Below are positions 1 to 64,000 of a DNA stretch of 64,000 nucleotides, piece by piece. Position numbers and translations under genes: made by a program. The notes below the pieces were generated by a model. That model was not told where the DNA came from. It ran no database searches and worked only from the letters and a program-made list of their open reading frames with translations. Each line of letters opens with the position of its first letter. Positions within the stretch are counted from its first letter, which is position 1. The DNA comes from Arundinibacter roseus (GTDB lineage: Bacteria > Bacteroidota > Bacteroidia > Cytophagales > Spirosomataceae): assembly GCF_004348825.1 (NCBI RefSeq), contig NZ_SMJU01000001.1, positions 124,001 through 188,000 on the forward strand, given 5' to 3'.

Positions 1-476
1 TCAAGAGTATTGATTCGGGCATCAACCCAGCTTCGGAATGCCGCACTTGTGGTAGAATCACGGTGTGATTTCAGAGTAGCAATGCTTTGCTGATTTGAAC
101 GGACGGCCCAATCAATGTACGCAGAATCAAACCGTGCGCCCTGTAAGCCCGAAAGCTGCGTGTACGCCTCCTGATTCATAGTTCCTAATGTTGTAGGAAG
201 TGTGATGGCACTTTGCTGAGCCAAAGTTCCCAAATCCGTAGTCGCCATGTTGTAGTATTCCGACATGCTGACTCCATAGTCTTTTACATCCTGAGATTCT
301 GCATTGGTCGCTACAAGCTGTCCGGTGCGAACACCCATCAAGTTGGTTTCTGCTGCTGCCATCGCAAACTCCCTGTCAACCTCTGATACCATCATGTCGT
401 CGTTGTCATCATCCTTACAGGAAACGGCAACAAACATTCCGGCCAATAGCAATAGATTCCATTTCAGCTTTTTCAT
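1..476 (-). CDS. DUF4142 family lipoprotein, 3' end outside window
   Basis: Reading the minus strand from an ATG at 476 gives at least 158 codons with no stop before the window edge, so the C-terminus is missing. The protein begins with a short hydrophobic segment ending in a lipobox-like VAVSC followed by an Asp-rich linker (DDDNDD), so it is probably an outer-membrane or periplasmic lipoprotein. The rest is helical, with an AAETNLMGVRTGQLVATNAES-like stretch and an invariant-looking VKDYG segment, the layout of DUF4142 (ferritin-like, proteins of unknown function common in Bacteroidota). The function is unknown; assignment rests on the pattern of the helical repeats. Confidence 0.75.
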   Translation of the reverse strand, partial: MKKLKWNLLLLAGMFVAVSCKDDDNDDMMVSEVDREFAMAAAETNLMGVRTGQLVATNAESQDVKDYGVSMSEYYNMATTDLGTLAQQSAITLPTTLGTMNQEAYTQLSGLQGARFDSAYIDWAVRSNQQSIATLKSHRDSTTSAAFRSWVDARINTL

Positions 477-773
477 ACTTTTTTCTTATTAATTTGAACG
501 TAATAGGACATCGATGCATCACTTGGGGTGCATCAGCTATTAAGTTTCATAAATAAGTATGCCATCAACGTATATTGATCCTGCAAATCAAAATACATGT
601 GCTTTTAAAGGGAATCAGACTATTGAAAGCACAGAAAACAAGTAACTTTCAAAAATTTGATGACATTTTTCAACATGACTATGGAAGAAATCTGTACTGA
701 AGAATCTACGATACAGCTACAATGTAGCAGGCAAGCACTTATCAATCAGAATAGTATGGGCAAAAACAGCCCC

Positions 774-2366
774 TTACTTTTTCAAGATCGTAAATTCAAC
801 CCGGCGGTTGGCGGCCTGACCTTCGGGAGTGTCATTGGTCGCTACGGGACGGCTTTCGCCGTAGCCTTTACTAGCTACGCGGTCAGGTTCAATGCCTTTT
901 CCAATCAGGTATTCGCGCACTGTATCAGCTCGATCCTGCGAGAGCAGCAAGTTTGCAGCATCGCTCCCGACATTGTCGGTATGTCCGCCCAGCTCAATGA
1001 TGAGTTTTACATTTTGAGTCATAGTGAGGGCAATTCGATCCAGTTCGGGAAAAGACTCAGGTCGCAGCGCAGCTTTACCAAATTCAAAAGAAATATTGTT
1101 TAGGCGCACAATCTGCCCTTCCTCAATAGGGATAAGTTTTAATGATTTATTGGCAATTTCCCTGAACCCTTTTCCCTGAATAGCGGCCACCGAATCCGTT
1201 AAATCTACGTTTTCTCCTTCCGCAATAAAGTTGGGAGCCACGGCCCGCATGCTGTATTTCTTGCCATAGGGAAGCACTAGTTTATATTCGCCGGTAGTCG
1301 GATTAGTCGTAGCCGTGCCTGCTTCTTCGCCATTGGCCATGTCGTCATAAATAATTGTGGCTACGACAGGTTTTCCGGTTTTTGAATCAATCACTTTTCC
1401 ACTGATAATCACCACCGGATCCGGCGCAGGCGTGGCAGGTTGTGCCGGATCTTTTGTTTCGTTGCCGGAGCCCCCTCCTAGTTTAATCCGTACCACATCA
1501 CCCTTACCGATTGTGCCTTTGAAGGAAGTAAGGTAGGCATAATCTCCTACGGCAGACACGGTGTAGTAGGCGTCATAGCCGTCCGTATTTACTCCCGGCC
1601 CCAGGTTTACCGGCTTCGACCAGCGTTTCCAGGATTTGTCGATACGTTTGGTAAAGTAAATATCGTTGCTGCCCTGCCCGCCGGTCCGATCACTTGAAAA
1701 ATAGAGCGTAACGCCATCTGCGGCCAGAAAAGGCGTTGTTTCGGTAAATTGGTCGGTATTAACTTCCGGACCGAGATTCTGCGGTTTGGTCCAGGAACCA
1801 TTTTTTTGTTTAAAACTTACGTAAATATCATCCTGCTTGCTGTTCTTTTTTTCGCTAAAAGCCATAATCAGAACCTTGCCGTCATTCGACAAAAAGCCAC
1901 AGTCAAACTGCCCTTTACTCATTTTTTCGTAACCCGGAATATCAAGTTTTTGTGGCGGTGCCCAGCCTCTCGCCAGTCGCTGACTCGTCGAAAAGCCCCG
2001 GGTTTCGTAGCGCCCGTTGGTGTAAGCACCCTTAATCAGCATGGTATTTCCGTCGGGTGTGATGCTGTATAAACTGTTATATTCTTCTTTATTGATCGGG
2101 GTCGGAATCCGTCGGGCCAGGCTCCACTGCCCATTGACCGATTCGGCAAACCAGATATCCTGACTTCCTTTATCACCAAAAGAATTTTGCGGATGACTGA
2201 TTCTTGAAAAATAGAGGGTTTTGCCATCCGGTGAAATTACGGGCGCAATTTCGTTGTACTCGGTATTTACATTTTTACCTAAATTTTCAACCATTCCGGT
2301 TTGGGCCAGAAGTGGCAAAGAAAGACATAGGACAGCGGGCAAAAATGTAAATACCGAAATTTTCAT
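774..2366 (-). CDS. OmpA-family outer-membrane protein with PD40 propeller repeats
   Basis: 530 residues from the ATG at 2366, chosen because the signal peptide (MKISVFTFLPAVLCLSLPLLAQ) starts there; the longer reading frame would overlap the upstream gene. After the signal come about five PD40/WD40-like strands of the type ISPDGKTLYFSR, then a carboxypeptidase-regulatory-like beta-sandwich (about 330-410), then an OmpA C-terminal domain binding peptidoglycan (FEFGKAALRPES, GHTDNVGSD, NRRVEF). The family anchors envelope structures to murein; several Bacteroidota members are tied to type IX secretion or gliding, but this one cannot be assigned more precisely. It lies 4 bp after the LOG-family gene, so the two are probably co-transcribed. 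Confidence 0.88.
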   Translation of the reverse strand: MKISVFTFLPAVLCLSLPLLAQTGMVENLGKNVNTEYNEIAPVISPDGKTLYFSRISHPQNSFGDKGSQDIWFAESVNGQWSLARRIPTPINKEEYNSLYSITPDGNTMLIKGAYTNGRYETRGFSTSQRLARGWAPPQKLDIPGYEKMSKGQFDCGFLSNDGKVLIMAFSEKKNSKQDDIYVSFKQKNGSWTKPQNLGPEVNTDQFTETTPFLAADGVTLYFSSDRTGGQGSNDIYFTKRIDKSWKRWSKPVNLGPGVNTDGYDAYYTVSAVGDYAYLTSFKGTIGKGDVVRIKLGGGSGNETKDPAQPATPAPDPVVIISGKVIDSKTGKPVVATIIYDDMANGEEAGTATTNPTTGEYKLVLPYGKKYSMRAVAPNFIAEGENVDLTDSVAAIQGKGFREIANKSLKLIPIEEGQIVRLNNISFEFGKAALRPESFPELDRIALTMTQNVKLIIELGGHTDNVGSDAANLLLSQDRADTVREYLIGKGIEPDRVASKGYGESRPVATNDTPEGQAANRRVEFTILKK

Positions 2367-2370
2367 GAGG

Positions 2371-2973
2371 TCAGGCATTGGGCTTTGTAACATACAACGT
2401 ATGGTCGAGCGGCTTATTTTCTGCTTTTTGCAGGAAGAATGTCTCCATCTTTTCGAGCAATTCATCGACCGTATCTGCCACAAGCATCAAGTCGCGGTTT
2501 TCGGGCCGCAGAAAACCTTCTTCGGTCATTTTGTCTACATGCGCAATCAGGTGATCGTAAAAGCCATTCGTATTGAGCACGCCAACCGGACCATGAAAAA
2601 TCTTTAGCTGAGACCATGCCAAAATTTCAAACAATTCATCGAGTGTACCATAGCCGCCAGCCAGCGCAATGACACCGTCCGACATCGACACCATTTTCGC
2701 CTTACGCTCGTGCATTGTATCTACAAAGTGCAGCTCAGTCAGGGTTTTGTGGGCAACTTCCAGTTTGGCCAGAAAATTCGGGATAATGCCCGTTACCTGC
2801 CCGCCGTTTTCGAGCACGCCATCGGCCACAGTTCCCATCAGGCCCAGGTTTCCACCGCCGTACACTGTGAGTATTTCTTTGGCTGCCAGTTTTTTTCCTA
2901 AATCATAGGCAACGTCTTTATATACAGGCTTATTTCCAGGATTGGAGCCACAATATACCACAACTGATTTCAT
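2371..2973 (-). CDS. LOG-family protein (cytokinin riboside 5'-monophosphate phosphoribohydrolase-like)
   Basis: 200 residues with a Rossmann-like lysine-decarboxylase fold. It begins VVYCGSNPG, has GGGNLGLMG near residue 40, and the family signature GGYGTLDE around residue 110. The usual PGGxGTxxE is AGGxGTxxE here, a conservative change of the first residue. Family members remove ribose 5-phosphate from nucleoside monophosphates, releasing free bases; bacterial roles are mostly unclear. The next gene (OmpA/PD40) starts 4 bp downstream. Full-length compared with the roughly 190-200 residues usual for the family. Confidence 0.88.
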   Translation of the reverse strand: MKSVVVYCGSNPGNKPVYKDVAYDLGKKLAAKEILTVYGGGNLGLMGTVADGVLENGGQVTGIIPNFLAKLEVAHKTLTELHFVDTMHERKAKMVSMSDGVIALAGGYGTLDELFEILAWSQLKIFHGPVGVLNTNGFYDHLIAHVDKMTEEGFLRPENRDLMLVADTVDELLEKMETFFLQKAENKPLDHTLYVTKPNA

Positions 2974-3033
2974 CGTATTTTTTATTTTTTATAAGTAAAT
3001 ATCCTCTTCTTTGAAGTAAAAAGAGAGTTAATT

Positions 3034-4413
3034 TTAAGCTTCCTCAGAGATTAATTCCTGAGCCAGTTTTTTCAGATCCAACCCGCCAAACGTTCCTGAA
3101 CTCATCATCAGCAGGTTCGTATTCACCCATTTTTGTTCTTTCAGAAAACCAACCAATTCTTCGGGTTTTGTAAAAACAAAAAGGTCGTCCCGTTTAAATG
3201 CCGCACGAATATCCTCTGCCGATATAGGCTCCAATCGCTTGTGTTCTACTACGTCGGGGCTATAAAAAACAACGGCAACGTCGGCTGCTTCCAGTTTGTG
3301 ACGGTACTGTTTGAGAAAGGTTTTATTAAGACTGCTAAACGTATGCAGCTCGGTACAGGCCACAAGGCGGCGCTTCGGAAACTGCTCCTTTACGGCCCGC
3401 GTGGTAGCTTCTACCTTTGAAGGTGCGTGGGCAAAATCGCGGTAGGCATTCACTCCCGGTGCTTTGGCCAGCATTTCCATGCGTTTGGCCGCGCCTTTGA
3501 AAGTTTGAATGGCACCGTAAAACTCTTCATCCGTTATTCCCAAACGCTCACAAACGGCTTTTGCACCGCTGATATTTTTCATGGTATGCTCGCCAAAAAT
3601 ATAAAGCGGCACTTCGCCCAAAGTTTTGGTAAGTAAATACGTGTGACCGTCGCGTACTTTGTAGGGATGCGCTTCGTAAGGAATTTTAGTAACGTCCATC
3701 CGCTCTTTCTGACCGATCACGTCCAGCATATTATCCGTTTCATCAAACACCATTACGCCCGCCCGAGGCAACGAATCAGCCAGGATTTCAAACTGCCTGA
3801 CGTACGATTCCCAGGTTGGATATACATTGAAGTGATCCCACGCAATGCCACTCACGAGTAAAATATGCGGCTGATAGTGCAAAAACTTTGGCGTGGGGTC
3901 GTCAGGAGAAGTAAAATATTCGTCACCTTCAATAATGATGACAGGTGCATCGGCATCGAGCCGCACCATGTGATCAAAACCTTCCAACTGCGCACCAACG
4001 AGGTAATTGAATTTTCGCTGACAGAGCCGCATGACGTGCAGAATCATAGACGTAATTGTCGTTTTCCCGTGACTTCCGGAAATCACAACTCGCTGCTTAT
4101 CAATACTTTGACTAAAAACAAATTCAGGATATGAATAAACAGGAATGCCCAACTGCCTGGCTTTGAGCAGTTCCGGGTTGTCGGGACGAGCGTGCATACC
4201 CAAAAGAACCGCATCCAAATCTGCCGTAATTTTTTCTGGAAACCAGCCCATTTCGGCAGGAAGCAGCGCCTGATTGGCTAATCGTGAGCGGGAGGGTTCG
4301 TAAATTTCATCGTCGGAGCCCGTAATTTGAAATCCTTTGCGGTTCAATTCCAGCGCCAGGTTGTGCATAACACTGCCACCGATGGAGATAAAGTGTATTT
4401 TTTGTTGACTCAT
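3034..4413 (-). CDS. mpl: Mpl-type UDP-N-acetylmuramate--peptide ligase
   Basis: 459 residues from the ATG at 4413 (MSQQKIHFISIGG). An upstream in-frame ATG at 4491 would add 26 residues without homology to the family start. Mur ligase layout: N-terminal nucleotide-binding domain (GGSVMHNLA, TGSD), central ATPase domain with the P-loop SGSHGKTTITSM near residue 110, IEGDEYF, and the C-terminal domain with DFAHAPSK. Mpl attaches the recycled tripeptide or tetrapeptide to UDP-MurNAc in the cytoplasm, saving murein peptides. A murC paralogue is the main alternative; the length, and the HGKTT/DFAHAP pattern of the Mpl subfamily, favour mpl. Confidence 0.85.
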   Translation of the reverse strand: MSQQKIHFISIGGSVMHNLALELNRKGFQITGSDDEIYEPSRSRLANQALLPAEMGWFPEKITADLDAVLLGMHARPDNPELLKARQLGIPVYSYPEFVFSQSIDKQRVVISGSHGKTTITSMILHVMRLCQRKFNYLVGAQLEGFDHMVRLDADAPVIIIEGDEYFTSPDDPTPKFLHYQPHILLVSGIAWDHFNVYPTWESYVRQFEILADSLPRAGVMVFDETDNMLDVIGQKERMDVTKIPYEAHPYKVRDGHTYLLTKTLGEVPLYIFGEHTMKNISGAKAVCERLGITDEEFYGAIQTFKGAAKRMEMLAKAPGVNAYRDFAHAPSKVEATTRAVKEQFPKRRLVACTELHTFSSLNKTFLKQYRHKLEAADVAVVFYSPDVVEHKRLEPISAEDIRAAFKRDDLFVFTKPEELVGFLKEQKWVNTNLLMMSSGTFGGLDLKKLAQELISEEA

Positions 4414-4691
4414 AAGTAGTAGGAAACAGGAAGATTTGAAAAGGGAATTGGACGGATGATTTACCGCTCTTGCCCACTTTCGAACATTCATTCTTAGATT
4501 AGGAGCCGAAGTTATAAAGATTTTTTAAGATGGCGCTCTAATTCTACTGCACAGAGCCGCGCTGAAAAGGAAGTGCGTAAGCCCCTGATTTCGTCCACTC
4601 TCAATTTTTTGATTATTTTCTTAACCAATTCTGCTTCTACATATATAAAAAACCAGTCAATAATTAAACAGATCAAACGGACCTTTCTCTC

Positions 4692-6659
4692 ATGCGACTA
4701 AAATTACATTTCCTTGTCGGTTTCTTAGTTCTGTTAAGCACGCTGGCTCAGGCTCAGTTGCGGGTGGCCCGTATCTTTGGCGATCACATGGTTTTGCAGC
4801 GCAATAAACCCATCGAAATCTGGGGCTGGGCTTCCAAAGGTGACAAGGTAGAACTTACTTTAAACCAACAAAAAGTGACTACCCAAGCCGCCGCTGATGG
4901 TAAGTGGAAGGCGCAACTTCCCGCAATGCCTGCCGGAGGCCCGTACGAATTGAGCATTAAAACAAAAAAGCAAACCGTTCTTTTCTCAGACATTCTTTTG
5001 GGTGAAGTGTGGCTGCTATCGGGGCAGTCGAATATGGAGTGGCGCGTCAGGCAGGCAGATAGCGCCCGAAGCGAGATGGCGAGCGCAAATTTTCCGACAA
5101 TCCGGCACGTAGAAATACCGCATACGTTGAGTTTTGTGCCCGAAAGCGACGTTGAGGCAGGCAGCTGGCAGCTAACTACTCCCGAAACCGTGGGCAGTTT
5201 TTCGGCAGTGGGTTATTTCTTTGCGCGCGAATTGAGTCAGAACCTAAACGTACCCGTGGGCCTCATTCACTCCTCCTGGGGTGCTTCGCAGGTAGAGGGC
5301 TGGATTAGCGAAAAAGCCATGGCCGATTCTGACGTATTAAGCGAATACCCAAAAACCATGGCCCGAACCTGGGAGCAGGATGCCCAAAATCAGGAAAGGA
5401 AACTTATTTCGCAGCTGTACGGAAAGGCCGATTTTGATATAAATGCTATTGACGAATCTGCCTATACTACCCCAATTTACGACTTTACTTCATGGAAAGT
5501 AACGGTTGATCCGGCGACGAATTGGGACTGGCAGGGCGTGTGGGCTTTTCGCGGAAGCGCCTACCTGCAACGAACAGTGGACATTCCCGAGGAGTTTGCC
5601 GCCATGGAAACAACCTTGAACTTTGGTCGAATCAACCATCGGGTTTCGTTTTTTATCAATGGAAAAAAAATGCAGGAAGGGAATTTTACTCAATCGATTG
5701 AACTGAAAATCCCGGCTGGTACCTGGCAAAAAGGATTCAATTCGTTGGTGCTGAAAATTGAACCTACTGAAAATTCTACCGGACAACAAATGGCCTTCTC
5801 GGGCTCAGGAGCAGATTTTTCGGTGGCAGGTGCCGGTAAAAAAGTTTTGCTGCAAGACAAACGCTGGCGCATGATGCCATCCTGGAAAGCCCCCCGCTCC
5901 TACGTTCGTCTGATGAATAATGTGGGGACAACCCTGTACAACGCCATGATTGCGCCGCTCATTCCGTATACAATTGCAGGTGCGCTTTGGTATCAGGGCG
6001 AGAGCAACGCCGGGCGGGCCTACGAGTATCGCAAGTCTTTTCCATTGCTGATTAGTAGCTGGCGCAAAGACTGGGGCTATGATTTCCCCTTTCTTTTTGT
6101 GCAGCTCGCCACCTACGGACCTTTTCAAAACAGCAATCAGGGCAGCGAATGGGCCGAACTGCGGGAAGCCCAAACTATGACGCTCAGCCTGCCCAATACG
6201 GGCATGGCCGTAACAACCGACATTGGAAATCCCAACGATATTCATCCGACTAATAAACAAGACGTGGGCAAACGTCTGGCGCTTTCGGCATTGAAAGTAG
6301 CCTACGGACAAGAGCTCGTCCACAGCGGACCGATGTATAAAGAAGCGCAGTTTGCCGATGGCAAAGCCGTTATTTCTTTTGAACATACGGGCAGCGGACT
6401 CGTTATAAAAGATCGCTATGGGTATCTGAAAGGGTTTGAGATTGCGGGTAAAGATCAAAAATTCTACTATGCTCCGGCCCGCATCGAAGGCAACAAAGTA
6501 GTGGTATCGCATCCCGACGTGCCACAACCCGCTGCGGTGCGCTATGGGTGGGCCAATTCGCCGCTGGATAATAACCTGTTTAATGTCGAAGGCCTGCCGG
6601 CGGTGCCTTTTCGAACCGACAATTGGAAAGGTAAAACAGAAGGTGTGAAGTTTCGGTAA
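4692..6659 (+). CDS. Sialate O-acetylesterase (SGNH/SASA family)
   Basis: 655 residues with a signal peptide (FLVLLSTLAQAQ). An N-terminal beta domain is followed by the esterase core: the nucleophile block SGQSNMEW at 110-117, a second block WYQGESNAG around 440, and DIHPTNK near 520, which supplies the usual Asp/His pair. A jelly-roll-like insert (about 260-370) splits the core, as in typical secreted sialate O-acetylesterases. The family removes acetyl groups from sialic acids or from plant polysaccharides; no sialidase lies nearby, so the natural substrate is uncertain. The next gene starts 29 bp downstream on the same strand. Confidence 0.88.
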   Translation: MRLKLHFLVGFLVLLSTLAQAQLRVARIFGDHMVLQRNKPIEIWGWASKGDKVELTLNQQKVTTQAAADGKWKAQLPAMPAGGPYELSIKTKKQTVLFSDILLGEVWLLSGQSNMEWRVRQADSARSEMASANFPTIRHVEIPHTLSFVPESDVEAGSWQLTTPETVGSFSAVGYFFARELSQNLNVPVGLIHSSWGASQVEGWISEKAMADSDVLSEYPKTMARTWEQDAQNQERKLISQLYGKADFDINAIDESAYTTPIYDFTSWKVTVDPATNWDWQGVWAFRGSAYLQRTVDIPEEFAAMETTLNFGRINHRVSFFINGKKMQEGNFTQSIELKIPAGTWQKGFNSLVLKIEPTENSTGQQMAFSGSGADFSVAGAGKKVLLQDKRWRMMPSWKAPRSYVRLMNNVGTTLYNAMIAPLIPYTIAGALWYQGESNAGRAYEYRKSFPLLISSWRKDWGYDFPFLFVQLATYGPFQNSNQGSEWAELREAQTMTLSLPNTGMAVTTDIGNPNDIHPTNKQDVGKRLALSALKVAYGQELVHSGPMYKEAQFADGKAVISFEHTGSGLVIKDRYGYLKGFEIAGKDQKFYYAPARIEGNKVVVSHPDVPQPAAVRYGWANSPLDNNLFNVEGLPAVPFRTDNWKGKTEGVKFR

Positions 6660-6688
6660 AGCGTTATAATCAATTAAAAGAACTTTCT

Positions 6689-7150
6689 ATGAAGCCAATA
6701 ATTACGAAACTTTTGCTACTGATTTCTGTACTTATAGTCCAGCAGAAAGCAGTTGCGCAAGATCCTGAAAAAGAAGTGATTCAGGTAGCGCACGATTTTT
6801 TTGCGGCTTTGGAAAAAGGCGATTCAACTGCTTTTCGAGCCCTGTTTATTCCTTCGGCAAAAGTGTACACGGTTCGTGAAAAATACGCTCAATCTGTCAT
6901 TAACCACCGGTCGCCTTTTACAGATACCTTTCGACCCGGAACAGTTATTAAAGAACGCATGAAAAGTCAGGGTGTGGTCGTGCAGGTGCACAACCGTACG
7001 GCGATGATTTGGGCACCGTATGATTTATGGGTCAATGACGTTTTCTCGCATTGCGGCATAGATATTTTTACGCTGCTGCTCACTCCCAATGGCTGGCGCA
7101 TTGCCTCGCTTGCATATAGTATTGAAAATGAGGGCTGTACGCCTCCCTGA
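6689..7150 (+). CDS. Secreted NTF2-like (SnoaL/DUF4440-type) protein
   Basis: 153 residues with a signal peptide ending in QKAVAQ. The mature part starts with a helix (VIQVAHDFFAALEKGDSTAFRALF-type, the hallmark of the NTF2-like/SnoaL-like fold) followed by beta strands including TAMIWAPYDLWVND and WRIASLAYS. Such proteins form cone-shaped ligand-binding pockets; some are enzymes, and many periplasmic ones have no known role. It probably shares a transcript with the esterase before it. The fold call is reasonably secure, the function is not. Confidence 0.72.
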   Translation: MKPIITKLLLLISVLIVQQKAVAQDPEKEVIQVAHDFFAALEKGDSTAFRALFIPSAKVYTVREKYAQSVINHRSPFTDTFRPGTVIKERMKSQGVVVQVHNRTAMIWAPYDLWVNDVFSHCGIDIFTLLLTPNGWRIASLAYSIENEGCTPP

Positions 7151-7156
7151 GCTAAC

Positions 7157-7855
7157 TTATTTGCTTAATTTTTTTATTGGGGTTAAAAGTACCTTCCGAA
7201 ACTCAACTTCGGAGCCTTCGGCTTGCAGGGCAATTTGTCCGGTAGCAGCGGTCGCATTATATCCGTAGTTTACAAAATCATCATTCACCCAAACTTTAAT
7301 AGTATTTCCAAGGCACTCGATTGTCATTTTGTTCCACTCGCCTACCGGCTTTTCGGAGCCATCAGTCAGGTTTGGAATGCGCCGGAGTTTGTCTCCATTT
7401 ACACCCCACTTCTCACGTGGACCGCGTCGTTTTTCCATATCGGGCACTTCAATATCTTCCTGTATACACCAAAAATCACCGGCATTGGTGTGCATCATCT
7501 GTACTTCAATAGACTTGGGAAACATCTCGTACAGCGCTCTCGGCGTAGATACAAACACCAACGCCCCGCAGTTGCCGGGTTTTCCGGCAAACCGATATTC
7601 CAGTTCAAGGCGGAAATTTTGGTAACTAGCGTCCGTAATCAGGTGCCCGCCGGGCGTGCCGAGACTAACAAGCATACCGTCGCGAACCACGAACGGCAGC
7701 CGTGCTTCCTTATTTTTGTCCATTTCCGGCACATCCGCATGCCAGCCTTTTAAGTCTTTTCCATTAAATAGACTTTGAGATTGAGCCGATGCATTTTTGG
7801 AGGAAAACAAACAATAACCAAGGGCTATCAGCCCCAATAGGTATGATTTTTTCAT
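7157..7855 (-). CDS. Secreted DUF1080 protein (3-keto-disaccharide hydrolase family)
   Basis: 232 residues with a signal peptide (LIALGYCLFSSKNASAQ). The mature protein opens with LFNGKDLKGWH, the classic start of DUF1080, and continues with a concanavalin-like beta jelly roll (NFRLELEYRFAGKPGNCGALVF, EVQMMH, WNKMTIECLGNTIKVWVNDDFVN in pieces). Some DUF1080 proteins hydrolyse 3-keto-glycosides; others are only annotated by fold. It converges on the NTF2-like gene with 6 bp between stop codons. Full-length for a single-domain member. Confidence 0.88.
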   Translation of the reverse strand: MKKSYLLGLIALGYCLFSSKNASAQSQSLFNGKDLKGWHADVPEMDKNKEARLPFVVRDGMLVSLGTPGGHLITDASYQNFRLELEYRFAGKPGNCGALVFVSTPRALYEMFPKSIEVQMMHTNAGDFWCIQEDIEVPDMEKRRGPREKWGVNGDKLRRIPNLTDGSEKPVGEWNKMTIECLGNTIKVWVNDDFVNYGYNATAATGQIALQAEGSEVEFRKVLLTPIKKLSK

Positions 7856-8045
7856 AGATATAAAGATTCACAGATCATGAGATACCCGTAAAAGGGCATT
7901 AGGCAGTTGGTATAATGTAAATGAATGAGTCTTGATCTGTCTATGATAAATTGGTTAAGGCAAATCAGTAATCATCTATCCTGACATTCAAGGCAATAAC
8001 AATTCATCAGGAAACACGTTTTTACAAATATAAAGAGAGAAAAAT

Positions 8046-9230
8046 ATGACATACCTAATCAAAACCGGCGCAATTTGGGCAGCACTAGTTGCTCTGATAG
8101 CCTGCGGCAACAATGCACCGGAAGATACCACACCAACGCCAACCGGCCCGGCGCAGTTTTCGGTACAAGAAGCTTTTCAGGGACTTTCTTTCAGAGATCC
8201 CGTAGAGCTTGTGCATGCGGAAGATGGGAGCAATCGACTGTTTGTGATTGAGCAGCGCGGCCTGATTCGCTCGTTTTCTACTACCCAATCCAACCCTTCG
8301 GCCAATACCTTTCTGGACATTTCGGGCAAGGTGCAAAGTGGCGGAGAGATGGGTTTGCTTGGGCTGGCTTTTCACCCTGATTTTAAAAACAACGGTTACT
8401 TTTTTGTAAATTATACACGAGATAATCCCCGCGAGTCGGTCATTGCGCGTTACCAAGTGAGCAACCCGGCCACCGGTGTAGCTGACCCGCAAAGTGAAAC
8501 GATTTTGTTTACCTACGCTCAGCCGTTCGGCAATCACAACGGCGGTTCGGTGCACTTTGGCCCTGATGGATTTTTGTATATTGCCACTGGTGACGGCGGC
8601 AGCGGTGGCGACCCGCAGAATAATTCTCAAAATCGAAAAAATTTGCTGGGTAAAATCCTGCGTGTAGACGTAAACTCCACAGCAAAAGGAGCTTATGGAA
8701 TTCCGTCTGACAATCCTTTTGCAGGAAATCAAGAGCAATTTCGGGAAGAAATTTATGCATACGGGCTACGCAATCCGTGGAAAATCAGTTTTGACAAAAC
8801 CCAAAATCAATTGTGGGCGGCCGATGTTGGGCAAAATGAAACCGAAGAAATTGACCTCATTGTTAAAGGCGGGAACTACGGATGGCGTCTGAAAGAAGGC
8901 GACGACTGCTACAATCCATCATCAAATTGCGAGCAACCCGGGTTGATCGACCCCGTTTGGGAGTACGCCCAATCCAACGGCGACCGCTCCGTTACGGGCG
9001 GTTACGTATACCGCGGCGCGCTGACTCCGGATCTTACGGGCAGGTACATTTACGGCGATTTCGTTAGTGGACGTATTTGGGCACTTGATCCACAAGCCGA
9101 TGGAGCTAACCGAAACGTGCTATTGGTAGAAAAAGTCGGGTCGATTTCTACGTTCGGTGTCGATGAAAAAAATGAGCTGTATTTCTGTAATTATCAGGAT
9201 GGTAAGATTTACAGAATCGTGAAAAAATAA
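8046..9230 (+). CDS. PQQ-type soluble sugar dehydrogenase (glucose/sorbosone dehydrogenase family), lipoprotein
   Basis: 394 residues. The N-terminus has a lipobox (VALIACG), so the protein is probably lipid-anchored. It forms a six-bladed propeller of the soluble aldose sugar dehydrogenase/HHIP-like family, with the conserved stretches LLGLAFHPDF, NHNGGSVHFGPDG, YIATGDGG, YAYGLRNPWK and ADVGQNETEEI. Family members oxidise aldoses with PQQ in the periplasm, although many Bacteroidota members lack proven PQQ use. A strong hairpin terminator follows at 9263. Confidence 0.88.
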   Translation: MTYLIKTGAIWAALVALIACGNNAPEDTTPTPTGPAQFSVQEAFQGLSFRDPVELVHAEDGSNRLFVIEQRGLIRSFSTTQSNPSANTFLDISGKVQSGGEMGLLGLAFHPDFKNNGYFFVNYTRDNPRESVIARYQVSNPATGVADPQSETILFTYAQPFGNHNGGSVHFGPDGFLYIATGDGGSGGDPQNNSQNRKNLLGKILRVDVNSTAKGAYGIPSDNPFAGNQEQFREEIYAYGLRNPWKISFDKTQNQLWAADVGQNETEEIDLIVKGGNYGWRLKEGDDCYNPSSNCEQPGLIDPVWEYAQSNGDRSVTGGYVYRGALTPDLTGRYIYGDFVSGRIWALDPQADGANRNVLLVEKVGSISTFGVDEKNELYFCNYQDGKIYRIVKK

Positions 9231-9262
9231 TGTTTCTCTGCTAAATTAGTTTCAATGAATGG

Positions 9263-9293
9263 CACTGTCTCCGCGTTGGAGGCAGTGTTTTTT
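9263..9293 (+). terminator. Rho-independent terminator after the sugar dehydrogenase
   Basis: A 10-bp stem (CACTGTCTCC / GGAGGCAGTG, one T-G wobble), 5-nt loop and a run of six T's, 32 bp after the stop codon. Confidence 0.85.
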
Positions 9294-9417
9294 AGGTCTA
9301 TCGTTAATATCTAGCCTGGGTGCAGGTTTTACCAATAGATCGTTATCCATTTCAATAAAACTATACGTTTAACTTTACTACAAAAAATGGAAAGCAAAAG
9401 ACCACGACGAAATATAG

Positions 9418-9455
9418 AAAAGGAGTCATTCCTGACAATTGGAATGACTCCTTTT
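9418..9455. terminator. Bidirectional terminator, serves tpiA
   Basis: A perfect 15-bp stem (AAAAGGAGTCATTCC and its complement) with an 8-nt loop. A-tracts on one side and T-tracts on the other let it work in both directions; it lies just past the tpiA stop codon. Confidence 0.85.
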
Positions 9456-9483
9456 CTATATCTACAAAAACCTGCTAATCAGA

Positions 9484-10248
9484 TCATTGACGTGCCTTCA
9501 CGATTTCTGTAAAATCACGGGATTTAAGCGAGGCGCCTCCTACAAGGCCGCCGTCCACATCAGGGCAGGCAAAAAGCTCAGCGGCATTGCCGGCACCTAC
9601 ACTTCCACCATAAAGTATTGAAATTGAGTCAGCTACGGCTTGGCCATATTTTCCTGCAAGATGTGCCCGAAGGGCTGCATGCATATCTTGTGCCTGTTCG
9701 GCGCTTGCGGTAAGGCCGGTGCCGATGGCCCAAATCGGTTCATAGGCAATCACAACTGCCTGCAATTGCTCTGCCGACAGGTGAAACAGGCTTTCGGAAA
9801 TCTGCGTTTTTACTACTTCGATGAAATCTTCGTTCTGCCGTTGTTCGAGCGATTCGCCACAGCAAAAAATCGGCGTCAGGCCGTTTTCCAGGGCGCTGTC
9901 TACCTTGGCCGCTAGTTGAGCGCCCGTTTCGGCAAAGTACTGCCGCCGTTCGCTATGGCCCAAAATGACGTAAGGAATGCCAATTGCTTTCAGCATCGGA
10001 GCAGATATTTCTCCTGTAAATGCACCCGAAGCTTTCTCGTGGCAATTTTGGGCACCAAGAATTATTTTCGGAGCGTTTTCAACGTACTTGCTGAGCGTGG
10101 TAAGGTAAAGAGAAGGTACACATAATACGACCTCCACGTCGCCAAGTACTTCATCATTAATCATATGTACTACCTCAGATGTAAGCGATAGGGCTTCATC
10201 GAGCGTTTTGTTCATTTTCCAGTTTCCGGCTACTATTTTTTTACGCAT
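9484..10248 (-). CDS. tpiA: Triose-phosphate isomerase
   Basis: 254 residues, normal for the family. The TIM-barrel landmarks are all present: N-terminal VAGNWKMNKT with the substrate lysine, the catalytic His in ILGHSERR (about 97), the catalytic Glu in AYEPIWAIGTG (about 168, the hinge before the mobile loop), and the phosphate-binding YGGSVGAGN and GLVGGASL near the end. It interconverts dihydroxyacetone phosphate and glyceraldehyde 3-phosphate in glycolysis. It is a single-gene unit, transcribed away from the aspartyl protease gene. Confidence 0.97.
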   Translation of the reverse strand: MRKKIVAGNWKMNKTLDEALSLTSEVVHMINDEVLGDVEVVLCVPSLYLTTLSKYVENAPKIILGAQNCHEKASGAFTGEISAPMLKAIGIPYVILGHSERRQYFAETGAQLAAKVDSALENGLTPIFCCGESLEQRQNEDFIEVVKTQISESLFHLSAEQLQAVVIAYEPIWAIGTGLTASAEQAQDMHAALRAHLAGKYGQAVADSISILYGGSVGAGNAAELFACPDVDGGLVGGASLKSRDFTEIVKARQ

Positions 10249-10374
10249 ACTCAGGCGGGTGATTTGAATTTTGACATAAAGTTTACTCCCAAAATTACCA
10301 TTTTTTCCCGGGAAGCGTCGGAGAATGTTAAGGTTCTAAAAAAATGTAGCTTTTTTGACACTTAATAAGTTTTT

Positions 10375-10409
10375 TTTGTGTTTAATCAAGACCAAAGTAT
10401 ATACTTTTG
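10375..10409 (+). promoter_or_regulatory. Possible promoter of the PDZ aspartyl protease gene
   Basis: TTTG at 10375-10378 and TACTTTTG at 10402-10409 fit the Bacteroides -33/-7 elements, but the 23-bp spacer is longer than the usual 19-21. The start codon is 27 bp beyond. Confidence 0.4.
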
Positions 10410-10435
10410 TATAAAGAATAGCACCTGAGGTAGTT

Positions 10436-11704
10436 ATGAGAAGAATGGAGTTTTACATACTCGCTTTTGTGAGTCTGCTCCTGTGTGAAACCGGACAGAG
10501 CCACGCTCAGATACTGAAAGTATCTGAGGAAAAATTTGGCTTTTTTTTAGACAAAAATAAAAAAACTGTACGCGTACCTTTTGAATTTTATTCAAATCTC
10601 ATCATTGTACCCGTTCAGATCAATGCCTCCGATACGCTTCGGTTTATTTTGGATACAGGCGTAAGCGCTACGCTTATTACAGACCCCAAAGCCCTTGGCA
10701 ATCAAAACCTTACCATGGCACGCCGGGTGCTGCTTACAGGTGCCGGCGAAGGCAACCCCGTGTATGCACGGGTTGCGCTGGACAATTCTCTTTCGATGGG
10801 TATGATGAAGGCCGCACACCAAAACCTTCTGGTTCTTGAAGAAGATTTCCTTCATCTGTCCGAATACGTTGGCGTACCCGTACACGGCATTTTTGGGTAC
10901 GAGATTTTCAATAATTTCGTCGTTACCATCGACTTTCACCACAAAGAATTAGTGCTTCAAAAGGCAGAGCATTATACCTACCGCAAACGAAAAGGCGAGC
11001 AATATCCCATTACCATCGAAGACACCAAGCCGTTTACAAATGCCGTGGCGCTTGTAGCCGATGGTCGCGAGCACCCGATCCGGGTTGTAATTGATACAGG
11101 CGCCGGGCACGCATTGCTGCTTGACCAAACCTCTCGTGAGCAGATTCCGCTTCCAGAAAAAGTAATTCGGACGCAGTTGGGCCGTGGCCTGAACGGCGTC
11201 GTAAACGGCAGTTTGGGCCGCATTGAGCGTCTCAAATTTGGTAGTTTTGAACTGGACAACATCGTAGCTTCTTTTCCGGATAGCATTGCGTTTGGCGCTA
11301 AAATCCCCGAACAATCGGACCGTCAGGGGAACATTGGCTGCGAGCTGCTGCGGCGATTTAAGGTTACGATGAATTATCAGGATCATTACATGGTACTGAA
11401 ACCGATCAAAAAAAGATTGCGCGAGGCCTTTGAACACGACATGAGCGGACTGGAAATCAGGTCATTGGGCACGAATTTGCAAAGCTATTTTGTACAGGCG
11501 GTGTTGAAAGGATCTCCGGCACATGCGGCGGGGCTGGCCGAAGGCGACGAAATTTTGTTCATCAACGACTATTCGCCGCAGGAAGTAAGCATCAGCGAAG
11601 TATATAAAATGCTCCAAAAAGGCGATGGAAAAGTGGTGGAATTACTGGTCAAACGCGACGGTAAAATCTTTTTTGCCAAATTCGTCCTGCATCGAATGAT
11701 CTGA
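10436..11704 (+). CDS. Secreted aspartyl protease-like protein with PDZ domain
   Basis: 422 residues with a signal peptide ending near GQSHAQ. Two retropepsin-type half domains follow, each with its own motif: FILDTGVSATLI (about 70) and VVIDTGAGHALLL (about 220). A single chain thus carries both catalytic aspartates. The C-terminal 90 residues are a PDZ domain (GSPAHAAGLAEGDEILFIND). This layout is common in Bacteroidota and is thought to be an envelope protease of unknown target. An internal Met three codons downstream is an alternative start with little effect on the signal peptide. mnmD follows 17 bp later. Confidence 0.85.
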   Translation: MRRMEFYILAFVSLLLCETGQSHAQILKVSEEKFGFFLDKNKKTVRVPFEFYSNLIIVPVQINASDTLRFILDTGVSATLITDPKALGNQNLTMARRVLLTGAGEGNPVYARVALDNSLSMGMMKAAHQNLLVLEEDFLHLSEYVGVPVHGIFGYEIFNNFVVTIDFHHKELVLQKAEHYTYRKRKGEQYPITIEDTKPFTNAVALVADGREHPIRVVIDTGAGHALLLDQTSREQIPLPEKVIRTQLGRGLNGVVNGSLGRIERLKFGSFELDNIVASFPDSIAFGAKIPEQSDRQGNIGCELLRRFKVTMNYQDHYMVLKPIKKRLREAFEHDMSGLEIRSLGTNLQSYFVQAVLKGSPAHAAGLAEGDEILFINDYSPQEVSISEVYKMLQKGDGKVVELLVKRDGKIFFAKFVLHRMI

Positions 11705-11721
11705 AGCACGAACTTTGTGCC

Positions 11722-12396
11722 ATGGAACATTCAGCAGATTTGCAGGTCATTCTTACCAAAGACGGTTCGTACTCTTTGTACTCTCCCCATTTTGATCAGT
11801 TCTATCATTCCATTCACGGCTCGCTGCAGGAGTCTTTGCACATCTACATCGACCTGGGGCTTCGACGATTTAAAGGACCTGAAACTCAGCCTTTACGGAT
11901 ATTCGAGATGGGTTTTGGCACCGGCCTGAATGCGTTGCTAACTTTGCAATGGGCTCATCAGCACCAACGAAGCGTTCAGTATGTGTGCGTGGAGGCCTAT
12001 CCCCTGCTACCGCAAACCGTAGAAGCGTTGCACTACGAAAATCTGACGGGACAACCGGGCCTGCAGCTTTTGCAGGAAGCCGCCTGGGGCGTTCCACTTC
12101 CCGTTTCTCCTTTGTTTGAATTCACTAAAATTGCAACACGTTTGCAGGATTTTACCTGGAACGAAGCGTTTTTTGACGTCATTTATTTTGACGCGTTTGC
12201 ACCGAGAGTGCAGCCCGAGTTATGGACGCATGAGATTTTTGCACAGGTTGCGGCATTTACGGCTACGGGCGGAAATCTCGTGACTTATTGCGCCAAAAGC
12301 ATCGTGCAGCGGGCGTTGCGGCAAGCAGGATTTGTGGTAGAAAAACATCCCGGTCCGCACGGCAAACGACATGTGCTCCGGGGTATCAAGGGTTGA
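11722..12396 (+). CDS. mnmD: tRNA 5-methylaminomethyl-2-thiouridine methyltransferase, MnmC N-domain type
   Basis: 224 residues. It carries the SAM-binding motif FEMGFGTGLNALLT (about 55-68), an acidic loop CVEAYPL, and the DUF752 signature FDVIYFDAFAPRVQPELWT, ending with CAKSIVQRALRQAGF and GPHGKRHVLRG. The family performs the last methylation that makes mnm5s2U at the tRNA wobble position. The FAD oxidase half of E. coli MnmC is absent, as in most stand-alone MnmD proteins. Co-transcription with the protease gene is likely from the 17-bp gap. Confidence 0.88.
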   Translation: MEHSADLQVILTKDGSYSLYSPHFDQFYHSIHGSLQESLHIYIDLGLRRFKGPETQPLRIFEMGFGTGLNALLTLQWAHQHQRSVQYVCVEAYPLLPQTVEALHYENLTGQPGLQLLQEAAWGVPLPVSPLFEFTKIATRLQDFTWNEAFFDVIYFDAFAPRVQPELWTHEIFAQVAAFTATGGNLVTYCAKSIVQRALRQAGFVVEKHPGPHGKRHVLRGIKG

Positions 12397-12402
12397 GGTC
12401 AT

Positions 12403-12432
12403 AAAAAAGGCGCTTCTGAAAGCGCCTTTTTT
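12403..12432. terminator. Bidirectional terminator between mnmD and the TraR/DksA gene
   Basis: A perfect 13-bp stem (AAAAAAGGCGCTT and complement) with a CTGA loop. A six-A run on one side and six T's on the other serve both convergent genes. Confidence 0.87.
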
Positions 12433-12466
12433 ACCAGTACTGTATCTTTTACTTTTAAAAATCAAC

Positions 12467-12850
12467 TCAACTGACTCGCCGCAGCTTCGCCTCGATCGTT
12501 TGTTGCGTATGTGGAACGACGCGTAGCCGCTCTTTGGGAATCAACTTTCCGGTATCAATACACACGCCGTAGGTGCCATTCTTAATGCGTACCAGTGCAT
12601 TTTCAAGCTGAGTGGCGTACTTTTGAAGGCGTGCGGCCAATTGGCTCAGGTTTTCGCGTTCGCTGGCGTCGGCTCCATCTTCAAGCAATTTGGCGGTACC
12701 TGCCGTTATATCCGTACCGCTGTCATTCCTTTTACTAAGAGTCTCCTTAATGTAATTGAGTTCATTTCTCGTACCGTCCAGCTTTCCGCGGATCAATTCC
12801 TCAAACTCTCTCAATTCATCCTCTGAGTACCGGGTTCTTTCTTCTTGCAT
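12467..12850 (-). CDS. TraR/DksA-family protein with a degenerate zinc finger
   Basis: 127 residues. A long helical coiled-coil (about 5-85) carries charged repeats, followed by the DksA-type C-terminal block GTYGVCIDTGKLIPKERL. In DksA this region has four zinc-binding cysteines; here only one Cys remains, the CxxC partner is Thr, and the last pair is absent (VVPHTQQTIEAKL). DksA-type proteins bind RNA polymerase through the secondary channel, guided by ppGpp. The loss of ligands is seen in other Bacteroidota members of the family, so it probably keeps its fold without zinc. Confidence 0.85.
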   Translation of the reverse strand: MQEERTRYSEDELREFEELIRGKLDGTRNELNYIKETLSKRNDSGTDITAGTAKLLEDGADASERENLSQLAARLQKYATQLENALVRIKNGTYGVCIDTGKLIPKERLRVVPHTQQTIEAKLRRVS

Positions 12851-13203
12851 GGTCGTAAATTTTGAAAGATAAAACGTCGTGCGCTTAGTGTATCAACAAA
12901 ATTAAGTGTAATTGTTCACAATTCCCCTAAACAGTTTCTTTAAAAAATTAAAAACAAATATTTTTTTAGCATTCGTAATTTGTGCCAAAACACCATGTAA
13001 TATTCTGGGTTAAGTACGCAGAAACATGGATCATTTCTGTTTATTAATAAAGTAAAGAAGATTCTATTTTTTCGAATCAAATAAGATAATTTCAAGAAAA
13101 AATAGATTTTTGTTTTTATCGTTTCAAAAGATGTAAGTTTGTGTATTAATAGTTTAGATACTTCATTAACTTACTAAAAGTCAATTTATTAACGACCATA
13201 TCA
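12851..13203. other. AT-rich divergent intergenic region
   Basis: About 350 bp without a gene, between the TraR/DksA gene and gdhA. It is very AT-rich and contains the gdhA promoter at 13109-13141. I see no further structure apart from poly-A/T tracts. Confidence 0.7.
13109..13141 (+). promoter_or_regulatory. Bacteroidota-type promoter of gdhA
   Basis: TTTG (13109-13112), a 21-bp spacer and TAAGTTTG (13134-13141) match the Bacteroides TTTG / TAnnTTTG consensus at every fixed position. The start codon lies 63 bp beyond. Confidence 0.75.
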
Positions 13204-14481
13204 ATGATGTCTTATATAGAACCGGCTCCGATCAAGGATAAAGAGAATCCGTTGGAGTCTATGATGCATCGCTTCGACAAAGCGGTTCAATTGCTCGGAA
13301 TTTCCGAAGAAATGTATCACATCCTGAAAACACCCCGGAAACAGGTGATTGTGGGCCTGCCTGTCACAATGGACAATGGGGAGATCAAAACCTTTGAAGG
13401 CTACCGGGTGATTCACTCCACTATATTGGGTCCAAGCAAAGGCGGCATCCGGTTTGACCCCGGCGTTAATCTCGACGAAGTGCGTGCTTTGGCCGCCTGG
13501 ATGACCTGGAAATGCGCCGTAGTGGATATTCCCTACGGTGGTGCCAAAGGCGGCATTGCCTGCAACCCACGGCAAATGTCGGCGGGCGAAGTAGAGCGTC
13601 TCATGCGAGCCTACACAACCGCAATGCTCGATGTTTTTGGTCCGGATCAGGATATTCCGGCTCCCGACATGGGTACCGGACAACGTGAAATGGCCTGGCT
13701 AATGGACGAATATTCCAAGTCCAAAGGCATGACCGTGCAGGCGGTTGTTACCGGAAAACCCCTGGTGCTGGGTGGCTCGCTGGGCCGAACCGAAGCTACC
13801 GGACGCGGCGTAACGGTGTCGGCCCTGGCCGGTATGGATAAGCTTCGCCTCAATCCGTACAAAGCAACGGCTGCCGTGCAGGGTTTTGGCAACGTGGGCT
13901 CTTTTGCGGCATCATTGCTTCATGAGCGGGGAGTAAGTATTCAGGCGATCAGTGATATTTCAGGAGCCTATTATAACGACGGCGGTATTGACATTGAAGC
14001 AGCAATCGCCTATCGGGATAGCAATAATGGTACTTTGGAAGGTTTTGCAGGTGCCGAACGTATCGGTGGCGACGAACTGTTTAGCCTGCCGGTAGATGTG
14101 CTGGTTCCGGCGGCAAAAGAAGATGTCATTACCCTGAAAAACGCAAGTTCGATTCAGGCACGCATGATTGTGGAAGGTGCCAATGGCCCTACGTCTGCCA
14201 AAGCAGACGACATCATCAACGAAAAAGGAATTATGGTCGTGCCCGATATTTTGGCTAATGCCGGCGGCGTGACGGTTTCGTATTTTGAATGGGTCCAAAA
14301 CCGCATCGGTTATAAATGGACGCTCGAACGCATCAATCGACGCAGCGACCGCATCATGAAAGATGCCTTTAACAAAGTATATCAGGTATCGCAGCAATAT
14401 CAGGTATCGCTTCGCATTGCTGCCTACATCGTGGCAATCGACAAAGTAGCAAGTACCTATAAATATCGCGGCGGATTCTGA
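13204..14481 (+). CDS. gdhA: Glutamate dehydrogenase (Glu/Leu/Phe/Val dehydrogenase family)
   Basis: 425 residues, the size of hexameric NAD- or NADP-linked enzymes. Substrate-binding and catalytic residues lie in GPSKGGIRFDPGV, the lysine-bearing MTWKCAVVDIPYGGAKGGI, and PAPDMGTG. The Rossmann half has the dinucleotide motif GFGNVGSFAA (about 225-234), and VEGANGPTSAKAD and ILANAGGVTVSYFEW follow. It reversibly deaminates glutamate to 2-oxoglutarate, linking carbon and nitrogen metabolism. Its own promoter and terminator make it a single-gene unit. Confidence 0.94.
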   Translation: MMSYIEPAPIKDKENPLESMMHRFDKAVQLLGISEEMYHILKTPRKQVIVGLPVTMDNGEIKTFEGYRVIHSTILGPSKGGIRFDPGVNLDEVRALAAWMTWKCAVVDIPYGGAKGGIACNPRQMSAGEVERLMRAYTTAMLDVFGPDQDIPAPDMGTGQREMAWLMDEYSKSKGMTVQAVVTGKPLVLGGSLGRTEATGRGVTVSALAGMDKLRLNPYKATAAVQGFGNVGSFAASLLHERGVSIQAISDISGAYYNDGGIDIEAAIAYRDSNNGTLEGFAGAERIGGDELFSLPVDVLVPAAKEDVITLKNASSIQARMIVEGANGPTSAKADDIINEKGIMVVPDILANAGGVTVSYFEWVQNRIGYKWTLERINRRSDRIMKDAFNKVYQVSQQYQVSLRIAAYIVAIDKVASTYKYRGGF

Positions 14482-14508
14482 TTTGACCTTCCCATGAAAT
14501 ACCCTTTG

Positions 14509-14542
14509 CCCGGCAGAAAAGCATGTTTTCTGCCGGGTTTTT
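14509..14542 (+). terminator. Rho-independent terminator of gdhA
   Basis: A perfect 12-bp stem (CCCGGCAGAAAA and complement), GCATG loop and five T's. It overlaps the longest possible start of the following kinase frame, which argues for that gene's later ATG at 14646. Confidence 0.88.
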
Positions 14543-14645
14543 ATGTTTTAGTCAGGAATACCAACTTTTTCGGTGCCCGTATCCCGCTCAGGACAGTATC
14601 TTTGTTTTCGGTAGCAAAACTATAATTCCCAAAAACCGTTCGTTC

Positions 14646-15686
14646 ATGTCACTCAGCCCGCGGTTCATTGCGTTTGTTCTGGCCTTTTTGATCTCAGCAA
14701 TCACTACTTCTTTTCTGACCTTTGTGCAGGACGTCACGAGGAGTATGCTCTTCGTAACGTGTGTATCAAGTTTTGTCGGTTCTTTTTTTCTGGTGCTCTA
14801 TACCATCGAAATTATCGTATATAGAGAAGTCAATAAAATGTACCGGACAATTCACAAACTGAAACTGAAAGATTTCAACATTTCCCGCAAGGTATTGATC
14901 CGGGAAAGTAACCCGCTCAAACGTCTCAACGATGAGATTTTTGTGTATGTAGCCAAGAAACAAAAGGAGATTGAAGAACTTAAAAAACTGGAACAATTTA
15001 GAAGAGAATTTTTGGCAGATGTGTCTCACGAGCTCAAAACGCCCATTTTTGCCGCACAGGGTTTCATTCACACGCTGATAGACGGAGCCATTGACGACGA
15101 AAAGGTACGGGATCGTTTTTTAAAAAAAGCCGCAAAAAGCCTTGATGGTCTCGACGCTCTTGTGAAAGACCTTGTGACACTTTCGCAAATGGAAACCGGA
15201 GCCATTAAGATGAATCTGGACCGGGTTAATTTACGAGTCCTGACGGAGGATATTCTGGATCGCCTGGAAAAAATAGCGCAGGATCGGAACGTAACCTTGA
15301 AAATAAAACCGGATAAACTAACCGAAGTTTGGGTAAAAGCAGACGCCATGCGAATTGAACAGGTCATGATTAATCTGATCGAAAATGCCATAAAGTACAA
15401 CAACGACGGCGGAAAAGTGATTATTCATTTTGACGAAGACAAAAAAAGTTACGCTGTTTCGGTGCGCGACAACGGCCCCGGTATTCCGCCCGAGCACCTT
15501 ACCCGTATTTTTGAACGGTTTTATCGGGTCGAAAAAAGTCGCTCCAAAGAACGAGGCGGCACCGGGCTCGGGCTTGCCATTGTGAAGCACATTCTGAATG
15601 GGCACGGCTCAACGATTGCGGTAAAATCTCAGGTAGAAAAAGGAACAACTTTTACCTTTAAACTGGAAAAAACAGATGAATTTTAA
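14646..15686 (+). CDS. PhoR-like membrane sensor histidine kinase
   Basis: 346 residues from the ATG at 14646; the longer frame starting at 14523 would run through the gdhA terminator and has no membrane signal. Two transmembrane helices (about 7-27 and 35-58) have almost no periplasmic loop, followed by a coiled linker, a HisKA domain with the phospho-acceptor in SHELKTP (H128), and a complete HATPase domain (NLIENAIKYN, DNGPGIP, RFYRVEKSR, GGTGLGLAI). With no real sensor domain it probably senses within the membrane or through a partner. No response regulator lies beside it. Its 3' end overlaps the SGNH hydrolase gene by 11 bp. Confidence 0.9.
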   Translation: MSLSPRFIAFVLAFLISAITTSFLTFVQDVTRSMLFVTCVSSFVGSFFLVLYTIEIIVYREVNKMYRTIHKLKLKDFNISRKVLIRESNPLKRLNDEIFVYVAKKQKEIEELKKLEQFRREFLADVSHELKTPIFAAQGFIHTLIDGAIDDEKVRDRFLKKAAKSLDGLDALVKDLVTLSQMETGAIKMNLDRVNLRVLTEDILDRLEKIAQDRNVTLKIKPDKLTEVWVKADAMRIEQVMINLIENAIKYNNDGGKVIIHFDEDKKSYAVSVRDNGPGIPPEHLTRIFERFYRVEKSRSKERGGTGLGLAIVKHILNGHGSTIAVKSQVEKGTTFTFKLEKTDEF

Positions 15687-16386
15687 CACAAGTATAGTCA
15701 TTCTTTCCCTTTGCTTTCTGGCCTGTGTAGCCGAGCCAACGCCCGCACCGCCACCTGTGCCTGAACTAAATGATTCAACAGGTGTGGCCCGATTTTTGTC
15801 TTTGGGCGACTCCTACACGATTGGCGAGAGCGTTCCCGAAAACGACCGTTGGTCTGTACAACTTGCCGCCTTGCTGCGCAAAGATGGTATTAATGTAGCT
15901 CCACCAGAAATTATCGCCCGCACCGGATGGACCACTGCTGAGTTAGCTTCGGCCATTGAACAGGCCAACAAACCCAGGCACTATCAGTTGGTATCGTTGC
16001 TAATTGGTGTCAATAATCAGTATCGGGGACAAAGTACCGAGCGATTCAGGACGGAATTTAAAGAATTACTCACTACCAGCATTGCCTTTGCACAAGGCCG
16101 CAAGCAGCGGGTTTTTGTACTGTCAATTCCTGATTGGGGCGTTTCGCCTTTTGGAGCCAACAGCGATCGTGCCAAAATTGCCCGCGATATTGATGCCTTC
16201 AATGCCGTAGCCAAAGAGGAGTGCGAGGCCGCCGGCGTTTTATTTATTGACATAACGCCTTTGTCTCGTTCGGGGCTCAATCAGGCAGATATGTTTGCTT
16301 CGGATGGACTGCATTTTTCAGGAAAAATGTATGGTCTTTGGGCCAGAGAAGCCCTTCCGGCAGTAAAGGCATTATTGAGTAAATAA
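15676..16386 (+). CDS. SGNH/GDSL-family hydrolase lipoprotein
   Basis: 236 residues. A lipobox (CFLACV) and a Pro-rich linker are followed by block I, FLSLGDSYTIGE with the nucleophile Ser, block III GVNNQYRG, and block V FASDGLHFSGKMYG with the catalytic Asp/His. SGNH enzymes hydrolyse esters of lipids or acetylated sugars; this subgroup resembles lysophospholipase/arylesterase-type enzymes, but the substrate cannot be read. Its start overlaps the kinase gene by 11 bp, so translation is probably coupled. Confidence 0.86.
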   Translation: MNFNTSIVILSLCFLACVAEPTPAPPPVPELNDSTGVARFLSLGDSYTIGESVPENDRWSVQLAALLRKDGINVAPPEIIARTGWTTAELASAIEQANKPRHYQLVSLLIGVNNQYRGQSTERFRTEFKELLTTSIAFAQGRKQRVFVLSIPDWGVSPFGANSDRAKIARDIDAFNAVAKEECEAAGVLFIDITPLSRSGLNQADMFASDGLHFSGKMYGLWAREALPAVKALLSK

Positions 16387-16435
16387 CTTTGGTACATCTT
16401 CTTTATCTATTTTCAACCATCCTTCATTTTTATCC

Positions 16436-16735
16436 ATGTTTGTACATACTGTATTTTTTTGGCTTAAAGAAAAAGAAAATGAGCAGGCTCGGCAGCAGCT
16501 GCATGCAGGCCTAAAAGAACTGGCCACCATTGATGAAATTCAAACGGCTTATGTAGGCGCGCCTGCCGATACGCGTCGCCCGGTTATTGATCATACTTTT
16601 GATTTTTCGATCACGTTTGTTTTTTCGGACGACGCTTCGCAAGAGAGGTATCAGGTACATCCCGAACACCTCGCCTTTATTGATGCCTGCAAACACTTGT
16701 GGGAACGCGTTCAGGTCTATGACGCTGTTTCCTGA
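16436..16735 (+). CDS. Dabb-domain (stress-responsive alpha/beta barrel) protein
   Basis: 99 residues, the exact size of a single Dabb domain. It opens MFVHTVFFWLKE, the family's first strand with the conserved HxVxFxLK pattern, followed by DFSITFVFSDDASQERYQVHPEHLAF. Dabb proteins form dimeric ferredoxin-like barrels; some plant members are stress-induced and some bacterial ones bind small ligands. No function can be given. It is separated from the SGNH gene by 49 bp. Confidence 0.85.
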   Translation: MFVHTVFFWLKEKENEQARQQLHAGLKELATIDEIQTAYVGAPADTRRPVIDHTFDFSITFVFSDDASQERYQVHPEHLAFIDACKHLWERVQVYDAVS

Positions 16736-16748
16736 AAGAAACGGCACT

Positions 16749-16795
16749 ACGAAGAACGGCTGACTCAGCATACAGAGTCAGCCGTTCTTCGTTTT
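16749..16795 (+). terminator. Rho-independent terminator after the Dabb gene
   Basis: A perfect 18-bp stem beginning ACGAAGAACGG with an 8-nt loop, followed by four T's. Confidence 0.82.
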
Positions 16796-16801
16796 AAAAG
16801 C

Positions 16802-16835
16802 AAAGACCGTTACAGGTTTAGCTGCAACGGTCTTT
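16802..16835 (-). terminator. Terminator of the sdhCAB operon
   Basis: A 10-bp inverted repeat AAAGACCGTT / AACGGTCTTT with a T-rich tail on the minus strand, just beyond the sdhB stop codon. Confidence 0.65.
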
Positions 16836-16862
16836 ACTTTTATTTTTAAAATTTAATTCTCA

Positions 16863-17630
16863 CTACACAAGACTCGAAGTGATTTTTGAGCCTAGGTACT
16901 CCCGATTCAGGCGGGCAATATTGTCCAATGAAATTTCCTTGGGGCATTCGGCCGAGCAGGCACCGGTGTTGGTACAAGCGCCAAAACCTTCTGAATCCAT
17001 CTGAGCAACCATTTTCTCTGCCCGAATTTTACGCTCGGCCTGTCCTTGTGGAAGCAAAGAAAGCTGCGAAACTTTGGCCGATGTAAACAACATAGCCGAC
17101 GAGTTTTTGCAGGCCGCTACGCATGCACCGCAGCCGATGCAGGCAGCTGACATGAAGGCTTCATCAGCCGATTCTTTCGGAATTGGCAAACTGTTGGCGT
17201 CGCGTGCGTTGCCGGTATTGATTGATACAAATCCTCCGGCAGAAATAATGCGATCAAAGGACGTACGATCTACCACGAGGTCTTTCACCACCGGGAACGC
17301 TGCCGCGCGCCAGGGCTCAACCACGATTGTGTCGCCATCCTGAAACGAGCGCATGTGAAGCTGACAGGTCGTTACACCTTTCAGCGGGCCGTGCGGACGT
17401 CCATTGATGTACATAGAGCACGTTCCGCAAATACCTTCGCGGCAATCATGATCAAATGCAATGGGTTCTTTGTTTTCAGAAACCAGTTTTTCGTTCAGTA
17501 CGTCGAACATTTCCAGAAAGGACATGTCCGGTGAAATTCCGTCCAGAGAATAGGTTTCAAAGTTCCCTTCGGATTTTCCATTTTTTTGTCTCCACACCTT
17601 CAGGGTGAGGCTCATATTTCCTGCTGACAT
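16863..17630 (-). CDS. sdhB: Succinate dehydrogenase/fumarate reductase iron-sulfur subunit
   Basis: 255 residues. The N-terminal ferredoxin domain binds a 2Fe-2S cluster through CREGICGTC plus a later Cys (CQLHM). The C-terminal domain has [11 protein letters not shown] and [14 protein letters not shown], ligands for the 4Fe-4S and 3Fe-4S clusters. It passes electrons between the flavoprotein SdhA and the membrane cytochrome SdhC. A second Met five codons in (MSLTLKV) is an alternative start. It is the last gene of sdhCAB, 86 bp after sdhA. Confidence 0.95.
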
Positions 17631-17716
17631 GAGTTGAAATTTTTAAGTGGTTGGTAGCAAATCGCTTACCAGATAAAATTTCGCCAGTAAGCGATTTTTT
17701 ACAAAACAAACCGTTA

Positions 17717-19705
17717 TTATTTATAGCTTCTTTGAGCAATTTTTATATTGTCGTACACGAGTTCTTCTTTGTGAAGTTCCCAGTTGCTTTCATCTTTAAA
17801 CTCCCAGGCAGATACATACATGAAGTTTTCGTCGTCCCGTAGTGCCTCGCCTTCTTCGGTTTGGTATTCTTCGCGGAAGTGACCTCCGCAGGACTCGTTA
17901 CGGTCGAGTGCATCGTGACACATCAGCTCGCCCAGTTCCAGGAAGTCAGCTACCCGGTTGGCTTTGTCCAGTTCAGGGTTAAAGGTGTTTTCTTCACCCA
18001 TGACCTTTACATCTTTCCAGAACTCCTTACGCAGCGCCTGAATTTCGGCAATAGCTTCTTTTAGTCCCTGCTCGTTGCGGGCCATTCCGCACTTGTCCCA
18101 CATGATTTTTCCCAGTTTCCGGTGGAAAGTCTCAGGAGACGTTTTACCCTGAATGGTAAGCAACTTTTTAATTTTCCCCTGAACTTCGGCTTCTACCTTC
18201 GCAAATTCTTCATGCTCGGTCGAAATAGCTCCCGTCCGGATTTCGCCGGCAAGGTAGGCCCCAATCGTATAAGGAATTACAAAATATCCATCGGCCAATC
18301 CCTGCATCAGGGCCGAAGCGCCCAGGCGGTTGGCGCCGTGATCCGAGAAGTTTGCTTCACCCAGGGCATACAAGCCCGGCACGGTGGTCATCAGGTTGTA
18401 ATCTACCCAAAGGCCGCCCATTGTATAGTGCACCGCCGGATAAATCCGCATCGGAACTTCGTAAGGATCTTCGCCGGTAATCTGCTTGTACATATCAAAC
18501 AGGTTGCCATATTTCTCCTTTACGACCGCTTTACCCAATTGCTGAATTAGCTCAGGAGTAGCATTTTCGATATTATTTTTATTAACCTCTCCCCGGCCGT
18601 ATCGCTCAATAGCAGCGGCATAGTCCAGGTAAACCGCCATTTTGGAAGGTCCTACACCATATCCGGCATCACAACGCTCTTTGGCTGCACGAGACGCAAT
18701 GTCACGAGGTACGAGGTTACCAAAAGCAGGATAGCGACGCTCGAGGTAGTAATCACGCTCTTCTTCCGGAATATCATTGCCGGGGCGGTTGTCATCTTTC
18801 TTTTTGGGTACCCAAATCCGACCATCGTTTCGGAGCGACTCCGACATCAGCGTCAGTTTGGATTGATGATCTCCCGATACAGGAATACAGGTTGGGTGAA
18901 TCTGCGTAAAGCAGGGGTTTCCAAAATAAGCGCCCCGCTTGTGCGCGCGCCATGCGGCAGTTACGTTACAGCCCATGGCATTGGTTGAAAGGTAAAATAC
19001 GTTTCCGTACCCACCTGTACATAACAAAACAGCGTGTGCTGAATGCCGTTCCAGTTCGCCCGTTACCAGATTGCGGACAATAATGCCCCGGCATTTGCCG
19101 TCGATATTGACCACGTCCAGCATTTCGTGACGGGTATACATCTTGACAGCTCCGATACCAACCTGCCGCTGCAAAGCTGAATAAGCTCCCAACAGTAACT
19201 GTTGGCCGGTTTGTCCGGCTGCATAAAATGTACGCTGTACCTGTACTCCACCAAACGAACGGTTGGAGAGCAATCCGCCGTACTCGCGGGCGAAAGGAAC
19301 ACCCTGCGCTACACATTGGTCAATGATACTGCCCGAAACTTCGGATAACCGGTAGACGTTGGCTTCGCGCGAGCGGTAGTCGCCCCCTTTTATAGTGTCA
19401 TAAAACAAGCGATAGATTGAATCGCCATCGTTCTGATAATTCTTGGCTGCATTAATTCCCCCCTGAGCGGCAATGGAGTGAGCCCGGCGTGGGGAATCCT
19501 GAAAGCAAAATGCTTTGACCTGATAGCCCAGCTCAGCCAGCGAAGCAGCGGCAGAAGCCCCGGCAAGGCCTGTACCAACGACGATTACCTCGATCCGGCG
19601 CTTGTTGGACGGATTGACCAACGGAACAGACGAGCGAAACTTGGTCCACTTGGTATCCAGCGGGCCGTCGGGGATTTTGGCATCTAAATGAGATGAAGTT
19701 GCCAT
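17717..19705 (-). CDS. sdhA: Succinate dehydrogenase/fumarate reductase flavoprotein subunit
   Basis: 662 residues, the long type found with single-subunit cytochrome b anchors. FAD binding: [12 protein letters not shown] (about 40-51), the covalent-flavin histidine region [15 protein letters not shown], then [15 protein letters not shown] and the substrate-site IHPTCIP. Late motifs include [22 protein letters not shown]. It oxidises succinate to fumarate or the reverse. Together with SdhB and the five-helix SdhC it forms a type B menaquinone-linked complex typical of Bacteroidota. It lies 31 bp after sdhC. Confidence 0.96.
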
Positions 19706-19736
19706 TATATATTAGGGTTTAATGAATCAATTAATT

Positions 19737-20531
19737 TTATTGCATCAAATGTTGTACGAAAAAATAGATCGGCATGGCGGCAAAAGCCACCGGGATCAGG
19801 ATTGCAAACAGCCACACGCCCACAAAATCAAAAAGTGGGTTGTACTTGGGGTGATTGGCGCCCAAGGTTTGCATGGCACTTCTAAATCCGTGAATCAGGT
19901 GCAACGACACCGCAACCATTCCCAGCACATAGAACAAAACCAGCAAAGGGTTTGAGAATGCCTCCTGTGCTTCTACATACAAGTCTTTGACAATAATTGT
20001 TTTGGTGGTATTGTCATCATTCAGCTTTTCTTCCATTTTGCTGTTCAACACGAAGTCTGCGGGCATGTTTTCCGTGTTTACGACGGTTCCCTGCGCCAGA
20101 TCGATGGTGTAGCTTTTGTAGGGCAGATGGCCAAACTTGTACTCATACCAAAACTCGCTCATGTGAACAATAATGAAAACGAGCAGGACGGTACCCAGCA
20201 CAGCCATGTTTCGGCTCGACCAGCTACTTTGATTATTGATCCTGGCGTAATTGGTGGTTCCACGTGCTTTCCGGTTAACGTAAGCCAGGTAAAACCCGTA
20301 AAACGCATGGATCAAAATGAAGGCATACAAACCATACGAAATGGTCTTAATCAGTGGGTTAGTGGTCATAAAGACCGTGTACATGTTAAAAGCCAACCCT
20401 TCGTCCGATTTAAAAAGCTGCAGGTTGCCGACAGCATGAACGATCAGAAAAGTACATAGAAAAAGGCCCGTAAGAGCCACAATTAGTTTTTTACCAATAG
20501 AACTTGATAACGTTTGTGTTAGCCACGACAT
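19737..20531 (-). CDS. sdhC: Succinate dehydrogenase/fumarate reductase cytochrome b subunit
   Basis: 264 residues with five predicted membrane helices, the type B (di-haem) anchor. Candidate haem-ligand histidines lie in separate helices: FLIVHAVGN, FILIHAFYGF, FIIVHMSEFW and VSLHLIHGF. A soluble loop of about 45 residues between helices 3 and 4 is longer than the Wolinella type. It holds the complex in the membrane and exchanges electrons with menaquinone. It is the first gene of the operon, 44 bp from the predicted transcription start. Confidence 0.93.
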   Translation of the reverse strand: MSWLTQTLSSSIGKKLIVALTGLFLCTFLIVHAVGNLQLFKSDEGLAFNMYTVFMTTNPLIKTISYGLYAFILIHAFYGFYLAYVNRKARGTTNYARINNQSSWSSRNMAVLGTVLLVFIIVHMSEFWYEYKFGHLPYKSYTIDLAQGTVVNTENMPADFVLNSKMEEKLNDDNTTKTIIVKDLYVEAQEAFSNPLLVLFYVLGMVAVSLHLIHGFRSAMQTLGANHPKYNPLFDFVGVWLFAILIPVAFAAMPIYFFVQHLMQ

Positions 20532-20581
20532 AGCAAAACGCGTTAAAATTTGTGCAATAAATAGATGAGATTATAACCTTT

Positions 20582-20613
20582 CAAAGGTACACGACAAACC
20601 TGTCCGACACAAT
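20582..20613 (-). promoter_or_regulatory. Promoter of sdhCAB
   Basis: On the minus strand ATTG (one change from TTTG) is followed after 20 bp by TACCTTTG, which matches TAnnTTTG exactly. Confidence 0.65.
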
Positions 20614-20830
20614 AAAAGCCTTTCTATTTTGCACAATTGCCAATTATTTATAATGATTTTAAGTTTTTGAGGAATTAACAGTTTGTACAAAATAATTGTT
20701 TGGTTTGTGCACGGACTCAAAAGCGAGTTTTTACCAGAAATCGGTATATTCACTTTTGCAGGGAATAAATACATATTTTTTCCCTGCTTGTTCGTTCAAA
20801 TGTATATTGAAACCGTTAAGCAGCCTTCCC

Positions 20831-23728
20831 ATGCGCCCACTACTACGTTTTATATTTTTTTCACTCTCTTTTCTTTTACTTGTCTCTCAGGCACAGGCTA
20901 CGCACGTAAGAGCCGGTGAGATTACAGCACGGCGAATCTCGACGACTTCCCTGACTTACGAAATAACTTTTACCGGATATTTTGATTTACAGAACGGCAG
21001 ACCCGCGGCTGATGCGCAGGTAGACGTCCAGTTTTTTGTGGGCAGCACCGGGCCAATCGTCGTGCCAAGGCTGTTACCTATTGCCGAAATTGGAAATAAT
21101 ACTTCTCGAAACGAATATACATTTACCTACACCTTCCCGGCTCCGGGACGATTTGACATTTCGGTAAATCTTGACAAACGAAATAATAATGTACTTAACA
21201 TTGGTCCTCCACCTACTCAGGAGCTTAGTTTTTATATAAAAAGTACATTGGTCATTAATGCGAGCCTTGGCCAAAACCGCACGCCTGTGCTGCTGAATGC
21301 GCCTATTGATCTGGCAGCAGTCGGACAGCGTTACATACACAATCCGGGCGCTTTTGATGCCGACGGCGACAGCCTTGCCTATCGTTTGGTAATTCCTCAG
21401 CAGGGAATTGCGGGCAGGCCCAACGGCAGCAATGTCCAGTATGCTGACCCCAATCAGGTGCAACCCGCCGGTCCTACCGAAAATGGCACCTTTCCGCCAA
21501 CATTCGGTATTGATGCTCTCACCGGTGATCTCACCTGGGACGCTCCCTCCGTGCCCGGTTTTTATAACGTAGCGTTCGTAGTAGAAGAATGGCGAAACGG
21601 CATCAAAATCGGAGAAATTGTGCGCGATATGCAGATTATCGTAGTAGAAGCCCGCAACGACCGCCCCCGGCTCGATTCTATTCCTGACCTGTGTGTAGAA
21701 GCCGGATCCTTGATTCAGCAGGCTATTAGAGCCACTGATAAAAACGGAGATCGCCTTATTTTGACTACAAGTGGCGGGGTTTATCGGGCCGATCTGATTG
21801 ATCCGCAGGTGGCAATTTTCCAGCCCAATCAACCTCCGAATCCATTGGGCGAAGCGGGCGGTGTATTCAGGTGGCAAACCAGTTGCGACCATATCCGGCT
21901 GGAACCTTACGATGTATTATTTAAGGTAGAAGATAATGCGGGGCCTAACTTTCCTAATCCCAATTTATTCAGAAAACTAGTTGATATTAAATCTTTCCGA
22001 ATTCAGGTATATGGCCCCAAGCCCCAAAACCTGACGGCTGAACCAATCGCTGATGCGGCCGGACGGGCCTTTCGCCTAACCTGGGATCCGTACCAATGCC
22101 AGATACCGGGTGCCCAAATCGTCATTTATCGCAAAGAAGGATGTTCTGATTTTGAGGCAAATGCCTGTCAGCCTGGTCTGCCTGTTTCGTTGGGCTATCA
22201 GGAAGTAGGGCGGGTAGCGGTGGGTGCTATCAGCTATGTAGATAACAATGATGATCAGGGGCTTCGCCGGGGTGTACTGTATAGCTACCGTCTCGTGGTG
22301 GAGTTTCCGCGTCCGGGTTCTAACATAAATGAGCCGGGCTATCTGAATGGCGGCGGCAGTAGTTTACCGTCTTCCGAATTTTGCCTGGATTTGCCTCTGC
22401 TTATTCCGGTAATTACAAACGTAACCGTAGACTCAACCGGTACTACAAACGGACAAATTACGATCAAATGGACTCGGCCCATTGGTCTTTCCCCTGACGC
22501 CCTTAACGGCCCTTCACAGTATCGGCTTTTCCGCGCAGTGGGTCTTACCGGCACTGACTATACACAGATTGCAACGATCAATACACAGCTAGTACCCGGC
22601 GCTGCTGATACTCTTTTTGTAGATAGAAATCTCAACACAACCCAAAATGCTTATCGGTATCGTCTGGAATATTATTTTACTGAAAATAATGCGCTGGTCA
22701 AACTTGATGACGGCGAACCCGCAAGCAGCGTCCGACTGGAACAGGGCAATGCGGAATCCCGACAAATACGATTGCAGTGGACGGCCAATGTGCCGTGGAT
22801 GAACACCAACCAAAGGCACAAGGTGTATCGCGAAGACCCTGCCAACCCAGGTGTATTTAATCAAATTGCAGAAGTACCCGTACAAGGCCCCGAAACGTTT
22901 TCATACATTGATGACGGCACCGACCGATTTGCGGCAGACGGTGATATTTCGTTGCAACTATCTGCCGATTCGACCTATTGCTACAAAGTAGAAACGGTTG
23001 GAACCTACGGGAATAATCGAATTCGTCCGGCTATACTTTTGAATCTTTCCCAAATTATTTGCGTCACACCGCTCGATACCATCCGCCCCTGCCCACCAGT
23101 GCTAAGCCTTGACACCCTGGATTGTGCTACTCTGGAACCTGATGCGTACTGTGACCAAACAACATTTACCAATAATTTATCGTGGATTTATCCGGCTCAG
23201 AACGCTCAAAATGAAGAGTGCGATCCTAATATTGTTCAGTATAACATTTATTACGCACGCTTCGCCGATGAGCAACCTGCCTTGCTCACATCCGTAGTGC
23301 CCCCTCCTACGCCACCCTCTACGACCTTTGCTCATACGGGCCTGACGTCTTTTGCCGGATGCTATGTGGTAACGGCTGTCAATCGTTTTGGAAATGAAAG
23401 TGCGCCCAGTAATTTGGTATGCAAAGACAACTGTCCGCAGTTTGCATTGCCAAACGTATTTACTCCCAATGGTGATGGACGAAACGACGTATTCCAACCG
23501 CTGAATTGTCCTGCCTTTGTCGAATCTGTTGAATTCAGAGTCTTTAATCGCTGGGGAGTGAAAGTGTTTGAGACAACTGATCTGGGTATTAACTGGAACG
23601 GTAAAACCAACGGTGGGCAAGACCTCGCCGCCGGACAGTACTACTACGAAGCGATTGTTACGTTCACATCAGTAAACCGCCCCTCGGAACCGTTGGTGTT
23701 GAAAGGCTGGATTCAACTTTTGCGCTAG
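20831..23728 (+). CDS. Large secreted surface protein with gliding-motility (type IX) C-terminal domain
   Basis: 965 residues from the ATG at 20831, where a clean signal peptide (LLRFIFFSLSFLLLVSQAQA) begins; the frame extends 45 codons upstream without one. The mature region starts THVRAGEITARR, typical of these proteins, and has an Ig/cadherin-like part (DADGDSLAYRL), fibronectin-like modules with YRLYR/YSYRLVVEF patterns, then the CHU/gliding C-terminal domain: NVFTPNGDGRNDVFQP, FRVFNRWGVKVFET, WNGKTNGGQDLAAGQYYY. That domain sends proteins through type IX secretion and anchors them to the surface. The adhesin or matrix role is an inference. Confidence 0.9.
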   Translation: MRPLLRFIFFSLSFLLLVSQAQATHVRAGEITARRISTTSLTYEITFTGYFDLQNGRPAADAQVDVQFFVGSTGPIVVPRLLPIAEIGNNTSRNEYTFTYTFPAPGRFDISVNLDKRNNNVLNIGPPPTQELSFYIKSTLVINASLGQNRTPVLLNAPIDLAAVGQRYIHNPGAFDADGDSLAYRLVIPQQGIAGRPNGSNVQYADPNQVQPAGPTENGTFPPTFGIDALTGDLTWDAPSVPGFYNVAFVVEEWRNGIKIGEIVRDMQIIVVEARNDRPRLDSIPDLCVEAGSLIQQAIRATDKNGDRLILTTSGGVYRADLIDPQVAIFQPNQPPNPLGEAGGVFRWQTSCDHIRLEPYDVLFKVEDNAGPNFPNPNLFRKLVDIKSFRIQVYGPKPQNLTAEPIADAAGRAFRLTWDPYQCQIPGAQIVIYRKEGCSDFEANACQPGLPVSLGYQEVGRVAVGAISYVDNNDDQGLRRGVLYSYRLVVEFPRPGSNINEPGYLNGGGSSLPSSEFCLDLPLLIPVITNVTVDSTGTTNGQITIKWTRPIGLSPDALNGPSQYRLFRAVGLTGTDYTQIATINTQLVPGAADTLFVDRNLNTTQNAYRYRLEYYFTENNALVKLDDGEPASSVRLEQGNAESRQIRLQWTANVPWMNTNQRHKVYREDPANPGVFNQIAEVPVQGPETFSYIDDGTDRFAADGDISLQLSADSTYCYKVETVGTYGNNRIRPAILLNLSQIICVTPLDTIRPCPPVLSLDTLDCATLEPDAYCDQTTFTNNLSWIYPAQNAQNEECDPNIVQYNIYYARFADEQPALLTSVVPPPTPPSTTFAHTGLTSFAGCYVVTAVNRFGNESAPSNLVCKDNCPQFALPNVFTPNGDGRNDVFQPLNCPAFVESVEFRVFNRWGVKVFETTDLGINWNGKTNGGQDLAAGQYYYEAIVTFTSVNRPSEPLVLKGWIQLLR

Positions 23729-23731
23729 CTC

Positions 23732-24121
23732 ATGAACGTTGTCTATTTTGATGGAGTCTGTAATCTGTGCAATAGTGCCGTCAACTTTTTGATTGATCGG
23801 GATAAAAAAAAGCGGCTATCTTTTGCATCCCTTCAATCGGAAGCAGGCGTAGCAATTTTACGAAAGCAAGGTTTACCGACCGATACCTATGACAGTTTTC
23901 TGTTCCTGAAAGGAGATCAACTCTATACAAAATCGGATGCGGTACTTGAAGTGGTCCGTATCCTGGGTAGCGGCTGGCAACTGCTGTATATCTTTAAAGT
24001 AATTCCCCGCACTTTACGTGACCCGCTCTATACATGGGTTGCGGCCCGACGGTACCGGTGGTTTGGAAAACGAGCGGAATGCCGCCTGCCTACTCCGGAG
24101 CTGCGGGCAAGGTTCCTGTGA
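23732..24121 (+). CDS. DCC-family thiol-disulfide oxidoreductase-like protein (DUF393)
   Basis: 129 residues, single domain. It begins VYFDGVCNLCNSAVNFLIDRD, giving the DxxCxxC motif of the family, and contains FASLQS and the C-terminal RYRWFGKR. The two cysteines suggest a thioredoxin-like redox role, although no member has a firm function. It starts 3 bp after the stop codon of the surface protein, so the two are on one transcript, ending at the hairpin at 24163. Confidence 0.9.
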   Translation: MNVVYFDGVCNLCNSAVNFLIDRDKKKRLSFASLQSEAGVAILRKQGLPTDTYDSFLFLKGDQLYTKSDAVLEVVRILGSGWQLLYIFKVIPRTLRDPLYTWVAARRYRWFGKRAECRLPTPELRARFL

Positions 24122-24162
24122 AGCGCTTATTTCCTGAATTGCCCCGTAATGCTTTTCTTTGT

Positions 24163-24193
24163 AGCCCGATTCACCTTGAATCGGGCTTTTTTT
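24163..24193 (+). terminator. Rho-independent terminator
   Basis: An 11-bp perfect stem (AGCCCGATTCA and complement) with a CCT loop and seven T's, after the DCC gene. Confidence 0.9.
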
Positions 24194-24234
24194 GAATTCA
24201 ATACGTACAAATTTCTTTAACCAGTCATCAATCT

Positions 24235-25110
24235 ATGAACGCATACGTTTTTCCGGGTCAGGGTTCACAATTTCAGGGAATGGGAGCCGAACTATACAAA
24301 ACCACTCCCCTGGCCAAAGAATTATTTGACAGAGCTAATGAAATCCTGGGGTTTGACCTCGTCCGTACGATGTTTGAAGGAACCGACGAAGACCTCAAAC
24401 AGACCAATGTTACCCAACCCGCCATTTTTCTACATTCGGTAGCTCTTGCGAAGGTTACGCCCGACTTCCAGCCTGATATGGTAGCGGGACATTCCCTTGG
24501 CGAGTTTTCGGCACTAGTTGCGGCGGGTGGTATTTCTTTTGATGATGGACTTCGGTTGGTGGCACAACGTGCCGACGCTATGCAGAAGGCCTGTGAGCTC
24601 CGCCCCTCCACAATGGCCGCAATTTTGGGACTTCCTGATGCCATTATTGAAGAAATCTGCGCATCAATAAAGGATGATGTGGTCGTTCCGGCAAATTTTA
24701 ATTGCCCGGGACAAGTCGTAATTTCTGGTACAGTTGAGGGTGTGCAACTCGCCTGCGAAAAACTAAAAGCAGCCGGCGCAAAGCGGGCATTGATCCTTCA
24801 GGTTGGGGGTGCTTTTCACTCTCCGCTGATGGAACCTGCCCGCGAAGAACTCGCCGGAGCCATTGCACGAACGGCATTTACTACGCCTCAATGCCCTATT
24901 TATCAAAATGTTACTGCTATGCCTTCACAAGACATAGACGTTATTAAAACTAATCTTATTGCCCAACTCACGGCCCCTGTTCGCTGGACGCAGTCGGTAG
25001 AAAAAATGGTACAGGATGGTGCCACGCATTTCATTGAATGCGGACCCGGGAAGGTACTACAAGGACTGGTAAAAAAGATTTCGACGGGTATTGAAACAGC
25101 AGGATTATAA
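24235..25110 (+). CDS. fabD: Malonyl-CoA:acyl carrier protein transacylase
   Basis: 291 residues. FPGQGSQFQGMG at the N-terminus forms the oxyanion loop; the nucleophile Ser is in AGHSLGEFSALVA (about 88), QKACELR-type Arg follows near 118, and the catalytic His lies in GGAFHSPLMEPA (about 198). It moves malonyl groups from CoA to ACP to start each round of fatty-acid elongation. It is located 10 kb from the acpP-fabF pair and is transcribed alone. Confidence 0.95.
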   Translation: MNAYVFPGQGSQFQGMGAELYKTTPLAKELFDRANEILGFDLVRTMFEGTDEDLKQTNVTQPAIFLHSVALAKVTPDFQPDMVAGHSLGEFSALVAAGGISFDDGLRLVAQRADAMQKACELRPSTMAAILGLPDAIIEEICASIKDDVVVPANFNCPGQVVISGTVEGVQLACEKLKAAGAKRALILQVGGAFHSPLMEPAREELAGAIARTAFTTPQCPIYQNVTAMPSQDIDVIKTNLIAQLTAPVRWTQSVEKMVQDGATHFIECGPGKVLQGLVKKISTGIETAGL

Positions 25111-25127
25111 TTTTTTTTCAATTAATA

Positions 25128-25159
25128 CTTGACAGGCAATTCCAATAATACTACTTTTG
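25128..25159 (+). promoter_or_regulatory. Promoter of the tRNA-Gln gene
   Basis: CTTG (25128-25131) is followed after 20 bp by TACTTTTG (25152-25159), an exact TAnnTTTG. The tRNA begins 22 bp further on. Confidence 0.6.
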
Positions 25160-25181
25160 CACCACTATTTAATTGAATGAT

Positions 25182-25252
25182 TGGCAGGTGGTGTAAAGGT
25201 AGCACAGGAGATTTTGGTTCTCTTAGTCAGGGTTCGAATCCTTGCCCGCCAA
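25182..25252 (+). tRNA. tRNA-Gln (anticodon UUG)
   Basis: 71 nt cloverleaf: acceptor TGGCAGG / CCCGCCA, D arm GTGT/GCAC, anticodon stem GGAGA/TCTCT with loop TTTTGGT (anticodon TTG at the 34-36 position), and T arm CAGGG-TTCGAAT-CCTTG. U1:A72 is typical of tRNA-Gln. CCA is not encoded. The acceptor has an A5-C68 mismatch in this reading. It is followed by a strong terminator. Confidence 0.93.
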
Positions 25253-25263
25253 CGGAATGCCCC

Positions 25264-25300
25264 AAAAACCTCGTTTACGCACTGTAAACGAGGTTTTTTT
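25264..25300 (+). terminator. Terminator of tRNA-Gln
   Basis: A perfect 15-bp stem AAAAACCTCGTTTAC with a GCACT loop and seven T's. Confidence 0.92.
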
Positions 25301-25311
25301 ACGTTGCAATA

Positions 25312-25387
25312 TCTTCCCAATTTACAACAGGGGCCATTTGTGGCCACTTTTATACGTATTACTTCCCAGTCTCTTCCCAATTTACAG
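25312..25387. repeat. Pair of 15-bp direct repeats downstream of tRNA-Gln
   Basis: TCTTCCCAATTTACA occurs at about 25312 and again at about 25372, with a third partial TTCCCA between. The copies sit 60 bp apart, within 140 bp of the 3' end of a tRNA gene, the usual place for integration sites. No integrase gene is present. The resemblance to arm-type binding sites is only suggestive. Confidence 0.6.
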
Positions 25388-25431
25388 GCATACAAAAAAC
25401 CAGTTCAAGCGCTATATCACATACCTACAAA

Positions 25432-25953
25432 TCAAAATTCAATACTATCGCCCACTTGAATATCATGTAAATCGCAATATCCGGCATTTACCTCTACTAC
25501 ATATTGTGCCTCGCCCAGCGATGGGAGACTTTCTTCCGAAAAGGGTTGAGCATTTTTTTGAATGGAAACTATTTTCCGGGCCTGATCTACATAAATTATA
25601 TCCAATGGCATTTGGGTATTTTTCATCCAAAATGCCTGTGGTTCGGCACGCTCAAAAATAAACAACATGCCCGTGGAGTCTGGCAGGTAGGGCCGGTACA
25701 TCAATCCTTTGGCGCGCTCAGCTTCATTTTCAGCAATTTCAACATCAATTTTTTTTAGAACCCTTCCATCCCGAACAAAGCGCAGTTCGCCTTCTTTTAC
25801 AAATACAGGATCGTTGGTCTTAGCCGTTTCGGAATCACCAGAAGAAGGCTCATTCCTGTCCTTTTTAAGGAACGGAACTAAAACATACCCAAGACCGCCA
25901 ATGATAAAAACGGTTAGCAAAATATAAGCAAAGTAAGACTGTTTGGTACGCAT
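25432..25953 (-). CDS. DUF192 protein with N-terminal membrane anchor
   Basis: 173 residues. A single transmembrane segment (about 8-28, AYILLTVFIIGGLGYVLVPF) leads into a short charged linker and then a DUF192 domain: AERAKGLMYRP, GMLFIF, FWMKNTQMPLDIIYVD, YVVEVNAGYC. DUF192 folds as a small beta barrel; its function is unknown in bacteria and archaea. It faces the periplasm if the anchor is a normal N-in helix. Full-length. Confidence 0.9.
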   Translation of the reverse strand: MRTKQSYFAYILLTVFIIGGLGYVLVPFLKKDRNEPSSGDSETAKTNDPVFVKEGELRFVRDGRVLKKIDVEIAENEAERAKGLMYRPYLPDSTGMLFIFERAEPQAFWMKNTQMPLDIIYVDQARKIVSIQKNAQPFSEESLPSLGEAQYVVEVNAGYCDLHDIQVGDSIEF

Positions 25954-26381
25954 ACGTATATAATTAGAAAATTCTCAATCAAAAATTTAAGCATTTGATT
26001 ATCAATAGTTTGAATTTATTTAAAGCCTGAAAAGTTCATTGAAGGTTGTAGGATAATCAATATTTTGCGTTTAAGGTATGAACATTACCTACAATATTCC
26101 AGGCAAAATCTTACACCCTAATCAGTACGATTCATACATGATTGACTTCATGTGTATCAACTACTTTCGCACCTCAATTTGAAAAATGACTTCGTTTTAT
26201 TGAAACAGAACGTCTGCTTTATCGCTCCTGAAATAAAAATTGAACTATAAAAAACTACTTCGGGCAAGGGAATATAACGTTTATCTTCAAGGCAATAGTT
26301 GAACCAGTGTGGAGAAAGCAAAGAGCTCCTTTTAAAGAATCACCTGATAATCAAATAATTAATTTACTCAGACCACGGACA
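25954..26381. other. AT-rich intergenic stretch
   Basis: About 430 bp without a plausible gene. Base composition is clearly more A/T-rich than the flanking genes. A short inverted repeat AGGTA-N7-TACCT lies at 26074-26090. I see no other signal. Confidence 0.6.
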
Positions 26382-27110
26382 TCATCTCTTAATTCGATAC
26401 AAGTAGGGCGCTTTGTTTGATGCTCCTGTGTATTTTTTCTCCAAACGCTCCAAAACCTTCAAATCTAAAATTTTCTTCTGAAAGTTATTTCGGGCGTAGG
26501 TCTCTTCAAAAATGGTTTCGTACAAATCCTGTACCTCCTTCATCGTAAAGGATTCGGGCAGAAGGTTTAGCACAATACTATTTGTGTTAAGATTTAATCG
26601 TAAAGATTCGAGCGCTTTGTTAATCATTTCCGCATGATCCATCATCAGGACCGGTAGCTCGTGTACATTGTACCACTCCATTGATTCGTCCAAGGCTGTT
26701 TTTTTTGGTGTAACTTTATTAATATCTACCAAAGCGTAGTAACCCAAAGAAACAAATCGGTTGGTAAGCCATTCAAAATCTGCCTTCGAAAGTGTCATTT
26801 CACCGATAAAATGCTCCTGATTGAGCTCTATCACTTCTTCCAGAAATTCTCTGTTAGTCCGGTTTGCCTGACCAAAGTTTTTAAAATGCGCCAGAAAGAT
26901 GTTTGACATGCCCGTTCGTTCTTCCAGAATCCGATGCGCTGCTTCGTCTATCCCTTCTTTTTGAAGAATAAATCCGCCCGGTAGCGCATAGAAATTTCCT
27001 TTAAAATTCAACTTCGAAACCAATATTTTAAGCGTTCGTTCCTGATAGCCAACTATCACACAGTCAATGGCAAGCTGGGGAATATATGTTTGATTATTGA
27101 ATAGATTCAT
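26382..27110 (-). CDS. NrtR/AraR-type transcriptional regulator (NUDIX sensor plus winged helix)
   Basis: 242 residues. The N-terminal 150 form a NUDIX fold, with the box region GGFILQKEGIDEAAHRILEE; two conserved glutamates of the REUxEExGU core are replaced (Ile and Arg), so hydrolysis is unlikely and the domain probably binds a small ligand. The C-terminal part (VLNLLPESFTMKEVQDLYE and the YARNNFQKKILD helix) is the winged-helix DNA-binding domain of this family. In Bacteroidota such proteins repress sugar genes. It is divergent from the esterase gene, and a palindrome over that gene's promoter is its likely target. Confidence 0.85.
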   Translation of the reverse strand: MNLFNNQTYIPQLAIDCVIVGYQERTLKILVSKLNFKGNFYALPGGFILQKEGIDEAAHRILEERTGMSNIFLAHFKNFGQANRTNREFLEEVIELNQEHFIGEMTLSKADFEWLTNRFVSLGYYALVDINKVTPKKTALDESMEWYNVHELPVLMMDHAEMINKALESLRLNLNTNSIVLNLLPESFTMKEVQDLYETIFEETYARNNFQKKILDLKVLERLEKKYTGASNKAPYLYRIKR

Positions 27111-27312
27111 CAGAAATACGGCAATAAGTATTTAAGCAAAATTATATTAGGTTTATAAGTATCACAAAGTATTGATTTACAACAACATAATCCCTAATGA
27201 CTAATAACCTAATAGCTAACAACTACTTATGGTTTAAGTAAAGGTACTCCTCCTCCTTAAAAAACACCATTTGCATTTTATAAATATTCAAAGAAAAAAT
27301 AGTTAAAAACTT

Positions 27313-27336
27313 TATTGTCTATTTTTGTAGACTATA
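27313..27336. promoter_or_regulatory. Candidate operator palindrome of the NUDIX regulator
   Basis: TATTGTCTA and TAGACTATA form an inverted repeat (8 of 9 positions) around a 6-bp spacer. The -33 element of the downstream promoter lies inside the spacer, so bound protein would block RNA polymerase. Specific binding is an inference from position. Confidence 0.6.
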
Positions 27337-27356
27337 TACAAATCTCCTTACCTTTG
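27324..27356 (+). promoter_or_regulatory. Promoter of the esterase gene
   Basis: TTTG (27324-27327), 21-bp spacer, TACCTTTG (27349-27356): an exact fit to TTTG/TAnnTTTG. The start codon is 123 bp downstream, giving a long 5' leader. Confidence 0.75.
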
Positions 27357-27478
27357 TTTTATAAAATATAAAATTAAAGCTAAGGACTCACCAACCAACT
27401 AATAAAGAAAGCAGACATCCTTCCCGACACGCTATTTTTCAGCATTACTTCCATGATTTTTTATAAGCAACTAGATAC

Positions 27479-28381
27479 ATGAAATATTTCTTCGTTATAA
27501 CAGCAATTCTCTTCGTGGGTGTATTAAATTCCTTCGCTCAAAATGCAAGTACTACAAAAGCATCAGAAATCATCAGGTTAGAATCTATCCCATCATCATC
27601 AGATATGATTTGGGAAGGAGGAGAACGCACATTAATTTCGGAATGGGACAAATTGCCAACAGTTTCTAATGTATCAACTCCAAGCCTTGCGGCATTCTTA
27701 CCAGACCCCTCAAAAGCCAGCGGAATGGCTCTAATTATTGCACCGGGAGGCGGCTTTCATTCTTTGAGCATAGATAATGAAGGTAATTTTTTGGCTCAAT
27801 GGTGCGTCGAACATGGTATTGCAGCATTTGTCTTAAAATACCGCTTAGTTCCAACCGGCGAAAATCCTGGTAAGGAATTTATGGAAAAACTGGAAAAGGG
27901 TCAGGAAAAATTAGATGCCGATATGGCCCCGTACATAAAATTGGCCAACGCTGACGGATTGGCGGCGATAACGTATCTGCGGGAAAATGCGGCGAAATAC
28001 ACAATTAATCCAGCAAAAATCGGAATTATAGGATTTTCGGCAGGTGGCACAGTGGCTGCGAACGCCGGACTAAACTATACCTCTGAGAAAAATAGACCCG
28101 ATTTTTTTGCACCGATTTATGCGGCTATGCATGTATTGGATTTGACAAAATTAGCCCCTAAACCAATGCCATTATTTATGGCCGTTGCGAGTGATGATTT
28201 CTTCGGTTTTCAAAAGCAGTCTATTGAGCTATACAAAACGTATAACGTAGCCAAACAGCCGGTAGAATTGCATATTTACGAAAAAGGCAATCATGGATTT
28301 GGTATGAAAAAGCAGAATCTGCCAAGTGATGAGTGGATTAATGCATTCAGAAAATGGTTAGAGTCACAAGATCTGATTTGA
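27479..28381 (+). CDS. Secreted alpha/beta hydrolase (BD-FAE/acetylxylan-esterase-like)
   Basis: 300 residues with a signal peptide ending in SFAQ. The oxyanion loop IAPGGGFHSL (about 81), the nucleophile elbow IGFSAGGTVA (about 180), the Asp in AVASDDFFG (about 237) and the His in EKGNHGFGM (about 265) complete the triad. Family members hydrolyse acyl or feruloyl esters on hemicellulose. The adjacent sugar-type NUDIX regulator fits a carbohydrate-related role, but the substrate is an inference. Confidence 0.86.
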   Translation: MKYFFVITAILFVGVLNSFAQNASTTKASEIIRLESIPSSSDMIWEGGERTLISEWDKLPTVSNVSTPSLAAFLPDPSKASGMALIIAPGGGFHSLSIDNEGNFLAQWCVEHGIAAFVLKYRLVPTGENPGKEFMEKLEKGQEKLDADMAPYIKLANADGLAAITYLRENAAKYTINPAKIGIIGFSAGGTVAANAGLNYTSEKNRPDFFAPIYAAMHVLDLTKLAPKPMPLFMAVASDDFFGFQKQSIELYKTYNVAKQPVELHIYEKGNHGFGMKKQNLPSDEWINAFRKWLESQDLI

Positions 28382-28445
28382 ATAAAATAGCTTTAAATTA
28401 ACTCAATAGTATTGTCAAAACCACCTGCGTTCATGAGCTTTTGAA

Positions 28446-28473
28446 ACTGGTAAGCAGCTGCCCACTTACCAGT
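28446..28473 (-). terminator. Possible terminator of cysS
   Basis: A 9-bp inverted repeat ACTGGTAAG / CTTACCAGT just beyond the cysS stop codon, with only a short T tract on the minus strand. Confidence 0.5.
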
Positions 28474-28477
28474 AGTT

Positions 28478-29974
28478 CTATTCCTCGTAGGCCCAGTCGA
28501 TGCGGTGTTTCATGTCCCGAATTACGAGCCCCTGATTTTTGAAGTACGAACGTATTTCGTCAACCTTGTCGTACTGCTGCGCTGCTTTATGTTCGCGATA
28601 CAGGCTAAGCATTCCCGTCAGCACCGACTCTCCCTGCGTGGGTTCTTCCTGTAAACCTAAAACCTCTTCGAAGAATAGAATAAAATTGTCTTTCAGGAGG
28701 TTAAATGTTTCTTCACCCAAAGCTGCCGACCGTACCTGATTCATGTAGAGCATGTTCACGTACTTCAATAAATTAAATAGATGAGCGATGGCTACGGCCG
28801 TATTCAGGTCGTCGTTCATACCGTCATAAAAGCCCTGAATGGATTTTTTTATATCCTCAATCTTCTTCTCATCCAAAGGCACATCTGCCTCAGTTACAAA
28901 GGCTTGCATTTTTATGACGCGTAAACCATTGGCTAATCGTTTAAATCCTTTCTGAGCCGCTTTAAGGGCTTCATTGGAAAAATCGAGCGTGCTGCGGTAT
29001 TGACTTTGCAGCATAAAAAACCGCACGGTCATGGGACTATACGGCTGTTCGAGCAACGGGTGATTGCCGCTAAACAACTGTGCCGGCAGAAAAGAATTCC
29101 CCAACGACTTGGACATTTTCTGTCCATTGACCGTCAGCATATTGGTATGCATCCAATACCGAACCGGCTCGATGCCCGTAAGGCCGGTACCTTGCGCAAT
29201 TTCGCATTCGTGGTGCGGAAATTTGAGGTCCATGCCGCCTCCGTGAATATCAAACCGATTGCCCAGATATTTGGTACTCATGCAGGTACATTCGAGGTGC
29301 CAGCCCGGGAATCCGCGACCCCAGGGTGAGTTCCACTGCATGATATGTTCGGGGGATGCATTTTTCCAAATCGCAAAATCCAGCGGATTTCGTTTTTCTG
29401 ATTGGCCGTCGAGCTCGCGCGTTTCGTTAAGCAAATCTTCCAGAATTCGGCCCGAAAGCTTGCCATAATTGTTTCCTGCCTGATTGTAGGCATTTATATC
29501 AAAATATACCGAACCATTGGATTCATAGGCCAACCCCTTTTCGATCAGCAACTGCACGGCTTCAATTTGCTCAATGAGGTGTCCCGTGGCGGTAGGCTCA
29601 ATGCTGGGAGGAAGCGTATTGAAGTCCTCCATGACCTTATGAAAATCGTTGGTATAGCGCTGCACAATTTCCATGGGTTCCAGCTTTTCGAGCTTAGCCA
29701 TGCGTCCGATTTTGTCTTCGCCTTCGTCGCCATCGCCTACCAAATGACCTACGTCGGTAATATTGCGCACATACCGAACTTTGTAGCCACAATGTAACAA
29801 ATACCTGAACAGTAAGTCGAAGGTCATAAACGTGCGTACATTTCCAAGGTGCGCATTGTTATAAACCGTCGGGCCGCATACGTACATGCCTACGTACGGT
29901 GGAGCAATGGGTTCAAAGAGGTCTTTTTGACGGGTAAGCGTATTATAAAGCTTCAGCGGCTGTTGTGTTGTCAT
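28478..29974 (-). CDS. cysS: Cysteinyl-tRNA synthetase
   Basis: 498 residues from the ATG at 29974 (MTTQQPLKLYNTLTR); the frame extends upstream by 21 codons without family residues. Class I synthetase: CGPTVYNNAHLGNVRTF replaces the HIGH-type motif, as commonly seen in Bacteroidota; zinc ligands lie in CGPT, WHLECTCMS and GGMDLKFPHHECE; KMSKSLGN is intact (about 285). The C-terminal anticodon-binding region is present. It attaches cysteine to tRNA-Cys. Monocistronic by position. Confidence 0.96.
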   Translation of the reverse strand: MTTQQPLKLYNTLTRQKDLFEPIAPPYVGMYVCGPTVYNNAHLGNVRTFMTFDLLFRYLLHCGYKVRYVRNITDVGHLVGDGDEGEDKIGRMAKLEKLEPMEIVQRYTNDFHKVMEDFNTLPPSIEPTATGHLIEQIEAVQLLIEKGLAYESNGSVYFDINAYNQAGNNYGKLSGRILEDLLNETRELDGQSEKRNPLDFAIWKNASPEHIMQWNSPWGRGFPGWHLECTCMSTKYLGNRFDIHGGGMDLKFPHHECEIAQGTGLTGIEPVRYWMHTNMLTVNGQKMSKSLGNSFLPAQLFSGNHPLLEQPYSPMTVRFFMLQSQYRSTLDFSNEALKAAQKGFKRLANGLRVIKMQAFVTEADVPLDEKKIEDIKKSIQGFYDGMNDDLNTAVAIAHLFNLLKYVNMLYMNQVRSAALGEETFNLLKDNFILFFEEVLGLQEEPTQGESVLTGMLSLYREHKAAQQYDKVDEIRSYFKNQGLVIRDMKHRIDWAYEE

Positions 29975-30017
29975 GAAAGGGATTATGTTTTGGTTTTTCC
30001 TGACGGAATTGGCGGCA

Positions 30018-30052
30018 CAAAAATAGGTAATTGCCAAGGATTGACCGCCAAA
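30018..30052 (-). promoter_or_regulatory. Possible cysS promoter
   Basis: Minus-strand TATTTTTG at 30018-30025 is an exact TAnnTTTG. A TTTG at 30049-30052 is 23 bp away, wider than usual. The start codon is about 44 bp downstream. Confidence 0.45.
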
Positions 30053-30155
30053 AATTGCATCTTACCGCCACCGCCTTCATCGGGTTCAGGGGTTTTCCTT
30101 ATCTTCGCAGAGATTTTTTTATTCAAAAATACTGACGAACCGTATTAGTAACTGC

Positions 30156-31340
30156 ATGAAAATTGTAGAAGTAGGAACCGATTCTTTTTTTCGTAGTGAA
30201 TTTCTTCAGCTTCCCGTGCGGATCTACCGGCACAATCCTTACTGGATTCGTCCTTTGGATAAAGATATTGAGGCAATTTTTGACCCTCACAAAAACAAAT
30301 TATTTTCGACCGGCGAATGTGCCCGATGGCTCGTTATTGATGGGAGCGATCAGACGGTGGGCCGGGTGGCGGCATTTATTAATCAAAAAACGGTGCACGC
30401 CGGCAATGAACAGCCCACGGGAGGCATGGGCTTTTTTGAATGCGCCAACAGTCCCGAAGTCGCACGATTATTGATGGATACCTGTCGGAATTGGCTTGCC
30501 GAACGAGGGATGGAAGCGATGGATGGGCCAATCAATTTTGGCGAGCGCGACAGTCGTTGGGGCTTGCTTGTGGATGGCTACGACAAAGAGCCTACCTACG
30601 GCATGGACTATCACATGCCCTACTACCGGGCATTTTTTGAGGACTACGGATTTCAGAATTACTTTGAGCAATACACTTATTACCTTCCCATGCGGGAAGA
30701 AAAAGTACGTCCGCTGCTACATCCGGCCGTTTTTGACCGCGCCCAAAGAATTTTTGCTACACCGGGCTATGATTTCCGGCATGTAAAGAAAAATGAACTG
30801 GCAAAATTTGCGGAAGATTTTCGGATCATCTACAACAAAGCCTGGGCCAAAAACCTGGGCACAAGCGATATGAGTACCGAGCAGGCACGGGCGTTGATGC
30901 AGCGCATGAAGCCGATTCTGGAAGAAGAGCTGATGTGGTTTGGGTATTACAATGACGAACCCATGTCATTTTTTATCATGCTGCCGGAGTTGAATCAGAT
31001 TTTCAAGCATGTAAACGGAAAGCTGGATTGGATCGGGAAATTAAAGTTTTTGTACCATACCTACCGCAAAACCAATCATCGGGCTTTTGGGGTGATTTTT
31101 GGGGTGATACCCGAATTTCAAAAGAAAGGAATTGAATCAGCTATTGCGCTGGCCTATTCAAAAGTAGCCTGGAAACCCGGCTATCAATACACAGATCTGG
31201 AATTGAACTGGATTGGTGATTTTAATCCTAAAATGCTGAACTTTGCCAAAATGCTCGGGGGAGTCATTCAAAAAAAACATCTAACCTATCGCCTTCTATT
31301 TGATCCTTCAAAAGAGTTCAAAAGGCATCCAATAATTTGA
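30156..31340 (+). CDS. GNAT-like N-acyltransferase superfamily protein, conserved hypothetical
   Basis: 394 residues, soluble, without signal peptide. It is a typical Bacteroidota protein of the kind annotated as GNAT-family-like: recognisable stretches are VGRVAAFINQKT and GGMGFFECA in the N-terminal half, GPINFGERDSRWG (about 125), and FGVIFGVIPEFQKKGIESAIA (about 315), the last resembling the acetyl-CoA binding loop (Q/RxxGxG/A), in altered form. The substrate is unknown; transfer of an acyl group is an inference from the fold pattern. Confidence 0.7.
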   Translation: MKIVEVGTDSFFRSEFLQLPVRIYRHNPYWIRPLDKDIEAIFDPHKNKLFSTGECARWLVIDGSDQTVGRVAAFINQKTVHAGNEQPTGGMGFFECANSPEVARLLMDTCRNWLAERGMEAMDGPINFGERDSRWGLLVDGYDKEPTYGMDYHMPYYRAFFEDYGFQNYFEQYTYYLPMREEKVRPLLHPAVFDRAQRIFATPGYDFRHVKKNELAKFAEDFRIIYNKAWAKNLGTSDMSTEQARALMQRMKPILEEELMWFGYYNDEPMSFFIMLPELNQIFKHVNGKLDWIGKLKFLYHTYRKTNHRAFGVIFGVIPEFQKKGIESAIALAYSKVAWKPGYQYTDLELNWIGDFNPKMLNFAKMLGGVIQKKHLTYRLLFDPSKEFKRHPII

Positions 31341-31423
31341 TTGACAAGCTACTATCTACGACTATTTATTTTACGTTTTACTTATAAATCGCAGCGGCAG
31401 ACCGCTTTCTATTTTCAATCTCT

Positions 31424-32341
31424 ATGAGTTTACTTACTGTTGGATCTGTGGCCTTTGATGCCCTCGAAACGCCCTTTGGCAAAACTGATAAAATTATTGG
31501 CGGTGCCGCAACTTACATTACGCTGGCTGCTTCTTACTTCACAAAAGCCAATAATCTGGTGGCAGTTGTAGGCGGAGATTTTCCTCAGGAAATGATCGAC
31601 CTTTTTGTCTCACACGGCATCAATACCGAAGGTTTGCAGATAAAAGCTGATGGAAAAACTTTCTTTTGGTCAGGTAAATACCATACGGATATGAACACCC
31701 GCGACACGCTGGATGTACAGCTTAACGTTATGGGCGATTTTGACCCCGTCATTCCTGCTTCTTACCAGGGTTGCGAATATCTGATGCTGGGAAATACCGC
31801 CCCGGCCATTCAGAAACAAGTACTCGACCGCATGGAGAAACGCCCCAAACTCGTGATGCTCGACACCATGAATTTTTGGATGGATATTGCCATGGACGAC
31901 CTGAAAGCGGTTTTGCCATTAGTTGATGTCCTAACCATCAATGATGAAGAAGCCCGAATGCTATCGCAACAATATTCGCTTCGCAAGGCAGCGGCAATCA
32001 TTATGGAGATGGGCCCCAAAACGCTCATTATCAAAAAAGGCGAACACGGCGCGCTACTGTTTCAGGGTGACCGCATTTTCTTTGCTCCCGCTTTGCCTTT
32101 GGAAGAAGTTTTTGACCCAACCGGCGCCGGAGATACGTTTGCAGGTGGCTTCATTGGCTACCTCGCCAGTACCGATGACATTTCTTTTGAGAACATGAAA
32201 CGGGCCATTATTTACGGCTCAGCCATGGCTTCTTTTTGCGTAGAAAAGTTTGGCAGCGAACGTTTGGTAAATCTTACCGAAAAAGAAATTGATAACCGCG
32301 TACTTGAATTTGTAAGCCTTGCCAGCTTCGAAATCCGTTAA
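31424..32341 (+). CDS. PfkB-family carbohydrate kinase
   Basis: 305 residues of a ribokinase fold. The family signature 2 lies near the C-terminus, VFDPTGAGDTFAGGFIG, with the catalytic Asp; the N-terminus has GGAATYITLAASYF-type sugar-binding glycine pair and VVGGDFP. LIIKKGEHGALLF is the strand preceding the anion hole. It phosphorylates a sugar or nucleoside; the exact substrate cannot be read from the sequence. It ends in a bidirectional terminator shared with tag. Confidence 0.9.
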   Translation: MSLLTVGSVAFDALETPFGKTDKIIGGAATYITLAASYFTKANNLVAVVGGDFPQEMIDLFVSHGINTEGLQIKADGKTFFWSGKYHTDMNTRDTLDVQLNVMGDFDPVIPASYQGCEYLMLGNTAPAIQKQVLDRMEKRPKLVMLDTMNFWMDIAMDDLKAVLPLVDVLTINDEEARMLSQQYSLRKAAAIIMEMGPKTLIIKKGEHGALLFQGDRIFFAPALPLEEVFDPTGAGDTFAGGFIGYLASTDDISFENMKRAIIYGSAMASFCVEKFGSERLVNLTEKEIDNRVLEFVSLASFEIR

Positions 32342-32348
32342 CTATTTG

Positions 32349-32390
32349 CGAACGCAGATCGTGCTTTACCTGCGGTCTGCGTTCGTTTTT
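32349..32390. terminator. Bidirectional terminator overlapping the tag stop codon
   Basis: A 10-bp stem CGAACGCAGA / TCTGCGTTCG, a 17-nt loop with internal pairing, then TTTTT. The loop and right arm include the last codons of the convergent tag gene. Confidence 0.8.
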
Positions 32391-32914
32391 AATTTTGTAA
32401 AAATCGGACAATCCGCCGAATGGGCACCGGGCAGATAGCCTGTACTCATCAGAAATTCTCCTACGATTTCGCCTCCCGTAAATCTAAAATTTTTCTTAAA
32501 AAGCTTGACCCATTCTGGCTTAGTCAAGGGATGATGCGCATCGAGCCAACCCTTCCATGATCCGTAGTCTTCCCGAAGCGCTACAATACGCTGAGCATTA
32601 AAAATAGCAGCATTTATTTTCAGTCGATTACGAATAATTCCGGCGTCATTCAGCAGGCGCTCAACATCCTGAGCGGTGTAAGCGGCCACTTTATCAATTG
32701 AAAAACCATCGTAGGCCTGCCGAAAATTTTCTTGCCTGCGCAACATCAGCGTCCAGCTTAATCCTGCCTGATTAATTTCCAGAAGCAACCTTCCAAACAA
32801 CTCGTCGTCCTCCGCAATCGGGAAACCGTAGTGGTAGTCATGGTAGTGCTTATGCAACCGAAAATCAGCTGAATCCAAGGCGTCAGGATCATTTACAAAA
32901 GAACAGTACGACAT
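32366..32914 (-). CDS. tag: DNA-3-methyladenine glycosylase I
   Basis: 182 residues. The start resembles the zinc-binding N-terminus of Tag (here MSYCSFV rather than the MxRCxW pattern), followed by YHDYHYGFPIAEDDELF, the essential EINQAGLSWTLMLRRQENFRQAYDGF region, and the base-pocket KINAAIFNA. The C-terminal GYLPGAHSADCPIF holds the later zinc ligands. It excises 3-methyladenine from alkylated DNA. Its last codons are also part of the convergent terminator at 32349. Confidence 0.9.
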   Translation of the reverse strand: MSYCSFVNDPDALDSADFRLHKHYHDYHYGFPIAEDDELFGRLLLEINQAGLSWTLMLRRQENFRQAYDGFSIDKVAAYTAQDVERLLNDAGIIRNRLKINAAIFNAQRIVALREDYGSWKGWLDAHHPLTKPEWVKLFKKNFRFTGGEIVGEFLMSTGYLPGAHSADCPIFTKLKTNADRR

Positions 32915-32941
32915 AGTAAATTGGTGGCTCGCCAGAGCGCA

Positions 32942-33613
32942 TTAGTCAGTCATTCGTTTATTTTTTCTGCGAATTTTACTCTTTACCCAGGGGTATCCCC
33001 AATAAACAAGATGCGTTGCGCCAATGCCGACGCCTGCTCCAAACAATACATCGGATAGCCAATGTTCATTTTTCATAATTCGTAGGGCACCTACCGAGCT
33101 TGCTACGGCATATCCTCCCACGCTATACCACATGCTGCGGTGTCCATATTCCTTATGCAGAAGTGTGGCCGAAGTAAAAGCCGCCGTAGTATGCCCCGAA
33201 GGAAACGCATCAAAACCCGACGCATCAGGCCTGGGATAACGTGCTACAAGTTTAAGACTTTGAGTAACACCCTGTGCGGTAACGTTGGCCAATAAGGTTA
33301 GAAGCAGTTGTTGTCCGGGCATGTGCCTCCCTTTGACACCAGCAGCTCCCAGGCCTAAACTTAGAGCTGCCGGGGCAAATGGCAGAAATTTATCGGCCTG
33401 AGTATGTATACCACCGGGATACCTGTCCACAACCTGATGCTGCAACTGACGACTTATTTTTCCCTGCACCAATAGCCCACTCGTAGCCAAAGTTGCCGGA
33501 ATAATAAGTGCTTTGACGGGAAAAGCCTGCCGCAACGTATCGTCCTCCGACTGCCCCTGAACCGGAGTCATGCAGGCAAGCAATATCCAACACAACCCAA
33601 GAAATTTCTTCAT
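32942..33613 (-). CDS. Membrane phosphatase of the PAP2 family
   Basis: 223 residues with a signal peptide and several membrane helices. The three acid-phosphatase motifs are present: KxxxxxxRP as KLVARYPRP (about 121), PSGH as FPSGHTTAAF (about 137), and the third motif with His and Asp in MKNEHWLSDVLFG (about 185), where the usual Ser-Arg pair reads LR. PAP2 enzymes remove phosphate from lipids such as undecaprenyl diphosphate or phosphatidic acid. It lies 27 bp beyond tag on the same strand and could be co-transcribed. Confidence 0.87.
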   Translation of the reverse strand: MKKFLGLCWILLACMTPVQGQSEDDTLRQAFPVKALIIPATLATSGLLVQGKISRQLQHQVVDRYPGGIHTQADKFLPFAPAALSLGLGAAGVKGRHMPGQQLLLTLLANVTAQGVTQSLKLVARYPRPDASGFDAFPSGHTTAAFTSATLLHKEYGHRSMWYSVGGYAVASSVGALRIMKNEHWLSDVLFGAGVGIGATHLVYWGYPWVKSKIRRKNKRMTD

Positions 33614-33691
33614 AAAAACAAATGATCCAGCTTCCCAGGAAACATAATTAGCCGATAGTTTGAACGGACTTTTTTAGTATAAATTTATTGT

Positions 33692-34510
33692 TCAAGAATG
33701 CTGCACCGCTTCCTGAATCCGAATTAATTGGGTAAGCAGACCTTCCAACTGATCAAGCGGGAGCATATTGGCACCATCAGACTTAGCCTCGGATGGGTTA
33801 AAATGGGTTTCAATAAACAGCCCATCAGCCCCTACGGCAATTGCCGCTTTGGCGATCGTCGCAATGAGACGCGGCTTGCCACCCGTAACACCGCTGCTTT
33901 GGTTGGGCTGTTGCAGGGAATGCGTACAATCCATCACCACAGGTACTTCAAATGCCTGCATTTCGGGAATATTCCGAAAATCAACGACCAGATCTCCGTA
34001 GCCGAAGGAATTGCCCCGGTCGGTCAGGATTACAGCTGAATCCGGGTTGGTGTCCTTTATTTTTTCAACGGCAAACTTCATAGAGCTTCCCGACAGAAAC
34101 TGACCTTTTTTGACATTAACCGCTTTTCCTGTTTGGGCAGCGGCAACCAGTAAATCGGTTTGGCGACAAAGAAAAGCCGGGATTTGTAATACATCCACAT
34201 ACTCAGCGGCCATCGTAGCTTCGTGCGCCTCGTGCACGTCAGTGACCGTCGGTATACCAAAGGTCTGACCTACTTCCTGTAAGATTTTCAGGGCTTTCTC
34301 ATCACCAATGCCCGTGAACGAATCAAGCCGGGTCCGGTTGGCTTTTCGATACGAACCTTTAAAAATAAATGGAATTTTGAGACGATCCGAAATGCCGTGT
34401 ATGTGCTCAGCAATACGCAGAGCCATATCCCTGTTTTCAATGGCACAAGGGCCGGCCATCAAAAAAAAATGGCCGGAATTGGTATGTTTTATATTCGAAA
34501 TTGGCGACAT
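33692..34510 (-). CDS. kdsA: 3-deoxy-8-phosphooctulonate synthase (KDO-8-phosphate synthase)
   Basis: 272 residues. AGPCAIE (about 20) is the phosphoenolpyruvate-binding start, followed by KGSYRKANRTR, TDVHE and IPAFLCRQTDLL; the metal or PEP site near CTHSLQQPN and IETHFNPSEAKSDGANM are intact. It condenses arabinose 5-phosphate with phosphoenolpyruvate to give KDO-8-phosphate for the lipopolysaccharide core, so the organism has an LPS-bearing outer membrane. Divergent from acpP. Confidence 0.95.
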   Translation of the reverse strand: MSPISNIKHTNSGHFFLMAGPCAIENRDMALRIAEHIHGISDRLKIPFIFKGSYRKANRTRLDSFTGIGDEKALKILQEVGQTFGIPTVTDVHEAHEATMAAEYVDVLQIPAFLCRQTDLLVAAAQTGKAVNVKKGQFLSGSSMKFAVEKIKDTNPDSAVILTDRGNSFGYGDLVVDFRNIPEMQAFEVPVVMDCTHSLQQPNQSSGVTGGKPRLIATIAKAAIAVGADGLFIETHFNPSEAKSDGANMLPLDQLEGLLTQLIRIQEAVQHS

Positions 34511-34676
34511 AAACGTAGTTGTCCTGACGTTAAAAGATTTTTCAAAGATAGCGTTCTCTGCCTTCTTCTGTGTTTGATGGGAACCTTTGACCGCTCAATA
34601 TTTTGTAAGCGACTGATTTTCTGATATTTTTTTAATCTGTTAAGACCCTGACCAAAAGCGTGCCTTTAAAATATTG

Positions 34677-34708
34677 TTTGACAAAATGATTTGAAATATC
34701 TTTCTTTG
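34677..34708 (+). promoter_or_regulatory. Promoter of the acpP-fabF-rnc cluster
   Basis: TTTG (34677-34680), a 20-bp spacer and TTTCTTTG (34701-34708), one change from TAnnTTTG. acpP starts 31 bp downstream. Confidence 0.6.
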
Positions 34709-34738
34709 TGGCGTTTTTAACCAAAAAGCGTTCAAAAA

Positions 34739-34975
34739 ATGTCAGAAATCGCAGAAAGAGTTAAGCAGATCATCGTCGAGAAACTTGGCGTAGAAGAGTC
34801 GGAAGTTACGACCGAAGCTAGCTTCACCAATGATTTAGGAGCCGACTCTCTTGATACCGTAGAGTTGATCATGGAATTTGAAAAAGAATTCAATATCTCA
34901 ATTCCGGACGATCAGGCTGAGAACATCGGTACGGTAGGTCAGGCGGTAACCTATCTGGAAGAAAACGTGAAGTAA
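34739..34975 (+). CDS. acpP: Acyl carrier protein
   Basis: 78 residues, acidic, four-helix pattern. The 4'-phosphopantetheine attachment serine is in [16 protein letters not shown] (S38 region), the universal DSL motif. It carries the growing acyl chain during fatty-acid synthesis. It heads the conserved acpP-fabF-rnc cluster, 45 bp before fabF. Confidence 0.98.
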
Positions 34976-35020
34976 TTTATTGTTTTACTATCCGTATCAT
35001 CTTCACCCTTAATCTATTTT

Positions 35021-36274
35021 ATGAGTTTCAAACGCGTTGTAATTACTGGTATCGGTGCCCTTACACCGGTCGGAAATGATGCTCCCACCTTTTGGAAGAA
35101 TTTAGTGGCTGGTGTCAGCGGAGCTGCCCCAATCACCCGATTTGATGCCGAGCGGTTTCGTACCCGCTTTGCCTGTGAAATAAAAGGCCTTGATATCAAT
35201 GATTACATTCCGCGTCAGGAGGCTCGTAAAATGGACCCATTTACCCAATATGCGGTCATTGCGACCGATGAGGCTATGAAAGACGCCGGCTTTGATACCG
35301 ATAAACTGGATCTGGACAAAGCCGGCGTTATTTGGGGTTCGGGAATTGGAGGTTTAAAAACCTTCGAAGATGAGGTAATGAATTATTCGGAAGGTGGGCG
35401 CAATCCACGCTTCAATCCGTTTTTTATCCCCAAAATGATTGCCGATAGCGCCTCCGGGGTTCTATCAATCCGGTATGGGTTTCGTGGCCCAACCTTCATC
35501 ACCGTTTCTGCCTGCGCTTCGGCCACCAATGCCCTCATTGACGCCTACTATTACATCCGGTTGGGTGTAATGAAGGTATGCATCAGCGGCGGCTCAGAGG
35601 CTGCCGTAACCAATGCCGGCGTAGGTGGTTTTAATGCTTTAAAAGCGCTCTCCGAACGCAACGACTCTCCCGAAACCGCTTCACGGCCTTACGATAAGGA
35701 TCGGGACGGATTTGTCCTTGGAGAAGGCGGCGCAGCACTTATTCTTGAAGAATATGAGCACGCCAAAGCTCGCGGAGCAAAGATTTATGCCGAAATGATT
35801 GGCGCGGGCATGTCATCGGATGCCTATCATATTACGGCCCCGCATCCTGATGGAATCGGTGCATTTAATGTGATGAAAAATGCCCTGGAAGATGCTGGCA
35901 TTCAGCCGGAAGAAATCGATTATATCAACACCCACGGCACGTCAACACCTATTGGCGATCCGCAGGAAATCAAAGCGATTGAGCGGTTTTTTGGGGATCA
36001 TGCATTCAAAATGAATATCAGTTCCACCAAATCCATGACAGGCCACTTACTCGGAGGTGCCGGAGCCATAGAAGCGGCTGCCTGTATTATGGCAATTCAG
36101 GATCAGGTAATTCCGCCAACGATTAATCATTTTACAGACGATCCTGAAATCAACCCTCGTCTGAACCTAACGTTCAATACGTCTCAAAAGCGTGAGGTCA
36201 AGGTTGCTCTGAGCAATACTTTTGGTTTTGGTGGACATAATGCATCCGTTATTTTCAGAAAACTGGAAGATTAA
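35021..36274 (+). CDS. fabF: 3-oxoacyl-ACP synthase II
   Basis: 417 residues, KAS II length. The nucleophilic Cys lies in VSACASATNAL (about 167), and the two catalytic histidines in INTHGTSTPIGD and SMTGHLLGGAG (about 305 and 340). The C-terminal SNTFGFGGHNAS is the phenylalanine gate-like region. It condenses malonyl-ACP with acyl-ACP and shapes fatty-acid length. It sits between acpP and rnc, as in many bacteria. Confidence 0.97.
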   Translation: MSFKRVVITGIGALTPVGNDAPTFWKNLVAGVSGAAPITRFDAERFRTRFACEIKGLDINDYIPRQEARKMDPFTQYAVIATDEAMKDAGFDTDKLDLDKAGVIWGSGIGGLKTFEDEVMNYSEGGRNPRFNPFFIPKMIADSASGVLSIRYGFRGPTFITVSACASATNALIDAYYYIRLGVMKVCISGGSEAAVTNAGVGGFNALKALSERNDSPETASRPYDKDRDGFVLGEGGAALILEEYEHAKARGAKIYAEMIGAGMSSDAYHITAPHPDGIGAFNVMKNALEDAGIQPEEIDYINTHGTSTPIGDPQEIKAIERFFGDHAFKMNISSTKSMTGHLLGGAGAIEAAACIMAIQDQVIPPTINHFTDDPEINPRLNLTFNTSQKREVKVALSNTFGFGGHNASVIFRKLED

Positions 36275-36295
36275 TTACTACTAATTCTATGCATC

Positions 36296-37045
36296 TTGGC
36301 TAAGCGAATTTTATTACCGATCCTCTCGCTTTTCAAGTCAGATAGTAGCCCTGCGGAAAAGAGTTTCAAGAAATCCATAGAATTAATTCTGGGAGAGAAG
36401 CCCGCCAATATCCGTGTGTATCAACTGGCTTTCAGGCATACGTCAGCCTCTCGCGAAACTGCCATCAAGGGATTCAGAGAGTCGAACGAACGCCTTGAAT
36501 ACCTTGGAGATGCCGTGTTGGGCATGGTAGTTGCCGAATTTCTTTTTACCAAATATCCCTACAAAGACGAAGGCTTCCTGACCGAAATCCGCTCCCGCAT
36601 TGTCAATCGGGAAACGCTCAATCAAATTGCCCGCAAACTAGGCCTGGATCGGCTCATTGAGTACGACGGCAACCGCCGCGGCATGTCGCCCCGATCGTCT
36701 ATGTATGGCGACGCCCTCGAAGCATTTGTGGGCGCTATCTACCTGGATAAAGGATTCCGTTTCACCAGAAAATTTATTCTCAAAAAACTTCTTGCGCACT
36801 ACGATCTCGAAGATATTATTCAAAATAATATCAACTTCAAAAGCCTCATTATCGAATGGGCACAACGTGAAGGCAAAGAAATCAGGTTTGAAGTACTGGA
36901 AGAAAAAGGCAATCGGCATCATCGCGAATTTATCTCGCAGCTAGTTGTTGAAGAAGTAGCGTTCACTACCGGCAACGGCTTCACCAAGAAAAAAGCCGAA
37001 CAGGCTGCTGCCGAAAAAGCCTGCGAGCAATTGGAGCTCAAATAA
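36296..37045 (+). CDS. rnc: Ribonuclease III
   Basis: 249 residues. The nuclease signature NERLEYLGDAVLGMVV (about 63-78) is intact, with further acidic residues GDALEAFVGAIYLD. The double-stranded-RNA-binding domain ends the protein (KEIRFEVLEEKG..., FTKKKAEQAAAEKAC). It processes rRNA precursors and double-stranded RNA. No in-frame ATG lies between the upstream stop codon (36272) and residue 50; the only plausible start is TTG at 36296, 21 bp after fabF, as the nearby ATG at 36289 is out of frame. Confidence 0.93.
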   Translation: MAKRILLPILSLFKSDSSPAEKSFKKSIELILGEKPANIRVYQLAFRHTSASRETAIKGFRESNERLEYLGDAVLGMVVAEFLFTKYPYKDEGFLTEIRSRIVNRETLNQIARKLGLDRLIEYDGNRRGMSPRSSMYGDALEAFVGAIYLDKGFRFTRKFILKKLLAHYDLEDIIQNNINFKSLIIEWAQREGKEIRFEVLEEKGNRHHREFISQLVVEEVAFTTGNGFTKKKAEQAAAEKACEQLELK

Positions 37046-37353
37046 TCTTTTCCTTGTGCCGCTGTTGCACAAATTACCCCTTCTTTCGTATTTTTTTATC
37101 TGAAAACACCCGTCTGAGGTATAATTTCCCATCTTTCGTAAAAGGTGTGGAATAATTTCTCGCTACTACTCGTGTCAACTTTTCACACAGAAACATGCCA
37201 CTATGTCTGTATAAATTGGTAATCTTTAACCAATTCGGACATTTTGACAGAAGTTTTTATGTAAAAGGATCATGGAACAGGAATTTAAAATAGCGTATTG
37301 TAGTGTCAGAAAAAACACCGTAACAATACGCTAACCTTTAAATAGTATCACCC
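37046..37353. other. Leader region of the Hsp20 gene
   Basis: 308 bp without a coding sequence between rnc and hsp20. The notable content is a long inverted repeat at 37291-37333. No TTTG/TAnnTTTG pair at correct spacing was found, so this gene may use another sigma factor. Confidence 0.6.
37291..37333. repeat. Inverted repeat in the Hsp20 5' leader
   Basis: A perfect 10-bp repeat TAGCGTATTG / CAATACGCTA with a 23-nt interior that has a second GTGT/ACAC pairing. The right arm ends 20 bp before the start codon. It does not fit the CIRCE operator (9-N9-9, TTAGCACTC). Confidence 0.75.
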
Positions 37354-37788
37354 ATGAATACCTTAGTAAAAAACGGAAATCATCAGTATCCTGGATTTTT
37401 TAATGGCTTTGTAAACAAAAGTCTGATGAATGAGCTGTTTGAACCAGCCTACAACGGTACTGCACCAGCTGTAAATGTGGTCGAAAATGAAAATAGCTTT
37501 CGTATTGATGTAGCAGCACCAGGGCTTCAAAAGTCTGATTTCACCATCAACCTTGACCAAAACCGGTTGACGATTGCCTCCAAGAAAGAGCAAAGTGAAG
37601 AAGAGAAAAATGAGAAATACACCCGTCGTGAGTTCCGCTACGCTTCTTTTCAGCGGACATTCACACTGCCCGCAACCATCGATAGCGAACAAATCAGCGC
37701 AACCTATACGGATGGGATCCTTCATATAGAGCTTCCCAAGAGAGAAGAAGCAAAGGCTCGGCCCAATCGCACGATTGAGATCGGTTAA
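37354..37788 (+). CDS. Small heat-shock protein, Hsp20/alpha-crystallin family
   Basis: 144 residues. A short N-terminal arm precedes the alpha-crystallin domain (about 40-130): VNVVENENSFRIDVAAPGLQKSDFTINLDQN-type strands, FQRTFTLPATID and the TDGILHIELPK hallmark, and the tail ends PNRTIEIG, an I-x-I oligomerisation motif. These proteins hold unfolding proteins to prevent aggregation. Its 5' leader contains a long inverted repeat, suggesting a temperature- or repressor-linked control. Confidence 0.93.
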   Translation: MNTLVKNGNHQYPGFFNGFVNKSLMNELFEPAYNGTAPAVNVVENENSFRIDVAAPGLQKSDFTINLDQNRLTIASKKEQSEEEKNEKYTRREFRYASFQRTFTLPATIDSEQISATYTDGILHIELPKREEAKARPNRTIEIG

Positions 37789-37807
37789 TGCGTTTGAACC
37801 CAACAGG

Positions 37808-37843
37808 CCAAAGGCGATTTCTCTGAACCGAAATCGCCTTTGG
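37808..37843 (+). terminator. Terminator of the Hsp20 gene
   Basis: A perfect 14-bp stem CCAAAGGCGATTTC and complement with an 8-nt loop, followed by a weak T-rich tail. Confidence 0.7.
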
Positions 37844-37883
37844 TTGTTATAGTATGTAAGGTGATAGACGTAGGCGGATGTGG

Positions 37884-37915
37884 TATGATTCTTTTTTTAA
37901 CAATGAGTACCTTTG
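37884..37915 (+). promoter_or_regulatory. Promoter of the HtrA gene
   Basis: TATG (one change from TTTG), 20-bp spacer, and an exact TACCTTTG at 37908-37915. Two TTGTTAAAA repeats follow immediately. Confidence 0.6.
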
Positions 37916-38005
37916 TTAAAAATTGTTAAAACCCCTCCACAAAGGAATGATAAACGATAGCACCTGCGTTTCTAAGATACATTTTTAAAACCCGAAGTAA
38001 CAACT

Positions 38006-39532
38006 ATGAATACAAACTGGAAAGCATTAATAGTGGTGGGTTTGCTGTCAAGTGCCACCACCATTGCCGGTTTCAAATTATTGGAATCAGGCAGTGAGCA
38101 GGATGTAATATTGAAAGAAGCTCCCGCCGAAACGTTGGCTCGTTTTACGTCCACCGGTGCGCCTACGGGTATGCCCGGAGACTTTACGTATGCTGCCGAG
38201 GCCACCACGCCAACGGTGGTACATATCAGATCGAGCATGATGCGCCAGGCAAGTGCTTCCAACGCGCAGATTCCTGAATTTTTTCGCGATTTTTTCGGTG
38301 ATAGCTTTGAAAGACAACGAGGCCCTCAACGTGCAGAAGCAAGCGGCTCGGGAGTCATTATCAGCAGCGAAGGCTATATCGTGACCAACAATCACGTGGT
38401 GGAAGGAGCCGAAGAGCTTGAAGTGACGCTTTCTAATAAAAGAAAACTAAAAGCCAAAGTTGTAGGAACGGACCCATCTACGGATATAGCAGTGATTAAA
38501 GTAGAAGAGTCCAAATTGCCGTCGATTATTTTTGGTAATTCTGATGCCGTAAAAGTCGGCGAATGGGTGGTTGCTGTTGGAAATCCTTTTGATCTCGAAT
38601 CAACCGTAACCGCCGGGATCATCAGCGCCAAAGGGCGTGGCCTGGGTATTATCAGCAACGAATACAAGAAGAAATACGGCAATAGCGGCAACTATGAGGG
38701 AGATTCGCCATTGGAATCATTTATTCAAACGGACGCCGTGGTAAATCCGGGAAACAGTGGCGGAGCGCTCGTTAATTTAAAGGGTGAACTGATTGGAATC
38801 AATACCGCTATCGCCAGCCCTACGGGTAGTTTTGCAGGTTATGCGTTTGCGGTACCTGCCAGCATTGTCAAAAAAGTTTCTGGTGATTTAATTAAATTCG
38901 GCAATGTACAACGTGGTTATCTGGGAATTGTACTGGACGACCTTGATAGCCGCAAAGCCGAAGAATACGGTGTGAAAGTGAACGAAGGTGTCTATGTTAG
39001 CAAGTTTGCCCCAAATAGTGCCGGAGAAGCTGCCGGAGTTAAACAAGGCGATGTGATTGTGAAAGTAGATGGACGCACGATTAACTCTGTTCCTGAGCTT
39101 CAGCAATCCATTGGTTTGCATCGCCCTGGCGATAAAGTCATGGTTACGGTGAATCGCGATGGGAAAGAAAAAGATCTGTCAATAACTCTGCGCAACCGTG
39201 AAGGTGGTTCCGACGTGTTGAAACGTGAGGAAGCTTCGGTAGCCCTAAGCGCCCTGGGCGCACAGTTTGATAACCTGACTACACAGGAAAAGCAGAGCCT
39301 TGCCCGCTACAAAATTCCGGGAGGTGTAAAGGTAATGTCTATCCAAGGTGGGAAATTGACCAGAGTTGGGGTGGAAGAAGGCTTTATTATTACCAAAATT
39401 AATGGCAAGCCTGTGTTGTCGGTAAAAGAACTCCAACAGGCATTGGCCGGGAAAACAGACTCAATGGTTCAGTTTGAAGGGTTGTATCCTGATTCTCCTG
39501 CTGAAATCTTTACGTTTGGATTTCGACTATAA
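38006..39532 (+). CDS. Periplasmic serine protease DegP/HtrA
   Basis: 508 residues. A signal-anchor or cleavable signal at the N-terminus is followed by a linker and the trypsin-like domain with the triad His in TNNHVVEGAEE, Asp in DPSTDIAVIKV and Ser in VVNPGNSGGALVNL. Two PDZ domains follow: NSAGEAAGVKQGDVIVKVDGR and GVEEGFIITKINGK. The family degrades misfolded envelope proteins and acts as a chaperone. It has its own promoter and a strong terminator, so it is a separate stress unit beside Hsp20. Confidence 0.95.
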   Translation: MNTNWKALIVVGLLSSATTIAGFKLLESGSEQDVILKEAPAETLARFTSTGAPTGMPGDFTYAAEATTPTVVHIRSSMMRQASASNAQIPEFFRDFFGDSFERQRGPQRAEASGSGVIISSEGYIVTNNHVVEGAEELEVTLSNKRKLKAKVVGTDPSTDIAVIKVEESKLPSIIFGNSDAVKVGEWVVAVGNPFDLESTVTAGIISAKGRGLGIISNEYKKKYGNSGNYEGDSPLESFIQTDAVVNPGNSGGALVNLKGELIGINTAIASPTGSFAGYAFAVPASIVKKVSGDLIKFGNVQRGYLGIVLDDLDSRKAEEYGVKVNEGVYVSKFAPNSAGEAAGVKQGDVIVKVDGRTINSVPELQQSIGLHRPGDKVMVTVNRDGKEKDLSITLRNREGGSDVLKREEASVALSALGAQFDNLTTQEKQSLARYKIPGGVKVMSIQGGKLTRVGVEEGFIITKINGKPVLSVKELQQALAGKTDSMVQFEGLYPDSPAEIFTFGFRL

Positions 39533-39568
39533 GTCATGAAATTATAATTTCCTTTTTACCGAGTTTAC

Positions 39569-39614
39569 AATAAACGCCAAATGCCCGAATTGCTTCGGGC
39601 ATTTGGCGTTTATT
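39569..39614. terminator. Bidirectional terminator between HtrA and gmd
   Basis: A perfect 21-bp stem (AATAAACGCCAAATGCCCGAA and complement) with a TTGC loop, lying between two convergent genes. Confidence 0.85.
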
Positions 39615-39640
39615 GGCTAGTAACTTAAATATAAATAAAA

Positions 39641-40753
39641 TTATTCAAAATAATTCATCACCCGGTGGCCGCTATTTTCCAGCAATTGGTCTTTTTTGAA
39701 CAGTTCTACATCGGCAGTAACCATATCGTTGACCAGCGCTTTGAGATCATACTTTGGTTTCCAGCCTAGTTTGGTTTGAGACTTTGTTGGGTCGCCAATC
39801 AAAAGCTCTACCTCTGTTGGGCGGAAATAGCGCTCATCAATGGCAACAACCTCTTTTCCTATGGGCAACTGGTACGCAGGATTTGAGCAACTGGCAACGG
39901 TGGCTTTTTCGTGTACGCCCTCACCCGTAAACGTCAGTTCTACGCCTACTTCGGCAAACGCCATGCGCACGAACTCCCGGATGCGGGTTGTTTGTCCTGT
40001 CGCAATCACAAAATCCTCGGCAACATCCTGCTGCAAAATCAGCCACATGGCCTCTACATAATCTTTTGCATGCCCCCAATCGCGCTGAGCATCAAGATTC
40101 CCGAGATACACTTTGTCCTGCAAGCCCAGGGCAATACGGGCAACGGCCCGTGTGATTTTGCGGGTTACAAAGGTCTCTCCCCGAAGTGGAGACTCATGAT
40201 TAAAAAGTATGCCATTGACGGCAAACATGTTGTAGGCTTCCCGATAGTTAACGGTGATCCAGTACGCATATAGTTTAGCTACTGCATACGGAGAACGCGG
40301 ATAAAAAGGTGTCGTCTCGGACTGAGGCACTTCCTGCACAAGCCCGTACAGCTCAGAAGTGGAGGCCTGATAAATCCGGGTTTTTTGGGTGAGTCCCAGT
40401 AAACGAACGGCTTCCAGAATCCGTAGTGTACCGATTCCGTCAACATTAGCGGTATACTCGGGCTCTTCAAAACTAACCTGCACGTGCGACATTGCTCCCA
40501 GGTTATAGATTTCGTCGGGCTGTACGTCCTGAATGATGCGAATAATATTGGTCGAGTCGCTCAGGTCTCCGTAATGAAGATGAAACCGGACATTCTTTTC
40601 GTGGGGATCTTCGTAAATATGGTCTATCCTTTGGGTATTAAACAAGGAAGTACGGCGCTTAATCCCGTGGACTTCATACCCTTTGCTGAGTAAAAGTTCG
40701 GCGAGGTAAGCTCCATCTTGTCCGGTGATTCCGGTTACTAATGCTTTTTTCAT
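39641..40753 (-). CDS. gmd: GDP-mannose 4,6-dehydratase
   Basis: 370 residues from the ATG at 40753 ([11 protein letters not shown]); the longer frame adds seven residues. NAD(P)-binding [13 protein letters not shown] is at the N-terminus, the catalytic Thr-Glu pair is in QASTSELYG, and the Tyr-Lys pair is YAVAK (about 155). [11 protein letters not shown] and [17 protein letters not shown] are family stretches. It converts GDP-mannose to the 4-keto-6-deoxy intermediate of fucose or rhamnose-type sugars for surface polysaccharides. The -7 element TATTTTTG lies at 40795-40802 on the minus strand. Confidence 0.96.
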
Positions 40754-40849
40754 AAAAGATTCGATGCACTGCATCCATTTTGGTTATCGAATCACAAAAA
40801 TAGATAATCTAACTAAATCCACGACACCCATTTCGTATTCGTTTGAAGG

Positions 40850-41425
40850 CTAATACTTTGGAAAGTCGGTAGAAGCGCGAATTTGCAGTCCCTTTTTTAT
40901 TTCAACGCGTTCGGGCAAAATGACTGCTGCCGGGTATTGCTGCCTGATTTGAGCCAGGTAGTTATCAGCATCCGTCCGGTACATAAAGTCTCCGGCTTTG
41001 ACCCGATACGTAGGCTGTGAATAACTCACATAGGGGGCCAATTCTGAAAAAGATTGATAAACAAATGCTTTGGCGGCGTCGGCTTCCTGACGAATGTTGC
41101 CGACGTAAAGCTGAATTCTGAAACCGCTGATGTACCGAATGGCTTTATTTTGCTGGGCCATTGTATCCAACACCGCTTCCAGTTGCCGATTGATATACAG
41201 GGGCTTATCGTCCGGAGAGGGACGATAGCGTACAGGTTCTTTTTTTTCGGGTTGTTGTTTTTTTTCCGGTACAGGCTCTACGTACGAATAGTGTGGCCTG
41301 ACAGACGCCAGGTTTTTCTCAAAACTTTCAGCAGCAGACCCGGGAGTCGTTTTCCTGGCACAGGCAGACAGCCCCAGGAAGATTGATAGAGCAAGCGAGT
41401 AACGAAATACTTTATAAAAATTCAT
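40850..41425 (-). CDS. SPOR-like lipoprotein
   Basis: 191 residues from the ATG at 41425. The signal ends in a lipobox, LSACAR, so the protein is lipid-anchored. A Pro/Lys-rich spacer (PEKKQQPEKKEPV) leads to a C-terminal domain of about 95 residues with GFRIQLYVGNIRQEADAAKAF and YRVKAGDFMYRTDADNYLAQI, the typical SPOR pattern. SPOR domains bind denuded murein strands at the division site. The call rests on that repeated pattern. Confidence 0.8.
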   Translation of the reverse strand: MNFYKVFRYSLALSIFLGLSACARKTTPGSAAESFEKNLASVRPHYSYVEPVPEKKQQPEKKEPVRYRPSPDDKPLYINRQLEAVLDTMAQQNKAIRYISGFRIQLYVGNIRQEADAAKAFVYQSFSELAPYVSYSQPTYRVKAGDFMYRTDADNYLAQIRQQYPAAVILPERVEIKKGLQIRASTDFPKY

Positions 41426-41483
41426 GTGTCGGGGTAATTCAGGAGTACATACAAACTTAACCAAAAACGAATTAACATCCTTA

Positions 41484-41516
41484 TTTAGCGCACACAGGCG
41501 TTATTGTATACCTTTG
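41484..41516 (+). promoter_or_regulatory. Promoter of murB
   Basis: TTTA (one change from TTTG), 21-bp spacer, exact TACCTTTG at 41509-41516. Transcription should begin near 41523, so the ATG at 41524 would have virtually no leader; the ATG at 41536 is the likelier start. Confidence 0.55.
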
Positions 41517-41535
41517 TTTTTCAATGTACGTAACT

Positions 41536-42552
41536 ATGCTGATTCAGGAAAACATCTCGCTTCTTCCTTACAATACCTTCGGGTTTGATGTAAAAGCCCG
41601 CTATTTTATTTCTATATTTTCCATAGACGAGCTCCGGGCGCTGCTTAATTCTCCCGAATGGTCCTCTGTTCCAAAGCTGATTTTGGGAGGGGGAAGCAAT
41701 GTTTTGCTAACTGCGGATGTTGATGCGCTTGTGATTCATATAGAAATCAAAGGAATTGAAGTAGTGGCCGAGGAATCCGGGCATGTAGTGGTACGAAGCG
41801 GGGCGGGCGTAAACTGGCATGCATTTGTGATGCACTGTGTTGAAAATGGCTATGCAGGTGTTGAAAATTTGTCGTTAATTCCCGGAACTGTTGGGGCTGC
41901 GCCCATGCAAAATATTGGTGCGTATGGGGTTGAAATAAAAGATGTCTTTGAGCATTTGGAAGCCGTAGAAATAAAAACCGGGCAGCTCAGAAAATTTTCA
42001 GCCGAAGAATGCGCCTTTGGCTATCGGGAAAGTGTATTTAAACGAAGCCTGAAAGATCAGTTTATCATCACGGCTGTTACCTTTCGCCTATCAAAAAAAC
42101 CGGAGTTTCGGGTAAGCTACGGGGACATTCAGCAAACGCTGGAAGAAATGCAGGTGAAGGAGCTTTCATTGAAAGCATTAAGTGCGGCCGTTTGTAAAAT
42201 TCGTCAAAGCAAGCTTCCCGATCCCAAAGAGCTTGGGAATGCCGGAAGTTTTTTCAAAAATCCGGAAATCCCAAATGAACATTTTACTGCCCTAAAAGAG
42301 CGGTTCCCTACCCTTCCGGGCTATCCGACGAGCCCGAATCAAATCAAAGTTCCGGCAGGATGGCTCATTGAACAGGCAGGCTGGAAAGGTTTCAGAGAAG
42401 GCCCGGTGGGTGTGCATGCCCGGCAGGCATTGGTGTTGGTTCACTATGGAGATGGCCACGGAGAACAAATTTTGGCACTATCGCGCCAAATTCAAGCCTC
42501 CGTTTGCGATACATTCGGCATTCTGCTAAATCCGGAAGTAAATGTGATTTAG
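41536..42552 (+). CDS. murB: UDP-N-acetylenolpyruvoylglucosamine reductase
   Basis: 338 residues from the ATG at 41536 (MLIQENISLLPYNTFG); an upstream in-frame ATG at 41524 would make 342. FAD-binding block LILGGGSNVLLT (about 50-61), GVENLSLIPGTVGAAPMQNIGAYG, the GYRESVFK of type I enzymes, and the catalytic Ser of GNAGSFFKNPEI are present. It reduces the enolpyruvyl group to make UDP-MurNAc for peptidoglycan. Length and inserts are those of the E. coli-like type. Confidence 0.94.
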   Translation: MLIQENISLLPYNTFGFDVKARYFISIFSIDELRALLNSPEWSSVPKLILGGGSNVLLTADVDALVIHIEIKGIEVVAEESGHVVVRSGAGVNWHAFVMHCVENGYAGVENLSLIPGTVGAAPMQNIGAYGVEIKDVFEHLEAVEIKTGQLRKFSAEECAFGYRESVFKRSLKDQFIITAVTFRLSKKPEFRVSYGDIQQTLEEMQVKELSLKALSAAVCKIRQSKLPDPKELGNAGSFFKNPEIPNEHFTALKERFPTLPGYPTSPNQIKVPAGWLIEQAGWKGFREGPVGVHARQALVLVHYGDGHGEQILALSRQIQASVCDTFGILLNPEVNVI

Positions 42553-42557
42553 AAAAC

Positions 42558-42597
42558 AAAAAAGCAGGAAGCCATTAACGATGGAATCTTCCTGCTT
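42558..42597 (-). terminator. Terminator of the ROK gene
   Basis: A 10-bp stem AAGCAGGAAG / CTTCCTGCTT with an internal CCAT/ATGG pairing; on the minus strand a T6 run follows. It lies between convergent murB and ROK genes. Confidence 0.75.
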
Positions 42598-42658
42598 AAA
42601 AATAGCTGCCAGCAAGTAGCTTTTGAGCTATAAAAATTTATACGAAAATTTCACACAA

Positions 42659-43567
42659 CTACTCAAAACACAACGAAGCGGCGCCCAATAGTCCTGCATC
42701 ATTGGCGAGCGTGGCTCTTTTTACCACGAGATTTTTCAGGTAATAGGGCGTGAGCCAATACTCCAATTGCCGCGTTACGGCGGGCATGATAAAATCAAAG
42801 GAAGCAGAAAGTCCGCCGCCTATCAATACCGTAGAAATATCAAGAATACGGATCATCGCTACGAGTCCATCGCCGAGCATCGTGCCTACTTCATCAAAAA
42901 TCAGAAGCGCAAGTTCGTCACCTTCGGCAGCCGCCGCCACGAGCCCCGTGGTAGAAATCGTGCCATCTGCCGGGAGAGTTGTTTCACCGGTAAATCCTTC
43001 GCGCATGTCGTTTGCCAAATTGAGCAACTCTACTTTGCCGATGTTTCGTTCAAGCACCTTTCCATGCTTAGAAGGAATATGGCCGGGCTCCATAGCGTTG
43101 CCGCTTCCACCTTTAAACACCTTCTTGTCGATGATCGCTGCACCCCCAACACCCGTTCCGAGAGTAACAAAAATATAGTCTTCCGGTAGTTTTTCTTCTC
43201 CAAAATAATATTCTCCCAAAGCAGCGGCGTTGGCATCGTTTTCCAGAAAAAACGTATGATTGGGAAAACGGGCGTTCAGATCCGGAATAACGGGTGTCCC
43301 ATCTATTTCAGGAATCGCCGTTATTTCGATCAGCGTGGTACGATCGCGGGTAATAAGCCCGGGAACGCCAATTCCGATGCGTTTAATCTGCGGATGTTCA
43401 ATGAGTTGAAGAGCGATGGCATCACCCAGACGGTCAACAAAATGGCCAGAACTGCGCCAACTGGCAGTATCGTGGCTGTAAAAGTTGGAGATTCTTCCAT
43501 CAGTAGCGTCCACGAGTCCCATTTTTACGTTGGTACCGCCTACGTCTATGCCGAGGTACTGTTCCAT
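42659..43567 (-). CDS. ROK-family sugar kinase-like protein with an altered zinc motif
   Basis: 302 residues. The ATPase fold is complete: GIDVGGTNVKMGLVD (phosphate 1), GVPGLI, ENDANAAALGEYYFG with the catalytic Asp, and LGTGVGGAAII (phosphate 2). The usual ROK block GHxxxxxxGxxCxCGxxGCxE, which binds zinc, is reduced to GHIPSKHGKVLERNIGK: the His is kept but all cysteines are missing. The protein may still phosphorylate glucose or another hexose. It is transcribed alone. Confidence 0.88.
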   Translation of the reverse strand: MEQYLGIDVGGTNVKMGLVDATDGRISNFYSHDTASWRSSGHFVDRLGDAIALQLIEHPQIKRIGIGVPGLITRDRTTLIEITAIPEIDGTPVIPDLNARFPNHTFFLENDANAAALGEYYFGEEKLPEDYIFVTLGTGVGGAAIIDKKVFKGGSGNAMEPGHIPSKHGKVLERNIGKVELLNLANDMREGFTGETTLPADGTISTTGLVAAAAEGDELALLIFDEVGTMLGDGLVAMIRILDISTVLIGGGLSASFDFIMPAVTRQLEYWLTPYYLKNLVVKRATLANDAGLLGAASLCFE

Positions 43568-43646
43568 GAAATGTATGAAAAGAGAAGTAAAGAATGTTTT
43601 ATTTTAGAACGGAAAGTTAATCATTTCTCCTGCAATCTGCATAAAT

Positions 43647-44357
43647 TTAGATAATATCCCCCAGTTGTGGGCGAATTATCAGATCTTCTATCACGGCGGA
43701 GGCTGATAAATGGGCTGCCGACCAGATATTTTCGGCAATATCTTCGGCTTTCATAAACCGGGTCTCGGGCAAATCGGTGCCTGCCCAACTGTCGGTATAC
43801 GTTGCTCCCGGCAAAATCGCTGTTACCTTAACGCCATGCGGTTTCAATTCTTCGCGAAACACTTTGGTCATGCCATAAAGTGCAAACTTGGAAATACTAT
43901 ACGACCCGCCATTTGGATAGGCCATAATGCTGGCCGTAGAACAAATCATGAAAATATGGCCCTGCCTGCGGCTAATCATTGTTGGCAAAAGCCCTCTTGT
44001 TATGTGATAGGCGCTGTAAACATTCGTTTCTATGGAACGTTCGAGTATTCCTTCGGGTTCTTTGTGAAGCTGACCCGGAATAAAAATCCCGGTATTGTTT
44101 ACCAGAATATCCACCGCACGCTGAAACCCCAGAACGTACTCAATAAATCTCTCGGTTTCAGTACGTTGAGAAAGATCCGCTGAACAGGTATACAGCGTTA
44201 CTCCGGAATAATTTTCCTGAACAAATGCTTGAAGCTCAGCCAGATTCTGATTGCTGCGCGAGCAGGTGATCACATCATAGCCACCTGATAAAAAACGTAA
44301 AACGGTGGCTCTGCCTATTCCTTTGGTTCCACCGGTGACTACAACAAGAGGATTCAT
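43647..44357 (-). CDS. Short-chain dehydrogenase/reductase
   Basis: 236 residues, classical SDR. VVTGGTKGIGRATV at the N-terminus is the TGxxxGIG NAD(P) site; LVNNTGIF (NNxG) about 88; catalytic Ser in MICSTASIM (about 136) and Tyr-Lys in YSISKFALYG (about 149-153). The substrate is unknown. It is divergent from mlaE, with 61 bp between start codons. Confidence 0.9.
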   Translation of the reverse strand: MNPLVVVTGGTKGIGRATVLRFLSGGYDVITCSRSNQNLAELQAFVQENYSGVTLYTCSADLSQRTETERFIEYVLGFQRAVDILVNNTGIFIPGQLHKEPEGILERSIETNVYSAYHITRGLLPTMISRRQGHIFMICSTASIMAYPNGGSYSISKFALYGMTKVFREELKPHGVKVTAILPGATYTDSWAGTDLPETRFMKAEDIAENIWSAAHLSASAVIEDLIIRPQLGDII

Positions 44358-44418
44358 TTTTTACTTTGGGTCAATTTTTTCTAAATTTCCCGAAATTATC
44401 GAATACAGTTCAGATACC

Positions 44419-45147
44419 ATGGCTATTATAGGAAAATACTTTATTTTTTTGGGAACCCTCTTTACACGAAGAGAAAAACTGAACGTGTACTGGCGCCGTT
44501 TTATGGAGGAGTGTGTCGGAGTTGGTGTAAATTCAGTTTTCATTGTCGCCATTGTTTCTACATTCATTGGAGCTGTATCCTGCATCCAAACGGCCTATAA
44601 TCTCGTAAGTCCGCTGATTCCGGTTTCGACGGTTGCACTCATTGTGCGGGATATGGAAATCCTGGAATTGGCTCCCACCATCACCTGCATTGTGCTGGCT
44701 GGCAAGGTAGGGTCCAACATTGCGGGCGAGCTAGGCACCATGCGGATTACTGAGCAGGTAGACGCACTCGAAGTTATGGGAATCAATTCGGCTTCGTATC
44801 TGGTACTTCCCAAAGTATTGGCCGCTATGTTTACCTTTCCTATGCTCGTAATTTTAGCGGCATTTTTAGGTATTTTGGGCGGCTATCTGGCTGGTACCCT
44901 AACGGGCGTAATTACCCCGCGCGACTATGTATATGGAATTCGGGATTCGTTTGTGCCCTACAATATCTTCTTCATGTGCGTCAAACCTTTCGTGTTTGGT
45001 TTTCTTATTTCTACTATTTCTTCTTATCAGGGCTATTTTACCAAAGGAGGTGCCCTCGAAGTTGGGCAGGCTAGTACACAGGCAGTTACCAATAGCTGTA
45101 TCGCTATTTTGGTTGCGGACTATCTTTTAGCTCAATTATTCCTGTAA
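44419..45147 (+). CDS. mlaE: MlaE-family ABC transporter permease
   Basis: 242 residues from the ATG at 44419 (MAIIGKYFIFLG); the longer frame would overlap the divergent SDR gene. Five or six membrane helices and the family stretches AGKVGSNIAGELGTMRITEQVDALEVMGIN are seen. MlaE and MlaF make the inner-membrane complex moving phospholipids or related lipids to or from the outer membrane, powered by ATP. The usual substrate-binding MlaD gene is not next to it. Confidence 0.92.
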   Translation: MAIIGKYFIFLGTLFTRREKLNVYWRRFMEECVGVGVNSVFIVAIVSTFIGAVSCIQTAYNLVSPLIPVSTVALIVRDMEILELAPTITCIVLAGKVGSNIAGELGTMRITEQVDALEVMGINSASYLVLPKVLAAMFTFPMLVILAAFLGILGGYLAGTLTGVITPRDYVYGIRDSFVPYNIFFMCVKPFVFGFLISTISSYQGYFTKGGALEVGQASTQAVTNSCIAILVADYLLAQLFL

Positions 45148-45164
45148 GCTATTTCCACAATTTT

Positions 45165-45911
45165 ATGATTGAGATAAAAAACATTGTCAAATCGTTTGGC
45201 GATAAAGAAGTTCTGAAAGGAGTAAGCTGCATTCTCCGGCAAGGAGAAACCAATCTCATTATTGGTGGAAGCGGTACGGGTAAAAGTGTACTTCTGAAAT
45301 GTATCATTGGCCTGATTAAGCCCGACGAAGGGGCGATTCTCTACAACGACCGCGATTTTTATAATAGCAGCCTTGAAGTTCAGCAATCGATCCGGCGGGA
45401 AATGGGGGTACTATTTCAGGGTGGAGCTTTGTTTGATTCACAGACCGTCCATCAAAACATTCAATTTCCGCTCGATATGCTCACGACCATGTCCGAAGCC
45501 GATAAGCGGGAGCGCGTGGAGTTTTGCCTGCAGCGGGTAGGGCTTGAAGGAACCGGCAAACGAATGCCCTCGGAAATAAGCGGAGGGATGAAAAAAAGGG
45601 TGGGCATTGCCCGGGCCATCGTCATGAATCCAAAGTACCTTTTCTGTGACGAACCTAACTCCGGCCTTGACCCGCTGACGGCCGTCAAGATTGATGAGTT
45701 AATTAAAGAAATCACGCAGGAATATAACATTACTACTCTCGTGATTACTCACGACATGAATTCGGTGATGGAAATTGGCGAGAATATCATTTTTCTGCAC
45801 AGCGGTCACAAACTGTGGGAAGGCGACAACCAAACGCTGATGCATTCGGATGTGGCAGAATTGAATGAATTTATTTTTGCCAATAAACTACTCCGTGACC
45901 TTCGCTCCTAG
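45165..45911 (+). CDS. mlaF: MlaF-type ABC transporter ATP-binding protein
   Basis: 248 residues. Walker A IGGSGTGKSVLLK (about 38), Q-loop FQGGALFDS, signature SGGMKKRVGIARA (about 140) and Walker B YLFCDEPNSGLDP, then the H-loop VITHDM. It drives the permease encoded 17 bp upstream. Full-length. Part of the lipid-trafficking pair mlaEF. Confidence 0.94.
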   Translation: MIEIKNIVKSFGDKEVLKGVSCILRQGETNLIIGGSGTGKSVLLKCIIGLIKPDEGAILYNDRDFYNSSLEVQQSIRREMGVLFQGGALFDSQTVHQNIQFPLDMLTTMSEADKRERVEFCLQRVGLEGTGKRMPSEISGGMKKRVGIARAIVMNPKYLFCDEPNSGLDPLTAVKIDELIKEITQEYNITTLVITHDMNSVMEIGENIIFLHSGHKLWEGDNQTLMHSDVAELNEFIFANKLLRDLRS

Positions 45912-45918
45912 ATAATTT

Positions 45919-47439
45919 TCAGGCAGATGCACCCAAATAGCGCCTCAGTTGCGGCGGCAGCGTCTGCCGTTCAATCAGAAGTGTGGTTATGATAAAGACC
46001 AGAAACAAGAGCGCTTTAACTACGAAGGTTTGCCAGAAATCGGGCAGGACGATCCAGGACGCCGCATAAATAAATAGCCCGCCTACGCCAATGTAGCCCA
46101 AAGCCGAACTCAGGTTGTAGGGAACCGGGTAAAACTTTTGTCCAAAATAATAACACAGCCCGGCCATTAAACTACCCGAACCGGCAAAAGCCAAAGCACA
46201 CCCAAAATAGCCCAAATGCGGCACAAGCAGGATATTTAGCAAAGCTGTGGTTGAAGCACCCGTCAGGGTCAAATAGGTGCCATAGTGCGTTTTATCGGTC
46301 AGCTTAAACCAGGCAGCGAGGTTATAGTAAACTCCCAGAAACAAAAATCCGAGCAGCAGCCAGGGGACTACGATGAGTCCTTCGTGGTAAATTTTCTTTC
46401 TCAAAAATAGTGTCGCCAGCAGATCAAGGTTCAGGCAAATGCCGACCCACATCAGCACGCACACGATGATAAACCACTTCATAATTTGTGCAAAAACGGC
46501 CGGTGCATTTTTGTCTTCGGCTTTGGAAAAGAAAAAAGGTTCAGCAGCGTACTTGAATGCCTGAATTGACAAATTCATAAAGATAGAAAGCTTAAAGGCC
46601 TGCCCATAAATCCCGATTGCGTCTTTGGTGGTTCGTCCGGCATAAAAATTCTCCGGCAGTAGATATTGCAGAAACATTCGGTCGAAGAGCAGATTGGTGG
46701 CTCCGGCAATATTCATGACCATGATCGGGAAAGCATATACCCACACAGGCTTGAAAATCGAAAGATTCCAGAGAAATGTGAAGTCCCGGATTTCCTGCCG
46801 TAAAAACCAGAAGAAGGTTAAGTTGGCCACGAGGTTAGCCATTATGATGTAGGCGGGGGCAATTGCCGGATTATAAAACAGGGAAACCACGGGCTGAAAA
46901 ACGGTCAGATATTTCCCGTCAATAATATCCTGACATATAACAAGAAAGAAAATATTCAGGCCAATATTCAACAGAATATTAACGACCCGAATACGAACAA
47001 ATTTTTTCGCTTTCTTTTCCAGTCGGAGCCGCGCAAAGGGAATTGCCACGATGCTGTCGGTAGCCATAATAATCGCCATCCAGCGTACTAACCGCACTTC
47101 TTCGGGATATTGAATAAAGCGGGCGATAGGCTCCGCAAAAAGCAGAATACTTCCCGAAAAGACCACACTAACGAGCACAACGGCGCTCATGATGAGGTTG
47201 TAATAGTGAGTACGGTCGGTTTCTTTTTGGGCAAATCGGAAAAAAGCCGTTTCCATGCCAAAGGTATACAGCACAAAGGATAACCCGGCGTAGGTGTAGA
47301 GCTGCACTTGTACAGCCAACTCCGCTGGAACAAAGAGTTGGGTGTGTAAAATAACAAGCAGGTAATTCAATAATCGGCCCAACATGGTACTGACGCCGTA
47401 AGTTGCGGTTTCGCCAGCCAGTTTTTTCAACACACTCAT
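45919..47439 (-). CDS. Polysaccharide flippase (oligosaccharide flippase/MATE-like family)
   Basis: 506 residues with about 12-14 membrane helices. The N-terminus LAGETATYGVSTMLGRLLNYLL is the classic start of Wzx-like flippases. Charged residues are mainly in short loops, and there is no signal peptide. It would move lipid-linked oligosaccharides across the inner membrane, for cell-surface polysaccharide. No glycosyltransferase cluster is nearby, so the substrate is unclear. Confidence 0.86.
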   Translation of the reverse strand: MSVLKKLAGETATYGVSTMLGRLLNYLLVILHTQLFVPAELAVQVQLYTYAGLSFVLYTFGMETAFFRFAQKETDRTHYYNLIMSAVVLVSVVFSGSILLFAEPIARFIQYPEEVRLVRWMAIIMATDSIVAIPFARLRLEKKAKKFVRIRVVNILLNIGLNIFFLVICQDIIDGKYLTVFQPVVSLFYNPAIAPAYIIMANLVANLTFFWFLRQEIRDFTFLWNLSIFKPVWVYAFPIMVMNIAGATNLLFDRMFLQYLLPENFYAGRTTKDAIGIYGQAFKLSIFMNLSIQAFKYAAEPFFFSKAEDKNAPAVFAQIMKWFIIVCVLMWVGICLNLDLLATLFLRKKIYHEGLIVVPWLLLGFLFLGVYYNLAAWFKLTDKTHYGTYLTLTGASTTALLNILLVPHLGYFGCALAFAGSGSLMAGLCYYFGQKFYPVPYNLSSALGYIGVGGLFIYAASWIVLPDFWQTFVVKALLFLVFIITTLLIERQTLPPQLRRYLGASA

Positions 47440-47518
47440 ACTAATTCAGGGTTCTTGATTGCTTTTCTTCATCCACCGAAGCGGGCAGCAAATATACTTC
47501 TTTGGGTAGGGTTTGCAC

Positions 47519-47553
47519 AAAAAAAGTCCTTTTCCGCCGAAACGAAAAAGGAC
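47519..47553 (-). terminator. Terminator of the TetR gene
   Basis: An 11-bp stem GTCCTTTTCCG / CGAAAAAGGAC (one wobble) with a 6-nt loop and seven T's on the minus strand, 25 bp beyond the stop codon. Confidence 0.8.
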
Positions 47554-47577
47554 CCCGGAAGTAACTTTCTCAATCGA

Positions 47578-48186
47578 TTATTTATCGAGTGCAGCAATAA
47601 TGTCTACCAATGTTTTTTCGATCCGGCTCCATCCTTCTTCGGATTGCAGGTCAATCGCCATGATTTTATCGCGATAATCGGCTGAAACTGTCAAATGGTA
47701 AATCCCGCCAATTAGAATTGCTATGAGCGCCTCTGTGTCAGGATAGCCTGGGATTTGTCCGATTTTTTCCGACATTTTGTTTCCCACATCATTGCGGGCA
47801 TCAGAAAGCACGGGTTTTCCTGCGCCGATTTCCCAACGAATCAGATCCCGGGTTGCTTTACGCTCCCGAAGGTCTTTCAGGTTGGTTTTCATGATGTCAG
47901 TCCACACTTTACCCCGATCTTCGGGTGCAGGTGTTGGTAGATTTTCGATAAATTCCAGGCTGGAAGTTGTCGTATACTGACCGGTTTTGACAAACTGTTC
48001 CATCAGGCCATCTACGCCACCAAAGTATCTGTAAATCAGAACCTTGTTAACGCCTGCCTGACGAGCAATGAGGTTCACACCAACTTTCTCGGTGCCGTAT
48101 TGCTCAATCACTTCGCCTACTGCCTTCAGAATTTTACCTTTGGTGCGCTCACGATCGCGCTTCTTTACTTTTGCTTGTGTAGCCAT
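47578..48186 (-). CDS. TetR-family transcriptional regulator
   Basis: 202 residues. The N-terminal helix-turn-helix has the normal pattern TKGKILKAVGEVIEQYGTEKVGVNLIARQAGVNKVLIYRYFGG in pieces, about residues 14-55, with the recognition helix near VNKVLIYRYF. The C-terminal ligand domain is helical and not recognisable. It probably represses a gene or its own promoter in response to a small molecule. The A/T-rich upstream region is the most likely target. Confidence 0.92.
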   Translation of the reverse strand: MATQAKVKKRDRERTKGKILKAVGEVIEQYGTEKVGVNLIARQAGVNKVLIYRYFGGVDGLMEQFVKTGQYTTTSSLEFIENLPTPAPEDRGKVWTDIMKTNLKDLRERKATRDLIRWEIGAGKPVLSDARNDVGNKMSEKIGQIPGYPDTEALIAILIGGIYHLTVSADYRDKIMAIDLQSEEGWSRIEKTLVDIIAALDK

Positions 48187-48750
48187 TTAGCGGGGTTATT
48201 TAGGAGTGTATAGTAAAAAAATAAAATGCACAGAATGAGGACTTATACTACAATGTGTAACTTTTTCTCGTGTCTCAAACCTAATTGAGAACGCATATAA
48301 ACGGTGAATTCAAAATTGCTGAGTACGTAAATATGTAACCCTGTATAATTGAAAGCGCTGGTGCGGAGTATATGTAGAGTATATTGATATTTCGGTGACG
48401 AATATACAAAAAAAGATTTCGGCACCAATTTTATTTTCAAAATAAGTTACTAAAGAAACTTAGGGTTTTTAACCTCAGGAAAATTGACCAAAGAGTATTC
48501 TATTATAAAATACTGATAAACAATTATTTAAAAAACGGAATGAACACGATTGACGACAGAAGATCAGAAAATTAAGATAAAAAAAATATTTAATTGTAAA
48601 CTTCAATGAAGCAATTTCGTTTAACCCAACTACTCTTTTTCTGAATAGCTTACCGAAGAATCTGCATTCGTTCAAGCCATATGCATGTAAAGGTACCTGT
48701 TAAAAAAAGAACTTATGCCTACTTTTACCCAAAAATCAAGCTAATCCATA
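48187..48750. other. Long A/T-rich intergenic region
   Basis: 564 bp between divergent tetR and the trpF-like gene. Short frames inside have no start signal or family pattern and are probably chance. A minus-strand TAGGTTTG at 48276-48283 fits a -7 element for tetR, but the -33 is not at the right spacing. No other feature is seen. Confidence 0.6.
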
Positions 48751-49398
48751 ATGCGACCAAGAGTAAAAATTTGCTGCATCAGCAGTATCAATGAAGCAAA
48801 AATGGCCATCAACTATGGTGCAGCAGCCCTGGGACTCGTTGGCCATATGCCCAGTGGGCCGGGAATAATTGAAGACGATCTGATCCATGATATTGCGAGG
48901 ATTGTTCCACCGCCCATTGCTACATTTTTATTGACCAGCGAAACAAAGCCACTCGAAATAATCAATCATTTCAAACGCGTTTATACTACCACGATTCAGA
49001 TTGTGGACGCACTCGAAGAAAGAGACTATGAGATGCTGCGAACCCAACTGCCACAGGTAAAATTAGTACAGGTAATTCATGTACTTGATGAGCGTTCGGT
49101 ACAAGAAGCCATTGAAGTATCAAGGTTTGCAGACGCCATTTTGCTCGATAGTGGAAATCCCAATTTGTCTATAAAAGAATTGGGCGGAACCGGGCGAACC
49201 CACAACTGGGAGTTGAGCAGAAAAATTCGGGACGCAATTTCAATCCCATTGTTTCTTGCTGGTGGATTAAACAAGGATAACGTAAAAAAAGCTATTGAAA
49301 CCGTGCAGCCTTTTGGCATTGATCTTTGTAGTAGCGTTCGAACGAACGGAAGACTTGATGAACAAAAATTAAAAGATTTTTTTGAAGCTCTTTCCTGA
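48751..49398 (+). CDS. Phosphoribosylanthranilate isomerase-like protein, outside a trp operon
   Basis: 215 residues of a TIM barrel that resembles TrpF: VKICCISS replaces the usual KICGIT (Cys remains), IAFLLTS-type strand, LVQVIHV, ILLDSG and the GGTGRTHNW loop, and FLAGGLNKDNV with the phosphate-binding GIDLCSSVRTNGRLDEQK. These residues suggest the same phosphate site as TrpF. The gene is alone, with no tryptophan genes nearby, so it may be a paralogue with a different substrate. Confidence 0.78.
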   Translation: MRPRVKICCISSINEAKMAINYGAAALGLVGHMPSGPGIIEDDLIHDIARIVPPPIATFLLTSETKPLEIINHFKRVYTTTIQIVDALEERDYEMLRTQLPQVKLVQVIHVLDERSVQEAIEVSRFADAILLDSGNPNLSIKELGGTGRTHNWELSRKIRDAISIPLFLAGGLNKDNVKKAIETVQPFGIDLCSSVRTNGRLDEQKLKDFFEALS

Positions 49399-49434
49399 AA
49401 TATCATACAATTTCTACGACATGAATAAATAAAA

Positions 49435-51165
49435 CTAGGCAATCGCTGGCAAAGTAATCGTAAATGTACTTCCGGTACCGAAGTCAGTTTCTACCAAAAT
49501 TTGGCCTCCCTGCGCTTCGATAAACTCTTTGCTGATGGCAAGCCCCAGCCCGGTCCCCTCTTTTTTGGAGCCCGGCACCCGAAAGTACCGATTAAATAGT
49601 TTGTCGATATATTGAGGAGCAATGCCCTGCCCGGTATCTTTCACCGCAATTTGAATGAATCCTTTTATGTAAACCAGCGACACATAAATTACCGATCCGT
49701 CGTAGGAGTACCGAATTGCGTTGGATAGGAGATTAGTTAATACCCAGGTTGTTTTTTCAACGTCTACCTCTGCGTAGGGCAACTCGTCGGGTATGGAAAA
49801 TTCAAACGTAATACGTTTTTGAGCGGCCTGCGTTTTGACGGCTTGCACGGCATCGGCAACGAGGACTCCGGCATCCGTTGACGTTGGTATAATTTTTATA
49901 TTTCCGCTTTCAATTTGAGTAATATTTAATAACTCGGAGGTAATTTTCAATAGCCGGTCAGCATCTTGCCGAATACCACTCAGCAGATTCCGCTGTTCGC
50001 TGTTCAATGGGCCGATCTGTTCATTTTCCAATAATTGCACACTCATTTTTACCGACGAAATTGGCGTTTTAAATTCATGGGAAACCGTTGCGATGAAGCT
50101 TGTTTTCGCAAAATCCAGTTCCTTGTAGGCCGTTACATTGCGTAGGATAATTACGTGTCCGATGAGTCGCGTGGCTGTTTCGCCGGGCGGAACAATAGAA
50201 ATGGGGTGCGTATCCTTTTCAAAATAACTTTCCTGATGATTCGCATAAATCTTGATGGATTCAGACGCAGCATCCGACGATTGCTCAGCAGAAGTAAGCA
50301 GGTCTTCTATCAATCTTCGAACCAAATCATTCCGAAGTGCCAGCTCACGAGTTTGATGCCCAAGCAATTCGGAAGACGACAGGCCGAGAATATCCAGCGC
50401 TTTATCATTGGCAAAAATCACTTTTAAACTTTCATCCAGTCCAATTACCGGATCGGACATGTTGCTGATCAACGTCTCAATCCGTTTTTTTTCCATATGC
50501 AGCCGCGCCACATTGCTGTCTTTGTATTCTTCCAGCTTTTCGGCCATTGTGTTAAAAGACTGAGCGAGTTCACCAAATTCATCATGGCTCTCAAAATGCA
50601 GCCGTTCGTGGTAGTTTCCCGCAGCAATTTGCTGAATACTCTGTGAAAGCTCTCGTATCGGGTCGGCAATTTGGGAAGGCAAATTGATGAGCAACACAAA
50701 CGCAGTAAAAAAGCAAAGCGTGGCCGTTAGAGCGATCCAAAATACGGCTTTTTCGGCCCGCTCACCTGCCAATTCGCTTTTCTGCTGAATGGCCTGCATG
50801 TTCATTTCCATAATCTTGAAAAGTCCGGCCCGCAAGGTGACTTTGGCCAGGCTATCGTTCCGGTTTTTTTGAAGTCGAACGAATGCTTCCCGAACCTGCC
50901 TCGTTACTTCTTTCTCCCGGATTTCGGTCAGATTATTCTCCTGCCGAATAAGGTTGGAGTCAAAACCCATGAGCGAACGATCCTTGCTGTTTTCCAGACT
51001 CAGAAGCATGTTTCGGCTATATTCCAGGGAGTTATAATTGGCTTTCAGGATATTTTCCGCATCCGATTTGAGCGCCTGAATGTAGCGAGTTCCCACACCA
51101 CCAAGCAGAACAATCAGGATAAAGAGCAGCCCGACCCCCAGAGTTAATTTGGTTTTTATTTTCAT
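49435..51165 (-). CDS. Sensor histidine kinase of the kdp operon (HAMP-PAS-HisKA-HATPase)
   Basis: 576 residues. Two membrane helices (about 7-25 and 140-162) enclose a 115-residue helical periplasmic loop; a HAMP domain (about 165-215), a PAS domain (about 228-345), and then HisKA with SHEFKTP (H363) and HATPase motifs NLLSNAIRYS, DTGQGIAP, KEGTGLGLAI follow. Its ATG overlaps the stop codon of the KdpD N-terminal gene (TGATG), so translation is coupled. It is likely the phosphorylating half of a split KdpD. KdpD's own C-terminal kinase domain would normally be fused to the sensor. Confidence 0.92.
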   Translation of the reverse strand: MKIKTKLTLGVGLLFILIVLLGGVGTRYIQALKSDAENILKANYNSLEYSRNMLLSLENSKDRSLMGFDSNLIRQENNLTEIREKEVTRQVREAFVRLQKNRNDSLAKVTLRAGLFKIMEMNMQAIQQKSELAGERAEKAVFWIALTATLCFFTAFVLLINLPSQIADPIRELSQSIQQIAAGNYHERLHFESHDEFGELAQSFNTMAEKLEEYKDSNVARLHMEKKRIETLISNMSDPVIGLDESLKVIFANDKALDILGLSSSELLGHQTRELALRNDLVRRLIEDLLTSAEQSSDAASESIKIYANHQESYFEKDTHPISIVPPGETATRLIGHVIILRNVTAYKELDFAKTSFIATVSHEFKTPISSVKMSVQLLENEQIGPLNSEQRNLLSGIRQDADRLLKITSELLNITQIESGNIKIIPTSTDAGVLVADAVQAVKTQAAQKRITFEFSIPDELPYAEVDVEKTTWVLTNLLSNAIRYSYDGSVIYVSLVYIKGFIQIAVKDTGQGIAPQYIDKLFNRYFRVPGSKKEGTGLGLAISKEFIEAQGGQILVETDFGTGSTFTITLPAIA

Positions 51166-52289
51166 CAGGACAGAATAACTAAGTCTATTTCGCTCATGGA
51201 TAGTTTTTTCAACAGCTGATTAAAAACATTGGTAGCCAAAATCACCCGAATCAAATTGAGGTGCGGCTTGCCAACACAAATCGTAGTTATTTTTCGTAGT
51301 TCAGCCTGTTCAATAATAGCCGCCGATACTCGTGAATTTTTCACCTTGATTATTTCTGCCCCCAGCTCGGTGGCCAATTTAAAATTATTAATCAAATGCC
51401 GCTGCTTGTCCAACGGAATCCGGTCGGCACTTTCACCGGGAATCTGCACATAGAGTACGTACCATTTACTGTTGTAATAATTGGCAAGCCGGGCAGTTTT
51501 CCGAATCACCACCCGGGCAGTTTTTTCATTACTGCTTATACAAGCCATAAAACGCTCGTGCCGCACCGCTTTGGAATGGCTGATTTCCTGTTCTACCTTT
51601 CTTTCTACCTGTGATGCTACTTCTTTCAGCGCCAGTTCGCGCAGTTGTAAGATTGGCTCCTTTCGAAAAAAATTAGTCAGCGCGAGTTCAATTTTATCAG
51701 CCGAATAAATTTTCCCTTCCCGCAACCGATTGATCAGTTCATCGGCCGTGAGGTCAATGTTAACTACTTCGTCTGCCTGCGCAAGCACGCTGTCAGGAAT
51801 GCGCTCCCGCACTTCAATGCCGGTGATGCGCTTTACTTCCTCGTTTAGGCTCTCAATATGCTGGATATTTACGGCCGAAATTACGTTTATACCTGCTTCC
51901 AGAATATCCAAAACATCCTGCCATCGTTTTTCATTCTTGCTCCCTTCGGTGTTGGTATGGGCCAATTCATCTACGATCACTACCTCGGGTCGAAGATTGA
52001 TGATCGCCTGCACATCCATTTCTTCCAGCTCTTTGCCGCGGTAAAACAACTTTCGTCGGGGCACAACCGGCAAGCCCTCTACCAACTCCTGAGTTTCTTT
52101 TCGATTGTGTGTTTCGATATAACCCAGTTTTACATCAATCCCATTTTTTAGTAATGTATGGGCTTCCTGCAACATCCGGAAGGTTTTTCCCACGCCCGCA
52201 CTCATCCCAATGTAGATTTTGAATTTTCCCCGACGCGACTTTTTGATTAAATCGAGAAATTCTTCAGCAGAGCGTCTTGTTTCTTCCAT
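51165..52289 (-). CDS. kdpD: KdpD N-terminal sensor with universal-stress domain, stand-alone
   Basis: 374 residues, ending where the full KdpD would continue into its membrane part. The KdpD-specific domain (about 1-220) has Walker A IGMSAGVGKTF (28-37) and the conserved block VDELAHTNTEGSKNEKRWQDV in pieces. A universal-stress-like domain follows (about 245-370: CISSNEKTARVVI...). It has no kinase or membrane segment. It is co-transcribed with a separate kinase, so the KdpD sensor is split over two proteins, and its partner is probably the next gene. Confidence 0.9.
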   Translation of the reverse strand: MEETRRSAEEFLDLIKKSRRGKFKIYIGMSAGVGKTFRMLQEAHTLLKNGIDVKLGYIETHNRKETQELVEGLPVVPRRKLFYRGKELEEMDVQAIINLRPEVVIVDELAHTNTEGSKNEKRWQDVLDILEAGINVISAVNIQHIESLNEEVKRITGIEVRERIPDSVLAQADEVVNIDLTADELINRLREGKIYSADKIELALTNFFRKEPILQLRELALKEVASQVERKVEQEISHSKAVRHERFMACISSNEKTARVVIRKTARLANYYNSKWYVLYVQIPGESADRIPLDKQRHLINNFKLATELGAEIIKVKNSRVSAAIIEQAELRKITTICVGKPHLNLIRVILATNVFNQLLKKLSMSEIDLVILS

Positions 52290-52327
52290 ACAAGAGTTAT
52301 TTGTGCATGTAACTAAGGTGCTTTGGA

Positions 52328-53425
52328 CTAAAAGCGAAGCGAAAGCGATGTACCCACAAAGGCGTTTGTAGAAGATGGCGCATTTTTATAAGTAAACAGC
52401 GCATCTCTACTGGAAAAGGTTCTGCCTTCTACCCGCCACAAAACTTCCTGGCTGATGTGCACATCAAGATTCACTGAATACCCAAACGTCTGAAATCCAT
52501 TGGGCGTATTGGTTGCTATGATAACCCCATTCTTATCAGCAAAATACTCTGCACGAGCACCAACCGACACAATACCGGAAGGCGTAAAACGAGCCATCAT
52601 AATGGGTGCATACCACGGATTGTACGCTGCGCTTCCTTTGAACTTTTGTTCAATTCCTATATCAAAACCAAGGATAAGACCAAATTTCTGATGAAGTTGA
52701 AGTTGGGCATAAAGATTATGAAAATAGCGCATTCTACGCTCAGACTCAGGGTAGTCATTCCCGACAAATGAGCTGCTGTTGATCAGCAGGCGGTCGGTTG
52801 GCGTCCAGCTGACCTGATGCCCGAAGGCTGGTGACTGATTGCCCGGTTGGCGCTGAATTCGCTGCCAGCCATTTAACACAAGTCCGCTCAACAGCCACTG
52901 TCCGTCGGCAGAGGTATACGTAAGTTTCGCTCCTGACAAATAGTACGGCGAGTTTTCGGCCATCAGGCTGCGGGTCATCGTCCAGCAGTTGGCACCAATG
53001 GCACTTTCAAAACCGATGTGTGAAGCAAAAATACCCATATCGAGCCACAGCGATTTTTTTGCCGACAGTTTAACTCCTACATTGGCTTCAAACACATTTT
53101 TGAGTACTCCTTCCTCAGCCGCCAAATTTGCATTGGCGTAGGTACCAGCCATCACCGCCAACTTTCCCCGAACGCGCTCAGTTTGTACCTCGGCCTGTAA
53201 AAAACCAAGGTTAAGGTTTACTTCATTGTGCCGATTGTAGGAATACAGAAACGCTGGTCGTGTATGGTTCTCAGGATTTGAGAAATCATAGACATAGTAG
53301 GTTTCCAAATAGCCGCTGACCGTTAATTTACGAGCCTCGGTATTTAAAGAATCTGATTGCGCCCAGCTGCGGGAGTTCAATCCTGCGCATAGGAACAACC
53401 CGAAAAATATCAATAGTTTTTTCAT
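52328..53425 (-). CDS. Outer-membrane porin-like beta barrel in the kdp operon
   Basis: 365 residues with a signal peptide (LLIFFGLFLCAGLNSRSWAQ). The rest alternates in beta-strand patterns, beginning LTVSGYLETYYVYDF and ending in FVGTSLSLRF with terminal Phe, a typical outer-membrane insertion signal. The family is the porin/DUF1597-like protein often found next to kdp in Bacteroidota. It might give potassium a route through the outer membrane, an inference from the neighbours. It is 2 bp from the kdpC stop codon. Confidence 0.82.
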   Translation of the reverse strand: MKKLLIFFGLFLCAGLNSRSWAQSDSLNTEARKLTVSGYLETYYVYDFSNPENHTRPAFLYSYNRHNEVNLNLGFLQAEVQTERVRGKLAVMAGTYANANLAAEEGVLKNVFEANVGVKLSAKKSLWLDMGIFASHIGFESAIGANCWTMTRSLMAENSPYYLSGAKLTYTSADGQWLLSGLVLNGWQRIQRQPGNQSPAFGHQVSWTPTDRLLINSSSFVGNDYPESERRMRYFHNLYAQLQLHQKFGLILGFDIGIEQKFKGSAAYNPWYAPIMMARFTPSGIVSVGARAEYFADKNGVIIATNTPNGFQTFGYSVNLDVHISQEVLWRVEGRTFSSRDALFTYKNAPSSTNAFVGTSLSLRF

Positions 53426-53427
53426 TA

Positions 53428-53994
53428 CTATATGCTTTCCAGCATGTCAAGTTCATAATTCAGTTCCAATGCATGAATATACTCAGGGCCCAAAAATCCC
53501 AGCAATGGTTTTTGGGTGTGTTTTTCAATCAATTTCAGCAGATTTTCTTCCGAAACCTGACGAACTTTTGCAATACGCTTTACCTGAATCTGTGCCGCTG
53601 CTACTGACAGATGCGGATCCAGTCCGCTGCCACTAGCAGTTACCAATTCGGCAGGCAAATCAGCTCGCTTTACTTCCGGGTTATGGTCAAGAAAATGCGT
53701 GATTCGATCTTCTACTTCTTTGAGATGCGCAGGATTTGACGGGCCGTGGTTACTCCCACCCGATCCTGCCGCATTGTAATCAGTAGCCGAAGGGCGTGAC
53801 CAAAAGTAGCGGTCTTCGGAAAAATCCTGACCAACGTTCATGTATTGTACTTTTCCATTATAGATACGGGTATGTCCCTTTCCTTTGCCAGGAACTACCT
53901 GAGCAACACTCCATACGGCTAATGTATAAAAGACTCCAAAAAAGAGAACGCACACAGCCGTGAGTCTGATGGCAGGTAAGATGTTGGTTTTCAT
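53428..53994 (-). CDS. kdpC: Potassium-transporting ATPase subunit KdpC
   Basis: 188 residues, one N-terminal membrane helix (about 8-30). The periplasmic part has the family stretches SRPSATDYNAAGSGGSNHGPSN, DLPAELVTASGSGLDPHLSVAAA and QVKRIAKVRQ. KdpC stabilises the complex and helps potassium binding by KdpB/KdpA. It follows kdpB by 17 bp. Confidence 0.97.
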   Translation of the reverse strand: MKTNILPAIRLTAVCVLFFGVFYTLAVWSVAQVVPGKGKGHTRIYNGKVQYMNVGQDFSEDRYFWSRPSATDYNAAGSGGSNHGPSNPAHLKEVEDRITHFLDHNPEVKRADLPAELVTASGSGLDPHLSVAAAQIQVKRIAKVRQVSEENLLKLIEKHTQKPLLGFLGPEYIHALELNYELDMLESI

Positions 53995-54011
53995 TGGTTT
54001 ATAAAATTCGT

Positions 54012-56036
54012 TTAAAAAATAAATGATAAGGCAGAATCAATAAGCTTGATTCCGATAAATGGAGCGACGAGTCCACCCAAACCATAAATAAGCAGATTTC
54101 GACGCAGCAATGCGCTGGCACCAATTGGCTTGTACGCTACCCCTTTCAGCGCGAGCGGAATGAGAAAAGGAATAATGAGCGCATTGAAAATAACTGCCGA
54201 AAGTATAGCACTTTCCGGACTCGCGAGCTGCATGATGTTCAGACCTTGCAGGGAAGGAATGCCTACCATAAAAAGTGCCGGGATGATGGCAAAGTACTTG
54301 GCAACGTCGTTGGCAATACTGAAAGTCGTCAGCGTGCCGCGGGTCATGAGCAACTGCTTGCCAATTTCTACAATCTCAATCAATTTGGTTGGATCGTTGT
54401 CCATATCTACCATATTTCCGGCTTCCTTAGCCGCCTGCGTTCCGCTGTTCATGGCTACTCCTACATCGGCCTGAGCCAGGGCCGGGGCGTCGTTGGTGCC
54501 GTCGCCCATCATGGCTACCAATCTCCCCTGCGCCTGTTCGTGCCTGATGTAGTTCATTTTATCCTCCGGTTTGGCTTCGGCAATAAAATCGTCAACGCCC
54601 GCTTTTTCGGCAATATATCGGGCCGTCAGCGGGTTGTCGCCCGTTACCATCACTGTTTTTATACCCATTTTTCGCAGACGTTCAAATCGCTCCTGAATAC
54701 CTGGTTTGATAATATCCTGAAGCTCGATTACGCCAATGACGCGCTCGTTTTCGGCTACTACCAGCGGCGTGCCGCCATTGGCAGAAATGGCGATAACCTG
54801 TTCGTGTATTTCTTCCGGAAAGTGATTTCCAGCTTTTTCACTCAGCGTGCGAATGGTATCCACCGCCCCTTTCCGAATCCGCGTTTGTCCGACATCAATA
54901 CCCGAACTTCGGGTTTCGGCAGTAAATTTTATGAATCGGAAATTATCCAGTTTCAGGTTCGCCGGAACACCTCCCACCAGTTCAATAATAGACTTGCCTT
55001 CGGGAGTTTCGTCGCTTAGGGAACTCAACAATACGCTATGGGCAAATTGCTTTTCATCCACTCCGTTTGCCGCAAAAATGCGGGTCGCTTTTCGGTTGCC
55101 AATCGTGATGGTGCCGGTTTTATCCAATAATAAAACATCAATATCGCCCGCCACTTCAACCGCCCGTCCGCTCTTGGTAATCACATTGGCACGCAGCGCC
55201 CGGTCCATTCCCGCAATGCCTATGGCCGACAGCAAGCCGCCAATCGTCGTTGGAATCAGGCATACAAACAGCGAAATGAGTGCCGTAATGGTTACGGGAG
55301 AATTGACATACTCGGCAAAAGGCGCAAGGGTACCCGTAACCAGAATAAAGACAAGCGTAAAACCGGCAAGCAGAATGGTCAGCGCTACTTCATTGGGTGT
55401 TTTTTGCCGGCTTGCGCCTTCTACCAGGCCAATCATTTTATCCAGAAAGCTCTCACCCGGCTCGGTCGTAACCAACACCCGAATCCGGTCAGACAGCACC
55501 TTAGTTCCGCCTGTTACAGAACTCTTGTCGCCACCGGCCTCCCGAATCACCGGGGCACTTTCGCCGGTAATGGCACTTTCGTCAATCGTGGCCAGGCCTT
55601 CTATAATTTCTCCGTCGGAAGGAATTATATCTCCGGCTTCACACAGGAACACATCGCCTTTCCTAAGCTGTGAAGAGGAAACAGTCGTATACGAAGTACC
55701 CTTTTCAACTCGTTTTGCCGGAGTTTCTTCCCGGGTTTTACGCAGGCTATCTGCCTGCGCTTTGCCGCGGGCTTCGGCGATTGCCTCCGCAAAATTGGCA
55801 AAAAGCAGCGTGAGTAACAGAATCAGAAACACGGCAAGATTATATCCTAAACTGCCTTGTGAATTCTCTCCCGCAGCTATCCAAATGCAGACAAAAAACA
55901 GAATAACGGTACCGATTTCTACCGTAAACATGACGGGATTCCGAAATATGATCTTCGGATTAAGTTTTATAAAAGACTCCCGGAGCGCCTGACGCACCAG
56001 ATCTTTTTGAAATAGAGATGAATTTTGGGATTTCAT
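54012..56036 (-). CDS. kdpB: Potassium-transporting ATPase ATP-binding subunit KdpB
   Basis: 674 residues, P-type ATPase. The phosphorylation site is in [16 protein letters not shown] (about 305), TGES in [11 protein letters not shown], the nucleotide domain KGAVDTI, and the hinge [21 protein letters not shown]. About seven membrane helices are seen. It uses ATP to drive the potassium channel-like KdpA against a steep gradient. It follows kdpA by 25 bp. Confidence 0.98.
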
Positions 56037-56061
56037 ATGGAAAATAAGAAGTGGATCCGAA

Positions 56062-57765
56062 TTAGTAGTAAAGAGAAAAGTATTCGGCTAGTGGCCCCAA
56101 AGTGAGCGCCGGGAAAAAGGACAAAGCCGCTACAAGTACAATGACCGCAAATACGAGCAGTCCGAAAGTGGCAGTATCGGTTTTTAATGTTCCTGCACTT
56201 TCAGGAATATATTTTTTGGAAATCAACAATCCCGCAATCGCTACCGGGCCAATGATGGGCAGAAACCGCGCCAGCAGCATCACAAGCCCACAGGCTATAT
56301 TCCAAAAAGGCGTATTGTCGCCAAGTCCTTCAAAACCACTGCCGTTGTTGGCACTTGCGGAGGTAAATTCGTACAACATTTCGCTGAATCCGTGAAAGCC
56401 GGGATTGTTGAGCCAACCGGCATATTCGACCGGATCGGTCACGTACAGATGACTTGCCAGGGCAGTGCCTCCAAGGATCAGAAGCGGGTGTACCAATGCT
56501 ATGCACATGGCGATCTTTACTTCACGGGCCTCAACTTTTCGGCCCAGAAACTCGGGCGTACGACCGACCATGAGACCGCCCATGAATACGCCAAGAATGA
56601 TGAAAACAAAGAAATTCAGAAAGCCGACCCCTACTCCACCGTAGAAACAGTTGACCATCATGCCTACCATGGCAAACATACCCGTGAGCGGCGTCATGCT
56701 GTCGTGCATGGCATTGACGGAGCCGTTGCTCGTAACCGTGGTATTGATGGCCCAATAGGCCGATGAAGCAGCACCAACCCGGATTTCTTTTCCTTCAAAA
56801 CTCCCCAAACGTTGATCAATGCCAAGAGTTGAAATCACCGGATTACCTTTCAATTCGTTTAGAACCGAAGGAATTACCAAAAGCAAAAAACCGAGAGTCA
56901 TTACGCCGTAGATCATCCAGGCCAGTTTTTTTCTCCGAATTACATATCCAAAGGCAAATACCATGGCAATCGGAATCAGAAAAATGAAGGCAGTTTCGAG
57001 CATATTAGTGAGGTAATTGGGATTTTCCAGGGGATGCGCTGAGTTGGTGCCATAGTATCCTCCACCATTCGTTCCCAGTTGTTTGATAGGCACAAATGCA
57101 GCAGCCGGGCCCCGACTGATTTCCTGAACTGCTCCTTCCAAAGTTGTAGCCGCTGCTTTTCCCTCGAAAGTCATCGGTACGCCATTTAGTAGCAGGACTA
57201 CCGCTCCCAGAAAAGCCAGTGGAAACAGAATACGCGTAGCCGACCGGACCAAAAGGCTGTAAAAATTTCCCAGGCGAGTAGTAGTATTTGGGCTAAATGC
57301 TAAAAAAACTACTGAACAAATAGCCATTCCCGTAGCAGCACTTACAAATTGCCATACCATGAGTGTGAGCTGTCCAAAATACGACAGCCCACTTTCACCG
57401 GAATAGTGTTGCAGATTGGTGTTTGTCACAAAACTTACCGCCGTGTTGAAGGCAAGGTCGGCCGACATCGAGGGATTTCCGTCAGGATTCAGCGGCAACC
57501 ATTCCATATTGGTCAGGACAAACAGGGAGACTGTAAACCAAACCAAATTAATGGTCAGAAGCGCTTGCAGGTGCTCTTTCCAGCTCATGGGAAGGCGCGG
57601 GTCAATACCTGACAACTTAAAGAATAGACGATCCAGGGGATTGAAAAGTACGTCCAGCCGCGTGGGTTCGTAGCTGAAAACTTTGCCGATGTACCTTCCC
57701 AAAGGAATGGCCGCCGCTAATACGAGTAAGTAGGTACATAAAATTCCGAGTATTTCCGTAGGCAT
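56062..57765 (-). CDS. kdpA: Potassium-transporting ATPase channel subunit KdpA
   Basis: 567 residues with about ten helices. All four selectivity-filter loops are readable: [39 protein letters not shown] and [13 protein letters not shown]. They resemble the GYG-type filter of K+ channels. It selects potassium and passes it to KdpB. It starts 5 bp after the tiny kdpF. Confidence 0.98.
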
Positions 57766-57770
57766 GATTT

Positions 57771-57851
57771 CTAAAATTTTTCAGGATTAATTAATACATA
57801 GCTCATGTAGCCAAAGACAGCCAGAGCAATAATCAGCAGTAGGATCATCAT
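57771..57851 (-). CDS. kdpF: KdpF, tiny membrane subunit
   Basis: 26 residues, MMILLLIIALAVFGYMSYV and the tail LINPEKF. The single membrane helix plus the C-terminal PEKF fit KdpF, which stabilises the KdpABC complex in the membrane. It was too short for a normal ORF search, but its stop codon lies only 5 bp before kdpA. The start is one of two consecutive ATG codons. Confidence 0.88.
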   Translation of the reverse strand: MMILLLIIALAVFGYMSYVLINPEKF

Positions 57852-57904
57852 GGTGTTTTTTGAATTTTTTAGTAAAAATTGGTTGCAGAAAGTGGTTTCC
57901 ACCC

Positions 57905-57985
57905 TCAGATTTTTTCGAAATAATCAATGCACTTGAACAGGAAGAGAAAAATCAGCAGTCCAAGAAAATAGAGTACGTAGGTCAT
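57905..57985 (-). CDS. Second tiny membrane ORF upstream of kdpF
   Basis: 26 residues on the minus strand: MTYVLYFLGLLIFLFLFK then CIDYFEKI and a TGA stop. One hydrophobic helix fills most of it. It lies 53 bp before kdpF and about 20 bp after the predicted sigma-54 start site, so it would be the first gene of the transcript. It is not clearly a KdpF copy, as the NPEKF tail is missing. It may be a distinct small Kdp partner or a leader peptide. Confidence 0.6.
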   Translation of the reverse strand: MTYVLYFLGLLIFLFLFKCIDYFEKI

Positions 57986-58016
57986 AGCCGTAATTTTTGA
58001 TGTTTCTTACCTAGAA

Positions 58017-58031
58017 GTAATTGCTATGCCA
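58017..58031 (-). promoter_or_regulatory. Sigma-54-like promoter of the kdp operon
   Basis: On the minus strand TGGCAT-N5-TTAC matches TGGCAC-N5-TTGC in the -24 GG, with one change in the -12 GC. It lies between the response regulator and the tiny ORF, with the expected distance to both. Confidence 0.5.
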
Positions 58032-58100
58032 CAAATTCAAGTTTCAATTCAACCCTTTGATTATTAATTATTTACGACAAAAAACTTACCTATACCAAAC

Positions 58101-58126
58101 AAAAAACCCTTTCAAAATGAAAGGGT
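58101..58126 (-). terminator. Terminator of the sigma-54 regulator gene
   Basis: A 9-bp stem ACCCTTTCA / TGAAAGGGT with a 3-nt loop and six T's on the minus strand, 33 bp after the stop codon. Its arm is also one copy of a tandem repeat. Confidence 0.75.
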
Positions 58127-58148
58127 CGTATTGGCAAAATGAAAGGGT
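58113..58148. repeat. Tandem 14-bp repeat upstream of the kdp promoter
   Basis: CAAAATGAAAGGGT occurs at 58113-58126 and again at 58135-58148, 22 bp apart (two helical turns). The copies lie about 100-140 bp upstream of the predicted kdp start site, the usual distance for enhancer sites of NtrC-type regulators. Confidence 0.7.
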
Positions 58149-58158
58149 ACAGATTCTG

Positions 58159-59505
58159 CTAGCTCAGGCGATACTCGGCCAGTTTTCGATACAGGGTCGT
58201 GAGCGCAATGCCGAGAAGTTCGGCGGTTTTGGTTTTATTTCCCTGCGTATAATTCAGGACTTTTTGAATATGAATCTTTTCGGCACTTGCCAGTTCGAAA
58301 GCCGAAAGTTGCCGGGGTGCCGACGCACTCGCCAGGGCAGGCTGCATGTCTACCGGCAAAAGGTCGGGCGTAAGTTCGGGGCTGTTTGAAAGAATGACGG
58401 CCCGCTCAATCACATTTTTCAGTTCGCGGATATTTCCATTCCAGGGATGGTTTTGAAGGGCTTTTAAAAAATCCCCTGAAATAGCCGTAACTTTTTTATT
58501 GGTTTTAGCAGAAAACAGGTCTAAAAAATGAGCAGCCAACTGCGCTACATCTTCGGTGCGCTCGCGCAGGGCCGGCAGCCGGATCTGAAAAACGGAAATG
58601 CGGTAGAAGAGGTCTTCCCGAAAATGTCCGGCCTCAATTTCATGCCGGAGATCCCGGTGCGTAGCAGCCAGAATGCGGACGTCTACCCGCGTGGGTTTAC
58701 TTTCGCCAATGCGGATAAACTCCCCGGTTTCCAGCACACGGAGCAACTTGGCTTGCAGTTCGAGCGCCATTTCTCCGATTTCATCCAGAAAGATAGTCCC
58801 GCGATTTGCCTCGTCAAACAACCCTTTATGGTCTTTGATGGCACCCGTAAAGGCCCCGGCCCGGTGGCCAAACATCTCACTTTCGAGCATTTCTTTCCCA
58901 AACGCCGAGCAGTTGATCGCCACAAAATTATGGGTACGACGAGCGCTTTCCTGATGAATCGCCTGAGCAAAAACTTCCTTCCCGGTTCCCGTTTCTCCGG
59001 TCAAAAGAACCGTCGTGTCGGTTTGCGCCACCCGTCGTGCCAAATCAACGGCCTGCATCAAGGAAGCAGACTGACCGACAACCCGCGCAAACGAATACCG
59101 CTCGCCCAGTTGTTTTTCCAACTGCCGAACCCGCTTGGCCAAAGCGGCTTTTTCAACAGCCCGATAGAGCAAAGGAATAATTCGACTATTGTCATCGCCT
59201 TTGGTTATATAGTCGAAAGCGCCATTTTTGATTGCCTGAACACTATCCGGAATATTGCCATAGGCCGTCAGAAGGATGATTTCTACCTGCGGAAAGCGTT
59301 CCTTAATAGTAGCCGCCAATTCGACGCCACTAGCGTCGGGGAGTTTTACGTCACAAAGCACAACGTCCACATCTGCCTGTTTCAACATAGCGAGCCCCGT
59401 TTTGCCGTCGCCCGCCCCAAGTACCTCAAAGCCTTCCAGACTGATTATCCGGGTGAGCAGCGCTCTGAGCTTCTCCTCGTCATCAATGATAAGTACCGTT
59501 TTCAA
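58159..59505 (-). CDS. NtrC-type sigma-54-dependent response regulator
   Basis: 448 residues. The receiver domain has acidic DDE at 8-10, the phospho-acceptor in VLCDVKLP (D52) and the lysine of YITKGDD. The AAA+ domain has Walker A GETGTGKE (170-177), the sigma-54 contact loop GAFTGA (217-222) and Walker B FLDEIGE. The C-terminal Fis-type helix-turn-helix is KTKTAELLGIALTTLYRKL. It activates sigma-54 promoters upon phosphorylation. It stands just upstream of the kdp operon, where KdpE would be expected, and is likely the operon's regulator. Confidence 0.95.
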   Translation of the reverse strand: MKTVLIIDDEEKLRALLTRIISLEGFEVLGAGDGKTGLAMLKQADVDVVLCDVKLPDASGVELAATIKERFPQVEIILLTAYGNIPDSVQAIKNGAFDYITKGDDNSRIIPLLYRAVEKAALAKRVRQLEKQLGERYSFARVVGQSASLMQAVDLARRVAQTDTTVLLTGETGTGKEVFAQAIHQESARRTHNFVAINCSAFGKEMLESEMFGHRAGAFTGAIKDHKGLFDEANRGTIFLDEIGEMALELQAKLLRVLETGEFIRIGESKPTRVDVRILAATHRDLRHEIEAGHFREDLFYRISVFQIRLPALRERTEDVAQLAAHFLDLFSAKTNKKVTAISGDFLKALQNHPWNGNIRELKNVIERAVILSNSPELTPDLLPVDMQPALASASAPRQLSAFELASAEKIHIQKVLNYTQGNKTKTAELLGIALTTLYRKLAEYRLS

Positions 59506-59632
59506 CGTTTTCTCTGTCTGTTCCTACGCAAATGTAGTGGTTTTGGGAAGGGCAGGGAAATGTTGGGCGGGACAAACTTTCTGATGATTAATCCACGAAC
59601 ATTGAAGCCAATTCTTTCACAATTGCGTTTAT

Positions 59633-59663
59633 TTTTGGAACTGCAAACTACTCCTTACCTTTA
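59633..59663 (+). promoter_or_regulatory. Promoter of the M28 peptidase gene
   Basis: TTTG (59633-59636), 19-bp spacer and TACCTTTA, one change from TAnnTTTG. The ATG at 59668 would be close to the transcription start, so the mRNA may be leaderless. Confidence 0.55.
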
Positions 59664-59667
59664 CAGC

Positions 59668-60684
59668 ATGATACACTCCTGCCCCCTGTTGCGCTCGCTG
59701 ACGCTCCTCCTGCTTATGGCTGGTCTTACCTTTTCCTGCCAAACCAGGAACTCATCCGACAACACCACTGAACAAACCGCCGCTCTGCCACCCGCTCCGA
59801 ACTTCAATGCCGACTCGGCCTATGCGTTTGTAGCCCGGCAGGTAGCGTTTGGGCCGCGCGTACCCAACTCAGCGGCACACGTACAGACCGGAAATTACTT
59901 GGTAGAAACACTAAAAAAATACGGGTTTACGGTTACGGAACAACCGTTTACAGCCACCACCTACGATGGCAAAAAACTCAACGCCCGAAATATCATAGGA
60001 AGCTATAATCCGCAGGCTTCCAAGCGTATCATGCTTGCCTCGCACTGGGACTCGCGGCCGTTTGCTGATGCAGATTCTACGCAAAAGAATAGCCCCGTGC
60101 CCGGCGCCAACGACGGCGCAAGCGGTGTAGGCGTGCTGCTCGAAATAGCCCGGGTGCTCAGTCAGGATTCGACAAAGTTGTCACTGGGAGTTGATCTGGT
60201 ATTTTTTGATGCGGAGGATTGGGGCAACTCTGCCGTCGCAACCGACGCCTACGCAGGTTTTTGTTTGGGCTCGCAATACTGGGCGGCCAATCGGCATATT
60301 CCAAACTATACGGCTTACTTTGGAGTTTTACTGGACATGGTGGGCGCCAAAGGGGCTACGTTTCCGAAAGAGGGCTATTCCACCAAAAATGCCAACGAAG
60401 TGGTGCGGAATGTCTGGACTACCGCGAGCCAATTGGGATACAGTACCTATTTCATTGATCAACAGGGGCCGTCGATTACGGACGACCACGTGCCGGTTAA
60501 TGAAATTGCCAAGTTTCCGATGATTGATATTATTCACATGCAGGTCAATAATCTGAGCCAAACGTTTTTTAAAGAATGGCACACCACCGAAGACGACATG
60601 GACACTATTGATCCGGCAACGCTGAAAGCCGTAGGGCAAACGCTCATTCAGGTACTTTACAACGAGGCTCAGCCCGTGATTTAA
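59668..60684 (+). CDS. M28-family zinc peptidase/glutaminyl-cyclase-like lipoprotein
   Basis: 338 residues from the ATG at 59668; the reading frame extends far upstream, but that part lies antisense to the response regulator and has no signal. A lipobox TFSCQ anchors it. Metal ligands are in LASHWDSRPFAD, PGANDGASGVGVLLE and FFDAEDWG. The order matches peptidases and glutaminyl cyclases of the M28 family. Substrate, either N-terminal amino acids or Gln cyclisation, cannot be decided. Confidence 0.88.
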   Translation: MIHSCPLLRSLTLLLLMAGLTFSCQTRNSSDNTTEQTAALPPAPNFNADSAYAFVARQVAFGPRVPNSAAHVQTGNYLVETLKKYGFTVTEQPFTATTYDGKKLNARNIIGSYNPQASKRIMLASHWDSRPFADADSTQKNSPVPGANDGASGVGVLLEIARVLSQDSTKLSLGVDLVFFDAEDWGNSAVATDAYAGFCLGSQYWAANRHIPNYTAYFGVLLDMVGAKGATFPKEGYSTKNANEVVRNVWTTASQLGYSTYFIDQQGPSITDDHVPVNEIAKFPMIDIIHMQVNNLSQTFFKEWHTTEDDMDTIDPATLKAVGQTLIQVLYNEAQPVI

Positions 60685-60691
60685 CAAACCA

Positions 60692-61081
60692 ATGAAGACA
60701 ACGTATTTAGTAATAATTATTTTTTTTATACTGACCGCCTGCTCCTCTGCTCCTGAAAAACTGGGTTCGCTGGATTTGGTTAAATGGCGGCAGGATCGGC
60801 GGGCGTGCGAAGGTGTGCGGCCTGGCCTTGTGGAAAGCTTCAAAGCCGAGCAGGCACAGCTTATGGGCAAGTTTGCCGATGAAGTGGGCACGATGCTGGG
60901 CAAACCTGACATTCATCAACTGGGAGGACGCAATCAGAAGTACTACGTGTATTTTCTGGAAAAAGGCTCACAGTGTGAGGATATTACCAAAAAATCGGAG
61001 GCTTTAAAAGTGATTCTGAGGTTTAATGCAATCGGTCTGCTTACCGAAATTACCTATCAGAACGATTTGCCGCAGGAATAA
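60692..61081 (+). CDS. Small lipoprotein of unknown function
   Basis: 129 residues with a signal ending in a lipobox (FFILTACSS). The mature part is short, with WRQDRRACEGVRP and KYYVYFLEKGSQCED, two cysteines that could pair. I do not recognise a family. It follows the M28 gene by 7 bp, so it is on the same transcript. The C-terminal strand pattern suggests a small alpha/beta domain, comparable to outer-membrane assembly lipoproteins, without proof. Confidence 0.75.
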   Translation: MKTTYLVIIIFFILTACSSAPEKLGSLDLVKWRQDRRACEGVRPGLVESFKAEQAQLMGKFADEVGTMLGKPDIHQLGGRNQKYYVYFLEKGSQCEDITKKSEALKVILRFNAIGLLTEITYQNDLPQE

Positions 61082-61089
61082 AGAAAGGT

Positions 61090-61662
61090 TTATACAAAAA
61101 ACTTCTTTCGGATAATCATCTCTTCCACAACTTCCGGCACCATGTAGCGCACCGACCTGCCGTGGCGTACCGCATCACGAATATACGTCGCCGAAATATC
61201 AAGCAGTGGAGCCGAAACATAGGTTACACGCGGGTGATCCTGAAACACATGCGGAGCCGCATGCGGGCGAGGGTACACGTACAAGCCTACGTATTCCAAA
61301 ATCTTTTCATGATTTTTCCAATTAGGAAACTGTCCCAGATTATCCTCACCCATAATGAGTTTGAACTCATGTTGCGGATATTTTTCCAACAACCGGATCA
61401 GCGTATCAATCGTATAGCTAGGCTTGGGCAAATGAAATTCAAAGTCGGTTGCTTTGAGGCGGGCATTGTCTGCAATAGCTCGTTCGACCATATCGAGGCG
61501 GTCAAATTCGTGTAGCAGGCTTTTATTTTTCTTAAAAGGATTTTGCGGACTCACCACAAACCATACCTGTTCCAGGTCTGTGGCCGTAGCCATAGTATTG
61601 GCAATAATCAGATGCCCGATGTGAATGGGGTTGAAGGAACCAAAAAACAGGCCTATTTTCAT
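61090..61662 (-). CDS. nadD: Nicotinate-nucleotide adenylyltransferase
   Basis: 190 residues. The N-terminal nucleotidyltransferase motif is LFFGSFNPIHIGHLIIAN (about 5-22), with the ATP-binding HIGH; the C-terminal ISATYIRDAVRHGRSVRYMVP is the ISxTxIR motif. It makes nicotinate adenine dinucleotide on the way to NAD. The start overlaps the gmk stop codon by 4 bp (ATGA), so the pair is translationally coupled. Confidence 0.96.
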   Translation of the reverse strand: MKIGLFFGSFNPIHIGHLIIANTMATATDLEQVWFVVSPQNPFKKNKSLLHEFDRLDMVERAIADNARLKATDFEFHLPKPSYTIDTLIRLLEKYPQHEFKLIMGEDNLGQFPNWKNHEKILEYVGLYVYPRPHAAPHVFQDHPRVTYVSAPLLDISATYIRDAVRHGRSVRYMVPEVVEEMIIRKKFFV

Positions 61663-62225
61663 GCGACAAAATTCTTCACGAGCTGTTCTGCTTTCAGGAG
61701 CGTAAGCGCAAGGTCATCGTTGACAAGCACTTCGTCAAATTCCTGTTCAAAGCTCAGTTCATACCGCACTTTGGCCAGCCGCGTAGCCATTGTTTCGTCG
61801 GTTTCGGTGCCCCGGCTGTTGAGCCGCCGCTTGATTTCGTCTTCCGAGGAGACTTTCACAAAAATGGCGAGGGCTTGTTCTCCGTAGGCCTCTTTGAGTT
61901 TCAGGCCACCTTTTACGTCCACGTCAAACAATACGTGCTTTCCTTCGGACCACAGTCGTTCAATTTCTTTTTTGAGCGTACCGTAATAATTTCCGGCGTA
62001 GACTTCCTCCCACTCGGCAAAGTCGTTATTGGCTATGTGCGCACGAAAATCAGCAACGGACAAAAAGTAGTAGTCGTGCCCATCCACCTCATACTCGCGG
62101 CGGGATCTTGTACAGGCCGATACAGAAAAAGCAAGTTGGTTTGGAAATGTGTCGAGCAGGTGCCTGACGATCGTAGTTTTACCGGAACCCGAGGGTGCAG
62201 AAAAGATAATGAGTTTTCCTTTCAC
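61659..62225 (-). CDS. gmk: Guanylate kinase
   Basis: 188 residues. P-loop IFSAPSGSGKTTIVRHLL (about 7-24), the GMP-binding Ser/Tyr/Arg pattern TRSRREYEVDGHDYYFL, and VLFDVDVKGGLKL are intact. It converts GMP to GDP. It is 9 bp from the anti-sigma-like gene and overlaps nadD, so it may be cotranscribed with both. Confidence 0.96.
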   Translation of the reverse strand: MKGKLIIFSAPSGSGKTTIVRHLLDTFPNQLAFSVSACTRSRREYEVDGHDYYFLSVADFRAHIANNDFAEWEEVYAGNYYGTLKKEIERLWSEGKHVLFDVDVKGGLKLKEAYGEQALAIFVKVSSEDEIKRRLNSRGTETDETMATRLAKVRYELSFEQEFDEVLVNDDLALTLLKAEQLVKNFVA

Positions 62226-62234
62226 CAGAACCGA

Positions 62235-62525
62235 TCAATTAGAGAGTTGTGCTTTAATAGCCGCGACAAGTTTTTCGGGGCAGGGGCGTCTTTCAACTTT
62301 GGAGTGGAGAGTTTCTTTGATACACTTTTCAAGATGATAGGTTTGAATACAGGGCATACACTTGTCCATATTCTGCCTGAAATGTTCTTTTTCCGCCTCA
62401 TTCGCTTCGCCATCCAGTATTGCCTGAATCATTTTCATGCACTCGGCATGATGCTCGCAGTAATGCTTCAAGGTCTGTTCCTGCTTGTCTCCGGCAGCCT
62501 CAGATGTGTTAGATGATACATTCAT
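62235..62525 (-). CDS. Putative zinc-type anti-sigma factor
   Basis: 96 residues, Cys-rich. It has the layout of the RsrA-like anti-sigma family: HAECMKMIQAILDGEA, then NMDKCMPCIQTYHLEKCIKE and PCPEKLVAAIKAQL. The usual metal motif Hx3Cx2C reads Nx3Cx2C here. It lies 81 bp downstream of an ECF sigma factor gene on the same strand, so it is the likely partner. Redox control is an inference from the family. Confidence 0.75.
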   Translation of the reverse strand: MNVSSNTSEAAGDKQEQTLKHYCEHHAECMKMIQAILDGEANEAEKEHFRQNMDKCMPCIQTYHLEKCIKETLHSKVERRPCPEKLVAAIKAQLSN

Positions 62526-62606
62526 CGCTGTTGGGTATTCGTAAAACCAGTGTAGTTATACAGTTGTACCTTATAACCGCAATGCCCGCAAAAAAAGTTT
62601 CACGGC

Positions 62607-63194
62607 TTAGGCATCATACCCCATCGAACTTGCATAATTTTTTAGTTTTTCTTTCAATAAATTCCGGGCGCGGTGGAGGCGTGAGCGTACCGTTCCGATT
62701 GGGATATCGAGGATTTTAGCCATTTCTTCATAGGTAAATCCTTCGATGTCACACAGGATAATAACCGTACGGAAATCTACCGGCAGGGCATTGAGTGCAT
62801 TAGCGACTTCATCCCCGATCATGTCCTGAACGGCATCCGCGCGCAGGTCTACGGTATGCGTGGTATCGGCAGCGTCTTCGGAGTTATAGGTTGTTTCAAC
62901 TTCCTGATAATCAACCTTTGAGGGCTCCTTGCTTTTTTTACGATAGTCGTTAATAAAGCTATTTTTCAGGATTCTGAACAACCACGCCTTGGCATTTGTC
63001 CCCTGTTCAAAAGACGAAATGAAACGAAAGGCTTTAAGATAGGTATCCTGAACCAGATCATTTGCATCGTCTTCATCGGTCGTAAGCCGGAAGGCGAAAT
63101 TATACATTGAATCTATATGCGGCATAAATTCACGGTTGAAGACCTGATACTTCTGTTCGTCCGTGTAGCCTTCTTTCATAGGTGCTTCTGACAT
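62607..63194 (-). CDS. ECF-type RNA polymerase sigma factor
   Basis: 195 residues from the ATG at 63194; other in-frame ATGs at 63206 and 63218 are possible. Region 2 has MYNFAFRLTTDEDDANDLVQDTYLKAFRF and FRILKNSFINDYRKKSKE; region 4 has LPVDFRTVIILCDIEGFTYEEMAKILDIPIGTVRSRLHRARNLLKEKL, all in pieces of the standard pattern. It directs RNA polymerase to an unknown regulon. The zinc-type anti-sigma gene follows on the same strand. Confidence 0.93.
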   Translation of the reverse strand: MSEAPMKEGYTDEQKYQVFNREFMPHIDSMYNFAFRLTTDEDDANDLVQDTYLKAFRFISSFEQGTNAKAWLFRILKNSFINDYRKKSKEPSKVDYQEVETTYNSEDAADTTHTVDLRADAVQDMIGDEVANALNALPVDFRTVIILCDIEGFTYEEMAKILDIPIGTVRSRLHRARNLLKEKLKNYASSMGYDA

Positions 63195-63446
63195 GGTTAC
63201 TGACATAGAAATGCACAATTTACGAATTTAAAAAATAGCGCCAAACTCAATTCACACAACTTGATGAACGGCAGCTGGACTCAATCGGTAGCAGTTTTGG
63301 GCAGGTTAGCCTTGGGGGAGAGTATTCTTTTACAAACTCAAAACTCCCAAAATGGTTTAACAGCAAAAAAGCTGACAATTTTGTTAAGTAGTGAAAAAGT
63401 CGAGCCAGCTTTTGATGAGACGGCCAAATTGTCAGACAAAACGAAA

Positions 63447-63953
63447 TTATCGCCTGGAAAATAGCTGAATGAGTACGATCAGCAAAGTAGTAAAAAGAGT
63501 ACTTGCCACGATCCTAAGCAGGGTGTAGCCAATCATGCCGAAATGGCTCATTTCGATCAGAAAAAGTACGCTGTGATGAACGAAAATCAGAGGAATAAGG
63601 TAGGCCAGATACCCGCCAACGCCTAGTTCTGATAAAGTAATTTCCAGCCGTTCGGTTGTTCCTTTGGTTTCCAGCTGCAATTGAATCCAAAAAGGCCGCA
63701 GGTACGCAATGAGAACGGTGGCTGCGGCATGAATACCGAGCGTATTGTAGAACACATCGAGGATAAAGCCCGTCAGAAAACCCATAAAAAGCAATGCTGT
63801 ACGGTTTACTTCGGCAGGAAGCAGCACGATGCCGGCTACGTAAATGAAGCAGAAGCCGTAGTCAAACAGTACGACATTACGTAATATCAGGATTTGCAAT
63901 ACCAGATAAAGCAAAAACCAAAGCGAATACTGTATGATTTCACGCAAGCTCAT
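63447..63953 (-). CDS. mreD: Rod-shape-determining protein MreD
   Basis: 168 residues with about five membrane helices, the size of MreD. Family-like stretches are GFCFIYVAGIVLLP, GFLTGFILDVFYNTLGIHAAATVLIAYLRPFW. It joins MreC in the elongation machinery that directs peptidoglycan synthesis along the cell. Its ATG overlaps the upstream stop codon (ATGA), so the two are coupled. Confidence 0.88.
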   Translation of the reverse strand: MSLREIIQYSLWFLLYLVLQILILRNVVLFDYGFCFIYVAGIVLLPAEVNRTALLFMGFLTGFILDVFYNTLGIHAAATVLIAYLRPFWIQLQLETKGTTERLEITLSELGVGGYLAYLIPLIFVHHSVLFLIEMSHFGMIGYTLLRIVASTLFTTLLIVLIQLFSRR

Positions 63954-64000
63954 TGTCTCTCCTCTTCAATAGGTTTTAATAATTGGTCTTGCTCCGTTTG
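63950..64000 (-). CDS. mreC: Probable MreC, C-terminal end only
   Basis: Sixteen residues (QTEQDQLLKPIEEERQ) and a TGA stop that overlaps the mreD ATG. The rest lies beyond the window. Identity is inferred from its place directly before mreD, where mreC normally stands. Confidence 0.6.
   Translation of the reverse strand, partial: QTEQDQLLKPIEEERQ

Follow-up and report, generated by a model that had tools for sequence, protein, structure and literature searches.

A predicted sigma-54-type control region with tandem NtrC-type sites upstream of the kdp operon of Arundinibacter roseus

The control region of the kdp operon in Arundinibacter roseus is probably a sigma-54-type, enhancer-dependent promoter served by NtrC-type tandem sites. 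The region lies in a 64-kb stretch of DNA, referred to here as the window, from contig C11 of the 5.83-Mb A. roseus genome (G000). Comparison with relatives shows the geometry of the putative enhancer, which consists of a pair of sites, spaced mostly 19-23 bp apart, with a predicted promoter ~81 or ~102.5 bp away.

Results

Organization of the kdp locus

Read along the minus strand, the locus opens with an NtrC-type regulator gene, followed by site 1, site 2 with its overlapping terminator, a promoter-like element, and a 26-codon ORF (Table 1). The ORF is succeeded by kdpF, kdpA, kdpB, and kdpC, and then by genes for a BBP2-type porin, a KdpD-like sensor, and a HAMP/PAS histidine kinase. The regulator combines a receiver, a sigma-54 AAA+ domain (Sigma54_activat), and a Fis-type HTH, the composition of NtrC family response regulators, and its translation contains the GAFTGA motif. 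It is therefore this NtrC-type protein, and not an OmpR-type KdpE, that adjoins kdp. The best NCBIfam match of the KdpD-like sensor was NF038185, which fell under the cut-off (365 versus 550 bits). The genome also holds two matches to RpoN (PF04552) above cut-off, as is appropriate for a host using sigma-54 promoters. These matches are located at C1:28245-28724 (L001) and C41:185015-185488 (L002), and the second adjoins a match to an NtrC-type regulator (C41:183495-184919).

Table 1. Features of the kdp control region and operon, in window coordinates
Feature	Position	Strand	Basis
NtrC-type response regulator, presumed activator	58159..59505	-	Pfam PF00072, PF00158, PF02954
Enhancer-like site 1, upstream (core CATTTTG, 58141-58135)	58135..58148	-	Exact copy of the 14-mer, at a distance of 22 bp to site 2; pair kept in relatives
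Predicted intrinsic terminator of the regulator gene (site 2 plus T-run)	58098..58127	-	Terminator call, fold
Enhancer-like site 2, perfect dyad ACCCTTTCA-TTT-TGAAAGGGT (core 58119-58113)	58106..58126	-	Sequence, genome count, relatives
Sigma-54-type -24/-12 element, TGGCAT-N5-TTAC	58017..58031	-	Sits at offset 81, like the sites of relatives; aligns with L185
Predicted transcription start, ~58005	58000..58010	-	Inferred from -12 position
Small hydrophobic ORF of 26 aa at the head of the operon; conserved; without family match	57905..57985	-	Profile searches and relatives
kdpF	57771..57851	-	PF09604
kdpA	56062..57765	-	PF03814
kdpB	54012..56036	-	E1-E2 ATPase and hydrolase domains; between kdpA and kdpC
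kdpC	53428..53994	-	PF02669
BBP2 (OmpL-like) porin gene, between kdpC and KdpD-like sensor	52328-53425	-	Domain match
KdpD-like sensor without kinase domain	51165..52289	-	PF02702
HAMP/PAS histidine kinase, candidate regulator partner	49435..51165	-	PF00672, PF00989, PF00512, PF02518

With respect to the small ORF, a hydrophobic reading frame, mostly 26-31 aa long and ending in FEKI or similar, was observed 5′ of kdpF in 114 of 123 loci, as counted with a pattern that requires the FEKI-like ending. Its pN/pS was 0.27 over 219 non-independent within-genus pairs, which suggests selection at the protein level. In Pfam and NCBIfam the window's copy had no match, nor did the copies of two relatives in NCBIfam. 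This ORF may represent an unnamed second small Kdp subunit.

Tandem sites and terminator in the window

An initial annotation of this DNA had described a repeat with a 22-bp period upstream of kdp. This is borne out, as the 64 kb contain CAAAATGAAAGGGT at exactly two places, with plus-strand starts at 58113 and 58135. The repeat is, however, part of a larger element, since the copy nearer to kdp forms one half of a 21-bp dyad (58126-58106, minus strand) that is followed by TTTTT, and the first gene of the operon is the 26-codon ORF (57985-57905) rather than kdpF. The dyad and its T-run have the stable stem followed by a run of T that marks intrinsic terminators, with a called stem of 10 pairs, four of which are G-C, and a fold with a z of -2.35 for the 71-nt stretch. 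With a predicted +1 near 58005, the axes of the two sites fall near -111 and -133, inside the 100-140 bp from the start site that had been suggested. A search of positions 57500-58400 returned no Rfam family match up to E 1.

In the 5.83-Mb genome the exact dyad is found once, and no site matches it at one or two mismatches. At three mismatches there were 25 genome sites, compared with 32 for the reversed control. The dyad is thus beyond chance in the genome, and the search for a wider regulon yielded no second copy within two mismatches.

Conservation of the site pair among relatives

Of the 150 genomes in the family sample, 88 contain KdpA, as do 81 of the 291 in the order sample; 32 KdpA-positive genomes are common to both, for a total of 137. 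Upstream regions were taken from 123 genomes (L062-L184) and from 27 loci on further contigs, which after removal of 2 duplicates gave 148 loci in 52 genera. The 27 added loci are mostly from Bacteroidota (e.g. Flavobacterium, Chryseobacterium, Elizabethkingia, Pedobacter, Mucilaginibacter, Paraprevotella, and Dyadobacter) and derive from at least 80 listed loci, 28 of which have a KdpA match nearby; the partial locus L230 was left out. Fourteen of the 137 KdpA-positive genomes lie outside the 148 loci, and two of these (G059 and G157) later served as controls. The genus of the window is represented by its own genome alone, so that all relatives belong to other genera, and the loci are related by descent, such that the counts given below are not independent.

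Two exact core heptamers (CATTTTG or CGTTTTG, or their reverse complements) placed 18-25 bp apart were present in 78 of the 148 kdp upstream regions, whereas 50 dinucleotide shuffles of the set averaged 0.18 loci with such pairs and never exceeded 1. The spacing was 19-23 bp in 75 of 79 exact pairs. The cores are about two helical turns apart and therefore lie on roughly the same face of the DNA. When one mismatch in one core was allowed, pairs were found in 121 of 148 loci (shuffles: mean 7.5, maximum 14). Exact pairs are spread over 30 of the 52 genera and looser pairs over 45, and 27 of the 148 loci lack a pair. Of the two sites, site 1 is the less symmetrical, with a mean of 4.6-4.8 of 9 possible pairs versus 6.7-8.1 for site 2. 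The sites are accordingly tandem, dyad-like, in helical phase, upstream of the promoter, and conserved, as is characteristic of an NtrC-type enhancer (UAS). The repeat does not vary freely among the relatives, all of which stand outside the genus. Together with the distance to a sigma-54-type motif, which is likewise conserved in Bacteroidota relatives, and with the fitting regulator domains and RpoN, this upholds the proposal that the repeat is an NtrC-type tandem enhancer.

The distribution of the regulator gene follows that of the pump. In the family sample of 150 genomes, 85 contain both KdpA and an orthologue of the regulator (scored at 429 bits or more), 2 the regulator only, and 3 KdpA only. 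Seven kdpA regions were treated as controls. Five of these, comprising three second copies, one distant homologue, and the locus of G109, have another arrangement and no site pair; one is ambiguous and one has a pair. The ambiguous case is L273, in which a pair located 670 bp upstream of a second kdpA copy, between it and an oppositely oriented first copy, was assigned to neither outcome. The control with a pair is L276 (G059), where the kdp contig is short and a full-length regulator orthologue was not found in the genome. From the co-occurrence and the control regions, we infer that the regulator binds the predicted sites. As a separate observation, kdp in G109 (L275:1676-3486) is preceded by a histidine kinase and by a regulator that by eye looks OmpR-type, not NtrC-type, and has no site pair; this is perhaps a replacement of the kdp control system.

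The terminator and the binding site

The location of site 2 directly behind the regulator gene raises the question of which job is conserved. One explanation is that the repeat is merely the regulator's terminator with a duplicated arm, kdp being transcribed from another promoter. The sequence of site 2 indeed makes a good terminator, and its arms pair best where it adjoins the regulator (mean of 8.1 of 9 pairs versus 7.1 and 6.7 elsewhere). A terminator, however, needs neither a second copy nor a fixed distance to a promoter, and both the gene and the T-run can be absent where the pair is kept. Specifically, in the 28 loci with no regulator gene towards kdp within 2.6 kb, the pair is still present in 26 (15 exact). 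These 28 are the loci that have at least 2.6 kb of upstream sequence; a first count of 37 without a nearby regulator (22 exact, 33 looser) had included 9 with less than 2.6 kb (7 with an exact pair), and in one of the 37, L176, the regulator is nearby on the other strand. Moreover, 42 of the 121 paired loci have no run of four or more T after site 2. A terminator and nothing else is thus very unlikely to account for the repeat. As the pair is kept without the regulator gene and without the T-run, binding, not termination, seems to be the conserved job, with the binding site constant and the terminator optional.

That one element may serve both purposes, as the initial annotation had suggested, agrees with the distribution of T-runs. 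Where the regulator's stop codon is <150 bp upstream of site 1, 39 of 53 loci have a run of at least five T after site 2; the figures are 13 of 35 for loci with the regulator linked but further away and 12 of 33 for those in which it was not found nearby. Sharing of the terminator is therefore commonest directly behind the regulator (39/53 versus 25/68 elsewhere, the sets compared by Fisher test, p 1e-4).

Promoter geometry across relatives

A de novo motif search was run, with no consensus supplied, on the 140 bp that precede the first small ORF (or kdpF) in 123 loci and returned TGG-[AG][AC][CT]-N5-TTG[G/C]CAT, which has sigma-54 spacing. When matrices were trained on the family loci and applied to the others, and vice versa, only 19 of 46 loci and 36 of 74 loci scored above the 99% null level. 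For the geometry, the 27 pairless loci were removed and the best consensus match was sought in the 170 bp after site 2. This match fell 79-84 or 100-105 bp after site 2, bins chosen after the histogram was seen, in 99 of 121 loci; the count was 96-102 over 20 random tie-breaks, and shuffles gave a mean of 9.3 and a maximum of 16. Ties were broken towards the middle of the segment for the histogram and the first base count, and at random for the comparison with shuffles. With the window excluded, the medians of 34 of 42 genera lie in the two bins. The preferred offsets are ~81 and ~102.5 bp, and the gap of ~21.5 bp between them is about two helical turns; six loci have offsets of 88-94. Periods of 10.5, 11, and 11.5 describe the clustering of offsets about equally well (R of 0.69, 0.75, and 0.73), such that the exact period is not fixed.

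At the -12 element, the consensus score awards two points for G at -13 and one for C at -12. An earlier count of 101 of 103 sites with G was therefore biased, and sites were instead picked on the -24 and TT bases alone, which located them in 115 of 121 loci. The -13/-12 pair in these 115 sites was GG in 55, GC in 25, GA in 13, GT in 10, and another pair in 12, the window being among the 12, which makes the window less of an outlier than the earlier count had implied. Many relatives carry TTGG-CA in place of the TTGC expected for a sigma-54 -12 element (55 GG versus 25 GC), which may reflect a preference of RpoN in Bacteroidota. Some relatives (L117, L123, L124, and L067) have TGGCAY-N5-TTGA or TTTC at offset 80-81. 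Overall, the -12 element seems to have drifted repeatedly among the relatives.

The promoter-like element of the window

In the window, the proposed element is present as described, with TGGCAT at 58031-58026, five bases, and TTAC at 58020-58017 on the minus strand (58031-58017 in all). GG at -25/-24 agrees with sigma-54 promoters, whereas the GC, or at least G, expected at -13/-12 with GG-N10 spacing is replaced by AC. By itself the string is no more than chance, as 84 places in the 64-kb window, the promoter included, match at least 8 of 10 consensus bases. Its position is more telling. The element sits at offset 81 from site 2, and only 29 of 4000 shuffled versions of the window's segment gave an equal or better match in the two position bins, which had been fixed after the offset histogram was viewed. 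In addition, L185, whose regulator is 69% identical, aligns with the window without a gap from site 2 through the -12 element, and its near-canonical promoter, TGGAAC-N5-TTGC, is likewise at offset 81. Offset and alignment therefore make the register originally proposed the likely one.

Two other registers were considered, namely GTGGCATA as the -12 element, homologous to TTTGGCATA of the relatives, and GGG-N10-GG from 58109. GGCAT is the -12 string in many relatives, and the string at 58109 attains the top matrix score (11.4 bits). Reading GGCAT as -12, though, places AC instead of GG at -24 and gives an offset of 69, and we rejected it on these grounds. The string at 58109 overlaps the dyad at offset 3, within the terminator; neither 3 nor 69 is a modal offset, and L185 aligns in the TGGCAT-N5-TTAC register. 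Either of these registers is most improbable. Matrices trained on relatives gave the window site itself poor scores (-4.1, -12.1, and 2.7 bits), and the relatives' matrix was rejected as a judge of this site, given that it ranks first a string internal to the terminator.

A more serious alternative, although still an unlikely one, is that the enhancer is real and the sigma-54 promoter has decayed here, leaving kdp to be expressed poorly or from a sigma-A type promoter. This would account for the low matrix scores and for the A at -13, which is unusual in that only 12 of 115 comparable sites lack G (103 have it). Nevertheless, TGGCAT and the TT are intact at the expected offset of 81, and L117 shows the same pattern (TGGCAT-N5-TTTC, offset 81), so that such sites recur. 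A simple scan of the minus strand over 57700-58400, which did not cover the Bacteroidota consensus, also detected no match of the sigma-70 type. Promoters of Bacteroidota have the -7 motif TANNTTTG, which matches at 67 places in the 64-kb window; on visual inspection, the interval from site 2 to the first ORF contains no exact copy of it.

Taken together, the claim of a sigma-54-like promoter holds as to register, offset 81, and alignment with L185, and is weakened by the base at -13 and the poor matrix scores. By position and descent the window element appears to act like a sigma-54 promoter; one defining base deviates, and it is a candidate member of the class. The promoter is probably weak owing to its degenerate -12 element (TTAC), or the RpoN of the host tolerates it.

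Discussion

The arrangement described here suggests the following mechanism. The genes downstream of the pump encode a split KdpD-like protein and a HAMP histidine kinase, through which low potassium would presumably be sensed, and these proteins would phosphorylate the NtrC-type regulator. Dimers of the regulator would then bind the two dyad-like sites, ~two helical turns apart, and, judging from the family to which it belongs, the regulator would form an AAA+ ring and contact sigma-54 polymerase across a ~81-bp loop. The nearer site, directly behind the regulator gene, is predicted to double as that gene's intrinsic terminator.

In the KdpD/KdpE control of kdpFABC, KdpE is an OmpR-type regulator. 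We know of no sigma-54 enhancer that is involved in this control. The present system resembles it in having the same pump and a KdpD-like sensor domain, and differs in that its regulator is NtrC-type rather than OmpR-type; the locus of G109, with an OmpR-type-looking regulator, is without the site pair.

A closer parallel is found in Desulfovibrio vulgaris Hildenborough, for which one study mapped DVU3334, an NtrC-family regulator, to the kdpFABC operon, where the sensor is split (PMC3333781). There too an NtrC-family regulator is found at kdp, and the sensor consists of a KdpD/UspA-type protein plus a kinase encoded separately. The binding sites reported there are, for the most part, inverted 4-6-bp repeats separated by 3-8 bp (PMC3333781). 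In D. vulgaris, however, the regulator lies within the operon that it controls, an operon also targeted by two more regulators (PMC3333781), whereas in A. roseus it is upstream of kdp and has its own predicted terminator.

The geometry is reminiscent of the LuxO-qrr enhancers of Vibrio, which likewise pair tandem NtrC-type sites with a sigma-54 promoter and whose loop lengths are ~80-120 bp and fall in clusters ~11 bp apart (PMC4740811). The regulator, target, and phylum are different, and the kdp loci are dominated by ~81 and 102.5 bp, with few at 88-94.

As for earlier surveys, the main text of a 2025 sigma-54 regulon study contains neither kdp nor potassium (PMC12316311). In a 2011 survey, kdp comes up in connection with the PTSNtr link in E. 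coli (PMC3162934), and a sigma-54 regulator gene is reported in the context of a KdpDE-type kdp locus in Acidihalobacter (PMC9062700). Our literature search, outside of which most subscription papers fell, found no report of sigma-54/NtrC control of kdp in Bacteroidota. The mechanism as such (NtrC enhancer, sigma-54, loop) is known, and the assignment to this class is well supported; here it is applied to kdp in a phylum for which we found no description.

A broader proposal is that a kdp-sigma-54 wiring extends throughout the Bacteroidota, with a dedicated NtrC-type regulator, an enhancer quantised at 81 or 102.5 bp, a terminator hairpin that is also the binding dyad, and a -12 element that has drifted to TTGG-CA. 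We offer this tentatively, as a possibility that we would stop just short of favoring. If true, a terminator that is also an enhancer could couple transcription of the regulator to activation of kdp. The kdp loci also provide a natural case of enhancer geometry under selection, with many species, one regulator, two preferred loop lengths, and variants at -12. More generally, the comparison suggests that potassium control in many Bacteroidota departs from the textbook KdpDE/OmpR scheme.
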